Source of the DNA: Skeletonema tropicum
Lineage: Eukaryota > Bacillariophyta > Thalassiosirophyceae > Thalassiosirales > Thalassiosiraceae
NCBI GenBank assembly: GCA_037178625.1
Contig: CM074128.1
Location: 2,728,001 to 2,792,000, forward strand
Direction of reading: 5' to 3'
Length of the DNA: 64,000 nt
The notes under the pieces were generated by a model. The model searched no databases, was not told the origin of the DNA, and saw only the letters and a list, made by a program, of their open reading frames with translations. Of the stretch, positions 1 to 64,000 are shown piece by piece (within the stretch, counting starts at the first letter, position 1; each line of letters opens with the position of its first letter). The position numbers were made by a program, and so were the translations under genes.

Positions 1-811
1 CTACAACATCATCATCACTGACTTCGACTTGGTCACAAATTGTCACATGTTCGAAAGACTCTTGTACAGAGAATGCCGATTGGCCATTCATTATGGCAAA
101 CCGTTCCCTGTGTAGCTCTTGCCTCCTCAATTCAAACGCATCAACACTACCCATTGTACCACGTAGCATCCACTTCAATCGTTCTGCGGCAGTCTCAGTC
201 ATTGCTTCGGAATCCACGTTTTTCTCTGGATCTCCTGGCAGCCCTGTTCCACGCAACCAATACACACCCTTATGCTTGGGCAATAATCTTTTTGTAGTTT
301 CACCAAAGTCCAACTCATCGACAATTCGAAGCTTGTTGATATCTCGATTGCCCATGATGAAATGAACTCTATTGGGATAGCGTCTATGCAGTGATAACAG
401 CTGTCGTATCACGTAGAAATCAGCACCGCCCTTGTCCCAAATGTCTCCTCCGTATACGAGCATAGAGTTGCTGTTGTCGATTGTGCCATCATCATCATCA
501 TCATCGAGAAATACCACCTCTTTGTCATATGGAAAGTATTCAGGATCATGTGTTCCAAGATTCCAATTGGCTCTATCACACGTACCAAACGTCGGTTGGA
601 TGGAACGAAATTCTAATATCTTTGAATGATTAATGAACCTGTCAAAATAATGTCCATCTCCCTCGACATCTGTCAAGAATGTGATTGAGGAAGGGAACCT
701 AGTTTCATTCTTTTTGGATTGTAGTGATGATATTGATGATGAGTGAATGTAGCGGCAGCTCTTCTGATTGTTGAAATAGCGAAGACGAAATTGATACAAA
801 GCTGCCCTCAT
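1..811 (-). CDS. Calcineurin-like metallophosphatase (3' end off the window)
   Basis: An open frame of about 270 codons starts at an ATG at 811 and runs off the left edge, so the protein is N-terminal only. Around residues 46-51 it reads TDVEGD, matching the first metal-binding motif of calcineurin-like phosphoesterases. About 120 residues in it has [10 protein letters not shown] (the GDxxDxG motif), followed some 30 residues later by MGNRD (the GN-H/R-D motif). These bind the two catalytic metals in this superfamily. A run of six Asp codons, seen as an ATC repeat near 490-510, precedes the second motif. The substrate cannot be deduced. The first 30 residues are basic and Ser-rich and could be an organelle presequence, which is inference. 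The family call rests on motif order and spacing. Confidence 0.8.
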
Positions 812-1508
812 CTCATATGTTGTGGTGTGGAGGAGCTACCTGCATTGCATACTAGAATCTATCGATAGCATGCTCGTAGTTGTAGCATGGTTCTGGTCGG
901 TGGTGGTTGGTGGTTGGTGGTTGGTGGTCGGGTCCCGCGAGGTGGTGATAGGTGAAAGATAGGGTGGATTTGTCCGGATAAAGATGACCGTCGTTGTCCG
1001 AGTCGCTTGTTCGAGAATTGAAATTGAAATTGCTCGAAATGCGTCACCCTGACAATTCTGACTGAGATTTGAAGGGGGTAAAGGTTATTCAGGATTATTC
1101 GGGTTATTCATTGCTAAATGCTAGGAGTAAGTATCTACCTAGCCGTTTAGCCTTCCGCTTTCCTTTAATCGCTTAACGTCTCTAAATGTGGTTTCTACCG
1201 TTGTGCGTTAGGTCGCTCGGGCTTGGATTCCAACGCACTCAAGCACTCTTGATACGACCGTTCAAATGAAAAGTACTGCCGAGGGCCACGGCGGGAGGTT
1301 TCCTTTCTTGCCTTTCCATTACACATTCCAACACCCATACATCGGTTAGTGCACCTAACCTCTCCGCATAAAGCAATAGCCTCGTTTAATACAGGCATCA
1401 AAGTGCACAGAATACACTTCAACCGAAGGCGAAGCGCTCTGTTTCATTTTTTTTTGCCTCCGCCGCAGCTGAAGAAAAAAGTTCTGTAGGAAAAAACACA
1501 CACACAAA
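812..1508. other. Intergenic, divergent promoter region with G-rich repeat
   Basis: No convincing gene is visible between two divergently transcribed genes, so both promoters should lie here. At about 888-935 there is a short tandem run of GGTTGGTG-type units (several GGTGGTT repeats) that could form a two-quartet G-quadruplex on the + strand. An A-rich stretch ending in CACACACACAAA sits directly before the ATG of the channel gene. Short open frames here have no recognisable content. Confidence 0.5.
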
Positions 1509-4500
1509 ATGGGCGACAACGATGAAGCAGGCGACGATGCATACGCCGTCGAAGACGACTTCCACTCCCTCTACACCACTGACGATTATTTCTCCAACAA
1601 AACGGATCAAAATCAATACGACTACTGGCTCCAAGACGACGACACCGGTGCTTACTACAGCACAGAAACTACAGTCTCCAGCTGGTTTGACAATTTACTA
1701 CGGAACACTACCGCGGATCAAAGGGGCGAGGGCCAGCTCGTGCCCATTGAGGATGTCAATCCCGATAACGTTCTAGCTACGCTCATATTCAACGCCATCG
1801 TATGTGTTATTTTATTGGGGCTTTATGAAATATTGAGACGATTGATCCCCAGCGTGTACAGCCAGAGGATTGTTCATGCACAGAGACGGAGGAGTAATAC
1901 AGACACTTCCAGACTAGAATCTCAGTTTGCTTCCATGAGTAAATCGCATGCGTCCGGGAGTGCAGTTGCGGCTGTTCATAGGCATAAACAAAATGAGGAT
2001 TTGGGGTACAGCGCGATGGCTGACAATAATAATAACATGGACGACAACAGTTCGACTGGGGCAAGCTCTCATGACGAAGAAGAACCTCAATCTGGATGTC
2101 TCCTCGAGATACAGCAATTCTACAACGATCCAAATACATTTAATAGCAAAAAGACTTCTTGGGGATCTCTCTTGGAATGGGTCTATCCCATTTACTCGGC
2201 ACAGTGGTCCACCTTTCGTGATCTAGCTGGACTCGATGCCTACTTCTTTTTGCGGTATATCCGCATGTGTTTCAAAATCACGTCAGTTTCCACCATCTGG
2301 GCGACGATTATCCTATGTCCCGTCTATGCCACGGGGGGTGGGGGACAAACTGGTTTTTATCATTTTAGCATGGCAAATATTGAGCAGGATGATAAGGGGA
2401 GGGTGTGGGTGCCGACTTTCTTTTGTTATGCATTCACACTGTACTGTTGGTTCACCGTAAGGAAGGAGATGACGCATTATGTAAAGTTACGGATGGAGTT
2501 TTTGGGGGGAGATGAAGAGGGGGACACAACTGGAAGAAGCAGCCAAGTTAGTGCGGGGGAGGAAAGGGAAGGTTATGATGCCCCCGCTATTGATACTGCA
2601 GTCCCAACTGACACTAATGATGGGGATACCAACACATCATCATCATCTCTCACTCAAGGGCTACATCATGTTAGATTGTCTCCCTTGAAGCAACATCGAT
2701 ATTCATTATTAGTGGAGAAGATTCCGACGTCACTCCGGTCCAACACCGCCCTCTTCAATTACTTCAATGAAATCTTCCCAGGCCAAGTCCACAGTGCCTG
2801 TATAGCAATGAATGTTCCAGATCTTGACAATCTCTCTGCGCGTAGATTCCGTGTCACCCGACGACTTGAAAAAAGTCTTGCCTATTACAACGTCACGGGG
2901 ATTCGTCCAACTCATATTTCTGGACGACCACGATTCTTCTGTTTGGGTATTGAAAGCACTCCTGTTGATGCCCTTTGTTTGGCGTGCTGTTGCTGTCATG
3001 ACTCCTGTGGGAGTAGTCGGTCTCGTGTACATGATAGCACCTTCAATGATTTTCCTGAGTTTTATGATGAGTTGCCAGGGAAAGGACAACTGGTCGATTC
3101 CATTTCTTACTATATTAAAGACTTGGCACAATGTAACCTGGAAATGCAAAAGTTACAGAAGGAAAAGCTTCGTATTGCACAGGGAGGGGACGACAAACGG
3201 TTGGGATCTACTATGGAATGGTACACTGATACTCTTGTATGGGCCAAACAAAATGCCAAGATTGCTGCTGAAGGCTTGCGTGAAGAATTTGAAGTGCTTA
3301 TGGAGGAGGAAGAGCCTGTTCCTCGTGATCGTGAAACTCTTCCTGTTGACAATAGCACATATGGATCAATGCGATTAGATGGAAACAAAAAGTCCAAAGC
3401 TCCACTAGTCAAACAAGACCACTTGGTAACAGATGGTCTTGACAGTGACTCTTCTGGTGATTCAGATACTACGGTGACATGTACCCCCTGCATCCCTCGC
3501 GAGCGACGTGAATCCAAGGCTTATCAGTGGCTGAGGGCTATGTTGTGGCGTGGAGGGGTTGACTTTTTGGCTGCTGGTCTGGATGAAGTGAGGAACAGTA
3601 CTGACGTTGTCGTTGATAGTATCACATGTCCATCGATGTCCTCCACTGGTTTCGTTACCTTCAAGACACTTACACCTGTGACGGTAGCAACTTCGGTGCC
3701 ACTCACTTATAATCATGACCCTATCGACGTCTGTATTGCCCCTGAATCTAGAGATTTGAAATGGAAGAACGTGTCAGATGACAAAGATATTGGTGCCACT
3801 AGAGAATTTGTGGCAAACATCTTCTTATCGTTAGGTTTACTCTTGTGGTCTATCCCACTTACACTGATTCAAGCTTGGGCCAAAGTGGATAACGTGGCCC
3901 GCATTCCTGGGCTGGAATGGGTCGCAACTGCCCACAATGGAGCATTCAAAGCACTGATCAATGGATACTTGCCCGTTGTGGTTCTCCTTTCCCTTATTTG
4001 TGTGCTTCCTTTTGTCTTCGATGCTATCGCTACACACTATGAGAAACGGAAGACCTTTTCGGGGGTTGAAAGATCCATCGTTGGTCGTTATTTTTACTAC
4101 CAATTGGCAAATATTTACATCACAGTGACAGCTGGTGCACTGTGGACGTCTCTCGGTGCAATCATCGATCATCCGCAACATCTGCTTTTCATTCTAGGCA
4201 ATACACTACCAAAACTTGCGGGATATTTCATTTCCCTATTGCTCACTAAAACATTGGCTGGGTTGCCTATCGTCCTGTTACGTTTCGGTGCGTTGAGTAG
4301 AATGACCTTCTTGAAATCATGTTTCAACAGGAGAAGATTGACCCAACGGGAGCTTGATGAAGTTCACAGAAAGCAGCCGATCTATTACGGATGGGAATAT
4401 CCGACTCAGTTTCTGGCAATCATTGTATGCTTTACCTATGCCTGCATCACGCCATTGATCCTTCCAGTGGGAGCAACGTACTTTTTCTTCGCACAGATTG

Positions 4501-4958
4501 TTTACAAGAAGCAGTCTCTTTACGTCTACACACCAACCTACGACTCGGGAGGATCAATGTTTCCTCAGGCAGTCTCGAAAACATTGTTTGCTCTGATGAT
4601 CAGCCAGCTTACTTTCATCGGTTACACATTGATCCGAAGAGGCGTCTTTCAGATTATTCTGCTGGCACCATTACCATTTCTGACAGTGTTCTTCAACAGC
4701 TACATTGAAGATCGCTACGTCAAACCAAGTACAAAGCTAAGTCTTGAGCGTGCTGTCAAGATTGACTCACTTCGAAAAGAATCTCGAGACTTTTGTGATG
4801 AGGCATACCAGCAGCCTGTTCTGACAGAAAAGAATTCATTGCCGGGGAGTGGTGACTGCGATAGTGCTGTCTATAATGTGGTCCTGAGCAAGTTGGAAAA
4901 TGTACAAAGGGAAGCAACGCAACGGGATTTGTCACTGCCGCGTGGGGAGTCCGCGTAG
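1509..4958 (+). CDS. OSCA/CSC1/TMEM63-family mechanosensitive cation channel
   Basis: This 1,149-residue single-exon protein has the OSCA/CSC1 layout. There is a first membrane segment near residues 85-110 and two more near 255-320. A long cytosolic insert opens with SLLVEKIPTSLR, the RRM-like region of this family, and continues with a Cys-rich patch. About ten hydrophobic segments follow from residue ~765 to 1075. The family-typical pieces GFVTFKT and SRDLKWKN precede the channel core, and QPIYYGWEYPTQFLAI lies in its second half. Members are stretch- or osmolarity-gated, Ca2+-permeable cation channels in plasma or internal membranes. The N-terminal 80 residues are unusually Asp-rich. The frame is unbroken over 3.45 kb, unlike several later genes. 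Subfamily and ion selectivity are not visible. Confidence 0.9.
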   Translation: MGDNDEAGDDAYAVEDDFHSLYTTDDYFSNKTDQNQYDYWLQDDDTGAYYSTETTVSSWFDNLLRNTTADQRGEGQLVPIEDVNPDNVLATLIFNAIVCVILLGLYEILRRLIPSVYSQRIVHAQRRRSNTDTSRLESQFASMSKSHASGSAVAAVHRHKQNEDLGYSAMADNNNNMDDNSSTGASSHDEEEPQSGCLLEIQQFYNDPNTFNSKKTSWGSLLEWVYPIYSAQWSTFRDLAGLDAYFFLRYIRMCFKITSVSTIWATIILCPVYATGGGGQTGFYHFSMANIEQDDKGRVWVPTFFCYAFTLYCWFTVRKEMTHYVKLRMEFLGGDEEGDTTGRSSQVSAGEEREGYDAPAIDTAVPTDTNDGDTNTSSSSLTQGLHHVRLSPLKQHRYSLLVEKIPTSLRSNTALFNYFNEIFPGQVHSACIAMNVPDLDNLSARRFRVTRRLEKSLAYYNVTGIRPTHISGRPRFFCLGIESTPVDALCLACCCCHDSCGSSRSRVHDSTFNDFPEFYDELPGKGQLVDSISYYIKDLAQCNLEMQKLQKEKLRIAQGGDDKRLGSTMEWYTDTLVWAKQNAKIAAEGLREEFEVLMEEEEPVPRDRETLPVDNSTYGSMRLDGNKKSKAPLVKQDHLVTDGLDSDSSGDSDTTVTCTPCIPRERRESKAYQWLRAMLWRGGVDFLAAGLDEVRNSTDVVVDSITCPSMSSTGFVTFKTLTPVTVATSVPLTYNHDPIDVCIAPESRDLKWKNVSDDKDIGATREFVANIFLSLGLLLWSIPLTLIQAWAKVDNVARIPGLEWVATAHNGAFKALINGYLPVVVLLSLICVLPFVFDAIATHYEKRKTFSGVERSIVGRYFYYQLANIYITVTAGALWTSLGAIIDHPQHLLFILGNTLPKLAGYFISLLLTKTLAGLPIVLLRFGALSRMTFLKSCFNRRRLTQRELDEVHRKQPIYYGWEYPTQFLAIIVCFTYACITPLILPVGATYFFFAQIVYKKQSLYVYTPTYDSGGSMFPQAVSKTLFALMISQLTFIGYTLIRRGVFQIILLAPLPFLTVFFNSYIEDRYVKPSTKLSLERAVKIDSLRKESRDFCDEAYQQPVLTEKNSLPGSGDCDSAVYNVVLSKLENVQREATQRDLSLPRGESA

Positions 4959-5019
4959 GGACCTCAAAAGTAATTGTAAAATAAATTTCGCATGTGTTCA
5001 TAAGTAGTATTTTGTAACA

Positions 5020-5708
5020 TCAATCTCTTGGTAACGTATTCAAGTAGCTCTCAATGTTCTCTGTCTCTGAAGGACCCAGTGAACTACTGCAAGCTTTGGC
5101 CTTCGCCAACCATTTCTTTGCTTTCTTTGCATCGACCCTGAATCCATGAACACCAGCGCAGTAAAAGCTACCCAACTTGTATGCTGCAAAAGCTGTAGCA
5201 GTTTTCAACGTCAGTCAGCTATGTTTGTGGAGATGCACCAGTAAAGAATCACAGCTGTGGCACACAACTTACCAGATCCTCCATCGCATGCTGCTTCTAC
5301 TAGCAGTTCGTATCCTAGGGCTTGGTTCTTTGTATTGTTGTTACGCCCAAAATAAATGTCGAGGGCTCTTCGTGCCAACAGATCACCATCACTCAAATTA
5401 GATTCTTTTACTTCACTTATGACATCTTCATTCTGCGATTCACCGAAACCATTGCTTTCATCATCAATTAGCTTCCTAATTAGAGATTTGATTGTCTTAG
5501 GCGTGATGAGAGTAGATCCAATACTCTCGTTGGTCACTGGAGAAATGATGGTGTCGTCATATCCAACCTTGGTCATCTTAATGTATGCATTCATGCATGC
5601 CCTGTCGTAAAAGAAGCCATCCTCTGCAAGGACAATGTCTGCATCTGCACTCGGGAGCCTACCGCATAGCCTACATGCGTACTCTTTCATGAGCGTATAC
5701 GCGTCCAT
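5020..5708 (-). CDS. U-box domain protein with Sel1-like repeats, two exons
   Basis: Exon 1 is 5708-5273. An 80-bp intron (5272-5193, GTAAGT to CTACAG, with a CTGAC-type branch sequence) precedes exon 2, 5192-5020. The join restores a protein of about 200 residues. Residues ~10-80 (CRLCGRLPSADA, FFYDRACMNAYI, SPVTNE) resemble a U-box or degenerate RING, which recruits ubiquitin-conjugating enzymes. The C-terminal half has Sel1-like helical repeats: ALGYELLVEAACDGGS, then AAYKLGSFYCAGVHGF and KKAKKWLAKA. Reading through the intron stops at once, which supports splicing. Small U-box/Sel1 proteins of this kind are common in diatoms. A ubiquitin-ligase adaptor role is inference. It converges with the channel gene, only 61 bp away. 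Confidence 0.72.
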
Positions 5709-5822
5709 AGCTGCGATGTGTGCAACTTTTCATCATCTTCTAAGGAGGTCAGAGATGAGGTGTGAAATTTTCACAGCTTTGAGAGAATTTACTGTATTTT
5801 AAGTATCTTCCTACTTATTGTC

Positions 5823-6899
5823 TTAGCAATCGATTAGCAACCTCTGCTCACTTTCATACTGCAAAAAGCTCTGCAGTGATACTCTGACCCCATCACTAAA
5901 CCCAACTGCACAATGAGGCCTCTGTGCACATAACAACACAAGATCGCCAGGTTTGGGATGTATCACGTTGGGAGTTCCAAGCGCCGTTCTTAAAATGAGC
6001 TGACTCTCAGGATCCTGTGCAGATAAACTTGATAACGTCATTGCATTTCGGTACCAATCCAATCTTGATCGCACACCTAACGGCCAAATATACAAGGCAC
6101 CAGCATCTGTATTCTTGTCTGCTGCAGTATCTGGCACTGTTAAATAGATATTGGCAGAGAAAAGCCCTCTGCTAGAGTCCAGTGGACCTAATTCATCTAC
6201 ATGAATAAACCCTTTCCAACGCGTAGGTCCTCTCATGATACGTGGTAGCCCTCCTCCAAATGGACGACGCTGATCCTTGTTCTCTCTTGCTAATCCTGCC
6301 CCAAACAACCATGCCTCATCTAATTCAAGTCGAAGCTTGTCAAGAGGCCATAGTTGATAATCTGTTCCCTTCCTTCTACGAGAGTGGAATTCTCTTTGTA
6401 CTCCTTCAAAATACTCATCTATTGGTGTTGCTGCTACACCGTTACTACCTCCATCTGTATGGGATTCACGCTCACGAGCCACTGCTACATTGTACGGAGG
6501 ATGTTCTCCCAAGGTACCAACATCACTGCTTTCTAATCCACGCGATGTGCTAACTTTCCAATTATTTCCACCTTTCCGCAATGACTCTTGAATTAGATCC
6601 TCGCCTAATTGCCTTGCACTTTCTACGTTGTAAAAATTGCGAACATGAAGTGCCGTAGCATCATGCTCAAAGAGACGTGTCAAGTGATTTGTATGTATAA
6701 TTCCATCATCTGCTACGATTGTTTCAGCTGCAGTGCCCGTATCTATGAGGGAAGATAGGTTGCCATAGTTAGACTCGAGATGAGCAAAGAAAGCTTGGAT
6801 TGCATCATTTCGGGTTCGACTGGACATTTGCCGCTGAAGTTGGTGCTGAATGACGATGTGTTTCATCACAACATTTGATTGTATCAGTCTGCCTCTCAT
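5823..6899 (-). CDS. Putative 2-oxoglutarate/Fe(II)-dependent oxygenase
   Basis: A single-exon gene of 358 codons from the first ATG at 6899; an 11-codon upstream extension would need a GTG start. The C-terminal half has the spacing of a 2OG-Fe(II) oxygenase double-stranded beta-helix: FIHVDELGP (HxD), then after about 100 residues [19 protein letters not shown] with the second histidine, and [13 protein letters not shown] with an Arg placed to bind 2-oxoglutarate. The N-terminus is basic and hydrophobic and may target mitochondrion or plastid. The substrate is unknown; the sequence does not look like a prolyl hydroxylase or AlkB in detail. It shares a ~380-bp divergent promoter region with the dehydrogenase-like gene to its right. 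Confidence 0.62.
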
Positions 6900-7277
6900 T
6901 TTGATTGCATTGCAATAATCTTGTTGGCGCACACAGTACTATTTCTTTGTACAGTTCCTATATCGAGCTTTGAAAGTATTGCCTTTATATCTTTAATGCT
7001 GAATTCATTTTTCATCACACCCACACCATGGCGATAGTGAGAGCCATCACATCACCATCATCAAAATCTATCAAAATCAAAATGATCAAAATCCGAACTG
7101 GAGATGATGGATCTTTTCTACGAGACGTTTCGATACTATTCCTCCGTTGAAAAGATTCTGCCAAGCAACTTCCGAAAAGCAAAAGCATGAGATTGCACCT
7201 GCATCCTGCATAGCACCTGCAATCAACATAGCGACAAAGCGGTCCAGCTAACCACTACTTCGCCGCTGGCAACAACT
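6900..7277. promoter_or_regulatory. Divergent intergenic promoter region
   Basis: 378 bp separate the start codons of the oxygenase (leftward) and the GDH-like gene (rightward). It holds a repeated ATCAAAATC motif (7066-7095, four near-copies) and no coding signal. Regulatory function is inferred only from position. Confidence 0.4.
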
Positions 7278-8894
7278 ATGCTATTACGTCCATCCTACTC
7301 CGCTGCATACCGGGCGGCCGTCGCTGCCCGACATGTCAAGCAACAGCAAGCCGCCATGGTGACACGTCTTATGTCATCAACCTCCAACAAACCCCAAAAG
7401 AACCTCGTGACACATGAAGAAGGTGTCCATCAAACCATGAAACTTCCCACAGCATGGCGCAACAAGCCTCTCTTCCGTCGACAGGGCGATGTCCGTTTCA
7501 AGTCCGGAATGGAGGCATCCAAGCTTCTCATCGCGGAGGCCCATCGACGCGATTCTCACGAAGAAGAATACATTGATTCCATTACTAGTACGATGGAGTG
7601 CCTCAGCCCACTCTTTGATCGTAATCCACGATATGCGTTTGTGGCCAAGCAATTGATGGAACCAGAACGATTTATTCAATTCCGTGTTGCGTGGATGGAT
7701 GATTTGGGTGTAGTTCGTTTGAACAGGGGGTTTAGGATCCAGTATTCGAGTTCGCTGGGGCCGTACCAGGGACCTCTTCATTTGGGTCCTCACGTGACCG
7801 GAGGATTGATCAAGGCGTTGGGGTTTGATAATGTCTTTTCTAATGGATTGACTGGCTATGATGTCGGCAGCTCCGTCGGTGGGAGTGATTTTAACCCATT
7901 TGACAAGAGTGAGGCTGAGGTGCAAAGATTTTGTCAGAGTTACATGACAGAACTTTCAAAATATGTTGGACCAGACATTGATGATCCCACGATGGGAATG
8001 GGCGTTGCGGAGAAAGAGATGGGATATTTGTTTGGACAGTACAAAAGAATCAATGCCAAGTTCACGAGTGGCAATGTACCCTTTATGAACAAGAAGAGTT
8101 CTGAGGTAAGACCAGTGGAAAAGATACAATTGATTGAATTTAGCTTGTTCATCTCGTACATGCACTGATGCACCATTGTTTTTGCTTAATCTATCTAAAA
8201 AAGGTACCTGGCAAAGCAGTTGTCCTCTTTGCCAAAGAGATGTTGAAAGATATTAACCAATCTCTTATGGGTAAGAGATGTCTCATTGTAGGTTCAGGCA
8301 AAACAGCACGGGCCATTGCCGCAAAGCTTTTGGAGTATGGAGCCATTCCACTCACATTCTCAGACGAATCTGGGCATGTTTATGAGCCCAATGGTATTGA
8401 CGCGAGTAAATTGAGAACAATCTCCAATATCAAGTTGGATCGGGGTGCTCTGCTTGGACGATACGTTATTTCTAGCACTACTGCCAAATTCAATGAACCC
8501 AGTAATATATTTGAAATTCCTTGTGATTTGTGCTTCAGCTGTGGTCCAATCAAATCGATTGATTCTGAAGTAGTGACTCAATTGGCAGACAACGGATGCA
8601 TGGGTGTAATCGAAGCAGGACACAAAAATGTTACAATTGATGCTCGTCAAGCGCTCAAGAGTAGAGGAGTCATGTATGCACCTCACATAGTTACTCTCAC
8701 AGGAGTAAATATTGTGCATGCTCACAAGCACTGACTTAACTGACGATACATTGGAGACTGAAGTGCACCGCATCTACAATGATGTGAAGAGTGCAGCAAC
8801 AGAATTCAATGCCCGTGGCGATTTGTTCGCAGGTGGTAGCATGGTGGGATTTTTGCGTGTCGCCGATGCAATGCTTGCTCATGGAGCAATCTAG
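7278..8894 (+). CDS. Glutamate dehydrogenase homologue lacking catalytic residues; one frame break
   Basis: Exon 1 is 7278-8105, the intron 8106-8203 (GTAAGA to AAAAAG), and exon 2 starts at 8204. The protein follows hexameric NADP-type GDH end to end: FRVAWMDD, LNRGFRIQYSSSLGPY, VGGSDFNPFDKSEAEVQRFCQSYMTEL, GYLFGQYKRIN, Rossmann motif VGSGKTARAIA, C-terminus GFLRVADAMLAHGAI. The chemistry is lost. The PYKGG-R motif with the substrate lysine reads PYQGPLHL, the GGGKGG motif with the catalytic lysine reads GSSVGG, and the DIGVGGRE aspartate region reads GMGVAEKE. A +1 frame step is needed near 8708-8734 to join the last 55 residues. The first 40 residues look like a mitochondrial or plastid presequence. 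It is either a pseudoenzyme or a decaying copy. Confidence 0.78.
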
Positions 8895-9076
8895 ATGAAG
8901 TAAGAGACATGAAGTTCTGTCTCTAGAGTGTAATTTGTTACTTAAAGAATCCTCTCATATCTATTTCAATGATACAAAGACTAAGTTCGAGTGCAAATGT
9001 GTATTTATGAATATGAATTGCGCTTACACCATGATATCCAATATCACGTTGAGCACAACACCTTATTGCATCCACC

Positions 9077-10042
9077 CTAGAGACCCGCTGCTGATTGCAA
9101 CGAATTGAAGACCCCAGCAGTGCCATCTACGGCCTCTAATCCACGTTCCAACTCATCCACAAACCCACGAAAATCTTCATCGTGAGCAAGCTTGACGATG
9201 TATGATAGCAGTTCATCCTTGCGACGGTATTGTTTAGCAACTGCATCATTATGATCATCTGCATCCGACATTGCCATCTCATCCACTTCGTATTCTTCAT
9301 GAGCAGAAGCTGCATGTGGGTACAATGACGTGGAGGAATTCCATAGTTGATCTCCAATCATGTCAGCCTTACGCCTCTTGTTTGCTCGCACTCCATCCAC
9401 ATACGCCTCCCTTTGATCCATCCCGTTCTGGAACTGAGCGTTTTGATCAAATGTACCATCATTGCGATCGCTTTCAGATGAAGATGATGCCATGAAGTAA
9501 TCTTGATTGAGGTAGACCAATCGATCACAAAATTCCACGCACTGCTGCACCGACTTGAAACGAAACACAAGAGCACCCATCCCTCGTCGTGTCGTTACCA
9601 GCAGAGAATCTTTGCGTCGCACAACCAACGCATTGTTGTTCCAACCATCGGATCCTACAAAATCTGGATTCTCCTCATTTTGTTCGTCTTTGTTTGGAAC
9701 ATGTTGCGTGGCGTCGCTGGTACTAGGAGCATTGTCCCTCGGCTGATTCTGCTCGAACAACTTGACTCTTAGACGCATCTTGCGCACTACAATGCTCCCT
9801 TTCCGGGGTTCTACTGTGAGTTCCTCTCCCGTAGGCTGAGTTTGTTGAGTACTCTTTTTAGAAGCAGCGGATTTCTTGCCAGAGCTGGCAACGCCTCCGC
9901 TGTTGTTGCCGTTTTCATCAGCAGTTGGGGAGAATACCTCCCACCCACGATGGGATTGAAGTCGATAAATCAGACAAGGCCATGCCTCACGCTGTTGTTC
10001 GGTGGTGGATGCCGCCGAAGGGCGCTTATTGCTCAGTGACAT
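9077..10042 (-). CDS. Hypothetical protein, 321 aa, no recognised family
   Basis: A single unbroken exon with an ATG at 10042. Two better-structured segments, AWPCLIYRLQSHRGWEVFSP near residue 20 and LVVRRKDSLLVTTRRGMGALVFRFKS followed by CVEFCDRLVYLN around 140-175, are separated by low-complexity Ser/Asn/Gln/Lys stretches. The second could be a pleckstrin-like beta sandwich ending in a helix, but that is only an impression. A Lys/Arg cluster NKRRKAD suggests a nuclear signal. The C-terminal ~60 residues are acidic then helical. It is convergent with the GDH-like gene (182 bp apart). No function is assigned. Confidence 0.55.
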   Translation of the reverse strand: MSLSNKRPSAASTTEQQREAWPCLIYRLQSHRGWEVFSPTADENGNNSGGVASSGKKSAASKKSTQQTQPTGEELTVEPRKGSIVVRKMRLRVKLFEQNQPRDNAPSTSDATQHVPNKDEQNEENPDFVGSDGWNNNALVVRRKDSLLVTTRRGMGALVFRFKSVQQCVEFCDRLVYLNQDYFMASSSSESDRNDGTFDQNAQFQNGMDQREAYVDGVRANKRRKADMIGDQLWNSSTSLYPHAASAHEEYEVDEMAMSDADDHNDAVAKQYRRKDELLSYIVKLAHDEDFRGFVDELERGLEAVDGTAGVFNSLQSAAGL

Positions 10043-10346
10043 CGTTGCTTACGATACTGTTGTTGGCCAACAACAAAATGATAAAAGATGCTCGAATTTC
10101 TTGATTCTTGCTCTTGGTTACGTGTCACGAGTGATCGATCGAGTCACGGGCCAGCGCTTATCAGTCGCATTACGCATTTTGCGGCAAGCTACGTAGCTGC
10201 ATTTCATAACACTGCACCAATTGTAGTTGCAGCACAAAATGTATAAGCTAAATGGAAGGGGATGTTTGAAACCAACGAGTATGGTACACGCCTCCAGTCT
10301 GTGAAATGTATTTTTTGGCAACATTTATCTACCTATTGTTTTGCTC

Positions 10347-11791
10347 TCACTGGACATTGATATTGCCACTGCTTTTTAAGGCATCAAGCACGCCCTTCAC
10401 ATTTGTCTTCCAAGCGTCCAATCGAACCTTCAGCGCTGCCCACTCGTTGGTACCGAATTGTCTAACTACGCATCTTTCCACGAGAACAACCTTACGAAGT
10501 TGATCCATCTTGGCCTCCATCAAACCTGAACTGACCCCAGTAATGACCCATTGCTCTACCTCATCATCCTTTATATCCAAAGTGGATGAAATAACACTAT
10601 ACGGAATCTCTTCGTGCTCAGCTGCAAGAGAAACCAAACTCAACAAACACATATTCTTCGCGCATTCACTCTCGTCTAGATTGAAAGTTGCAAATACAGA
10701 GCTCTTATCTGGCATCGATGTAAAATCACGATAATCTTGCAACTTACCATCCATGAAGATTTTGAGTAAATCATGGAGTGCAGGTTTTGATTTCTGAAGG
10801 GCCACTACTGCTGGGAGACTGGTTAGCTGTCTTTGCGAGGAAAAAAGGTTAATTGGGTCGCGGATGGCACCGATAGACGCTTCCTCTGCATACTTTGCGG
10901 CTGTGCTATCTAGCTGAGACTATAAACAAAGAGCAAGATGGAATATATAGGTTAAGTCATTGCATAAAAATAGATGTGCCGCAAATCAAGTCACAGCAGG
11001 TTGTGCAATCTCAACATGACTGGACAAACACTCACCTCTTCTGTGTATGTTGCTAAAATGAATAGTACGTATTTTTGCTTGCATTCATTTGCAGCCTTGA
11101 CCTTCTTCAACTTTGTTTTATCTCCAGAAGTATCTTTGGACAAGATTGCAAGTACTCTATCCATCCCTCTTACAATAGCTTGGTACAATGCCCTTAATTC
11201 CTCGTCCGGTATATCGCTCCCCCAGAGCGCCAACGACGCCTTTAACGTAGCCACATCCAACATGTCAGCCAATGGCGACACTCCCCTATCCTGTCCCTGA
11301 ATCAAGGCAGTCGCATCGGCCAAATCAATAATTTGTGCAAGTAGTCGAACCTTCTCGACAGCATCACTACGAAGATTGAACAAGGCCGCAATCATGCCCG
11401 ATTGTTTCTCTCTCTTGACCAACGCAGTCTCATCGTCACCGGTGACTTCAATCTTACCCACCGACTCTGCCAACGCAGCACATAGCTCCTTCTCTACGCT
11501 TGAATCGTCCACCCGATCCAAATACACCGTCAACAGGCTAAAGGCACTCACAGCCTCGTCCAATGAAAATTCATCCTCGAGCAACCCCGCAACAGCTCCG
11601 TTCGCAATCACACAACGGAGTAATTTGGCGGCATCTCCACCCTGAATGGCGGAAGTGCATTCCGCTTCAAAGTCGGAAGGGGAGGATGTAGCCGGGGCAA
11701 GGACTCGGATGAGACGGAGGTCGGCATCGTCAGAGATGTTCACAAGTGTGGAGGAGGGGTGGGGCGGAGTTTGGGATAAAGAGGTGGCCAT
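10347..11791 (-). CDS. EIF3M: Translation initiation factor eIF3 subunit m (PCI domain)
   Basis: Exon 1 is 11791-11036, the intron 11035-10920 (116 bp, GTGAGT to TTATAG), and exon 2 is 10919-10347, giving about 443 residues. The N-terminal half is helical. The C-terminal exon carries the PCI/winged-helix region in eIF3m order: SKPALHDLLKIFMDGKLQDYRDF, NMCLLSLVSLAAEHEEIPYSVIS, DDEVEQWVITGVSSGLMEAKMDQ, and the ending VVRQFGTNEWAALKVRLDAWKTNVKGV, which matches the FGKQQW-LNAWKQNL ending of animal eIF3m. It belongs to the octameric eIF3 core that scaffolds the 43S ribosome complex. The reading frame is clean. Confidence 0.9.
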
Positions 11792-12296
11792 GATATGTGT
11801 ACTATGCTTTCAAATTTTTCGATGGGTTAATTTTCAGCTCAATGCTTTTGCAATGGAGATGCTGATCAAAGTGTTGCGTAAGAAGATATTGCTTGCTACT
11901 GCTTATTGGAGGCTACCGAATGCAAATGCTCAACATGGTGAGGACCACACAAAAACGAAGAGGAGGAGAGAGTTTTTCATGATGGCCAGACTGTGACCGA
12001 AACTGGACTACTTTTTATAACGTTTCGACAATGAGTGTTTGTGTGTCACAGTGGCAAGCTAGCCTCTGCCAAATTTCTGAGCATCGATTTCCTTCTTCCT
12101 GCTTTGTCTTCAGCTTGTCTTGTGTACTTCGTGCATGTCTTGTGTATGGTTGAGCTGCATTCTCTTGCATTGGTTATTGGTTGGATAGATATAGACATTA
12201 GGATTATTCTCCTCCATTGTGGAGTTGCGATACAGGTCGATCACTAGAAGCTGAGAGAGTACCATACTTAACAAACCTACATTCAATTTCTGCAAG
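11792..12296. other. Intergenic, divergent, no gene seen
   Basis: 505 bp between the eIF3m start codon and the TMEM163-like gene. It presumably contains both promoters. Short open frames (for example 12035-12247) are Cys/Leu-rich without family features and are not called. Confidence 0.4.
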
Positions 12297-13091
12297 ATGT
12301 TTGGAAGATGGTGGCATAAGCCCGACGCAAGGGATGCTTTTTGGATGTCATGGATTAGTCTCATTCTTACAATCATTGCAGCTATCGGAGGTATTGTTGG
12401 ATATGCAAAGACTGATTCAACCCTAATCCTGGCGTTTGGCCTTGAGAATGTCGTGGATTTCATTTCATCAGCGGTGGTGCTATGGCGGTTCTACTGCCCT
12501 ACCGGAGCTGATCAAGAGTTGCTTGCCAAATTGCAAAAGCGCGAGGAGCGAGCAAGTGTTGCCATCTCTATTGTAATTGGATTACTTGGCGCCTTTGTGT
12601 TTGCAATTGGTGTATTCGATTTGCTGGAGGATGACAAAGACCAAGATCTTGACCTTTTGTTTATGATATCGTTCGTTTCGATCGTAGTCTTTGGGTCATT
12701 AACAATTATCAAATTCCAATTTGCTCGAAAGTTGGATTCAGCATCGCTTTACAAAGATGGCGTGTGCTCCCTGATTGGAACGTGTTTGTCAGGATCGTTG
12801 CTCCTCACGACAGCAATCATTGATTATTTGCCAGGAGCATGGTATATCGACCCAATTGTCTCCTTGCTGATTGGATTTACTGCTGTATTTTATGGTTGGA
12901 AGATTGTCATCGACATGCTAAAAAATGGAATCCCAATCTTCCTCCCCAGCTGGTGGTCCTCATGCGGTGACATGAATACAATGGAACAGGAGCTTCCAGT
13001 TGATCCTCCCCAACAAGACTCACCTGCAACTGACTATGTTGAGAATCCCTCTACAGTTGAGGAAAAGGTTGCAGAGAGTGAGATTATTTAA
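12297..13091 (+). CDS. TMEM163 / cation-diffusion-facilitator-like membrane protein
   Basis: 264 residues with six hydrophobic segments: residues ~13-40, 45-62, 90-115, 120-145, 160-182 and 188-210. Key pieces are FGLENVVDFISSAVVLWRFYCP, REERASVAISIVIGLLG, and the paired SLYKDGVCSLIGTCLSG and WYIDPIVSLLIGFTAVFYGW. Acidic residues in the second and fifth helices sit where cation-diffusion-facilitator proteins bind zinc, and the RF-REERAS signature is typical of TMEM163-like members. The C-terminal 50 residues are acidic and Pro-rich, probably cytosolic. Zinc or other divalent-cation transport is inferred from family. Single exon, ATG chosen because it directly precedes the amphipathic start. 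Confidence 0.72.
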   Translation: MFGRWWHKPDARDAFWMSWISLILTIIAAIGGIVGYAKTDSTLILAFGLENVVDFISSAVVLWRFYCPTGADQELLAKLQKREERASVAISIVIGLLGAFVFAIGVFDLLEDDKDQDLDLLFMISFVSIVVFGSLTIIKFQFARKLDSASLYKDGVCSLIGTCLSGSLLLTTAIIDYLPGAWYIDPIVSLLIGFTAVFYGWKIVIDMLKNGIPIFLPSWWSSCGDMNTMEQELPVDPPQQDSPATDYVENPSTVEEKVAESEII

Positions 13092-13232
13092 CACTTGAAA
13101 TGAGTCTTTGAGGGAGTGTATATATTATTATTTGTCCAGGAGAATGTTTCTACTAAACAAATCGCATCAATTGGGGGATGTTGATTGTCCAAGGTTTTAC
13201 AATTGTTATACTAATAAGTAACTACCAAGTTA

Positions 13233-14714
13233 TCAGTTCACTGGATGCAGCTTTTCTTTCAACCGCACGATGGCACTGTCTATGTCCGTATCGGATCTAC
13301 ATGCGGCGAAGCGAAGATACTTGTTGCCGTCAGCTGATTTGCCATAAAAGTTGTCCCCCGGCACTGGCGCAACACCTACTTCTTCAAGGAGATACATAGC
13401 CGCATCTTTCGGTGAAAGCCCTCTCAATTCTGCCACACCTTCGAAGTTAACAAATAAGTAATAAGATCCCTCCGGTAGAATTACACCAAATCCTATACTC
13501 TTCAACGCATCTGCTAGCCTTCGTATACGGCTGATATACCTCGTTGAAAGTGTTTCTCTGAAATACTCAGTTGGAAGATTCAAGTATGCCAACGAAGCAT
13601 ATTGCATAGGATGAGGCGCCATGGCCACCAATTGGTCATGTACACCTCGATACAAAGAAGACAAAGCAGGCGGATGCAAACACCACCCCAATCGCCAGCC
13701 AGTAGCTGACGCACTTTTGCCTATCGAGTTGCATACCAGTGTTCGATGAGCTGCTTCTGGAAACACTTCGGGAATAAGAAAATGCTTTCGTGGCGTGCCA
13801 TTGTCATCAGGGTAAGTCATGTGCTCATATATCTCATCCGTAATGATGTAGCATTCCTCTTCTGCGAGACAAAGGTCAATGATTTGCTTTAGTTCATTCT
13901 TGTCGAAACATTTCCCTGTTGGATTGTGTGGTGTGTTCAAAATCACTGCCTTGGCTCCTTGAATTGCATCTTTCAGTTCATCTGTATCATAGTTCCAATC
14001 ATTCATTTCTTTGTTGGGTTTCAATGTCACATATGATGGTTTCAAATAGAATATCTCGCACTGAGAACTGTACAGCTCATGGAATGGTTCAAAGACCACC
14101 ACCCTGTCTCCTGGCCTACCAACTGTTCTTAATGCTGTTGCAACAGCCTCAGTTGCACCCAAGGTGAGAGTAATCTCATCTTCTGACACGTTGTAATTGT
14201 ATAATCTAGAGTAATAGTCAGATACTGCCTTGCGTGCATCTGCTCTCCCCATTGGTGGAGAATATTGATTCAATTCATCAGTCACAATGTCTCCCGACGA
14301 ATTATTGGTCAACAATTTAAGGATAGAATCTGTCAACTCCTCTTCTGTAATGTCACAATGATTGTGTTGTAGCAACCCTTCATCCTTTCCAGACAGTACT
14401 GCTTGGGCCAACGCCAATTTGACTTTGCTGGGTGGTGGTTCATTAGGAAAGCCTTGAGAAAGATTGACAGCTTTGTATTGGATAGCAAGGCGAGTCATCA
14501 ATCGGATCGTGCTCTCCTTGACTTGAAATTCATCGTGAGTAGTATCAGTGGGCGGCATGGCATTGTCTTCAGATGATGATGAAGTAATGGAGGCAAATAA
14601 TTTACCTGTGTCAGCAACTACGGATGACGGTGTTCTGTAGAATCTAGTAGGCGGTGCTGCTGGCAGTACAGGCGACCTCAAATAAAAGAATTGATGACAA
14701 AACGATGTGATCAT
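13233..14714 (-). CDS. Class I/II PLP-dependent aminotransferase (kynurenine aminotransferase-like)
   Basis: 493 residues in one exon. Fold-type I aminotransferase motifs appear in order: AVNLSQGFPNEPPPS near residue 80, ITLTLGATEAVATALRTVGRPGDRVVVFEPFHELY, LNTPHNPTGKCFDK, ITDEIYEHMTYP, and SIGKSASATGWRLGW, whose lysine forms the Schiff base with pyridoxal phosphate. The LSQGFP and NTPHNPTGK forms match the kynurenine aminotransferase / cysteine-S-conjugate beta-lyase group (KYAT3/Bna3-like), but substrate range cannot be read from sequence. The first 50 residues are hydrophobic, then Ser/Thr-rich, consistent with an organelle presequence. It ends 141 bp from the stop of the convergent TMEM163-like gene. 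Confidence 0.87.
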   Translation of the reverse strand: MITSFCHQFFYLRSPVLPAAPPTRFYRTPSSVVADTGKLFASITSSSSEDNAMPPTDTTHDEFQVKESTIRLMTRLAIQYKAVNLSQGFPNEPPPSKVKLALAQAVLSGKDEGLLQHNHCDITEEELTDSILKLLTNNSSGDIVTDELNQYSPPMGRADARKAVSDYYSRLYNYNVSEDEITLTLGATEAVATALRTVGRPGDRVVVFEPFHELYSSQCEIFYLKPSYVTLKPNKEMNDWNYDTDELKDAIQGAKAVILNTPHNPTGKCFDKNELKQIIDLCLAEEECYIITDEIYEHMTYPDDNGTPRKHFLIPEVFPEAAHRTLVCNSIGKSASATGWRLGWCLHPPALSSLYRGVHDQLVAMAPHPMQYASLAYLNLPTEYFRETLSTRYISRIRRLADALKSIGFGVILPEGSYYLFVNFEGVAELRGLSPKDAAMYLLEEVGVAPVPGDNFYGKSADGNKYLRFAACRSDTDIDSAIVRLKEKLHPVN

Positions 14715-16169
14715 GCCATGCCCTTATTCACGACCGTAGATCCAAATCACCCAATTCAAATGCAGCTGGATCGCAGTTGATAGGAATTCTTCCATCCTGC
14801 TCATCTGCGATCTGCCCAGCGCAGGGGTTACAACGCGAAGCACAAAACAAAACCAGAACTTTCTTCATCTTGCATTCCGTATGCCGTCTTCCGTTCGAGA
14901 GCAAATTTTTATTGTACTAATTCCTATGAAGAATTTGCACTTCGCTCCCCCCAAGCGATGAGCTACACTACAGGTCTCGCATCTACGATAGCATTCAGAC
15001 GGTTGATTGGGTCTAAAGAAGTGATGGTAGTGTGGAAGAATGGATGTCAAATGAGTGCGTTTGAAAGTGATGTGTGGTACTAGTATGTACGATTATAGTA
15101 CTTTAAGGTATGTAGAGAGGAATGTCTTCGTAGAAGCTCTAAGATCTCAAGCACCCAAACGGGCCGAACGAAGAGCTCAAAAATAATGCCCGCGTGTCAA
15201 TCTCAACTAGCTTTCTACGCGTGACACGATGATCACCACCCGCCGACCATGGCACGGCACCATTATGCCCTATCGCCGCTGCCAAAATAGAGCAAGTTAA
15301 TCGCCGACCTATGGACTGAGCGGTGGCTAGTCGTTACTATGGATTATTATGTCGGTGGCGAAGCCCTCGCCGCTGCCAAATCCACCGAGGAGAGGCAGAA
15401 TGGTGACGATTTATAACGGCGATTTTCGGCGCTCGCCGGCCACTGAACAGGAGTTATTGAACACCCTGATGACCGTTTCTTCTGCATCCAAGCATAATAA
15501 CATCTTCATAATAGTCCATAGTAACGACTAGCCACCGATCAGCCCATAGGTCTTTGATTAACTTCCTCTATTTTGACAGCGGCCGTGTAGTATTTTTGAG
15601 CTCTTCGTTTGGGTGGTTTGGGTGCTTGAGGAGTTAGAGGTTATCTCGAAGTCTCAGCTCCTACATACGTCAAAGTACATAATCATAGATACCACCTACA
15701 CAAATCACTTGTTTTCACCCCCCTCATCATCCCAAACATACCATCAACCAACCATCGCTGAGTAGAGATAACCGAGACCTGTAGTGTGGATGAGCTTCTC
15801 TTTCTTCCTTCTTTCTCATCGCGCCTGGGTTGGTCCAAAGAAGTTGCCCGCCGCATTACTTGTCCGTCCACGATAGCTGCCCGCTTGGAAATCCGGACAT
15901 GAGAATCCCAGATACTAATAAATGCTTCTTCAGTAATTGCCCGTCCACGATTTTTGCCCGCCCCCATGAGCTTACACTCCCACGGGCAACTTCTGTGGAC
16001 ACTCTGCATTGGCATTGGGAACTGGTGACAACATGGACGGAAGTAAGCCGTGCCGTTGACGACTACTTCTACTCAACAACATCGCATCCACGCTTTGGCT
16101 TCATTGTCGTGCCATAACTTCCACCGTCTCACACCTGATTATTACTGCACGCGCCAGGCCAAGCTAAGT
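14715..16169. other. Intergenic stretch containing a foldback element
   Basis: 1.45 kb without a supported gene. The central third is the inverted-repeat element listed at 15137-15639. Around 15845-15965 the hexamer TGCCCG recurs and a phrase containing CCGTCCACGAT occurs twice (near 15862 and 15942), a small local duplication just upstream of the SET gene. Open frames here are short and shadow the repeat. Confidence 0.4.
15137..15639. repeat. Foldback / MITE-like element with long imperfect inverted repeats
   Basis: The left outer arm (about 15137-15186: CTCTAA, TCAAGCACCCAAAC, AACGAAGAGCTCAAAAATA) is repeated in reverse complement at about 15590-15639. A second arm pair (left ~15288-15352, right ~15498-15580) shares CGGTGGCTAGTCGTTACTATGG. 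The left arm carries an extra ~90 bp not matched on the right, and the unpaired centre is ~145 bp. There is no transposase-sized open frame, so this is non-autonomous. No clear target-site duplication was identified at its edges. Confidence 0.8.
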
Positions 16170-18889
16170 ATGAGGTTAGCCACCGCTCTCTCCCTCAATC
16201 TGGTGCTCGTTGGCACTGTTACTTCTCAAGGCGACGTCCTCCCTCCTGGCCAATGCGGCCTCTACCTAGCACCGTCGTCATTGCCATTTGCTGGCCTTGG
16301 GCTCTTCAGTGGAGCCAACATTCCTGCCGGTACTTCCGTCAATCAGTTCATTGGGGGCACCTACCCGGGGTATGATCCAGAAAACAAGCCGCCGCTATGG
16401 ACAGATCTCGCCATCCCAATAGCCGATGATTACAAGGCTCTACCGTACAGAGGGCAGCAGCGTTATCCGTCTTGGCTGGGATATGTGTGGCCGAAGCATC
16501 TCGGGGCTATCGTCAATTTGTGGGATAATCCACCATTTCCAAAGATTGAGAATGGATTGCCAGCAATTGATCCTGGATTGCAACTTGCGGATGGAGTTGA
16601 ATTCTTCATGGATGATTATGATGAGGATACTCAAGATGATGAGAATTACGAACCTTCTTTTCGGATCAATGCATTCTCTCCAGGCCTAGCTAGTTTGGCC
16701 AATCACGATGGCGACTTTGTCAATATTGATCGACATTATGATGTTAGTCGTGCTGATTATTAATGATCAAACGGCACCATGGGATGCAGGTGCGGGAGCG
16801 TTTACTCCGCATCACAGCATGGAATACATCACGTACAGGGACGTGGAGAAGGGTATGGAGCTCTTCTTAGATTATGGGGAACAATTTCATGATCACATCC
16901 GGGAGAGGAATGAACAGCTTTCATGACATTCAGGGTAAGGAAAAACGTTCAGTGAATGGCTTTGCTGATGATATATCAAGAAGTTGGGATATCATGGATA
17001 ACAAAGAAATGAGGAACTGTCCGAGAGAATTACCCACAGAAAAAGCAAAAAGAGATAGGTTGGAAGTTGGAATGGGGATTGATTCATCTACTCTTGATGC
17101 AGATGCTAGACCCTATAGTGAATACAGACGAAATGATCACCTCCCTGAAGTTGAAGAAGAGGATGAAGAGGATAATTATGACGATGGCAAACAACATGGC
17201 TGGAACGTCAAATCCCTCGAATGGTTATACGATAACGGCGTATGCCTTTCGTCAGGAAAATTGGCGATTGCACCCTCTTCCATTGAATTCCGCTGGTCGC
17301 GCAGTCGGCGCAACAGCTGCTATTGCCAAAGGAGAGGTCGTCCTTACAACGCCATTGATTGCCTTGCGGAGAGATGATTTCCGAATCTACAAATCTAATC
17401 CTGACGCAGAGCACGAAAGGGATGAAGTGGACAAGTCCACTGTAATTGGAGAGGAACTGTTACTGAATTATGCATACGGTCATCCTGATTCTCCAATGCT
17501 ATTAGGTGCCAAATGCACCCATGGCAAATTTTATTAATCATGGTGGGGTAGACGATGCGAATGTTCAGATAAGGTGGCCTACGGCAGGTTCCAAGACGGC
17601 GAGATTATTTGACTGGGCTTACACTCGCGAGAAAGAAGATATCTACGATGATAAATTCGAAACAAAGAATCACAATGCTTGGCTCAAAGACCATCCGATT
17701 GATGTAATGGAGAAGTCTGGAAAGTTGGCTTTTGAATATGTTGCGCTGAGGGATATCGCAGAGAACGAAGAAATACTTGTCGACTATGGACCGTTGTGGG
17801 AAAAAGCCTGGTACGAATTTGAGCAAGTTGATCCCTACGCTCGATCTGGGTACTTTCGTCATTCAATCGGTGTTCCCGATGGGCTTTACCCTGACAATTG
17901 GCTTCGGCGTTACTGATAAATATGAGATTGCCGAAATTCAAGATTTAAAGAATAATCCATTGGAGCCGGGATTAGCACTTCCAATGACATGGGCTCACAA
18001 TGGGAAACCATTGAGCCCAAAGTATGGATACGTAGTAGGGCTGGAAGAAGGCTTCTCGGATCGATTCAGGGAGTACAGCGAAGAGACTGGAGTCGTTGAG
18101 CTATACAGGAACTTACTGACAGAACAAGAGGGATTCCGCTTGAAGTCAGATGAATTCACCACTTACAAGCCCAGTGTCCTGACAAATACCAGCAAAGCTA
18201 ACGTTGAAGAGATGGAGTTCTTTGCGCAAAAGTATAAGGCTGAAGAGTACAGATTTAACATGCACTTCGTTGCAGCATGGAATGAAGCTGCCAGAAAAAG
18301 TGTCATTGAGGGGCTCGGAGATGCTGGATTTGACTTGGCATTGAAAGGAATTGGTGAAAGATTTGGTTATGATAATATCACGTGCTTCCACGCTTCCTAC
18401 ATGGGCATGACACACTGTGATAAAGCCAAGCCGCACTCAGACATTTATGCTACCAATGACAAGTCGTGGAATATTGTCTTTCCTTTGATTACGGTAGAGG
18501 GAACAGATCCAGAACTCAACATTATGGCAGAGGACATGAACACGGTTGTCGGTGTTCATTACTTAAAAGATGTCGCCTACGCAATTGGAGACTTTGGTTT
18601 CCACCAGACTAGACCCAGTAAGTACTTCGACCCCGCTGAGAGTGATGAAGAGGAGAGTGCAGCTCAAATTCGTGTTGTCTTTGGGGCATACTGCTCGCAA
18701 ATCGATGAGACAAATATTGCCATGTTAAGGCACATCTATGATGGTGACGACCCAGCTCCATTCGCTGATCAATTTACTGAATTGCCAATGAGAGAGGTAC
18801 ACTGGACCAAGGCGAGCAATGCGACTCTGCGGCACCCTGAAGGGAGTGGATCATCTGAGCAGATATTGGCTTGCGAGAGCGAGGGATAG
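16170..18889 (+). CDS. Signal-peptide protein with two SET-like domains and a C-terminal 2OG-oxygenase-like domain; five +1 frame breaks
   Basis: The most likely start is the ATG at 16170, which gives a signal peptide (MRLATALSLNLVLVG...). The frame must step +1 five times, near 16745-16762, 16900-16926, 17285-17290, 17503-17507 and 17893-17916. The spliced reading then contains a first SET-like unit ending MELFLDYGEQF, and a second: WLYDNGVC, AGRAVGATAAIAKGEVVLTTPL, GEELLLNYAYGHPD, then MANFINHGGVDDANVQIRW and NEEILVDYGPLW. A C-terminal region with THCDKAKPHSD, DFGFHQT and RVVFGAYC resembles a 2OG-Fe(II) fold. SET domains are usually lysine methyltransferases, so an ER or secretory location is odd. 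The content is strongly conserved on both sides of each break, so this is either an error-ridden assembly, a very recent pseudogene, or a recoded gene. Confidence 0.65.
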
Positions 18890-19267
18890 CTGATGGAAAC
18901 GCAAATCATCTCGGAATAGATGCATGTGTGTTCATGTTCATGTACTTATTAATATTTAGGAATAGATAAGAAGCAATTGATACTACATCAATACCCAATT
19001 TGAGTTGTCATGTAGTCAGTAAGTTCTCCCCTCGAACCTCGAACAACCTCTGCAATAAAGGAGAGAGATGGGATGCTTCGCATCAGACAGGCATCCTAAT
19101 CCTGCGAATCTTTTGACGAACACAACCGCCAACAACAGCAACCGCACAACCCATGACAACAACAACATCATAAAATGGACCAGCCCGCTGGACAATGGCA
19201 GTGGTAGAAAGGATAATCTGTTGTGTGGACAACTCAGTAAAACTCTCTAATGTTGTAGAAGAGCGTC
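18890..19267. other. Intergenic, no gene called
   Basis: 378 bp between the two SET-family genes. A 60-codon frame at 19068-19250 is Asn/Thr-rich and starts MGC, but it has no family content and ends just before the next gene, so I treat it as leader sequence. Confidence 0.35.
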
Positions 19268-20161
19268 ATGATGAAATTATTCTCAGTAATTGCGGCCCTT
19301 GTATGTTGCGCTGCTTTTTTTCTTGAAGAAATTGATGCATTGGATGACGCTGCTCAGTGTGAATCGGCACCTGATCAAGCTCCCGAAGCAAATGACGATT
19401 CGCCTATCTGGTGGGATTATTCGATAGACGAACTATTTACAGATCTCTTCAACTGTGGCGAAATATTATATGATGTCACGCCTGCCCCAGTGACTGAGAA
19501 AGATGTAGAGCGATTGTTCCTGCAATTCGATGAGATACGTAACAAGTACGCCAAAGAAGTCAACCTCTTGCCAATACAACAGCCAACACCAGATAATAGG
19601 TTTTCAATAATGGTAGTTCCAACTGAGATCAAAGATGCTGGGGGGAAAGGTAGAGGAGTATTTGCGGCTGAGAGAATTGAGAAAGGATCGCTTGTCCTGA
19701 GTTTAAATGCAGGTAATGTGGGTATCTTTAAAGATGGAGCGACATGGCGAAGCTTCGCGGCAACGCTGCCGCGTGAGACTGCATGTAACTTCATAGAGTG
19801 GAGTTGGGTTCAAGAGATAACTCCAGAAAAAGGAAAGGATGATATACGTGAAGGTCTAACAATTTTTGTTGCATTCGATGAAAGTAATTTGTTGAATGGA
19901 GCTTCGGAAGAAGTGGAGGGTGAAGGTTGGGTAGGTGGGGAAGAGGCTAACATTCGATGTGGTACACCACTTCATTCCGAGCATTATTCAACCAACATGA
20001 ACGAAGGACGTGATGCGAACGAAGATGAAGAAGAAAGATGGGGTCCTTGCAGATTCGATTACTATGCGACAAGAGATATAGAAGCTGGGGAAGAACTCTT
20101 ACTAAACTATGGTGAATTTGAAGATGAAGACCAACATCAATGGACTGATATCGGGTTGTAA
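19268..20161 (+). CDS. SET-domain protein with signal peptide
   Basis: 297 residues in one clean frame. Residues 1-24 form a classical signal peptide (MMKLFSVIAALVCCAAFFL). The SET-type halves are present: GGKGRGVFAAERIEKGSLVLSLNAG near residue 125, and FDYYATRDIEAGEELLLNYGEFED near the C-terminus, whose ELLLNYG is the second SET signature. The NHxxxPN motif between them is not obvious; a weak stretch lies near NIRCGTPLHSEHYSTN. It lies 379 bp downstream of a larger, frame-broken relative, suggesting local duplication of a secretory-pathway SET family. Enzymatic activity is unproven. Confidence 0.7.
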   Translation: MMKLFSVIAALVCCAAFFLEEIDALDDAAQCESAPDQAPEANDDSPIWWDYSIDELFTDLFNCGEILYDVTPAPVTEKDVERLFLQFDEIRNKYAKEVNLLPIQQPTPDNRFSIMVVPTEIKDAGGKGRGVFAAERIEKGSLVLSLNAGNVGIFKDGATWRSFAATLPRETACNFIEWSWVQEITPEKGKDDIREGLTIFVAFDESNLLNGASEEVEGEGWVGGEEANIRCGTPLHSEHYSTNMNEGRDANEDEEERWGPCRFDYYATRDIEAGEELLLNYGEFEDEDQHQWTDIGL

Positions 20162-20237
20162 TATGTGTATGTGAAATAATCGTATAATCTACATCAACTG
20201 TAATCATTTTGACTTGGGAGCAATTGTCGCATCATAA

Positions 20238-22789
20238 TTATTCATCCTTATCTTTGAACTCGCATTTGAGCGATAGTTCATCATCAATAATTGCAGCGTA
20301 AACGTTCATAGCATCCGCAGAAAGCGGTCTACATTTCCAGTATGTCATTGCAACTGTCAGTACTGAGTAAAGCGGAAGCAAAATATCGTCGCCTGCGTAG
20401 TTCACCAAGACATTCCACATGTACCAGGTGACTAGGAAAGTGTTTGAGATGCTCAAAAATCTGTGTGTTTTATTGAAACCGATACCTACAGCGGCATTTC
20501 CATTGCTTTTTGATCTTGTTTTCCATTCCAAAAATGCATTTTGAGTCATTGCATCGTGTATTTCGAAAGCCATGATTGCTAAAAATGCAGGGAGCAGCGA
20601 CGAGATAGAGCTTACGAGCATTTCGTTGTTGTACCGTCTATTATCATTCCCAGTCCCTTGCATAATAATTGCATAAGCAGAGATCAATTTCCCATGCGTA
20701 GCTTTCACAAGTGAAATGAGGATGATGGCAAATGTCATTCGCCGTTCTTCAAGATTTGTTGCATTTGGCTTGCTAATCAACTTCAGGAGGCACCAAAGGA
20801 TAAGCATCGTCAAAGAGACATAAAAAGTGGGAGCAAGTGCTGTGCTATCGAACATCGCATTTTTTTCGCTGGCAACAAAGAACACACCTGCTGCCAAAGG
20901 TGCCACACATGCAACAAGGTAAAGCCGCAAGTTTTGCATTGCGCAATAACACAGCATGGTTCCAAACCTATTCCCTGATAGCTGTTGGCCTCGAGATGAA
21001 CAAATTTTATGGCAAATCTTGTCGATGACAAAGCCTGCACCATACACAATGATGAAGTAAACCAGTGCCGCAAGTTGCGTCAACACAAATACTGTTCCTA
21101 GGAGTAACTCACACTCATGCATGTAGCATCTCTTCAAACTCCAACCGAAAAAGTGAACCTCGGACCGCCGTAATAGAGAAATTACTGTGACAATGGAAGG
21201 GATCACAAGGAGACAGATTGAAACTTCCAGGCTAATTGTAAACAGTGGTCTCTTTTGCTGTCCATATTGTTTTCTTTGATCTCGTAAAAACAGTGGCCAC
21301 AGAAGAAGGGAATGCGCAAGACCAACCAAAATACAAAGCTTGAGTAAATAATTGAGATAATAGGGAGCTGCGAGTTGAACGGAGACTAATGCAATGTATC
21401 CTTTCGCGTCGAGTGCACGTTTATGCAAACCTTTGACTTCTTCCTCAAATGTTGATGTATGGTTTGTTTGATGCAAAGTCCTGCGCACGATATTCAAACG
21501 TTCGCTTGAATTCATACCACGGTCTGTTGTGAAGGCAAGGACGAAGATGACTTCACGAATTTGTGTTAGTAGATCATAGCACCACACTATACAACGATGG
21601 TCCATGCCAAACTTTACATTGGAAGCAGTTGTTGCTTTGGCTTCAAGCATTGAATTGGCAAGGAAGCTTTCAGATTGACCTCTGCTCAATGGTGGTGGAA
21701 TCAGTTCGTCTCTCAAACCTCCCGAAACGGAAATCAAGGCGACATTCTGCTTCGTAGCAGCACCATAGTGTCTTTCGTTCAGAGTTTGTACTAAATCATG
21801 TACTCCAGAATCAACGGCGTATGGAATCGATTGCAGAGGTGACGCCAAATTAATAACATTCTTAACCCAGCCCTTCGATACCAAATGTGGATTCATATCC
21901 AATGATGCTCTGACTGCCCATGCTCCTATGGAATGCGCAACAATTGTAATGCTCTTCTTGCTATCACCAAGGAGGCATCCCTCCACCAATGTTTCAATAG
22001 CTCTTGCAATAAAATCTGCTTGGTTCAAAATTCTGGAAGAATGAAGAGCTGATCCCTCTTCTCCAAAGTCAAGGGCAAACACATCCATCACAAATCCATC
22101 TTTGTATTGAGGTGTAAGTAGATCCGTCATCAACTGAATTTCGTCTGAGTTTACTCTCAACATTTTGCAATAGTTGCGTTCCATCATGCATTCCCTTCCC
22201 ACTTCGCAATGATTCAAATATCTTTTGATTTGTATTAGCGTCATAATAGGGACCTGTCCATCGAGTTCCATGTGCACCCAACGATCGAGACTGCGAGAAT
22301 GATCCCCAATGCCCAGGCACGTACAGTACAAGATGGCCTCTATGAGGATGAGGTACATTGCTCCATTTAACATGACTGGTATTTTTTTCGATTTCCTCGC
22401 GGGGAAGTAGGCACCAGTTGTCGTGAAATTCCAATAACCGCCCATTACTATTGTTTTGGTTGCTCTTCTTGGATATTTTGTGTTTGATAATCCTCAATCA
22501 AAGAACCAGATATAGGATAGAAATGTCGATGCCTCGGATCTCGCGCATCTGTAAACTTTAGAAGGCGGTATCTATTATTTAGAGGATGGGACGGAACATG
22601 AAGCGGCAAGAATTGAAAGCGAGAATAAGTCATGGTGCATTCCTGCCCATTGTAGAAGGCAGGACCTTCGACGATCAAGCCCCAGAGGAGAAATGAAACG
22701 CTGGCGAGACATGTTATCACAGCTAAAACGATTATTCCCGCCGCTGTTGCCTTTCGTTTGGGCGGATAGACACCACCATCTGGAGCCAT
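20238..22789 (-). CDS. GPI inositol-deacylase (PGAP1-like); two +1 frame breaks near the N-terminus
   Basis: Start ATG at 22789 (MAPDGGVYPP), followed by a signal-anchor helix and ECTMTY, the conserved start of PGAP1/Bst1 proteins. The frame then steps +1 at about 22450-22530 and again at about 22120-22260. The middle piece carries LYVPGHWGSFSQSRSLGAHG, the family's PGNAGS-KQ-RS motif. The long 3' frame has the lipase nucleophile region ITIVAHSIGAWAVRASLDM, VSGGLRDELIP, and at least seven membrane helices after residue ~400. PGAP1 removes the inositol-linked acyl chain from GPI anchors in the ER. Without the frame steps both the start and the PGN motif would be lost. Confidence 0.78.
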
Positions 22790-23142
22790 CTTCAAGAACA
22801 CCTGCAATGCATCCGATGTAAGTGGCCGGCTGTAAGTAGCTGTTCGCTGTTGCTGTGTTATCTTGTGTTATTGCTATTGCTTTGCTTGAGCCCTGCCTAT
22901 AAGTACTAGAGAGAGTTGCCTAGCGAGTTGGTTTGTTGCTTGTGGCTTGCTTGATTAACTCTAATGGGAATAATAACCCTTGGCAGTATCTTTGTAAACA
23001 TGCCGCCGACACGAAGGTTCAAGCTTCAAGATTCAAGAGCAAGAAAAGAACTTGCTTCCACTCCAACAGTGCATAAGTACTTACTGAGCAAGCACAGGGT
23101 AACCATTACCATTACTACATCTTACCATCGCAACGTACACCT
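22790..23142. promoter_or_regulatory. Divergent intergenic promoter region
   Basis: 353 bp between the PGAP1-like start and the plastid-protein start. It is GCTTG-rich with GTTGCT repeats near 22844-22880 and an AACCATTACCATTACTAC stretch at about 23100-23118. No gene seen. Confidence 0.35.
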
Positions 23143-23875
23143 ATGATTAGAACAATACTCTCTGCTGTCTCCATCGCCGCTTTGATCGGATGCTCTTCTG
23201 CATTTGCTCCATCAACTACCAGCAGCAGCGTCACGAGAGAGACAAGCCTTTCTATGGCACCACGATTCGACAAAACGACCCAAAAATGGTTCACCGATGA
23301 CCCAGAAGAAATGGCCGGATCATCGTACGGACCCATTGGAACTCTGTATAGGGCAGGTCCCAAGCCATTCTTCACAAGAATTTTCGACCCAGATACATAT
23401 GACCAAGGTGGGTAATGGTTTAATTCTTTCATGCTAATGTATATCTAATTCGTATTGGACAGAATTCTCAATGATCTCGTTTCAATGATATAGCGGTACT
23501 GAAATACATGGCTCAGGATGGATGTGATCGTAAAGAAGCACAGGGTAACATGGACGCATTCCTAGAAAACCCACAAGGTGAGTGTAATTTGCAATCATAG
23601 CATATATGCATTTCTCTTGTATTGCAGCATTAACTTAAGACAATTTATACTCCAACAAAATTCAGATTGGGGATTTCAGAAGGTCTCTGAGCAAAATGGA
23701 GCTTACAAGAAAGACTATGCCAACGCAAACATGGAGCCAAAGCAAGTTATTTTGACAACAGTTTGGGGTGTGGGAGTTAGTGTACTTTCTTGGAAGTCTG
23801 ATTTACAATGGTATCCAGGATGGTATCATGGTAGGATCTTTCCATCGTACCATGGAACTTTTAGGAATGGAGTAA
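23143..23875 (+). CDS. Plastid-targeted small single-helix membrane protein, three exons
   Basis: Exons 23143-23407, 23494-23577 and 23666-23875 are separated by introns of 86 and 88 bp (GTGGGT...TATAG; GTGAGT...TTCAG). The N-terminus is a diatom bipartite plastid signal: hydrophobic MIRTILSAVSIAALIGC, then SSAFAP, the conserved cleavage site with Phe, then a Ser/Thr-rich transit peptide. The mature part is charged (KTTQKWFTDDPEEMAG, FLENPQDWGFQKVSEQNGAY) and ends with one transmembrane helix. To keep that helix in frame a +1 step at about 23779 is needed, giving VYFLGSLIYNGIQDGIMVG and a stop at 23873. Without it the tail is unstructured. A thylakoid or photosystem-associated role is plausible but not demonstrated. 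Confidence 0.68.
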
Positions 23876-24380
23876 ATAAAGTATGGATGAGACTCTACAA
23901 ACTACTGGGAAGTCAACACGCTGTGTCTGTACATGCCGGAAAGAGTTTATGTATTGTGAATAAAAACAACAAATTCAAATTTACTGCATCTACTTTTCTC
24001 TTTCATTTGAATGTTTGCAATTGCTCTTCCTGCCTGTCAGGCAAGGAACAATACTCTGAAAGTCTTATTCTTAGTGCAAAGAAGTATTGAATGCAATTCT
24101 ACCTGCTCTCTCTCTTTTTCTCTCTCTCTCCAAATAGGAGATATTGCACTTTTTTTGTACACCCTGTCGTATATAAACTGATGACTGGGAGAAGACAAGA
24201 AGTTGGACCTCTCATTTCCGCCCGTTTCAGTTCCAACCAAAATCACCCGCCTGTCCGTCCTCCGTCTCTCTCTTTGGCAACCAGCAAAAGCAAAACATGT
24301 CGAAGAACAAAAGCATTATGCTGATAGGAGTATGGAGCAAGCAAGCATTTTAACCAAGAGCACTAAAGCAACCATCAGCC
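23876..24380. other. Intergenic with CT microsatellite
   Basis: 505 bp between the plastid protein and the helicase. It contains an AATAAA-like sequence directly after the stop (23874-23879) and a CT/CTTT-rich run at about 24103-24131. No gene is supported. Confidence 0.4.
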
Positions 24381-25949
24381 ATGGCGAAACCAACCAAAAA
24401 AGGAGATTCTTCCAAGAAGCGCCGTAGAAAGGAGGAAGATGAAGAGCATGCTACTGATCAGCAAGATGAGCCGGCATCTGCAACAATCAGTGCACCTGAA
24501 AGTAGTGACAGCGGAAATGAAGAAGCCGACGCCGATGAAGGTGACGGCATCATTTCGACAAAATCATTTGCCTCGCTGAACATCCACTCATCGCTTTTAG
24601 ACTCAATCAAATCTCTAAAGTGGGACAATGCAACTCAAATCCAAGCTGCATCCATCCCTGCCGCATTAGATGGACGTGATGTCATCGGCCTAGCTGAAAC
24701 TGGCTCAGGCAAGACTGGATCATTTGCAATTCCCTATCTTGAATTATCTTCTGGAAAAGCCACAAAAACAAGTCTTTGCTGTCATCCTGGCCCCAACAAG
24801 AGAGTTGGCATTTCAGATTAATGAAGTTATGGTAGCATTAGGACAAGGAATAGGTGCCTCTTCTGTGTGCATCGTAGGAGGAGTAGATATGGCTTCTCAA
24901 GCAATTGCGTTGGCACGAAATCCCCACATAGTCGTTGCGAACTCCAGGTAGGCTATTAGATCACCTTGAAAATACCAAGGGGTTCCATTTGCGTCAGTTG
25001 AAGTACTTGGTCATGGACGAAGCAGATCGAATGTTGAGTATGGATTTTGAGAAAGAGATCAATGAGATCTTGGACGTAATTCCAGATAGTGAAAAGGGAA
25101 GGAGGACCATGCTTTTCAGTGCAACCATGACAAGCAAAGTTGAAAAGCTTCAACGAGCAAGTTTAGTCAATCCTGTTCGAGTGGAAGTTTCTACCAAATT
25201 TCAGACTCCGAAGAAATTGTTACAAAGTTATCTATTCATTCCTGCCAAGTACAAGGATTGCTACCTGACATACTTGATCAATGAGCATGCAGGACAATCC
25301 ATATTGGTCTTTGGTGCCACATGTAACAATGTTCAGCGGCTAGCACTGATGTTGCGTAACCTTGGATTTCCAGCTATTTGTCTGCACGGTCAAATGTCTC
25401 AACCAAAACGTCTTGGAGCGTTGACAAAATTCAAGGCTGGAGGGAGAGATATTTTGATTTGTACTGATGTGGCAAGCAGAGGGCTAGACATCCCAAGTGT
25501 AGACGTTGTAATCAACTTTGATCTACCTGGTCATGGCAAGGATTACATCCATAGGGTTGGAAGGACAGCTCGTGCTGGGAGAAGTGGAAAGGCGATTCGC
25601 AATGGTAACTCAATATGATGTGGAGGTTTATCAAAGGTTGGAGCATTTACTTGGGCAACGTCTACCAGAATACAAACTTGCAGAGGAAGAGGTCCTCATG
25701 TTGTTGGAGCGTGTCAACGAAGCTCAGAGACTGGCAACGAGGGAGCTGAAAGAACAATTGGCGACTCGTGATGGAAATGGCAAGAGACGAAAGAAAGGAA
25801 AGTATGCTGGTGGAGACGGTGATGGTGAGGCAGCTTTTAGGAACGAAGCAAAGAGTGGTTTCTATGCAGGTGGCAGTGGAGGAAGAGGGGGCGGTTTTCA
25901 CAATCAAAGAGGAAGCGGGAAAGCCCACAAGAAGAATCATCGTAGGTAA
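24381..25949 (+). CDS. DEAD-box RNA helicase DDX47/Rrp3; three +1 frame breaks
   Basis: All DEAD-box motifs are present in order but spread over three frame changes: Q motif NATQIQ, motif I AETGSGKT, Ia APTRELAFQ, Ib [36 protein letters not shown] region [37 protein letters not shown]. Similarity to DDX47/Rrp3 is high throughout ([42 protein letters not shown]). Steps of +1 lie at about 24729-24734 (between FAIP and ILNYLL), 24936-24941 (between HIVVA and TPGRLL) and 25600-25605 (between GKAI and AMVTQY). Rrp3 acts in 18S rRNA processing and is essential in yeast, so a dead copy would be surprising unless another exists. The C-terminus is Gly/Arg/Lys-rich. Confidence 0.88.
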
Positions 25950-25997
25950 GCAGTGGCACAAGGATAATGAAAAACATGCTATTACCACACTATCTAC

Positions 25998-26846
25998 TTA
26001 TTCCCTCTCACTTACTATGCAAAAGTTCCTGGGTGAACCTGTGGACTGGGCCCCCTGTTGCTGCTGTTGTGCATTACCTCCAGAAAACATTCCTCCCAAT
26101 CTTCCAAACACGTTATTTTGAATCATGGCTCGCATCCCCATTTCCGCTCCTGCATTAAACATTTCATTCAATTTTGCACGTTGGTCGGCACTGCATTTGT
26201 AATAACCATACACATTGGAGAAGCTCAGCACTAATGCAATTGCTAGCGTCACAAAACAGTTAAACCGTAACCATAGCATTGCCGACATGAAGCAAAGCGC
26301 CCAAAGAATAGGTGTAATATACAAAATCGTCCAAAAGAATTTGCTATCAAACGAGTTCGTTGTTGAATTTGATCCATCTGGAGAGGTGGGCGAAGCACTC
26401 TCAAATATCCAACTAGTTTGCCCAGTTACTGGATCAACCTTGTTCCACCAACGTAGTCCAACGAGTAGTCGACCTGTAATGTTTTTAACCACCCAGAAAT
26501 CAGCAGCTAGTAGTAATATGCAAATAACGGTTACCATGATACCTTCCATTGCCTTAGATCCGAGCATATATACCGTGAACGCGCTGCCTTTGAATAGAAT
26601 GTGAAAAAAACATGCCGTTGGATGGGCCGATTGATTGAAACTTGCAGCTAGTGGAATGGACGATCCTGGCGTGTAGCTTGGTGCGTTGTTTCCGATATTA
26701 TTATTATTATTATTTAGAGACGATGCCCCGGCGACACCGCCGGCTTTCATGTTTGCGAGGACATTATTAGTTGGTGCTGATGATGGTGGAGGGATGACTT
26801 TTCCGTCAACCTCCGTGACAAATTCGAGATCATTATCATGCATCAT
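25998..26846 (-). CDS. TVP23 / FAM18 family Golgi membrane protein
   Basis: 282 residues with four hydrophobic helices. Family signatures are HPTACFFHILFKGSAFTVYMLG, DFWVVKNITGRLLVGLRWWN and TSWIFES, followed by the second helical pair around SKFFWTILYITPILWALCF and GYYKCSADQRAK. TVP23 proteins act in Golgi and endosomal trafficking. The N-terminal 80 residues contain an Asn run encoded by an ATT repeat (26698-26714). The last 25 residues after the Gln run look unstructured. The 3' end converges with the helicase gene with 48 bp between stops. Confidence 0.87.
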   Translation of the reverse strand: MMHDNDLEFVTEVDGKVIPPPSSAPTNNVLANMKAGGVAGASSLNNNNNNIGNNAPSYTPGSSIPLAASFNQSAHPTACFFHILFKGSAFTVYMLGSKAMEGIMVTVICILLLAADFWVVKNITGRLLVGLRWWNKVDPVTGQTSWIFESASPTSPDGSNSTTNSFDSKFFWTILYITPILWALCFMSAMLWLRFNCFVTLAIALVLSFSNVYGYYKCSADQRAKLNEMFNAGAEMGMRAMIQNNVFGRLGGMFSGGNAQQQQQGAQSTGSPRNFCIVSERE

Positions 26847-26936
26847 GGTGACTAATAAGTATTATTGTTTCTCCAGCATCTGTGGCTCTTAGCAGTCAAA
26901 GGCCGGTAATGATATGTACTGTATATTTCGAATTTT

Positions 26937-28810
26937 ATGGATTCTGGTCATTCAAGTGTAGTGGTTCATTGCAGGAATAAATATGGTTCGGTTGAGCTGG
27001 ATGCTTCTGCGTTCCTTCTCCGCTCCCGCAAAAACCAAAAAACAATCACCATTAGGACTTTTATCTTGATCCTTTTCTGCACTCGCTGCCAAAACCTTGC
27101 CCGCTACCTAGGAGTGTCATGTTGGCGTCGACGAGCACTTCTGCCACTGCTTGTTGCTGGCTGCGATGACGTAGAGAATGCTGCGGCTGTCGCTGTGGGC
27201 GACGATGAAAAAAATGGAGACTGCGCTCCCTCCGAGGACTGCGAACCTTTATGTCAATCTTCAAGAGTCAAAGGATATATCTTGCTGCTTGTGTCTGCCA
27301 GTTTCAACTTCGAGGCAGTTGCACGGCTCACTAGTAAGCAGGAATATTTTGAGAACAAGTTGGTAAACGAAATGGACTGGTGCTTCGTGCTGGATAATAT
27401 TAGTTCATTCTACGATTTCGTGCTAATGAAACGAGGTGACTTAGATACTAAAATTCGATATGCTATGGCTGCCTCTGGAATAACAATTATCATCAGCGGG
27501 TTTGTTATAATTTGCTATTTTGATCTGCTTACAAGCTTGAGAAGAACGTTGTGGCCAAAGGTACGGTTTAGGATTGGCACTTCAGTTCTTTTCATCTGTA
27601 TTGTTCCCTATTCATTACAGCCGCAACTAAATTACTTGTTCCGTACAACAGATGTTTGGACCAAACAAAGCGGTGGAACTGTGCATACTCATCTTTCTTG
27701 TTATTCTTTGGATGGTGACAATTTGGATTCAATACTACAATACGAGGACTTGCAGGAGAAGGTTCAGAACAATACAATCTCTATTTCACCAGTTGGTTGT
27801 GTCTGTGGACCTCGTTTTGGACGTTGGAAAGATGGTTTGTATCTAGTGGGAAGTCTTCTTTCGAGACATTTGTGAGCAGTTGGCCAAATCGGTGCAAACT
27901 ATGGATAATAACTCTCATACTGAGCTTCTCTGACTTTTTGTTCGTGTTGGATGCGGTAAGTATGGTACTTGTTTGACTTCTTGTGCTTTTCTGATGTCTG
28001 AAATTTCTAGCTCACCACATTCCCACTTCTAGAGGAGCAATTGGAAGGAGGGTACGAAGACCACTCAATACGTACATGAGATGTTTGCCAATGTTTCGGA
28101 AACTGAATGGAATTTTTTACTTGAAGCGACGATATGTGCTTTTTCTCTGTCATTGTGTTGGATCCTGGCAGAAATATTCAGAAAGAATAAGAAAGAGGAA
28201 AATGCAACGAAGTCAGATGTCGAGTGAGTAACCACGATGATTCTGTTGAATTCTGTCTTTGGTTCTTGCTCACAATGTGCGCTGCTTCGCCTGTAGAAAC
28301 TACATTGAAGGCATCCTGTTGCACCTTTTAGCTATCCAATGGGTTATACTCATCTTCTTCGCAACCATGCCGGGACGAAGCGCATCGCTCATTGGAAATC
28401 TTTACTTTACCACGTGGGCCACATGTTTCTCTATTATGGCAACTCTTGTCTGGTGGCTAAGAGATTGGCGCAAGGATATTGCTGATACTATAAATGATCA
28501 GCAAGCAGAGTATGAGCGTGCAAAACGAGCCGTCTTGAGGCGCGAGGAAAAGAGGTTGGCAAAGGCAAGAAGAGAGAATGGCGAGGCTCAAGCTGAAGCT
28601 GTGCAGACTGAAGAGTCAAACGACAACCTCGATGAAATTGTAGAAGAAGATGGCACAGAGGAAGACATAGTTGACGACGATATCACCGTATCAATCGCTT
28701 CTGTCTCCGGTAGTCGCGTTAGAACAGACACTATAGATTCCACAGAAGATCGTCGTACAGTTTGCTTCTCGGCAAAGACCATATTTGTATCAGCAAGGGA
28801 TAACAGCTAA
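26937..28810 (+). CDS. Hypothetical six-helix membrane protein, four exons
   Basis: Exons are about 26937-27560, 27652-27955, 28033-28223 and 28297-28810. Introns are 27561-27651, 27956-28032 and 28224-28296, all GT-AG. Helices include MAASGITIIISGFVIICYF, ELCILIFLVILWMVTIWIQ, LWIITLILSFSDFLFVL, LLEATICAFSLSLCWILAEIF, ILLHLLAIQWVILIFF and TTWATCFSIMATLVWWL. The C-terminal ~110 residues are a charged coiled coil (EYERAKRAVLRREEKRLAKAR) then an acidic tail. A +1 step near 27795 is needed inside exon 2 to keep a continuous frame into the third helix. The first ~110 residues are poorly convincing and the real start may lie downstream. I do not recognise the family. Confidence 0.5.
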
Positions 28811-28832
28811 AACTAATGTACTATTACATGTA

Positions 28833-31404
28833 TTATGAGACCTGGAACAGTTGAATACACTCTAAATCAAAGATTGGGGGCTCTTGGCAACGTAAGAACA
28901 CCACGCCCCACATGAACGCAGTGAACCAAATCGAGGTGTATTGGTTGGGCTGGTACTTCCTTATTACTATTGCATGAGGCACGGGTAGCAGTCCCACCAT
29001 CGTTATATCCTTGAACACCTCCAGAATTTCTGTCTCATCGACCACTCCATTTTGACGTTCGCACATAGTCATCGACTACTGGGACTAGATGCTGTAATAA
29101 GCGATTGACAGTTTCTAGAGGGAGAGATGAGCGAAGTTCTGCCAGCCAACTTTCAGAAGGAGTGAAGCGTTCCTTGACACTAACGACTGAGCTACCTACT
29201 GATGACCCGATCGTATCCTCGTTGGATTCCCATGACTTAGCCGGGTTAACTGCTCTTTTGCTGGATTGGTCTTCTCGCGAATCTGCTCTCTGAATCGGAT
29301 TTCCTGATTCATCCACATCTTGTATCGATAATGCGGCCACTCGCTCGGCAGCATCGGCATCATATTCCTGTTTGCAAGTGGGCTGGGAAAGCCTTGCTAC
29401 ACTGCTGAACAGCTTTTGGCAACGTCAAGCTGGCGAGTCTTCCAAAGACATCCTTTCTACGTACAATCGCATAAACGAGATGTTGGTTGCCGTTGTATTG
29501 ATATTGGATAATGTTGTTGAAGATTTCAAGAAGCAAAGCGAGGTGTTTGTACGCCTTCTCTCCTGAATACAAAAACTTTGGTGATGAAAATAGCTCGAAT
29601 AGGTTGACCAACTTGACTGATGATACTAGACTCATAGATCGCCAATAAGGACTGATGTTGCACACAACAGTCAGGAAGCATGAATAGAGCGGCACCAATC
29701 GATACGATCCATTGACAATCATTTTATGAAGCGTAATGCTAACCAAGTCTGCAGTGGCTTCCTGAGAACAAGGGCAAGTCACAAGGGAGTTTTGTTCGGA
29801 ATGGGCGATTCAAACTAACACCAAAGCTCCTCTCTCCCGACAATTTTAACAAGATGAAGGTACAAAGATGAACCAAACCAATCTTGGAAGCTTCCTGCCT
29901 TGATGTGTACATGAGGTAGCAAATTGGTACAACTAATTCGCATACGTCACATCTGGTCAATATGAAATCCAAGAACAAAGGATTTTCTTCCAATGTCTTC
30001 CATAACAAGATGAGGATCTCTTGATAACACTCCAATTTGGATTGAGAGCTAGGTAAGAGAGTGTTCTTACTCTCAAATGTGTGTCTCAACAAGCGGACAA
30101 AACCACGGTAGAGCGTATTCAAGTCCTTTCCATCGCTAATGCGTGCTAACAACGCTCTGAAAATATTGAATCCTCCCTTCTGCGCTTCAGAAATAGCCAC
30201 AACTGGCTCTCCAGTACTGATTTTCCACTGGTAGCGGGTCGCCTGGCAACCCACAATCCAAAAGCACACACAACACCTGAGCACTCAAGTCCACTAGTTT
30301 GACGTGAGAGTTAGAGTACTGGCACTCCACCAAAAGATGAGTTTGATGGATCGAAGGAAATCACCGTGTTCAGTAAAGAATAGAACAGGCAAGGTGCATT
30401 TGGAGCATCGGCAGCAACTGCAACTGACATCCAACGTGAGGCGAGAGGATTATATTCGTCCGCAGGAGAGAAGAGAGGATCAGAACACGTAGCCAAAAGT
30501 AACCGTAGCACTTCAATGCGATTTTTGTCGTATTTTCGAGTGTAGGCTGCCTCGGGATTATGCACCGTCTTGGATTTGTTGTTCCTGGGTCTGCGATATT
30601 TACTGTTTTCATTACCCACAATGCTGCACTTTCCATCATTCGTGAAACCTACACCTGGTGCCCAGACGATTCCTGCCGGATGTGGAATCAACCGAACTCC
30701 TTTGCGTGTACGCCTCGGTTTGCCAAGCCCAGCCTCGGCTTGTGATTCTTTATCAGCTTTTGCGGCGCGTTTCTTGTCCATCAAGTCGCCTTCGTCAACC
30801 TCATCCTCTTCACTACAGCTGACATCTGAGTCATCATCATCATCAGAGTCATTTTCATCTTCATCCTCTTCATAGAACTCGCAAGTGAACTGTGGCAGGA
30901 ATAACATGTGCATAGCTGCATGAACCACAAGAAGTGCCAGTGGTTCCTGACTATCATCTTCTTCTTCGTCCTCCTCCTCATCATCACTCTTTCTACTCTT
31001 CTTACTACTAGGCCGCAGTAGCACTATCTGTTTGATCACTCCAGCACAACGCCTCCACATTCGGATCACCATCGCCCAAATCCCCCTTCTCCAAAAGAAA
31101 CGGCAACACCCTTGTCAAAACCCTCACACAATTGAGCGCCTGATCAAAGTAAATCGTATACGGCGTCTCCACAATCTGACACAACTGCGCGGTAGCCTGA
31201 GTGAACAACGTGGCCTAAATTGTCGAATCGTTCATCGCGCAATCGCCGAGCGTTGTCGGGTGTGAGAAGTTCAAAGACCTCGTCGGCGGAGGAGGGGATT
31301 TTCCATAACTCATCCCAAAAATCCGAATCGTCGGGGGATACGTCGCGGGAGATTAGGGAGGTGAGAGATTCTCTGAATTTGATCTTGGAGGCGGATGCTC
31401 CCAT
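28833..31404 (-). CDS. HID1-family trafficking protein; about seven +1 frame breaks
   Basis: Fragments in successive frames align collinearly with animal HID1: MGASASKIKFRESLTSL (compare MGSTDSKLNFRKAV), FWDELW, then LFTQATAQLCQIVE, LNCVRVLTRVLPFL, YSLLNTVISFDP, KIGLVHLCTFILLKLSGERSFGVSLNRPF, LLEIFNNIIQYQYNGNQHLVYAIVRRKDVF, and the C-terminal MVGLLPVPHAIVIRKYQPN. Frame steps are needed near 31212, 31011, 30318, 30190-30250, 29751, ~29390 and 29056. Every one is +1, and four fall in short palindromic contexts (GGCC twice, AGTACT, CTGCAG). A very acidic Asp/Glu insert lies at 30790-30990. HID1 is a Golgi-associated N-myristoylated protein needed for dense-core vesicle and Golgi sorting; the MGxxxS start is kept. 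The stop is 22 bp from that of the convergent membrane-protein gene. Confidence 0.8.
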
Positions 31405-31806
31405 GGTTCTATATGTAGTATGGTCCTATATAATATTGTGTTCTCTGCTGTTCGAGGATCTAGAACGATTTCGGCATGGTCATCATTGATTTGAATTGAT
31501 ATGCTCTGCGTTTTGGCAGGTTTTGGCGAGAGGCGAGAGGAAGAACTGGAAGAGAAGCACATGGCCATACATAGAGCAAAGAGCTTCGAACAATGAAGAA
31601 AGTTAGTGCCGTATCCGTCTAAACGGCATGCCATACGCGAACGCGAAAAGGCAACTTTCCGCCCTTTCCGCCCCGTCTCCGTCTAATGCTGCTTTGGCAG
31701 TACTTTTAAGCAATGCCATTGACTTTGGGCGTGCTACTGAGGAAGAAGTGCTGCTGTGTTGCATTTAAAAGTACACATCAACGAAGTGTATATAAATATA
31801 TTTGTC
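31405..31806. promoter_or_regulatory. Divergent promoter region between HID1 and PLC genes
   Basis: 402 bp with both genes leaving it. A TATATAAATATATTT tract lies at 31789-31803, immediately before the PLC start codon, and TTTAAAAG is at about 31764-31771. These may be TATA-like or leader sequence. No gene seen. Confidence 0.4.
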
Positions 31807-34800
31807 ATGGCTGAAACGAGCAGTATCGGCGCTGGTCTATCCGGCCTCGACCTAAAAGATGACGTAGAATCAAATTGGCATTCGGGGTCGACATTGGAAT
31901 CTTACGTTCTTCCTCCCAATTTACGTATTGACGCTAACGAGACGAACCTTGCTCTATCATGTATGGAGGTGATTAAGGTTTCCAAGGTGAGTAGAGAGAA
32001 TTATATACGTTGATTTTTGATTGGTCGAGACATATGTTGTGCTCATACTATGATACTGCATCATATCATTTCTACATTTTAGAACGGCAAGCAACAAACA
32101 CGTCGGTTGGGAATATCACCCAACCATCGTTCCATATTAATCACTTCCAATCGTCCTCAGGGGAAAGTGAAGGGACTACTAAAAAGGAACAATGATGGTG
32201 GTAATACTGGAGGAGGGGTCTCTGCATCTTCTTCGGCGAATGTACCGATGAATGAAGTTGATTTGAGTATGATTGTAAGATTGCAGCTTGGTCAGCAATC
32301 GAGACGGTTTTTCAAGGCAAGGTAGGTGATGAATATATATTTCGCTTGGTATATGATTTGCCATGAGCTCAATTGCTAATATAATACGATATCGTGAACG
32401 TGATCCATATTATGGTAATGTTTGACCAACGAAGGGCAAAATCAAACAACGGCAAAGACTCGAGAGATCATCCTCAATCACTAAGTATTATATATCGTCG
32501 TCCAAACAACACTTCTACGGTCGCTGCCGTTGGTTCAGCAGTCAAAGATAGCTTAGCAAAGATACCCTTGTCTCCTACTGGCAGTAATCAGGCTAGAATG
32601 GATGCTGGGGAGGATTCATTAGATCTTATCATTCCGTCCAAAACAGATTTTGACGCGTTGCTTCGAACATTGGAAGATTTACTGGAGTTTTACAAAGAAG
32701 ATGAGCCTTATTCCAACATTGACTTGGCATTTCTACAATTTCATCTTGTTGATATGGGGAAGAGATTGGGCAAAGACGTCCAAATTTCGTGTAATGAGTG
32801 GGTCAGTCTTTGCAAGCGTTTTAATGCACCCGTGTCCAAGAGTGAAGCAACAACTTTATACCGCAAATTATCTCCGGAAGTAGATGGAATAGATATGTAT
32901 CAAGTTTCGAAACTTATAAACAAGTTGAAAGTATCTACATACAAATCATATAAAGATCCACGTGACCGAATCTTTCAGGAGATGGCAATTAGCAAGACGG
33001 AAGGAGTACAACGGCGAATTGCTTCTTCATCAACTGGTCCATCAGGAGGAGCATTCGTCAAGGGTCTAGGAGATGGTGACGCAGCTGGTGGCAAACTTGC
33101 ATTTCTCAGTGCCACTGATAACAAATCTCAAGTCGTATCTGCAAGGGCTTTCCTCGATTTCTTACATGACAAACAAAACGAGACTGACATGTCACTTGAT
33201 GATGTTCGTGATTTATTTTACCAGTTGAATGGCCATCGGCTCTCAAAAGAGCTCGAAGAGACCATGTCACTTGTGTCAGGAATGAAATCTGCACCGCATG
33301 GTGTTTCATGGGAGAAGGAATTCATCACGTGGGAAGTGTTTACAAAGTATTTGATGCTTGAATCCAATGATGTCTTTAACCCAGATAGGGCCAAACCTTC
33401 TTCGTGGTGAGTCCGTGGAATGAGATCATTTATTGTGTCTAATCTATCCCTTTCGCTAATTCTCTTCTCGTCCGTTCCAGCGTAATGACCCAACCATTGA
33501 ATAACTACTGGATCAATACGAGTCATGACACCTACTTGCATAGGACAAAGAAAACAATTCACGATTCAAAAACTGCGGAAAAGACTGATCTGCAATCATA
33601 TACTCTGGCATTGTATCATGGCGCAAGAGCAATTGAACTTGATGTATGGGATGGGAAGACGGATCCTGTTGTTAGACATGGCAATACAAGTTTCCCCGAC
33701 AATACAGTAGATGATAGTACAACCAAAAAGGCAGCTCGCTCTATTTCAAGCCTGAATTCTCGTATGTTCTTCAAACAATCGCATCCTTTTTGCAGTCGGA
33801 GCCAAACTCATTCCCTATCATTTTACTCATTGAAAATCATTGTTCTCTCCCTTTTCAAGAGATAATGGCGAAGAATATTGAGTTTATTTTGGAAAAGCGA
33901 GGGTTTTTGCATCGGCCAGACCCTGACCTCACTCCTACTTCAGCATTGCCCAGCCCTGCTGATTTGATCGGAAAAGTGTTGATAAAAAGTAAGCGAGCCA
34001 TGTTGGGGGGAACAACAGTGCTGAATGACGATTTCGATGACGAAAATAGAACATCTGTTGCACCAAAGATTGGGGGGTATGATTCAGAAGACGATATCGA
34101 CAACAATGTAGTTGCTTTTACCTCTTCAGGATCTATCAAGTCGGAGGCCAAGAATAATGCGACATATGAGCATTTGTTTAGGGCAGCAGAACATCTTGCA
34201 AGTGATGCAATTGCGACTGCAAAGTCGCTTACTATTCAGCATGATGATGCAACGAAAAGAGCAGCACAGGCACAAAATCACGCGGATGCTTTACTACGTG
34301 ATGTCGGAATGAGCTATGAAGAGTTGAAGAAGAAACGAGCAAATGATGCAGACTATGTACCTGATGAAGGGACAGAAATTGTGTTCGAGGGAGAAGTTGC
34401 ATTCGACGAAGACAGGGTAGTTGTTAAAGAAGAAAACAAAGCTGCGGAAATAGCAGCTGTGTTCGCCGAAAGTGTTGAGGACTCTCGGTTGGTCTTTAAT
34501 GCAGCGAGTGCTGAAGCTCGGAGTGAAACGGAACTGTTTGAAATAGCGCGACAAGATCTTACTGAGCAGGAAATGATTCTTGCTGAAGCCAAAGAAGCAC
34601 TTGAGGAAGTATCTAACCGAAACCGCAGATTGAAGGAGGCAGCCGAACGTGGGCTCGCAGAGGCGAGATCAAATCGCGAGTATGCCAATAATGCAGAAAA
34701 CCGCGTTGTTGCAGTGAAGGCTCTGTTGGACAAGTCCCAAAACCAAGCAGTTTCGTCGGAGACAGTAGCTGGGACTGCCGATGCTGAGGCTAAAATCAGC

Positions 34801-36688
34801 GAAGAAAGAGCATGCGAAGCTGAGGCACGCGCTCAAAAGGCTCGATCAAAAGCTGACAAAGAGAAGGAAAAGGCAAACGAAGAAAGTAAGAAGGAAGAAG
34901 TGCTTGAGGAGAAGCTAACATCCTGCCGGAATTTGCAAAGTGAGTTGACCAAAACCATTAAAAGTGCAGAGCGTCGCGCTGAGGATGCAGTCTCAATGTC
35001 AGAGAAATTGACTGATGAGATAAGGGAGATAAAATCAGGCAATTTTGATGGTGATGCGAAGAAAGCTGAAGAGCAGAAGTTAAAGGAACGAAAGTCAACT
35101 ATTAAGAAAATGGACATTGCTCTTGCAGACAAGTTAAAACTCGAGAAGAAGTTGAGAGAGGCGGAGACTGCATTTGATGACCTTCGACGGAAGACAAAAC
35201 TTCAGGCTAAGGCCGCAGCCTCCGCACACAAACAAGCCGATCAGCTTGGATCCATCGCGGATCAATTGGAGGATCACGCGTTAGAGGAGCGCGAAGCTGC
35301 CAACTTAAGAAACACAGCTTGTGAAAAGGCAAAACAAAGCGTCGAAAACTTTGATGCAGTCCTCACTAGCACGGAAGCCCAGCTTTCTGAGGCTGAACGA
35401 GCGGCGAAAGAAGCAAAGGAACTTGCAATCGCCAGCCGAGAAAAGGCCGAACAATTAACTAAAGATGCCGCTGAGGGTGTTCAAGATACTAGCTCTCTTG
35501 AGGAAGACGTAAGGAACGCTCAAATTGATTGCGATGCTTTTCAGTCTGCCTATGATGTTGCGAAAGAGTCACAAGAAGAAGCTGTTTGGAGAGCAGCGGA
35601 GGCGAGAATGACTCACGAAAAGAATTGCTTGAAATTGGCAAGTTTGGAAAGAGATGCTATGGCCGAACTCATTCATAAGCAGCATGTGCAACAGGCTGAG
35701 CTACTTGCTGCAAATGCGTGCGAGAATGCTCAAGCGCTGAGTAAAATTGCCAATGATTTGAAAGACAAAAAGGAAGAAGCAAAAGCTGTTGCAGCAGAAA
35801 AGGACAGGGGCGCTAGAAATTGCAACACGTTTCAAAGAGAAGAAGAAAAGGGTTCAACCTATATCAAAGAGTCTATCTGAGCTCACCTTGTTCCACAGTT
35901 GCAATTTTAGAACTTGGATGAAGAGTATGGAGACGCCTAATTGGACCGTTCACAACTTCCCTGATCAAAAAATTGTGAAGATGGCGGAAAATGGGAAAGA
36001 AGAATGGACAAATATGGTTGAGTTCAACAAGAATCATTTCTCTCGTGCGTATCCTCCATCATCTTCCCGTAACTACAATCCGTTGCTACCGTGGGCAATG
36101 GGATGCCAATTTGCATCATTGAATTTCACACGCAATCAATACATGCTAGTAAATGATGGAAGATTCAGGGAAAATGGAAATACTGGCTATGTACTTAAAC
36201 CTGAATACCTTTGCAGCGACTCTCTGGGTGACTTAGATGATGCCATGGGCTGTCATCGGCCAAGAAAAGTCACCATTAGGATACTCAGCGGATTCTACCT
36301 CCCTAAGTCAATGGATATCAACCCTGGCATACAAAAGCGGACAATAAATCCTTACGTCGTAGTCACTATGTATGATGGGTCGGCAGCATCATTACTGCCG
36401 CCTTCCACATTCTCCTCGGGTGTCGTCAAGGGAAACGGGCTGAACCCGGTATGGAATGAGAACGAAGCAGCAAGTTTCACCTGTTTGAACCCAGCTGTTG
36501 GTATTGTTTCGTTTAGAGTATATGATCATGACGATGTCTCGAAGAAAGATTTATTCATTGCCAGTGCTGCAGTTCCAGTCAGGTGCATAAGAGAAGGCTA
36601 TCGATGTGTTTCCTTATTCGACTCCAACAATTCTCGCAGTGGTGCCATGAAGTTTTCGTCATTGTTTGTCAAAGTGAAAATAATTTGA
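31807..36688 (+). CDS. Phosphoinositide-specific phospholipase C with giant coiled-coil X-Y linker
   Basis: Domain order is PH-like (from 31807, with an intron at 31987-32082), EF-hand-like helices (32640-32960), X catalytic half, linker, Y half and C2 (36270-36688). Another intron is 33407-33480. X carries NNYWINTSHDTYL with the first catalytic His, GARAIELDVWDG with the Ca2+-binding Glu/Asp, VVRHGNT with the second His, and ILLIENHCSL. Y carries KSLSELTLFHSC, HFSRAYP, NYNPLLPWAMGCQFASLNF and GYVLKP. The enzyme cleaves PIP2 to IP3 and diacylglycerol. The X-Y linker is about 590 residues of Ala/Glu/Lys coiled coil (34130-35850), far longer than usual. The N after the first His of animal PLC is D here. 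Frame steps: -1 at the A5 run near 33727, +1 near 35850, and possibly +1 near 32420. The splice at the end of the PH exon (after ~32323) is unresolved. Confidence 0.83.
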
Positions 36689-37325
36689 TGTGGTGTGTAT
36701 GCAATGTGTGAACTAAGAATGAGAATGATGAGATTTGGGATTCCTTTTCCGGTGCATTTCCTCCTGCCTCTTCAGTGAATGTGAACGCAACTTTTGTTCG
36801 GGAGTTGATGCCAATCTTGACCTTATGCAGATATTATACTATGGATACTTTTGATGCTGTCACCCAGACAAAGACAACTAGAGAGACCTCCAAGAGTAGG
36901 TGAATCGCAATCGTACGCTCACACGCACCACCAAAATAAAAAGATGTGATGACGAAAGGTGTCGGTTGTCAAGGATACTTCTTAAGATAAGCAGAAAGTT
37001 AGATGTGGTTGCTTCATAATAAAAATTACGCACCCATGGCTGTTTAGTACTACTTTGCTGTGCAATGCATCAGAGTGCAGCCAGGAGGCCAGGGTAGGCA
37101 GGGTCGGGCAGCGCAGGGCGCAGGGTCGATTCGGGTCTTTCCTCTTTTCGAAGCCGCGCCAAAAATTGGCATCTTTTCTGAAATTTATGCCGTTTCAAGA
37201 ACGGATCGGCGAGGCGACGATGATGACCATTATTTTTCTTCTCTACTACTACGCCTGGAGAATCGTCTCTTTTATCACTGTCAACTGAATATAAGTAATT
37301 TGGTAGACCAACATTGGCAGTGACA
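36689..37325. other. Intergenic, no gene seen
   Basis: 637 bp between the PLC stop and the kinesin start. A GC-rich patch with repeated GGCAGGG/GGGCAGC lies at about 37086-37125. Probably the 3' UTR of PLC and the kinesin promoter. Frames here are short and unremarkable. Confidence 0.4.
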
Positions 37326-40285
37326 ATGTCCATGGGTGCCCCCTTCGACGAGTCGGTGGCGATGGCCGTTGACGAAGAGCTCGATAATAACAACAACAAC
37401 GACGATCTAAATTGCACCATCGTCGACAATGATGTCGACATTCAATCGGTCCTCAGCGGAACAGTTGACGACGATGAGGAAGAGAATTCGCAACTTCAGC
37501 TTGTATTTGGAAAGAATTTGCGAAGCGCCTTCGAAAATGCCGACGTTGCTGATGAAATGGTAGGTGCTGGTGCTGGTGGCAGTCACAAAGCATTCTCCTC
37601 TGCCTCGCTGAAACGACAAGATGATGATCGTAGTAGTAGACCAGCGGACATCAAAACAGCGGAAGCTGGCAAGGCTTCGTTTTCCCGACCTCCGCTGGCT
37701 CCGGGAAGGCCTGCAACAGCGAACAGTATTGCTAGTACCGGTGGTGGAGAAAGCAATAATTTCCAATCGATGTCGTCCACAGTGGAGGGCAATAGCAGCA
37801 ACTTTTCCCAAAACGATAAGAGGCTCTCCGTCTTTTTGCGTGTACGTCCTCCCGTTGGAACTAATGTGGAGAATAAGAGCACAGAGGGATCCATAAGCAC
37901 TATTGAAATAGTTGCTGACAAGAATGCTGCGTCATCATCTCTGCCTAGCACTATTAGGACTTATCCACCATTAAACTCCAACGCCGCAAAGGTAGTCAGG
38001 AGTGGAAATAGAAAGGCAAAGTCATCAGTTTGTTCATCCAAATCGTTCAATGATGACGGAAGTACTGATAGTGGAAATGATGGGTCGTCAGGAGAAGTTC
38101 GTGGCGTCAAAGAATATTCCTACAGTGGCATCTTTGGTCCGAATTCTACTCAAAAGGACGTTTATGACAATGTAGCAGCACCGCTTGTCGAGGGACTTTT
38201 TCCAAAGAAGAACAGTACTGAAGAAAACGGTGGCAATCATCAACAACAGTTTCAATTGGGAGAGTCAGCACTGCTTTTTACACTTGGAGTGACGAATGCG
38301 GGTAAGACCCATACCGTCATGGGTAGTGGATTTGAAAAGCGCAAGAAGGGCGGGTTTGGTCAAAAAGTACTTGAGGCAAATAATGATGGGGCAAATCCAA
38401 AACCTCACAAGGACTGGGGTGTCATTCCTCGTTCATTGGACCACATGCTATCACGTGTCAATGAGTTGAATAAGCAATCTTGTCCAGGGCCGCAGTTGCA
38501 ACTTTACATGAGCTACCTCGAAATCTACAATGAAAACATCTATGACTTGTTGCCAGATAAGACGAAGAAGGAATCTGTCAAACGCTATCCTGGTGATGGT
38601 CCGCCCGCCTTGAAACTACGTGAGAGTAGACGTGGGCGCATCTTTGTGCGCGGTTTGGCCAAGCACCCGGTCAATAATGTTCAGGAGGGATTGGAGCTGG
38701 CACGAGAGGCAAAGAACAATCGCCACACAGCTTCTAATAATATCAATGCCAATTCGAGCCGTTCTCATTCGATATGTCAATTTGAGATTGCATATTTCCA
38801 GGGCCAGGATCCAATGAGGACGAGTGGTGATGACTCTGAGTGTGAAACGGATGATGAGAGCGTGTGTTCTGCCTCTAGCTCGAATAGTACAAGAGTTGGT
38901 CGACGCAAGTCTACAATCATTTGGATTGTCGACCTGGCAGGCAGTGAGAGAAGCAAACGAACAGGTGCCATGAGTCACACTCGTCACCAGAAAGAAGCAG
39001 CTCTCATCAATGCATCCCTCATGAATCTAATGAGATGTCTTCGAGAGATGCTAAATCATCAGCCTAAGAAACGTGGTGGTATGGCAAAGGGTGGAGTAGT
39101 CCCATTTCGCGAATCCAAGCTAACTCATATGTTTATGAATCATCTCACCGGGCCAGCGGCATCCAGGACATCGATGATTGTAAACGTGAATCCAGCTGCG
39201 GATGATTACGATGAGACGCAGCACGTCCTTGGATACGCCACCACTGCGCGAAGCGTCACGGTCAGTGAAGTAGACTACAATCGTAAATGCCGAGCGTTGG
39301 CCAAGGAGAGCAATGTCAAACTGAAGGAGGAGGCGGGACAGGTCAAGTCGCTTGCCAAGAAACTAGTCCAGAAAATATCCCCAAAGAAGCGCAAATTTGT
39401 TCCCGAGTCTAAACCAGAGGCGAAGAGGCAACGAAGTAGCTCTCACAAAGCTCCATTTCCTAAAGCTCCACCAATCCCAGCTCATGGCAAACAATTCGGT
39501 AGCAGCAATACTGCAATGCATGCTCAAGCAAGCAAACGAGTTCAAACAGGAAATATTGAGCAGTTGCAACAACTGAGAGAAGAGCGATTCATTCTCAATC
39601 AGACCGTAGAGGAACTTGAACAACAGCTACAGTGTTGTGAAGCTGAAGTTCGCGAAGAGGTAGTTGCGACAATGAACGAACAGCTTGAGGAGAACAAAGA
39701 ATATTTCGAGCGCAAAATTGTGGAATTGAAGGAGAAAGTCAGCCTTCTTCAGACGTCCAACTTGATGAAGCAACGAACGATTGACGCCCAAAATGAACAC
39801 ATCAATGAGTGTGAGGAAGAGATGAAACGTATGCGCGATGACTACGAAGCACACATTGAGGATTTGAATTCCAATATCCTCAAACTTACATCTGATAATC
39901 ATGCTGAGAAGGAAACAATTTTGAAGAGCCACAAGAAGGATCACGATCAATACCGACGGCTTGAGGCGGAGGCGAAGAGCTTCGAACTAGCCACAGTGTG
40001 TTGCTATCCAAATACAATGACCTTGTCGCTTCTATTCAACAGAAAGAGAGGGAAGATCGGAATGTTCCAGCTCCCCAGAAAGAAAATGCTGCAAATGCGC
40101 AAGGCCACTGTTTGCCATCACCTACCTACAAGAAGTTGCCTCGCGAGCGTTGCAGTGATGTTGCCAGCACTGACTGTAGTGTAGACATAATTACATCTCC
40201 AAAGAAGAAGCGTGGTGGGTGGTTCATGAGATCACCTGCCAAGGTAGGAGCTCAACCTCAACAATCTCCGAAAGTTGGGAAGTGA
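37326..40285 (+). CDS. Kinesin-6 family motor (KIF20/MKLP-like)
   Basis: From the ATG at 37326 a long exon encodes the motor at residues ~160-660. The P-loop is GVTNAGKTHTVMG, the GVTN-GKT form typical of kinesin-6 rather than the GQTGSGKT of other kinesins. YMSYLEIYNENIYDLLPD, switch I NINANSSRSHSI and switch II IVDLAGSERSKRTGAM then INASLMNLMRCLREM follow. Inserts in the motor, including an Asp/Glu/Ser segment before switch II, also fit kinesin-6. A coiled coil covers residues ~740-890. The basic C-terminal tail (SPKKKRGGWFMRSP) is read only after a -1 (or +2) change at about 39994-40000 in a CAGTGTGTTG sequence. These motors organise the central spindle in cytokinesis. Confidence 0.87.
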
Positions 40286-41071
40286 ATAAAGAGCAGCATG
40301 ACGTAGTGGATACCTCATGAATGCCATCAAGGGAATAATTAGTTACACTGTTACATAGAACATGGACTTCTATTTATTTCTACAATGAAGGCAGATAAAG
40401 CCTCATGCCCACTTGATTGGCTCTCAGGAGTACCTTAAGATATATACATTATTCGCCGTTCCTCATGACGTGTCGGTTGCCTCACAAAGAGAGCGTTACA
40501 CGTTCACTTACAATGTATAATACCTTACAAATCTCACACACATCGCTTCAGTAAAAAGCAGACTTTCATCTTCTTCTCTCTCTTCATTCGTAATCGTAAA
40601 CTGCGCTGTCGTTGTTTTGGCAATTTTCAATGATAAGAGAGTGGCAAAAATCAGGTGCCTTTATCCTCCATTTTTGTTTCTGAGATGAGACATCTTGTCT
40701 TCCTAAAAATCATACTGTGACAAACTCTTCACAAAGCACTTTGGTATGACTCTGTGTGGAGATGAAAAGGAAGAAACGGATTGTACAGAATCTTTGAGGC
40801 TGGGCCGCAACTTCAACACTCGCTCCCATCAATTACGTAGTTCAAATATCTGTCAAGCTTTCCTTGTTGAATGAGGATACTCCTATTGCGAAGTTTTCGC
40901 GTATCAAGTGTCGTTATGACAGTCGCATCAAAAACAGAGATAGGAGTAAGAAAGGGAGTAAGATGCATGAAGTTGATGCACTGCCAAAGAACGTACTCGA
41001 GCAAACAGTACGATTGATTGTAGAGATAGTTCCACTTCGCAAGAACATCAATTTTAAATCTGTTCAGTGTG
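40286..41071. other. Intergenic, no gene supported
   Basis: 786 bp between kinesin and the acyl-CoA synthetase. Overlapping frames at 40813-41148 (-) and 40864-41136 (+) have no family content and are judged chance. Probable 3' UTR and promoter. Confidence 0.4.
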
Positions 41072-42823
41072 ATGTTCAGAACTATGTCGGCGCTCCGTTT
41101 CGTTCGCGTGATGCAACAACCAAAGTGCAGCGGTAGATGCCTGAGCACGACAAAATCAGATCTTCTTCAAAATGGAATGAGTCTTCTGGTTAGAGCTGCG
41201 CAACATGCTAGGATGGGTAGAATACTGGCATATGATACTTACGGTGCCACAGGCAAAAAAGACAGGAAGGTTGCGCATTCGTACCATGATATCCTTTCCT
41301 CATCATCGCATCTACACAACTATTTCAAGAAAATAAAGAAGCAGACAAGTACAAATAATGATCCACCTCAACGAATTGCCTACCTCTGTCCTCCTGGTCC
41401 ACAATACATATCTACTCAGTTCGCATGCTGGTCGTCAGGATCTATAGCTGTCCCGCTATGCATAAGCCATCGTTCGAGGGAGTTGGCGTATGTGTTAAAA
41501 GATTGTGATCCTTCCTTGGTGATTGATGGAACTTCTCCTGCGTCATCTGAAGAACTCAAAATTGCTGCTGAGGAGGTGGGAATTATAGATCGATACCATC
41601 GTCTCGATGATTTGATGCTTGGTTTTGACTCCAAAGCAAGCAATGATAATTATGCTTTGGGATCTAATGGTGACATCAGCTCGATAGACTCTGCTGCTCT
41701 AATCATTTACACTTCTGGTACCACGGGTGATCCAAAAGGAGTGGTACATTCGCACCGAAATATTCATCACCAAGTCACTGATTTGGTATCTTCATGGGCT
41801 TGGTCAAGTGATGATGCAATTCTTCACTTTCTGCCTCTTCACCACGTTCATGGTATTATCAACAAGCTTGCATGCTGCATATGGGCTGGGGGGAGTGTAG
41901 AGTTTGTCAAGTTTGACCCAGTCAAGATATGGAAAAGACTTGCAGAGTCCTCCAGGAGAAGTGCGTCCAATGAAACCTCTGAAGAGTATGAGCGTAGAGA
42001 ACCAACTGTGTTCATGGCAGTGCCGACGGTGTATGGCAGAATGCTGGAAGTGGCTGAAGCAGGACTTCCAGAAAACATTGATGGAAAAGAATGTTGCTCA
42101 CACCTGCGATTAATGGTGTCTGGATCTGCTGCTTTACCAGCTGGCATCCATCGTCGCTGGAAAGAATTGACAGGTCACACAATATTAGAGAGGTATGGAA
42201 TGACAGAATTTGCAATGGCACTATCGAACCCTTTGGCACCTGTCGAAAAGCGTTTGCCAGGGTATGTTGGCCTTCCGCTGCCAAGTGTTGAGGTCAAAGT
42301 AGTGTCGGAAGAGACAGGAGACATTATTCCAAAACAGACGGCCAAAAGCGGAGAATTGTATGTTAGAGGACCAACTGTTTTTCAACGATATTGGCGGAAG
42401 GAGGATGCAACAAGAAAGTCGTTTGACGCTGAAGGATTTTTTAAGACAGGTGATGTTGTCGAATACGACTCAGCAGTTGATAGCTATAGAGTATTGGGAC
42501 GCTTGTCTGCTGATATCATTAAATCCTCCGGGTATAAGCTATCTGCTCTGGAAATTGAACGAGAATTATTGGAGCACCCCGATCTTGCTGAAGTCGTTAT
42601 TTTAGGAGTCCCAGATGAGATGAAGGGAGAGAGTGTGGCGTTGATTTGTAGGCCATCAAGTTCTCACAAACGTATCGAATTGGAGGAAGTGCAGGCATGG
42701 TGCAAAGAAAGAATTGCAAGCTACAAGATTCCATCACGCATGATTGTGATGGAAAGTATTCCAAAGAATGCAATGGGAAAGGTTTCCAAGAAGCAACTAG
42801 TTCATTATTTCGATAGAGTGTAA
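41072..42823 (+). CDS. Acyl-CoA synthetase, ACSF3 / malonyl-CoA synthetase-like
   Basis: 583 residues from the ATG at 41072, single exon. ANL-superfamily motifs: ALIIYTSGTTGDPKGVVHSH (P-loop, about residue 215), FLPLHHVHGI, LERYGMTEFAMALSNP (the YGMTE motif), FKTGDVVEYD, RLSADIIKSSGYKLSALEIE (hinge) and the terminal NAMGKVSKKQLV with the adenylation lysine. The RYGMTE-ALSNP and GY(V)GLPLP patterns match ACSF3, the mitochondrial malonyl-CoA synthetase of animals and AAE13 of plants. The N-terminus is basic and hydroxylated, consistent with import. The enzyme activates malonate or a related acid with ATP and CoA. The frame is clean. Its stop is 9 bp from that of the convergent gene. Confidence 0.83.
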   Translation: MFRTMSALRFVRVMQQPKCSGRCLSTTKSDLLQNGMSLLVRAAQHARMGRILAYDTYGATGKKDRKVAHSYHDILSSSSHLHNYFKKIKKQTSTNNDPPQRIAYLCPPGPQYISTQFACWSSGSIAVPLCISHRSRELAYVLKDCDPSLVIDGTSPASSEELKIAAEEVGIIDRYHRLDDLMLGFDSKASNDNYALGSNGDISSIDSAALIIYTSGTTGDPKGVVHSHRNIHHQVTDLVSSWAWSSDDAILHFLPLHHVHGIINKLACCIWAGGSVEFVKFDPVKIWKRLAESSRRSASNETSEEYERREPTVFMAVPTVYGRMLEVAEAGLPENIDGKECCSHLRLMVSGSAALPAGIHRRWKELTGHTILERYGMTEFAMALSNPLAPVEKRLPGYVGLPLPSVEVKVVSEETGDIIPKQTAKSGELYVRGPTVFQRYWRKEDATRKSFDAEGFFKTGDVVEYDSAVDSYRVLGRLSADIIKSSGYKLSALEIERELLEHPDLAEVVILGVPDEMKGESVALICRPSSSHKRIELEEVQAWCKERIASYKIPSRMIVMESIPKNAMGKVSKKQLVHYFDRV

Positions 42824-42832
42824 TAATATATT

Positions 42833-45800
42833 TCATACATCCAGTACTCGTTGCTGCTCCTGCTCTCTAACAGCTTTCAATAGCATCTCACTTATCAGGC
42901 AAAGTGAATTTATTTGATCTGAGAATGTATCATCTTCAGTTATACTTTGAAGCCTGACAATTAAAGAGTGTGTTGTGATCAATGATACAGGAGTGTAATC
43001 ATCATTTTGAGATGCGATGCGTTCCGCTTGCTCCTTTACCCAATTAGATGCTTCAGCATCCAATCGACTAATCACCCCCCTGTATTGTTTTGTTCGTTTC
43101 AGTGATGAGATAATGTTATTAAGTCGTGCGCAGAGTATTTTCACCACCTCTTCGATAAAAAACGACTTCATCAGTGTAGCACTACTACCACCTAGCAAAT
43201 CATTGATGCTGGCGTCCCTTCCTAGCCGTATAATTTCGATAAGGTATCGTGTCTTGGTGTATTTGGGATCAAGCCCGAAAGCTGTCCCGACCAAATCAAC
43301 ATCTTTTATGCTGTCAAAGTTATCGATGACTGGGTTTGAAGAAGATATTTTTGCCCTTTCAACAATTGCTTGGTCTATCAGCCTTCTCTGTTCGATCGAT
43401 TCTTTGGGTATCGGTGGCATTTCGGAAAAAAGAGATCCGACTGAGAACAGTCTGGTGAATGAAGGTACAGCAGATGCAATTGAATCGATATCATGTGTCA
43501 TTTCGAAAGTGAATGCCACGATGTGATGCAACTTGACGCTTGATAATTTGACAGGACGCAGTTTTGAGACGAGTGAACTAAGAATCGGACACTCCCTGAG
43601 TGGGGGCCACATGTCGCTCTTTTCGCTGAAGGGATCTTCATCAGGTGTGTCTTGAATAGGATGTCCGGAGGTACATTCTAGAATCATGCCCAGGACAGTG
43701 CGCGCATGAATTGTAAACTCACTTAGCCATTCTCGGTCCTCTATCAAGGGCGAAAAAACTTCTTGAGACAACTCGTCTGCGATATCAAAACCAAACATTA
43801 AACTTTGGAAGACAGGACGAATACGCGACTGCCATATCTCCAACAAAGTTGCTAGGCCAAATTGAACGGCATTCTCGTGCAAGATATGAAGCGATTCAAC
43901 ACACCTTTGTAGAAGGAGAAGATTCTCTGGTGTCTGGCCCCAAAGGCCGACAAATATTAGCGCGCGATGAGCAGCTAAACGATTACTACATCGCCCATGG
44001 TCTTTGAGGTAGAATAAGAGAGGCGGTGATAGACTATCACTAGTGAGCCCGGAAGGGTTGCGAAGAGAACCTCGGGCCGAATTGCTACAACTTTGAAGCA
44101 TTGCCTTTTTGTGTGCAACTGTGTCGCCATCTGCTGTCGATGGGTAAAAGGCTTCAGAGCTAGAAAGATATGCAGACTCCATGGCCATCTGAAACAAGAG
44201 CAAGGGGGAAATGTAAGATAGTGTGACAATGTCAATAGGTAAATATATACCATGTCCAGACTCACCAGTACTTGGTTCTCATGGCTGAGGGTCAATTCAT
44301 CTTTCGCGATCCATGCGTATGTTGAAAAAGTACCTGGTTTTGAAACACTGCTCACTGTCATAGGATTGAAACCTCCCGAGTCTACGTCTCCCGAAAGTCG
44401 CAGCGAAACAAGGAGGCAGACTCTCATCCTACGCAATAAAATTTTCCACGGTTGAATGCTATCCATTTGAGTTATTTTGCCGTAGGTTTTCTCTTCAATT
44501 TGCAAGGAAGCAGTAGATACGGCGTCGATACAAATCACTGCGATGAAAAAAGCTTTTGGTAGGTCTTCGATCTCATTGCAAAATCTCAAGAGTGACTCAA
44601 GCCTGACAACTTTTCCAAGTGAAGCATCATCGAGCTGCTGTGCGTCTTGTCGATTCCTTTGATACGCGTTGAGAATCATGTCATGAAGCCATCGGACCAT
44701 AGGGCGCCAATTGCCAGACATATTTGCTTTGATTGCGTCTGCGGGAAGGGAGCGCAGCCATTCTCCAAAATAGAGCTGAAGGGTCTCAAAGTCGCTATCA
44801 ATGCCAAGATGAGTCAAAATTGAATTGACTACTTTGAAAACAAAGATGTCCCTTAGCAGTGGTCTGAAAATTCTGGCGATGATTGGGGAACGGTCTCTCT
44901 TTATGGGAGTGAAGTACACAGCATTGTTGTCTCCAGACGGAATTTTGTTCTTGTTTTTGGAAGAACAATTTCGTGCGAAATGTGAAAACTGAAGTGGTTT
45001 CCTATTTTGCTTCTGCGTGTCAGGAAAAGCTGGTACAAATCTGCTATTAGCTGCAGTATTTTCGGAGGCAACGATGAGCCAAGACAACGCTTCTGAAGCC
45101 CAAGACGAAATTGATCTTAAATCGCCACTGTCATCGTCCATAACAATATCTTTGAGATCATCTTTTGACTCAAAATTGTTCAATACGTCGAAAGCATTTA
45201 TTAGCCTTTCGTGATAAGTGAGCTTTGACTCTAAATCAGATATTGCGGCCTTTCTCGCCATACCACTACCTTCTTCAGACTCTACTTTCTTTACTTGATC
45301 AAGGCGTGACTTGCAGAATGCTACTGCTTGGGAGTGGAAACTTGCCCCGACGACCCCCATCTCATCTTCGAGACGATTGCATTTAGAGAGAGCTTCGAGT
45401 CCCTCACCCAAGTCGGCCAATGTCTTGATCCGTTTGAATGTAGCGAGAACGGTGGCAGCGGAACACGGTACATTTGTGTCTGAAGCAAGCAGCTGCATGA
45501 AGAGATTCAGCTGCATCGTCCTCGTATTTTGCGGAGCCGATTGCGTGACGCTTAGTGATTTGGGAGGGAGTTTGGTTGTGAAGTCTGGGTCATCGATGGT
45601 GAGATTATCAATAATGTATTGGCCTTTCCCTCCTACATCGGTTAACACTTCCAACAGGAAGCTTTCAATTCTGCCATCAGATGGTGGTCCGTGGCACTCC
45701 ATCACGACACAGTCGTTCTGCTCGGGTACTGCTACTAACGAAACTCGTGGGCCTTGTTGTAAGCGATAAATCTCAACAATTCCTTTTCTCTGAAAGTGTA

Positions 45801-47880
45801 TCACCAAGTAAACCTGTTTTCTAGATCCAGATTCTTCATCGCTCCAAAGTTCTGTGAAGTAACATGAGACATTACGCATTCCTTTCCACATGCGGATTGG
45901 TTGGTTTGTCTTGAGATCAAATAGTATGACACGGCCCAGATTGTCAGTCGTGACAGCCATGGTTCCACTTGGATCAACCTTGGCACTCTCAAATCTACGA
46001 GGAAGATCACTAAACTCAAGGGATGCACCATTCAACAGATATGGGAATAAATCATTCACGTGTGTTTGGCCCATTGACGGGACAGGAACATTAAGGTTGC
46101 TCTTCTTTGTCCTGTCTTGGCTAGTTGATGTCATATCTTCCTCGTCCATAGATCCATCGACATCCATGAATTCTTCATTTGAATCGTTTTCGTAACTGCC
46201 AACTTCATCGGGGCTCTTTCCAAGACCCCACCTCATGATACCACCTAGAGCTCCTTTCACAAGTGCAGTAGTGCCTTCTAGAACTGCTCCAGTAGCAGCG
46301 CCATACGTTTCATCATATGATGATGTAGATGAATTGTCGTCAAATTCCTCTTGGTCTTCGTCATGAACGTGAGACTGGAACTCTTCGTTATGTGCACCTC
46401 CTTCTGTTTTGTTGTCTATGGGTGAAGCCGCGTGGATACGAGAGGAATTGAATTGTAGAGGCATTGTTGAAGCAGGCATGGACTGTCCAGTAAGCAAGAG
46501 TGCCGTCTCCATAGATTGGTTTGCGTCGCCTTGTGTGAGCTTAGTTGATTCGATTCCATATTTCAGCATGCTCCAATAGTCGACAGTTGCCTCCTTTGAC
46601 AGATCAGGTCCTTCGACATCAGATGGTAACGAGTTCACTTGATCGGGTGGAGGAGTGTCCAAAGGCGACATGATGTTGCCATTCAATGGAATTGCCGTTA
46701 AGGCAGCACCTCCAGCATGCGCCTTGTCGCTCTTCGATGTGTCGCCGGCATCATTCAAGTCTGCTTTTAGGACACTGCTAAATAACTTCCAAGAAGGCAG
46801 CTTAATCATTGTGCCATTCTCATACGTTATCCAAACAATGTCTTGATTCAACGCTACAGCTTGTTTGTTCAGCCTATCTCTTTTTGTGCCATCTCGACAA
46901 AACGTCAATGATTTAATGCCAATGCAGGTGTTGGTTTCTTCTAAGTTGTCATCTGATGCATTACATACAGAAGGGTGAAACACATGCATATCTGGGTCAA
47001 CATAACCATCAAAAACACTGGTTGCACTGTGTGTGTGATCAAAATCATTGACTTTCTTCTCATCTTGGCTGTCGGTGATCTTTCTAGGAAGAATTTGAAG
47101 GACAGTGGGATGACGACTTTCATCGTCAACCTCATGCTGAAGATTATTGTTGGTAATAGTTTCACACTTGTCATATTCTAAAAAGAACTTCACATCATCA
47201 TTGTTATCGGAGGTAATTTCTTCCGATACATGCATTGGTATGGAATAAACTTGACCTTGAGATGTTCCAATAACTACCCCCACTGTTCGTTGAATTACAT
47301 GCTTTGGTGGCTCCTCACAATCAGACACATTCATCAATGTGATTGTCGGAGATGGCATGATTTCACAGGAAGAGATTTCTCCACTCCATTTATCTACATC
47401 CGCTGATTTGTCATTATCGTCCTTCAAGTTTAAGCGCAGTGGCAATGGATCTGCCACTAAAGAAGGGAAAATTACAGCAGCTGCAGCTGTCGAATTTTGT
47501 TGTTCACTCTCGCTACCAAGCACTCGTACATTTGAGACTTCCACCCATTCTAGATCATCATTATCGTCACCCCCATCGTCCACCATATAACCAGATTCTT
47601 CGTCACTTTCATCAATAACAACATGTCGTAACTCCAGTGCAAACAGTTGAGCCAATACAACTTGCTTTCCAAAAGCGACTGCAAGGAACAATCTAGTTTC
47701 CTCTTGCGGGGATTTGTCGTTTTTGTAGGGGTCCAGCTCGATTATTCTTACCCGTTGAATGACTCTAGTCAGTTCAGGTTCACATTGTGTCAGTCTGGTT
47801 ATTAGGGTGGACACATCGAAGCTTGTTGGTAGATTTTGTTCCATTTTATTCATGTTGCCGTTAGTTCTTTGTGGAGGCAT
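42833..47880 (-). CDS. Rab3 GTPase-activating protein non-catalytic subunit-like (RAB3GAP2)
   Basis: Exon 1 is 47880-44266, the intron 44265-44189 (77 bp, GTGAGT to TTTCAG), and exon 2 is 44188-42833, giving 1,656 residues. The N-terminal third is beta-propeller-like with acidic inserts. The diagnostic stretch lies around residues 615-690: SAKVDPSGTMAVTTDNLGRVILFDLKT, IRMWKGMRNVSCYF, VYLVIHFQRKGIVEIYRLQQGPRV. It matches the RAB3GAP2 N-terminal domain (DSLGRV, RMWKGYRDA, R+G-LEVW). The C-terminal half is helical. In animals the complex with RAB3GAP1 acts on Rab3 and is a Rab18 exchange factor in ER and autophagy membranes. No frame break occurs over 5 kb. Confidence 0.76.
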
Positions 47881-48389
47881 AAGTAATTTTTTCTTATTTG
47901 AAATCTGAGAGAGATGCTACGCTGACTGACGAAGATGCAATAAATAACTACTACCACTACTGCTGCTGCTGCTGATCACCCTTCCTTGGCCATGCACGCT
48001 GCTTATGCTACCGCTCTATCTGCCTAACGATTTCTGTTCATGGTGACAGTGGAGTGACAGTGGACAGTGACAGAACGAACGAACCTGCAAAATTTATTCC
48101 GAAGGCGAAGGCAATAATCAGATGTCATAAAATGCATTCTGCCCATGTCACACGAGCAGAATCAAATTCAAATGAACCCGAAAATCCACCAACGAACCCG
48201 GAACCCGATCAAGCCAAGCTTCAAGTTCCAATCCATAACCATAAGTCGGTCATACTCCTAGAGTAATGTGGCATGGTCTCTGGGTCTACAATAAGTACCC
48301 TCTGCCTGCTGTCTATTAGCTCTGGTTGCTGCGACTGTAGCAGGTTCAGGTGATGATTTCGGATATCAGCCGACGCAGATATTGCCAAA
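47881..48389. promoter_or_regulatory. Divergent promoter region
   Basis: 509 bp between RAB3GAP2-like and TMCO4-like start codons. It contains a CTGCTG run at about 47960-47974 and GTGACAGTGGA repeats at about 48043-48070. No gene is supported; a 70-codon frame at 48054-48266 is low-complexity. Confidence 0.35.
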
Positions 48390-51300
48390 ATGAAGAGATT
48401 TTTCCAAAGAAAAGATTCTGGTAGCAACAATAACGGGACTTCATTGGCTCGTGCAGTCGCTGCCTCTCCCTCGGCGGCCCCAACCTCCGCTGCTGCTGCT
48501 GCTGCTGTATCCATACCATCACGCAAACAACGGATGCAGCTACTAAAATCCATAATACACCACGCCGATGCCGTTCAAAAACAATTTCTTGTTCCAAAGC
48601 AAACTCAAAATGACACTAAAAAACAAAGTAAGACCAACAATCTGTTTGGAAATGATGATTCCGCCGAGGTGAACAATAAGTGCTATCAGCGGTGGCATGA
48701 AATTTTACAGGACGGACTTGTTCCGATGTCGGTCCATGCTCTTAATTTACTAGAAAATACAGAGTCATCATCGTCATCAAGCGGTCAAGATGACGAGGAA
48801 GAGGCATATTTTGCAACATTGGAAGGGATGGAACAAGAAATTCAAGTCATGGCGATTTTGGCACGAGCTGCTGCACTAAATGATATTGATCAGGATATCA
48901 ATGAAAAGGATACTGGATGTAGATGTAGTGATGATGTGATGGAACAAATCAATTCGTCAATGAAGTGTATTGCAATGTTATTATTTCATGTAGTGCTAGA
49001 ATCTTCATCGGTGAAATCTGCGAAGTCGGAAAGTGATAATAATGCTTCTTCCGAGGCGATGAACAACACGGTTCCAGGTTATGATGGACGAGTCAGGCAT
49101 GTCATGAAAATGGCATGTGTAGACATATTATCTCGTGCAATTGTATCAAGTGTTGAAGCATACGATCAGAAGAATATGGAAGCAATAGCTTATGAAACCA
49201 AAGAGCAAACACAACAGGCGAAGAATTTCGATTACAGTGATGATTGGAGTGTGGAAAAGATCAAGTCATTTCTAGAGCTGGAAGATCTGGGGAGGGAAGC
49301 TATTTTTGGTACTCCTTGGAAGCCCTGTTCAAAAGATAACAAATTATTAGAGAAGGTTGATCAGGGTAAGGAATCTGATTCTGAATCTGACACAGAGGAT
49401 GAGCACCTCGACTCGGAATCAGAAAATGATGAGATGCAAAAGCAAGCGCCCACTACTGAGCAAACACCGCAAGCATGTGAAGAAGACTCCGATAACACAA
49501 TAGATCAACCAGAGTCAGGTTACCTGGAAACGGAAAGCTGTGATAGCTTGGACGATGATCAGGAAGATAAACACATCAGCGCATACGAAGAGGAATGTCA
49601 GAATGTGGATCTCCCATCGAAAAGATGGTTGAACGCAAAGTTTTTAGCAACGCGAAAGTATGAGCTAATTGAACGTCTTGTTGCGATCGACATCGTTCGA
49701 TTCCTCATCGCAGAAGAACGGGAGAAGAAGCTACGTGACCAAAAGTTAGAAGAACAGAAGAAAAAACTACCCAAGCTGCCTGTGTTTTTAAGAAATAGTA
49801 TTTTGGAGGAAGGTGATGATCTTGGAAAAACGCAAGATGGTGAAGCTGATGAACCAAATGATGAGCAAGATCTAGATGAGAATGTTAATTCTTCTCGGTA
49901 CTTCAATGCCTCTCGGATACAGCGCATCAAACGCGGTGCAAAGATTGCTACCGCTGGACTTGCGATTGGTACTGTGTTTGCGATTACGGGGGGCCTCGCG
50001 GCACCAGCTCTTGCGGCCGGAATTGGTGGTATAGCTGCGTTGACAGGAGCAACAACTGCGACGTCTACAGCCATGCTCGCTGTTTTGGCAACGTTTAAAG
50101 CTGGAGCATTATTGTTTGGAGCTGGTGGTGGAGGCATCGCAGCTTACAAGATGAAGAAGAGAACAGCCGGTCTATCACAATTCGAAGTGCGCCGAGAAAA
50201 CATTGAGCAGTACATGTATCCGGGGGCGTCTGAAGAAAAGATGAAGAGAGGGATCGCCGCAATGCTTCCCCAACTCCACACTACTGTTGCCGTAACAGGA
50301 TGGCTTCGAGAGAATGATGCTGCGGACTTTCAGCTCGCTTGGGGATGTCAACCAACTAATAGGTATGAACAAGCCGACGATTTCAAACTTCGCATACGGC
50401 AGCTGAGGCGTTTCTACTCCATTTACAATCCACCGTTGGTACCTTTATGCGAGGATTTTATGCTAACCCTAAAGTCCCGGTTGAAGAAAGACTTTAGCTG
50501 GGACCGAATATGGATACAACTCGAGAACAAATACGGCGCAAATCCGGATCATATGATCCCTCTTGATACGCCTCGGGAGAACGAAGTCTTCCTTTCGAGT
50601 GATGAGAAGGCAATGATTGATGGTGTTCTAAATACCGCCAGGGTGTCAAATCTTGCCAAGAAAGGTTTGGGTGCAGGTGAAGCGTTTGAGTTCAACGAGA
50701 ACGACGAAATCGCTGATTTGCTCACTCAAGCGACAACAGTAAGTGAAGCTGCGGTGAAAAAGTCAGTCAATAGCGAAGTTGATATTGAATCGAGCACAAT
50801 GGAGAACGAATTAGATGACTCTATAACTTGCATAGATGAGTATCAGCAAAATCAGCAAATGGGTGGTAGTGAATTATCAACTGACGCGTCGGAAGACAGG
50901 GTACAATCTTTGCAGGAAAGAATGTCCAGGCAGAGGGATAATCAAGTTTTGTTTCTGAAGGAAAAGGGCTTGATTCGGGATGATACCGAGACGAAGCAAG
51001 GCGCGGGGGAAGATGATGAGAAAGACGAAGACACAAAAGCAGACGATGAAGGAGATGAAGATTACAGCGAGAGCCCCTACAGCGACGGCCGGTGCCCTGT
51101 CATATGGGACTGGAACAGACTATATGCAACTGACATTCACACAGTCACTTGGGAGAGCAAAATGTTGAGCTCATTATGTCACATCGTTGAGAATATGGCT
51201 ATTGAAGTATCAACCCAAGCTACAAAAGTTGCGCTTCAGTATTCTGTCATCGGCGCGATCGTATCTGCAGTAGCCATTCCTTCAGCTCTGTTGACGGCAA

Positions 51301-51881
51301 CCAAGCTTATCGATGACCCATATCAAATTGTTATCCTCCGCGCTGACGAGGCTGGACGAGAACTGGCGAAGTGCTTGCTCCAAAGCGATGAACGCAGACC
51401 TGTTTCGTTGATCGGATTTTCATTCGGGGCGCGAGTTATCTATTCATGCTTGCGAGAACTAGCCGCTCAGCAAGACATCTGGGAAGAAACCCGTTTTCCC
51501 AAAGCCGATGACAATAATGAAGGAAGGAAAAGCAAGACGTTTGGGAAGAAGAAAGCCTCTGTTAGATTTGAATACGATCGAGAGCCAGCATCACTCATAG
51601 CAGATGTGATTTTCATTGGCCTCCCTAGAGTGATTGAGAAGAAAGTGTTGACATCATGTCGACGTGTCACCGGTGGGCGGCTTGTTAATTGTTATACGAA
51701 GAATGATTGGTTACTGTCGCTCATGTTTATGGCAAGAGCTGGTATACCTGCTGGAATAAGAGAGGTGCGGGGTGTACCAGGTGTGGAGAATTTTGATGTA
51801 ACACAATTCGTCGAGTCTCACACCAAATATGCCGATGCAATACCAAGTATCTTGCAGCATGTGAGGTTTTCTGAGCCTTAG
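48390..51881 (+). CDS. TMCO4 / DUF726-family protein (alpha/beta-hydrolase-like)
   Basis: 1,163 residues, single exon. Residues 1-500 are low-complexity (Ala run encoded by GCT repeats; long Asp/Glu segments). From residue ~510 a hydrophobic Gly/Ala-rich pair of helices (GTVFAITGGLAAPALAAGIGG) matches the DUF726 membrane region. It is followed by LHTTVAVTGWLRENDAADFQ, and near residue 1010 VSLIGFSFGARVIYSCLREL with a nucleophile-elbow-like GFSFG. VIFIGLPRVI and GGRLVNCYTKNDWLLSLMF complete the hydrolase-like core. Members are membrane-associated; some yeast and plant relatives act in Golgi or lipid metabolism. The last 13 codons lie inside the 3,573-bp duplicated stretch, so a copy of this 3' end reappears at 58102 after the retrotransposon. 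Confidence 0.82.
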   Translation: MKRFFQRKDSGSNNNGTSLARAVAASPSAAPTSAAAAAAVSIPSRKQRMQLLKSIIHHADAVQKQFLVPKQTQNDTKKQSKTNNLFGNDDSAEVNNKCYQRWHEILQDGLVPMSVHALNLLENTESSSSSSGQDDEEEAYFATLEGMEQEIQVMAILARAAALNDIDQDINEKDTGCRCSDDVMEQINSSMKCIAMLLFHVVLESSSVKSAKSESDNNASSEAMNNTVPGYDGRVRHVMKMACVDILSRAIVSSVEAYDQKNMEAIAYETKEQTQQAKNFDYSDDWSVEKIKSFLELEDLGREAIFGTPWKPCSKDNKLLEKVDQGKESDSESDTEDEHLDSESENDEMQKQAPTTEQTPQACEEDSDNTIDQPESGYLETESCDSLDDDQEDKHISAYEEECQNVDLPSKRWLNAKFLATRKYELIERLVAIDIVRFLIAEEREKKLRDQKLEEQKKKLPKLPVFLRNSILEEGDDLGKTQDGEADEPNDEQDLDENVNSSRYFNASRIQRIKRGAKIATAGLAIGTVFAITGGLAAPALAAGIGGIAALTGATTATSTAMLAVLATFKAGALLFGAGGGGIAAYKMKKRTAGLSQFEVRRENIEQYMYPGASEEKMKRGIAAMLPQLHTTVAVTGWLRENDAADFQLAWGCQPTNRYEQADDFKLRIRQLRRFYSIYNPPLVPLCEDFMLTLKSRLKKDFSWDRIWIQLENKYGANPDHMIPLDTPRENEVFLSSDEKAMIDGVLNTARVSNLAKKGLGAGEAFEFNENDEIADLLTQATTVSEAAVKKSVNSEVDIESSTMENELDDSITCIDEYQQNQQMGGSELSTDASEDRVQSLQERMSRQRDNQVLFLKEKGLIRDDTETKQGAGEDDEKDEDTKADDEGDEDYSESPYSDGRCPVIWDWNRLYATDIHTVTWESKMLSSLCHIVENMAIEVSTQATKVALQYSVIGAIVSAVAIPSALLTATKLIDDPYQIVILRADEAGRELAKCLLQSDERRPVSLIGFSFGARVIYSCLRELAAQQDIWEETRFPKADDNNEGRKSKTFGKKKASVRFEYDREPASLIADVIFIGLPRVIEKKVLTSCRRVTGGRLVNCYTKNDWLLSLMFMARAGIPAGIREVRGVPGVENFDVTQFVESHTKYADAIPSILQHVRFSEP

Positions 51882-52067
51882 CATTCACTAAGATATGACA
51901 CTCACATGCACAATTAGGTAGTTTAGGGGGAAATTACACTTGTATTGTAGATTGTAGTATTGAATAGATGATAGAACAGAACGATTGTGTTTAGTTCTAG
52001 AATTCACTACTTATGTATAAATTATCAATAGATTACTCAAGTCAACTCTGTGGACGTTTTCGTCGAG

Positions 52068-52408
52068 ATGTCGCGCTTAGTCAACAAAATATGGCAATTC
52101 GTCAATCCGAGTGGCAGGGGACAATAATTATCGTGAAGTCCCGTCAGACCAAGCATTCTCGGTTGATAAATTAGCAAAGTATGAAAGTGAGCTCATCGCG
52201 AGGCTGACCAACACATGTGTTGGATCTGGATGCGGAGGTGGTATATGCATGGAGCCTCGTCAAGCCTTGGTCATCTTTTCACCATGCACAGTTGTGCACA
52301 GTTGCGGCCGGCCTCGTCGTTATCGGACCTCTTATCTGGGTGTGGCTGCATATCGGCGAAAGGATGGTGCTGAATGGTCATCATCTGCAGGGGGTGTCGA
52401 CGAAGTAA
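52068..52408 (+). CDS. Small single-helix membrane protein, copy 1 (two +1 frame breaks)
   Basis: A reading starting MSRLVNKIWQFVNPSGR at 52068 passes by a +1 step near 52118 into NNYREVPSDQAFSVDKLAKYESELIARLTNTC. A second +1 step at 52195-52240 leads into a clear transmembrane helix (HAQLCTVAAGLVVIGPLIWVWL) and a short tail ending GVSTK at 52408. This gives about 112 residues and looks more like a protein than any of the three single frames. It is duplicated identically at 58329-58669. Family unknown. The hypothesis depends on accepting the same kind of frame step seen in conserved genes of this window. Confidence 0.4.
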
Positions 52409-52707
52409 CCCCAACCCTGGTTAGGGCCGGACTTGCAATAAGTTTGACGAGGGATGCTAGTCTCTGATGCATGTCCGCCAAGAGCAGAAAGATTACTCAT
52501 GCATCGGCTCCTTGAAAGACCGCATGCCTGACTCTTGGAGATGCAGGAGGAAGCAGACTCCACGCTTGAGTAAGAACCATCATCACGGAACGAAGTCAAG
52601 CTAGCGGGCGGGAAAGAGGAAGCATCGTACGAGGATTCATCAAAGGAGATGCTCATCATGCTCGCGGCGATCATGCCGACAGGAGTAGAAACGTAGTTAG
52701 TGTTCAT
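52381..52707 (-). CDS. Hypothetical 108-aa Ser-rich protein, copy 1
   Basis: A clean ATG-started frame encoding a Ser/Ala-rich protein (MNTNYVSTPVGMIAASMMSI, then EASSC and SRSRCMSNLSALGG motifs), possibly Ser/Thr-phosphorylated. It overlaps the tail of the small membrane-protein gene by 28 bp on the opposite strand. Repeated exactly at 58642-58968. No family recognised; it could be non-coding. Confidence 0.3.
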   Translation of the reverse strand: MNTNYVSTPVGMIAASMMSISFDESSYDASSFPPASLTSFRDDGSYSSVESASSCISKSQACGLSRSRCMSNLSALGGHASETSIPRQTYCKSGPNQGWGYFVDTPCR

Positions 52708-52860
52708 ATTCTTTTGTTTGATGTGATATGATGTAATTAATTATTATGGGGACTTCATGCACACTTGTTGCGGAGTTGTAGCCTGTCAAAGCATGGATGT
52801 GGAGTGGTGTGAGTATCAATCTTAGGCCTCGATCCTTGACACTTTTGAGGAAGCGTTTCC

Positions 52861-53362
52861 ACCACCTCAGCGACATATGACATTCGACGGCGAATTGATG
52901 TATTGATTCCTCAATATTCATTCGTGATGCGACAGGATCAAGGTCAATTGTGAATATTGTAGAAGGAAACATTGCAGTTGAGGACGTGTACGTGGTCAAT
53001 ATTTTCACCACCTCAGCAGATATGACATTCGACGGCGAACTGAAGTATTGATTCCTCAATATTCATTCGTGATGCGACAGGATCAAGGTCAATTGTGAAT
53101 ATTGTAGAAGGAAACATTGCAGTTGAGGACGTGTACGTGGTCAATATTCTACCACCGACACGACACGGGAGGCTAAACGGAGAAGTAGGTTTGGCTTCTT
53201 TTCACCACCTCAGCAGATATGACATTCGACGGCGAACTGAAGTATTGATTCCTCAATTCTCATTCGTGATGCGACAGGATCAAGGTCAATTGTGAATATT
53301 GTAGAAGGAAACATTGCAGTTGAGGACATGTGATGGGTCATATTCTACCATAGCGACACGGA
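52861..53362. repeat. Three tandem ~146-bp units, copy 1
   Basis: Units start at 52861, 53007 and 53204, each opening ACCACCTCAGC and running through ATTCGTGATGCGACAGGATC to TGAGGACGTGTACGTGG. Unit 2 has about 50 extra bp at its end (TACCACCGACACGACACGGG) and unit 3 ends in a diverged form. Units differ by a few substitutions, so the array predates the large duplication, which carries it unchanged (59122-59623). It lies just left of the DNA transposon; function unknown. Confidence 0.85.
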
Positions 53363-53873
53363 GAATGAAGTCAGAAGTCACAAGTCAGAAGTCATAGTAC
53401 ATAGTTAGGCAGAGTATGTATATACTCCTATTTACATATAAGTACTACTTACCTAAGTACTTAAATAAGCTTCCACGGTCGGCCCACGTGGGCCAAGGTA
53501 CAAAGGGCTGCCAGTAACTAAATTTAACCCTTTAGCCCCCGGTACAAACCCTCCATTTTTGCACAGATTTGGGTTTGTGCAACTTTTTGCTCCAAACCCA
53601 CCGAACACAAAACATCAACCATGTCGTCACCTACTGTATGCGTATGCACGGCAAACTATCCACCAAAAAACAGCAACGAGCGATGCCGCTGTTAATTATC
53701 ATGACTGGCTGTGCATCGGCAACAATTTTTATGGCATAGTTGAGTTATTATTATTAAATATTCATGCAGAAGCTGAGTGCCCGGATCTCCCGACACATCA
53801 ACACATAATCGGTTCGTCTTCTCTTCGACACTCTACGGCAACAAAAACAGAAGAAAAGAATAATAATGACGAC

Positions 53874-54683
53874 TTAATTTAGCGGCATTAGCGGCCTACA
53901 AATATTTACATTGGCGTGTCCCCAATGGTTCATGGCATCCAACATGCCGTAAAATGAAGCCGGGATGACATCCTTCAACCCATCGCTATCCGTCACTCGA
54001 GAAAATGCAACCTCGCACGTGTACCTCAACTTGCAGATGGTCCTATCAGCAGACACCTCCTCGGCGGTGAATTGGCCGCGACCACTCAAGAATTTGGGGG
54101 TGATTTGCCTGTTCATATTGGGATAGTATCGTGCTGTGTCCCAAAAGCCTCGATCCGATAGCATCACCCATCCTGGTGGACACTTCCTCAGCCGTGGTCC
54201 CCACAGCTCAACGAGCGCCTTCTCTGATACACGAGCAAGAAATAAATTAGTGTGCTCAAAACTTAAACCCATTGGCGTGCACCATGAAATGCAACGCACT
54301 GCACTAGCGTGGACTTTGTCAGAATAGCACGCGCGAGTGAAGAGTGTATTCTTCCGTGGAGTAAATATCTTCAAGTCTTTGCCGTCAGGTATTGCACAAA
54401 CATTGTCGAGACCTTCATCCTTGAATGCTTGAGGACAAGTTGCTTTAAGGAATTCCTCAGTTATATCAAGAATAGAGAGATCTTCTCCTGCTTCGCCCCA
54501 TCTATCAACCCACCACTTCACTCTATCTGCAACATGAGAGTTCTCTGCGTTCAGCCCAAGGATGTATGCAATGGTTCGATAGGACATCCCACAGTTGATT
54601 CTCATCTTTGCCGCAAGGCACCATTCAAACGAGGTCACTGGATCATCTAGTGATGGCAGCAAAGCGAGATGATGGAGAGTCAT
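53874..54683 (-). CDS. DDE transposase (DDE_Tnp_4-like), copy 1
   Basis: 269 codons in one frame, identical to 60135-60944. The acidic triad is in the expected setting: AIPDGKDLKIF (first Asp, followed by TRACYSDKVHASAVRCISW), VMLSDRGFWDTARYYP (second Asp) and CEVAFSRVTD (Glu). This pattern fits DDE_Tnp_4 transposases of the Harbinger/ISL2EU type. A 43-codon basic frame starting MKTRSNQYNSPKRRVRGEKR at 54774 overlaps it in the neighbouring frame and joins it by a +1 step, supplying a nuclear-localisation-like N-terminus. The helix-rich N-terminal part (YRTIAYILGLNAENSHVADRV) may be the DNA-binding domain. Confidence 0.78.
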   Translation of the reverse strand: MTLHHLALLPSLDDPVTSFEWCLAAKMRINCGMSYRTIAYILGLNAENSHVADRVKWWVDRWGEAGEDLSILDITEEFLKATCPQAFKDEGLDNVCAIPDGKDLKIFTPRKNTLFTRACYSDKVHASAVRCISWCTPMGLSFEHTNLFLARVSEKALVELWGPRLRKCPPGWVMLSDRGFWDTARYYPNMNRQITPKFLSGRGQFTAEEVSADRTICKLRYTCEVAFSRVTDSDGLKDVIPASFYGMLDAMNHWGHANVNICRPLMPLN

Positions 54684-55007
54684 CTGAAGGCTTTTTGGAT
54701 GGCGAGTTCTTCTGCCTCTTCTCTCCGCGGACTCTCCTCTTTGGACTATTGTACTGATTGCTACGAGTCTTCATATTGATTTTTATGACCAGAATGAGAA
54801 TACAGAATATTGAACGGAATGGTTTGAAATGCGAGTATGAACGAATAGATCACAAAATTTGGCCATGAAATATTGGACGCTACATTTTTCTGCGCTTTGC
54901 AGCAGATACAGACAAAGGAGTGAAGATGCGTTGCATAATTTAGCAGTAGTAACATAAATGCCATCATGGGCTAGCCGCTTGTACCACTATCGTTACCAAA
55001 AGACCCA

Positions 55008-55413
55008 TTGGACACAACTCGTAACCTCCCACCGAACTCAGAGATATATTTCAAGGACTGCCCGATTGGAATACTGCCACAGAATGTTTTGTTGGATTGG
55101 ATGGTTTATCATGGAGTACCTATGCCGAAGGGAACTTCAAGATTGTCTCTCATCAAGCAAGTGCGACTAGCATACGAGAACAAGCAGCCATTGGACCGAG
55201 AGCGCATCAGCCTCAACGAAGCCGTAAAGACAAAGTCTTACATTTCCTGGGAGACGATGGCAGGTGTCTCAGAAGTGAGATGGAATAATCACAATCTATT
55301 TTACTACAATTCATCCGAAGTGTAGTCCCAACTGTGAACAGCAAATACATTGACGAAATCTTTGGAACTGGAATGAATGGAATTCGTGAACGATCGTGGT
55401 TGAGATTTGTGAG
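55008..55413 (+). pseudogene. SAP-SWIM transposon protein, truncated by retrotransposon insertion
   Basis: This is the 5' half of the gene seen complete at 61269-62606: the SAP-like helix-turn-helix, the intron (55264-55325 here) and the start of exon 2. At 55413 the sequence passes into the retrotransposon, and the frame then runs ~45 unrelated codons to a stop. The SWIM zinc finger and the acidic tail are lost. Confidence 0.75.
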
Positions 55414-57816
55414 TGGGCTACATGGCTTGGATGCGCACAACCGGATTATGCCAAAATCCGAGCCCTCAACCACGTGCGTCTGCTTGCAGTGGATAAGGAG
55501 CCCGGAGTCCGCCCTTTGGGCTGTGGTGAAATCTGGATGCGGCTGATCTCTGGAACAATCCTTGAACAGTGCAAAGAGCGAGCGCGGGACGCCTGCAACA
55601 ACGTCCAACTCTGTGCTGGACTTCAGGCGGGCATTGAAGGTGCAACTCATGCCATTCTGGAAGTATTTCCAGAATTGGGTGGGTGGCTGAACATGCGAAG
55701 AGCGGCGAATAAGCCGGAGACGGAGATCAGAGATGGAGACGACGGAGGTGATGGAGATGGGCCAGATGATAGTGAGATGGAGAGTTCAAGTCAGAATGAA
55801 GAGCCACCGGCGGATGCCTCAACTGAGGAGGCGAGCTCTGACCCAACACCCCCACCCTTCCCTGAATATCCCATCCAACCTGACACGGAAAACTCGCACT
55901 ACATCCCAGAGAGTGGCTATGGCCTCCTCCTAGTGGATGCTCGCAATGCTTTCAATGAACTCAATCGATACAACATGTTGTGGGAGGTATACCATCGATG
56001 CCCCCCACTCGCAAAGATAGCTTTCAACCGCTATCGACACCATAGCCTTTGCTTTATGCGGAATGAAATGGGAGAAGACCCTACTGTCATTGCGTGCAAG
56101 GAGGGCATCACGCAGGGGTGCTGCCTGTCTATGGTGTGCTATGGCATCGCCCTGATGCCACTAGCGGAATGGTTAAGGGAAAAAGTCCCTGGAGCTCTCC
56201 AACCTTGGTATGCTGATGATCTCGGCGGTGTCGGTACTGCACTCGATAACGCTACTATGCTTCAGCTTCTCAAAGAAAGGGGGCCCTATGTTGGATACTA
56301 TCCCGAACCAGATAAATCCCACTACATTTGTATGCCGCAAGATGAGGATGCTGCACGAGCAGCCTTTGAAGCGGCTGGCATCTCGGAACTGAATTATGGA
56401 CGCCACCACCGATACCTTGGTGGAGTGTATGGTGATGCAGCTGAGAAGGAGGAGTGGGTCAAGAAGAAAGTGGAACAGTGGGTATATTGCGTGGAAGTCC
56501 TTGGCAAATGTGCCTACACACAACCCCAGGCAGCCTATGCAGGTTTTGTACTGTCTCTTCAGAATGAATGGACATACTTATCGCGCATTGTGCCAAACGT
56601 GGGGCCCCTTCTTGCTCCGATTGAGGTTGCCATTAGAGAGAAATTTATCCCACCTCTCTTTGGCATCTCCCCTTCGGAATTATCTGGAGAGTTGCGTCAC
56701 CTGCTTTCCCTTAGTGTGAAACATGCAGGCTTAGCAATCCGGTTCCCTGTGGAACAATCTGAGGATTGCTTCAAAACGTCGCGACAAGCGGTGGAACACC
56801 TGGTTGAAACGCTGGTCAATCGTCGGGAACTGTGTTTTTCGAAAACCCACCAGTACTCAGCTATGATGGCTAAAATTGGATCGCAGGAAGCGAAGAAGCT
56901 TGATGCTGAGTACCATCTCACCCAGTGGGGGAGAGAGAAACCAGGTGATAAGAGGAGGTTGGAACGGATCTGTGAGACTGGATGTTGGCTGACGGCTGTC
57001 CCAAACCGCCTCAATGGCACGATCCTATCGGCTGAAGAGTTTCGAGACAACGTACGTCTCCGGTACAACCTGAAGCCGATGGATTTGTCAGACCTATGCG
57101 ATGGATGTGGTGCAAAAATGACGGTGGAACATGCTCTCCAATGCAAGGTGGGCGGTCTCGTCCATTGCCGCCACAATGATGTTACGAGAGAATTTGGCTC
57201 CTTGTGCAAGCAAGCCTTTACTCCCGGTGACGTTGAGTACGAACCCTTTATCTACACTAGTACTCAACGCACTGCTGCAGAGGCAGAGGCTGCTGCCGCA
57301 GCAGAGGCTGAAAATACCACGCAACAACACAACGCAACTGATGGGTCGACCCCAGTGACAACAACGGAAGAGCGTGGAGATGTGATGGTCTCCCACTTCT
57401 GGAAGAGACAGCGTCGAACTGTCTTTGACACTCGCATCACCGACGCGGACTGCCGCTCCTACCGCAACAAGGCGCCTTCGGCTGTCTTGAGGCAACAAGA
57501 GAGGGAGAAAATCCGCAAGTACAAGGCAGCTTGTCTTGAACGACGTCGGGACTTCACCCCCCTCTGCTTCACGGCTGATGGAATGCCAGGTAGAGAGGCC
57601 TTGAATGCGATGCGTCAACTGGGTACACACTTAGCTGAAAAGTGGGAGCGTCAGCGTAGCCAGATGATATTCTATGTGCGGGTACGCATGTCCCTTGCCC
57701 TAGTCCGGGCAAACTCCCTCCTGCTCAGAGGGAGTAGGGACAGGCACCACCGCATCCGGCCACTCATTGAGAATGGGCCGGGGATGTCCAACTGGCACAC
57801 CTGGAGTGGGGAGTAA
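55414..57816 (+). CDS. Reverse transcriptase / putative REL endonuclease polyprotein, N-terminus missing
   Basis: The 800 codons inside the element are open, with no proper start. RT motifs in order: RLLAVDKEPGVRPLGCGEIW, GLQAGIEGATHAI, LLLVDARNAFNELNR (motif A Asp), EGITQGCCLSM (motif B), PWYADDLGG (catalytic YADD at 56209-56220) and RHHRYLGGVYG. An acidic low-complexity insert precedes motif A. After the thumb comes a Cys/His cluster (LCDGCGAKMTVEHALQC...HCRHNDVTREFG, near 57095-57190). The C-terminus, RGDVMVSHFWKRQ...FDTRITD...EREKIRKYKAAC, has the Asp-Asp-Lys spacing of a PD-(D/E)xK restriction-like endonuclease, as in R2/NeSL-type elements. The nuclease assignment is inference. No frame break or stop occurs, so the insertion is probably young. 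Confidence 0.85.
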   Translation, partial: WATWLGCAQPDYAKIRALNHVRLLAVDKEPGVRPLGCGEIWMRLISGTILEQCKERARDACNNVQLCAGLQAGIEGATHAILEVFPELGGWLNMRRAANKPETEIRDGDDGGDGDGPDDSEMESSSQNEEPPADASTEEASSDPTPPPFPEYPIQPDTENSHYIPESGYGLLLVDARNAFNELNRYNMLWEVYHRCPPLAKIAFNRYRHHSLCFMRNEMGEDPTVIACKEGITQGCCLSMVCYGIALMPLAEWLREKVPGALQPWYADDLGGVGTALDNATMLQLLKERGPYVGYYPEPDKSHYICMPQDEDAARAAFEAAGISELNYGRHHRYLGGVYGDAAEKEEWVKKKVEQWVYCVEVLGKCAYTQPQAAYAGFVLSLQNEWTYLSRIVPNVGPLLAPIEVAIREKFIPPLFGISPSELSGELRHLLSLSVKHAGLAIRFPVEQSEDCFKTSRQAVEHLVETLVNRRELCFSKTHQYSAMMAKIGSQEAKKLDAEYHLTQWGREKPGDKRRLERICETGCWLTAVPNRLNGTILSAEEFRDNVRLRYNLKPMDLSDLCDGCGAKMTVEHALQCKVGGLVHCRHNDVTREFGSLCKQAFTPGDVEYEPFIYTSTQRTAAEAEAAAAAEAENTTQQHNATDGSTPVTTTEERGDVMVSHFWKRQRRTVFDTRITDADCRSYRNKAPSAVLRQQEREKIRKYKAACLERRRDFTPLCFTADGMPGREALNAMRQLGTHLAEKWERQRSQMIFYVRVRMSLALVRANSLLLRGSRDRHHRIRPLIENGPGMSNWHTWSGE

Positions 57817-57830
57817 TCCCCTCTCCCCCA

Positions 57831-58025
57831 CCTCTGCGGTGGCAGAGGTTGAGTGAGGACTCTCACTCTCACCTGTCGAGAGGCAGTTGAGAGTAGGAGG
57901 GAGGAGGAACATACCATCACCTAGCACAGGTGACAAGAGGAGTGCGGACTTGCCACTGAACTAGAGATACCTAGACTGCACTCCTCTTATTACCTAAAAT
58001 GGGCAAGTTCAGATCCAGCTTGCCC
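57831..58025 (+). promoter_or_regulatory. Structured 3' UTR of the retrotransposon
   Basis: Three perfect stems: CCTCTGC/GCAGAGG (57831-57837 with 57842-57848), AGAGGAGTGC/GCACTCCTCT (57936-57945 with 57978-57987) and GGGCAAG/CTTGCCC (58001-58007 with 58019-58025). Such hairpins near a poly(A) tail are the usual recognition site for the element's own RT; that role is inferred. Confidence 0.6.
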
Positions 58026-58328
58026 AGTAAACAGCTCCTGAATACCATCCTAAACTAATCACTTATTTATCTTGTGAAAAAAAAAAAAAAAAAAAAAAAA
58101 ATACCAAGTATCTTGCAGCATGTGAGGTTTTCTGAGCCTTAGCATTCACTAAGATATGACACTCACATGCACAATTAGGTAGTTTAGGGGGAAATTACAC
58201 TTGTATTGTAGATTGTAGTATTGAATAGATGATAGAACAGAACGATTGTGTTTAGTTCTAGAATTCACTACTTATGTATAAATTATCAATAGATTACTCA
58301 AGTCAACTCTGTGGACGTTTTCGTCGAG

Positions 58329-58669
58329 ATGTCGCGCTTAGTCAACAAAATATGGCAATTCGTCAATCCGAGTGGCAGGGGACAATAATTATCGTGAAGT
58401 CCCGTCAGACCAAGCATTCTCGGTTGATAAATTAGCAAAGTATGAAAGTGAGCTCATCGCGAGGCTGACCAACACATGTGTTGGATCTGGATGCGGAGGT
58501 GGTATATGCATGGAGCCTCGTCAAGCCTTGGTCATCTTTTCACCATGCACAGTTGTGCACAGTTGCGGCCGGCCTCGTCGTTATCGGACCTCTTATCTGG
58601 GTGTGGCTGCATATCGGCGAAAGGATGGTGCTGAATGGTCATCATCTGCAGGGGGTGTCGACGAAGTAA
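58329..58669 (+). CDS. Small single-helix membrane protein, copy 2
   Basis: Identical to the gene at 52068-52408, including both positions where a +1 step is needed. Its upstream region now begins only ~230 bp after the retrotransposon tail, so its promoter may be incomplete compared with copy 1 if control elements lie in the TMCO4-like coding region. Confidence 0.4.
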
Positions 58670-58968
58670 CCCCAACCCTGGTTAGGGCCGGACTTGCAAT
58701 AAGTTTGACGAGGGATGCTAGTCTCTGATGCATGTCCGCCAAGAGCAGAAAGATTACTCATGCATCGGCTCCTTGAAAGACCGCATGCCTGACTCTTGGA
58801 GATGCAGGAGGAAGCAGACTCCACGCTTGAGTAAGAACCATCATCACGGAACGAAGTCAAGCTAGCGGGCGGGAAAGAGGAAGCATCGTACGAGGATTCA
58901 TCAAAGGAGATGCTCATCATGCTCGCGGCGATCATGCCGACAGGAGTAGAAACGTAGTTAGTGTTCAT
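58642..58968 (-). CDS. Hypothetical 108-aa Ser-rich protein, copy 2
   Basis: Exact repeat of the frame at 52381-52707; the same caveats apply. No family recognised. Confidence 0.3.
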   Translation of the reverse strand: MNTNYVSTPVGMIAASMMSISFDESSYDASSFPPASLTSFRDDGSYSSVESASSCISKSQACGLSRSRCMSNLSALGGHASETSIPRQTYCKSGPNQGWGYFVDTPCR

Positions 58969-59121
58969 ATTCTTTTGTTTGATGTGATATGATGTAATTA
59001 ATTATTATGGGGACTTCATGCACACTTGTTGCGGAGTTGTAGCCTGTCAAAGCATGGATGTGGAGTGGTGTGAGTATCAATCTTAGGCCTCGATCCTTGA
59101 CACTTTTGAGGAAGCGTTTCC

Positions 59122-59623
59122 ACCACCTCAGCGACATATGACATTCGACGGCGAATTGATGTATTGATTCCTCAATATTCATTCGTGATGCGACAGGATC
59201 AAGGTCAATTGTGAATATTGTAGAAGGAAACATTGCAGTTGAGGACGTGTACGTGGTCAATATTTTCACCACCTCAGCAGATATGACATTCGACGGCGAA
59301 CTGAAGTATTGATTCCTCAATATTCATTCGTGATGCGACAGGATCAAGGTCAATTGTGAATATTGTAGAAGGAAACATTGCAGTTGAGGACGTGTACGTG
59401 GTCAATATTCTACCACCGACACGACACGGGAGGCTAAACGGAGAAGTAGGTTTGGCTTCTTTTCACCACCTCAGCAGATATGACATTCGACGGCGAACTG
59501 AAGTATTGATTCCTCAATTCTCATTCGTGATGCGACAGGATCAAGGTCAATTGTGAATATTGTAGAAGGAAACATTGCAGTTGAGGACATGTGATGGGTC
59601 ATATTCTACCATAGCGACACGGA
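59122..59623. repeat. Three tandem ~146-bp units, copy 2
   Basis: Same array as 52861-53362, shifted by 6,261 bp, with units starting at 59122, 59268 and 59465. The internal differences between units are the same in both copies. Confidence 0.85.
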
Positions 59624-60134
59624 GAATGAAGTCAGAAGTCACAAGTCAGAAGTCATAGTACATAGTTAGGCAGAGTATGTATATACTCCTATTTACATAT
59701 AAGTACTACTTACCTAAGTACTTAAATAAGCTTCCACGGTCGGCCCACGTGGGCCAAGGTACAAAGGGCTGCCAGTAACTAAATTTAACCCTTTAGCCCC
59801 CGGTACAAACCCTCCATTTTTGCACAGATTTGGGTTTGTGCAACTTTTTGCTCCAAACCCACCGAACACAAAACATCAACCATGTCGTCACCTACTGTAT
59901 GCGTATGCACGGCAAACTATCCACCAAAAAACAGCAACGAGCGATGCCGCTGTTAATTATCATGACTGGCTGTGCATCGGCAACAATTTTTATGGCATAG
60001 TTGAGTTATTATTATTAAATATTCATGCAGAAGCTGAGTGCCCGGATCTCCCGACACATCAACACATAATCGGTTCGTCTTCTCTTCGACACTCTACGGC
60101 AACAAAAACAGAAGAAAAGAATAATAATGACGAC

Positions 60135-60944
60135 TTAATTTAGCGGCATTAGCGGCCTACAAATATTTACATTGGCGTGTCCCCAATGGTTCATGGCATC
60201 CAACATGCCGTAAAATGAAGCCGGGATGACATCCTTCAACCCATCGCTATCCGTCACTCGAGAAAATGCAACCTCGCACGTGTACCTCAACTTGCAGATG
60301 GTCCTATCAGCAGACACCTCCTCGGCGGTGAATTGGCCGCGACCACTCAAGAATTTGGGGGTGATTTGCCTGTTCATATTGGGATAGTATCGTGCTGTGT
60401 CCCAAAAGCCTCGATCCGATAGCATCACCCATCCTGGTGGACACTTCCTCAGCCGTGGTCCCCACAGCTCAACGAGCGCCTTCTCTGATACACGAGCAAG
60501 AAATAAATTAGTGTGCTCAAAACTTAAACCCATTGGCGTGCACCATGAAATGCAACGCACTGCACTAGCGTGGACTTTGTCAGAATAGCACGCGCGAGTG
60601 AAGAGTGTATTCTTCCGTGGAGTAAATATCTTCAAGTCTTTGCCGTCAGGTATTGCACAAACATTGTCGAGACCTTCATCCTTGAATGCTTGAGGACAAG
60701 TTGCTTTAAGGAATTCCTCAGTTATATCAAGAATAGAGAGATCTTCTCCTGCTTCGCCCCATCTATCAACCCACCACTTCACTCTATCTGCAACATGAGA
60801 GTTCTCTGCGTTCAGCCCAAGGATGTATGCAATGGTTCGATAGGACATCCCACAGTTGATTCTCATCTTTGCCGCAAGGCACCATTCAAACGAGGTCACT
60901 GGATCATCTAGTGATGGCAGCAAAGCGAGATGATGGAGAGTCAT
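60135..60944 (-). CDS. DDE transposase (DDE_Tnp_4-like), copy 2 in the complete element
   Basis: Identical to copy 1. The likely full gene begins at the ATG at 61035 with a Lys/Arg-rich leader (NSPKRRVRGEKRQKNSPSKK) and enters the long frame by a +1 step between about 60955 and 60905. Alternatively translation starts at the ATG at 60944 and the leader is separate. With both terminal inverted repeats and an intact catalytic triad, this copy could still be active, provided the leader is not required or the frame step is real or an error. Confidence 0.8.
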   Translation of the reverse strand: MTLHHLALLPSLDDPVTSFEWCLAAKMRINCGMSYRTIAYILGLNAENSHVADRVKWWVDRWGEAGEDLSILDITEEFLKATCPQAFKDEGLDNVCAIPDGKDLKIFTPRKNTLFTRACYSDKVHASAVRCISWCTPMGLSFEHTNLFLARVSEKALVELWGPRLRKCPPGWVMLSDRGFWDTARYYPNMNRQITPKFLSGRGQFTAEEVSADRTICKLRYTCEVAFSRVTDSDGLKDVIPASFYGMLDAMNHWGHANVNICRPLMPLN

Positions 60945-61268
60945 CTGAAGGCTTTTTGGATGGCGAGTTCTTCTGCCTCTTCTCTCCGCGGACTCTCCTC
61001 TTTGGACTATTGTACTGATTGCTACGAGTCTTCATATTGATTTTTATGACCAGAATGAGAATACAGAATATTGAACGGAATGGTTTGAAATGCGAGTATG
61101 AACGAATAGATCACAAAATTTGGCCATGAAATATTGGACGCTACATTTTTCTGCGCTTTGCAGCAGATACAGACAAAGGAGTGAAGATGCGTTGCATAAT
61201 TTAGCAGTAGTAACATAAATGCCATCATGGGCTAGCCGCTTGTACCACTATCGTTACCAAAAGACCCA

Positions 61269-62606
61269 TTGGACACAACTCGTAACCTCCCACCGAACTC
61301 AGAGATATATTTCAAGGACTGCCCGATTGGAATACTGCCACAGAATGTTTTGTTGGATTGGATGGTTTATCATGGAGTACCTATGCCGAAGGGAACTTCA
61401 AGATTGTCTCTCATCAAGCAAGTGCGACTAGCATACGAGAACAAGCAGCCATTGGACCGAGAGCGCATCAGCCTCAACGAAGCCGTAAAGACAAAGTCTT
61501 ACATTTCCTGGGAGACGATGGCAGGTGTCTCAGAAGTGAGATGGAATAATCACAATCTATTTTACTACAATTCATCCGAAGTGTAGTCCCAACTGTGAAC
61601 AGCAAATACATTGACGAAATCTTTGGAACTGGAATGAATGGAATTCGTGAACGATCGTGGTTGAGATTTGTGAGCGGCAGCTTAGATATTCAATCACTTA
61701 CATTGGGTACTGCCAAGGTAGACGGACAAGATGAACCAATCCAAATTTTGCGGATTAAATGTACACCAAGCATGAAGAGTGAAGTGTACGATGTGTCACT
61801 TTCATTCAAACCCGACGGCAGTGTTGTTGTGTATCTCCCGGAGAAATCACAATGCGATTGTCCTAACGGTTGGTTATTTTGCAGTCATTCCCTTGCCTTC
61901 TTCATTCTAATCCGTCTTGTTGCAAATTAAAAAGGATTGGTGTTTTGCTGATTTGTGCAAATACATGCCTCCTCCGATAAAATCATTGCAGAATCTACCA
62001 CTGGCAGCAGCAAATGTCCTGAAGAGTGAAAAGAGCGCCTCAAAAGCCATTGGGAAGGCAATAGCCAAGGAGGTTAGGGGGTATTCGGCCAAGAAGGATA
62101 GCGACGAAAGTGCAGCAGATGATGAGATGGCGGCTTTACAGAGCGACCTGAAGGCAGGGAGAGATGTAAAGAGTATTGATTTGTGCCAGAGATTGGATGA
62201 TCATCTGCAACAGAGCAAAGAAACAAAGGCGACCGACGGTGAGATCAATAGTAGAAATGTGCAGGTTCGTGATGCGGCGACTAAGACTAAATCTTCCCGG
62301 GTGACAGCGGATGACATCCATAAATTCAACCGTGATGTCGTGCACAAAACGCTGCCTCCTAAACGCCAATACGTGAAGCTTGTCCGCCATAAGTGCCTCC
62401 AAGAAATGATGGACGATAAGTTGATTGACGACGATAATGCTTTGAGTCATTACCTCCGATTCTTCTCTGACGATCGCAATGAAGACTTGCGTCAGAAGCA
62501 TCAACAACGTGATGATGTGTGTGGAAACTATGATAAAGAATTTCTTCTGGACAAATATTTTGATAGTGACAACGATAGTGATGATGACGATGACGGTGCC
62601 TCCTAA
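61269..62606 (+). CDS. SAP-like plus SWIM zinc-finger protein of the DNA transposon
   Basis: Exon 1 ends at 61524, the intron is 61525-61586 (62 bp, GTGTCT to GTGTAG), and exon 2 follows. Exon 1 has a SAP-like DNA-binding motif (PQNVLLDWMVYHGVPMPKGTSRLSLIKQVRLAYENK). Exon 2 has a SWIM finger, CDCPNGWLFCSHSLAF (CxC...CxH). A +1 step near 61913 leads into KKDWCFADLCKYMPPP and a charged C-terminal region ending in an Asp/Ser run. The start is uncertain: the frame opens after a stop at 61233 with no ATG before the SAP motif, and the ATG at 61219 is in another frame. SWIM proteins bind DNA or partners and occur as accessory proteins in several eukaryotic DNA transposons. Role here inferred. Confidence 0.66.
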
Positions 62607-62765
62607 ATTTTATTAATATCATGCTTGTTTTGTTGTTTGATTGCGTAGTATGGGATGGTGACAACATGCGGCAGCTTCATGATCTTCGTGTGTTGATGGC
62701 CAAAAAAATCCTCAAACCCAAATCTGTGCAATCCGGGCGCGCCATTTCCACCGTGGAAGCTTATT

Positions 62766-63513
62766 GAAAAATTGCAACTAACTCTGTACGATATGTGGGC
62801 AAGGAGGTAGGTAAGTAGGGGCCAAGGTTGGGGCTCACTTTCCTTTCACTCAGCTCAAAAGCATTAGGCAGAGGATGACCGAACCCCGACTGCATTGTTC
62901 AATCAGCCTTTGCAGCGCCAGCGCACTGAATGAATCGTTCAGTTCATTGTCCATTGTTCGTTTCACATCGTTTCGAGAGCATCTCACCACCATTGAAGAT
63001 TATTGAGCAGGGCGGATAAAGATGAAGCGTACTGCTGCGCCATCCTCTACTTCTTCACAGTTTTGGTAGAACCCAAGCTGATGAGGCGTTGAAAAAAGTA
63101 AAAACTCTACTTTCGCGACCAAGACATTGAGATCTGTGTCGAAGCAAATATTGAAAAAGATTGTCATTCTCAAGCTATTGGTGGTCGGTGTGTCTTTTGT
63201 CCTGATCCGTTTTCTGGGACAAGGAAGATGAGACAAAGGCAGGAGCTTGTTATACTGCAGCCATCTATGGTCTTGCTTGTCCAAGAGGGAGACGGAAAGT
63301 ATATCAGGAGGAGCACTTATGAGTTGACAACACTTCCTTATCATGAACTTTTTTAATGTTTGGTGATGATAACGAAATTGATGACCCAGCTGAAAATTTC
63401 CCTCTAACTCATAGATAGAATTCAAAATGACTGTGACCAATTTCGTATGTATTTTGCTGCAATTGTTTTCAACTCGCTTACACATTCGTAACAAAAATCG
63501 CTACAAGGAGTGC
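62766..63513. other. Intergenic, no supported gene
   Basis: About 750 bp between the transposon end and the phytol-kinase-like gene. A 164-codon frame on the - strand (63000-63494) is open but has no recognisable domain. Its composition (Leu/His/Cys-rich, no hydrophobic pattern) does not persuade. It ends 19 bp downstream of the kinase stop and may be its 3' UTR. Confidence 0.4.
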
Positions 63514-64000
63514 TCAAGTCAAAAGAAGTGACGATAATATTGCAGCCGACAGAGGTACGGAGTAATTGTCATCGCCAGCAGGAATCAACTCTACTGCAGC
63601 ACACACAACTGAAATGATCAGCAGTCTTCCAAACAAGTCCATTGTACTCAAATTCAATGGATCCATCACTCCTAAGCCTGTCAGCCACGATATCAAGCCA
63701 TATGACGCAATGGCTGCTCCTGAAACAAATGCAGCGCTTCCTGCAACGGATTTATCTTTGTTAAATGACCATTTGTTGTCAGAGCCGAACCTCCTTCCAA
63801 TAAGATCAGCAAGCCCGTCTCCTGCAGCCATAGTAGCTATTGCAACCACTCCGACGGGAGAGTCGGTAAAGCAAAAGAATGTAAAGAACAGTAGCACCAT
63901 CACATACACAAAAGGTCCTTCTAACGCCTCTTCGGCATTCCCAGAACGAGAGATGGCCTGTGCCAACTCATTTTCGGATCCGTCTGCGGTGTTTTTGTCG
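63514..64000 (-). CDS. Phytol/dolichol kinase family protein (5' end off the window)
   Basis: The frame is open from the right edge (DKNTADGSENELAQAISRSGN...) to a stop at 63514, so about 162 C-terminal residues are present. The family core is clear: SRSGNAEEALEGPFVYVMVLLF, TDSPVGVVAIATMAAGDGLADLIGRRFGSDNKW, then DKSVAGSAAFVSGAA, as in VTE5/FOLK-type phytol and farnesol kinases and the related phosphatidate cytidylyltransferase group. Four or five helices are visible. Phytol kinase salvages chlorophyll-derived phytol for tocopherol and lipid synthesis in plastids. Without the N-terminus I cannot separate it from dolichol kinase, though the AGDGLAD-GRRFG form favours the VTE5 side. Confidence 0.8.
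   Translation of the reverse strand, partial: DKNTADGSENELAQAISRSGNAEEALEGPFVYVMVLLFFTFFCFTDSPVGVVAIATMAAGDGLADLIGRRFGSDNKWSFNKDKSVAGSAAFVSGAAIASYGLISWLTGLGVMDPLNLSTMDLFGRLLIISVVCAAVELIPAGDDNYSVPLSAAILSSLLLT

Follow-up and report, generated by a model that had tools for sequence, protein, structure and literature searches.

Probable kilobase-scale target-site duplications at insertions of a non-LTR retrotransposon family in Skeletonema tropicum

A family of non-LTR retrotransposons resident in the genome of Skeletonema tropicum very probably inserts with genuine target-site duplications of kilobase scale, and this appears to be a common outcome, especially where the inserted copy is long. The target-site duplications of LINEs usually measure about ten to twenty bases. 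The best reading of the sequences described here is that the element would integrate by ordinary target-primed reverse transcription, with the second junction often placed kilobases away. This reading draws on repeat borders that lie at the 5' end of the LINE and at its 3' end or poly(A) tail, on the A or AA with which the repeats begin, and on the recurrence of the arrangement, with different lengths, at independent loci.

The window (the whole stretch of DNA analysed, 64 kb) carries two copies of a 3,573-bp stretch on the forward strand, a left copy at 51841-55413 and a right copy at 58102-61674, which direct comparison shows to be identical (0 mismatches in 3,573 positions). The identity extends no further on the right (0 nt) and continues for 2 nt on the left, where the two A residues cannot be told apart from the poly(A) tail. 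The 2,688 bp between them (55414-58101, forward strand) are a LINE with a 5' truncation, ending in 25 A at 58077-58101 and matched within its family at 97-100% identity by copies that include longer ones, up to a measured ~4,985 bp. Its 5' border can be placed only to within 3 bp, since the repeat closes with GAG and longer LINE copies have GAG before the same point as well. The sequence-only reading had described both the recurrence and the truncated LINE ending in A25, and both are confirmed. A scan of the window for direct repeats (seed 20, minimum 60 nt) returned as the only other direct-repeat family a 142-nt minisatellite that lies itself within the 3,573-bp repeat, and background repetition therefore does not account for the match.

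The left border of the repeat falls inside a 1,163-aa frame of a DUF726 protein (48390-51881, forward strand; Pfam E 1.1e-68), within its last 41 bp, and the frame reads across the border; the second copy of this frame end, placed by its position in the repeat, is at 58102-58142 on the forward strand. The right part of the repeat belongs to a DNA transposon, cut off by the LINE at 53465-55413 (repeat positions 1625-3573, which recur across the genome) and uninterrupted at the right copy (59726-62764, right end approximate), where the match is contiguous in copies such as L034. Its assignment as PIF/Harbinger-like rests on a transposase frame on the reverse strand (53874-54683) that matches DDE_Tnp_4 at E 7.2e-06 and 26.1 bits (cut-off 24.8); the second copy of this frame, at 60135-60944 on the reverse strand, is identical by its position in the repeat. 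The suggestion that the process duplicates whole genes needs correcting for this locus: the last 41 bp of the DUF726 frame were copied, together with part of the DNA transposon and its transposase frame, but no whole host gene. The unduplicated order, in which the end of the repeat runs straight into 61675, occurs in seven other copies of this transposon (L033, L034, L035, L041, L047, L048 and L054), which represent paralogous empty sites of the transposon cut by the border and not an empty allele.

The LINE piece in the window contains a 759-aa reading frame from its first ATG (55537-57816, forward strand) in which we recognize by eye a YADD reverse-transcriptase box, a CxxC-H-C motif and RGD...D...K-like residues. 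At a threshold of E 0.001 this piece matched no Pfam family; in the longer copy L003 RVT_1 covered the YADD box at E 0.088 and 12.9 bits, below the cut-off of 29.6, and no APE-type endonuclease family appeared in the Pfam output. A PDB sequence search with the LINE gave no match, and structure models of its protein (pLDDT 45 and 38) were too poor for fold comparison. The C-terminal residue set, a motif seen by eye, may resemble that of a PD-(D/E)XK-type (restriction-like) endonuclease. Judged by eye, an RT box is followed by a CCHC-like motif and then by C-terminal endonuclease-like residues, an order like that of R2/R4-type LINEs, which carry a restriction-like endonuclease; no profile or fold match was obtained here. 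Insertions of those elements are described as having deletions or duplications that measure a few to ~20 bp, R9 aside (PMC6895275). Copies of the family end in poly(A) at the 3' side and are truncated to varying extents at the 5' side, as in non-LTR retrotransposons. The element lacks terminal repeats: the flanking repeats are specific to each locus, and the insert has no internal repeat of 60 nt or more; we rejected the notion that the flanking repeats are long terminal repeats of the element, since they differ at each locus. Phage records, viral contigs, an Rfam scan and a tRNA scan gave no lead, and the Rfam scan found no rRNA family in the 64-kb window.

The family survey proposed in the sequence-only reading covered 41 matches (97-100% identity) in the same 78-Mb genome, where the family has 236 3' ends; these are the best matches listed, so long copies are over-represented among them. 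Both repeat borders lie at the LINE ends at 13 of the 41 listed places, with duplications of ~2-6.5 kb at ten of them and of 839, 134 and ~58 bp at the others; the pattern is thus found at 12 listed places besides the window, on nine other contigs. Four more places (L009, L010, L012 and L030) give one-sided evidence of duplication. A further 14 of the 41 were left unscored: some have repetitive or satellite flanks (L008, C48:5304, C23:405123, C8:1540599), some lie in arrays on C13 (L022-L026), some have a missing or rearranged 3' end (L017, C10:2455194, C23:145651, C33:121394) and one is a fragment of L019 (C6:2066080). Of the 12 left copies whose start could be read, all begin with A and 10 with AA, which is what poly(A) priming would leave. 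At L007 three separate 100-nt segments all point to the same duplication, with copies of equal length. The claim of a target-primed insertion with a kilobase duplication is thereby supported, and the survey did not yield the opposite case, in which the other copies would all have short duplications and the window would be a mis-join.

Observations that count against this explanation are the 8 of 41 listed places at which no duplication was found and the two with short duplications; the long copies L002 and L016 are among the eight, and the long copy L019 likewise has no second copy of its right flank. Of six further 3' ends, two lack another copy of the right flank (four unscored).

An assembly error, in which a single true copy was written twice, would suit the complete identity of the two window copies, which are known from assembled sequence alone; we regard it as very improbable, because the 12 other listed places are alike and because substitutions or indels separate the two copies in some pairs (L003, with 98.7% identity over 544 bp; L011; L014). 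It is also improbable that the LINE inserted, with no or a short duplication, between the copies of an older tandem duplication. Look-alikes of such an event occur in repeat arrays: tandem arrays surround L008, L020 and C48:5304, and close to L006 lie both an 89% paralogue and a third copy of the duplicated stretch, so that an older array is possible there. At loci with a single pair (the window, L004, L013 and L021), however, both borders sit at the LINE ends to the base, which is unexpected from a chance insertion, and at the window other transposon copies show the unduplicated order.

The length of the duplication goes with the length of the LINE. Among 23 scored insertions, duplications of at least 1 kb accompany 10 of the 12 whose LINE part measures 2.6 kb or more and 0 of the 11 shorter ones, and the two lengths are correlated over the 23 copies (Spearman 0.64; 13 of 20,000 shuffles as high). 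The 23 leave out the four one-sided places, L047, a 134-bp LINE piece with no repeat in the flanking sequence covered, and L019, which is older (97%) and interrupted; the long-copy count becomes 10 of 13 with L019 included and 9 of 11 without L006.

In target-primed reverse transcription as we picture it, a nick in the bottom strand would expose a primer ending in T, from which the element RNA would be reverse transcribed; instead of meeting a second nick close by, the far end of the cDNA would then be joined to a nick or break ~0.1-6.5 kb downstream, located in the opposite strand or in the sister chromatid. Because of this distant joint, the stretch between the joints would be kept on both sides and filled in. 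Distant nicks, strand displacement and independent breaks, the routes named in the sequence-only reading, are all candidates. The event may be linked to replication: when a fork reached the nick, one sister would break, and the cDNA end that it carries would be joined to the other sister at a point kilobases behind, directly or by a microhomology-mediated template switch, so that the LINE would sit where the two copies of a tandem duplication meet. Duplications are commoner than any other outcome among the long copies, the window 5' joint has 3 bp of microhomology, and the same proposal was made for an L1-bridged duplication in a tumour (PMC7058536). Replication would nonetheless have to be assumed, 3 bp at one joint weigh little, and a few joints carry 2 to ~30 extra bases instead. 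Possible, too, is an event within one duplex, whose second strand would be nicked (or pre-nicked) kilobases downstream and whose intervening strands would be separated and then filled in. For large L1 duplications in cells deficient in NER, use of a more distal, unrelated nick has been proposed (PMC5223499), and a longer cDNA would allow more time, which goes with the longer duplications here; yet up to 6.5 kb of duplex would have to be opened, an activity to which nothing in the data points, and in the 29 XPD-deficient insertions of that study insert size and duplication length were uncorrelated (Spearman 0.19, p 0.34; PMC5223499).

Kilobase duplications at LINE insertions are already known in human L1, and here they are seen repeatedly in a resident family of one genome; the background offered by the sequence-only reading, that LINE target duplications are usually under ~20 bp and rarely hundreds, therefore has to be corrected (PMC5223499; PMC7058536). 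In the L1 study, duplications in NER-deficient cells reach from a few bp up to 6,765 bp, with 10 of 29 XPD-deficient insertions above 1 kb (Table 1), and in the complemented line 2 of 17 insertions also exceed 1.5 kb (PMC5223499). Those insertions resemble ours in joining a 5'-truncated LINE with poly(A) to large duplications and in showing few large deletions; they differ in being tied to repair-deficient cultured cells (PMC5223499), whereas here the family is resident in a genome with Rad4 and Rad10 homologues. A search of the host's own genome covering these two factors found them at E 5.5e-7 (Rad4) and 6.6e-39 (Rad10), and we judge from sequence that loss of NER through absence of either is unlikely. 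In the tumour case, too, a LINE bridges the two copies of a tandem duplication, but that duplication is somatic and spans 22.6 Mb, in contrast to the kilobase scale and the repetition within one family seen here (PMC7058536). The R9 element of bdelloid rotifers, another LINE with a long target-site duplication, has 126 bp at an rDNA site and is called exceptional (cited in PMC6895275); its length and site are fixed, whereas the duplications found here lie at dispersed sites and vary from ~58 bp up to 6.5 kb, so the family is not R9-like in this respect.

The completion of LINE integration, above all the cutting and joining of the second strand, is described as very poorly understood (PMC6895275), and near-identical resident copies with duplications of ~58 bp to 6.5 kb in one genome make the question testable by counting. 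Since several thousand bases are often duplicated at insertion, jumping itself can duplicate gene-sized stretches, a possible route for retrotransposition to duplicate adjoining DNA in tandem; the arrays on C13 suggest that tandem duplications of such origin can expand. It is conceivable, if somewhat unlikely, that a resident LINE family whose host retains Rad4 and Rad10 integrates as a rule through a replication-linked or sister-chromatid joint instead of local second-strand cleavage, in which case duplication length would follow cDNA time and each long insertion would make a gene-sized tandem duplication able to grow into arrays.

The direct comparison bears out the sequence-only reading that 51841-55413 of the window recurs at 58102-61674, with 3,573 of 3,573 bases identical, and that the 2,688-bp insert between the repeats (55414-58101) ends in 25 A. 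Identity continues for 2 nt (AA) past the repeat's left border and stops at its right end. The only other direct-repeat family of at least 60 nt in the window is a minisatellite (unit ~145 nt) inside the duplicated stretch, at 52857-53340 and 59118-59601, where it adjoins a DNA transposon; the window also holds an inverted repeat (15275-15351 and 15507-15583; 77 nt, 90% complementary, 155 nt between arms). The left border of the repeat falls within a 1,163-aa reading frame that matches DUF726 (E 1.1e-68) and continues across the border. The PIF/Harbinger-like DNA transposon, with a transposase frame matching DDE_Tnp_4, is made up of the right-hand part of the repeat (starting at 53465) plus 61675 to ~62764, and seven other fetched copies of it (L033, L034, L035, L041, L047, L048 and L054) read uninterrupted across the border. 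The frame crossing the left border and the seven uninterrupted transposons therefore give the original order as left flank, repeat, right flank, and we regard the event, as read from sequence, as one that doubled 3.57 kb and left the LINE joining the two copies.

The genome assembly containing the window (G000; 78.4 Mb in 125 contigs) holds the LINE at 97-100% identity in at least 41 places, from the best 40 of 392 first-look candidates, and a 27-nt pattern from its 3' end occurs 236 times with at most 2 mismatches. The point of 5' truncation differs between copies. The longest copy measured, L003 (~4,985 bp), has a stop-to-stop reading frame of 1,522 codons with an RVT_1 match in Pfam that scores below the cut-off; the motifs picked out by eye (YADD box, CxxC-H-C, RGD...D...K-like residues) suggest a putative restriction-like-endonuclease LINE.

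Each of the 41 places was surveyed by flank comparison and by genome searches with short segments of both flanks, a long duplication being a second flank copy on the same contig and strand at the right distance. This family survey, which the sequence-only reading had called for, found repeats bordered at the element's two ends in 13 of the 41, a count that second copies in repetitive flanks can escape, as the coordinate searches scored 40 candidates each and their lists omitted several known self-matches. Beside the window's 3,573 bp, the left/right lengths are 5,662/6,180 bp (L003), 4,395/4,401 bp (L004), 3,238/3,236 bp (L005, whose right copy is unread over its last ~9 bp), 4,787/4,781 bp (L006), 2,004/1,987 bp (L011), 2,959/2,960 bp (L013) and, from the coordinates of ~100-nt matches, 2,689/2,689 bp (L007), 9,909/6,531 bp (L014) and 3,031/3,030 bp (L015, right end only); the shorter ones are 839 bp (L021), 134 bp (L027) and 57-59 bp (C15:1621831). 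Small differences between left and right lengths stem in part from the number of A's assigned to the tail, and extra bases separate the repeat from the recognised LINE start in L006 (2), L011 (16) and L003 (~30). We consider L006 the weakest of the 13: at C21:711457-735822 a stretch of ~4.8-5.6 kb is present in three copies (the third at about C21:730234-735822), two of which enclose the LINE, and next to it lies an 89% paralogue.

One-sided evidence of duplication was found at four further places. L012 has two right-flank segments with second copies 10,615 bp upstream, but a segment 1.4 kb into that flank appears once among the matches listed and its left flank is repetitive; the right flank of L030 has a second copy upstream, 5,034 bp from where the LINE starts, but its left flank, a repeat, was absent from its expected place in the genome search. 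For L010, a second copy of a right-flank segment lying 1.4 kb in was found 12,950 bp upstream, and the left flank of L009 recurs 5.9 kb downstream, the matching start of its left copy being absent from the expected place in the genome search. Short duplications mark L029 (5-8 bp) and L020 (13 bp, within a tandem array). Flank searches of the best 40 candidates each gave no duplication at eight of the 41: among the matches listed, neither flank has a second copy at L018, L028, C1:2201213 and C18:1763139, nor does the right flank at L002, L016, L019 and C73:177924, where left flanks are repetitive. The right flank of L016 is partly repeated 0.2 kb farther downstream. Beside L002, at C8:286091-299167, its left flank stands three more times upstream at spacings of 4,317-4,324 bp; it also occurs at many other places, as a dispersed repeat that forms an array too. 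The remaining 14 of the 41 fall in none of these classes: their flanks are satellite or otherwise repetitive (L008, C48:5304, C23:405123, C8:1540599), they belong to the C13 arrays (L022-L026), their 3' end is rearranged or missing (L017, C10:2455194, C23:145651, C33:121394) or, at C6:2066080, the match is a piece of L019. Outside the 41, a 464-bp LINE piece within another Harbinger-like transposon copy (L033, 3443-3906) has a duplication of 6-9 bp, and a 134-bp piece (L047) has none in the fetched sequence; when six more 3' ends were examined in the order of the list, a verdict was reached for L102 and L104 only, whose right flanks each appear once among the matches listed.

On contig C13 the LINE (L022-L026) lies in two flank-LINE-flank-LINE arrays of opposite orientation (2023692-2033197 and 2728883-2746105), with spacings of ~4.66-4.75 kb and ~2.4-2.5 kb of flank between LINEs (one flank is ~5.5 kb). 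The leftmost flank copy of one array has the same start base, no exact LINE 3' end precedes it among the matches listed, and the search found the left-flank end absent from the last flank copy in both arrays. Unequal exchange between long duplications could be the source of such arrays. Two LINE 3' ends 4,540 bp apart (C1:990327 and C1:994867; L105 and L106) have their right flank in common and are probably another array.

The length of the LINE correlates with that of the duplication (Spearman 0.64; as high in 13 of 20,000 shuffles) across 23 copies with hand-typed lengths, namely the 13 two-sided loci, three with short duplications (L020, L029, L033) and seven with none (L018, L028, C1:2201213, C18:1763139, L002, L016, C73:177924). 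Duplications of at least 1 kb accompany 10 of 12 LINEs of at least 2.6 kb, a cut set after the data had been seen, versus 0 of 11 shorter ones. The 13 two-sided loci by themselves give a weak correlation (0.38, p 0.19), and adding L012 and L030 to all scored copies gives 0.58; L030, if counted, pairs a short LINE with a long duplication. The 29 XPD-deficient L1 insertions tabulated in PMC5223499 have no such link (0.19, p 0.34).

The first base of the repeat is A in all 12 left copies whose starts were read (window, L003, L004, L005, L006, L012, L013, L015, L021, L027, L030 and C15:1621831), and AA in 10. These A's can also be read as part of the tail, yet the left copy carries them with no tail adjoining. 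A strand ending in T that primed on the poly(A) tail would produce such starts; the second joint may come from a distant nick in the same duplex or from a replication-linked switch.

The nearest cases found in the literature searched are human L1 in NER-deficient cells, R9 and an L1-bridged tumour duplication. In those cells duplications reach 6,765 bp, with 10 of 29 XPD-deficient insertions exceeding 1 kb and 2 of 17 in the complemented line exceeding 1.5 kb (PMC5223499); R9 has a 126-bp duplication (cited in PMC6895275), and in a tumour L1 bridges a duplication of 22.6 Mb (PMC7058536). Among the literature listings searched, which lacked most subscription papers, none describes kilobase duplications in a resident LINE family. 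Homologues of both Rad4 and Rad10 are present in the host, and their absence is therefore ruled out as the cause. Judged from the assembled loci, we consider kilobase duplication a real, repeated and unusual result of insertion by this LINE.
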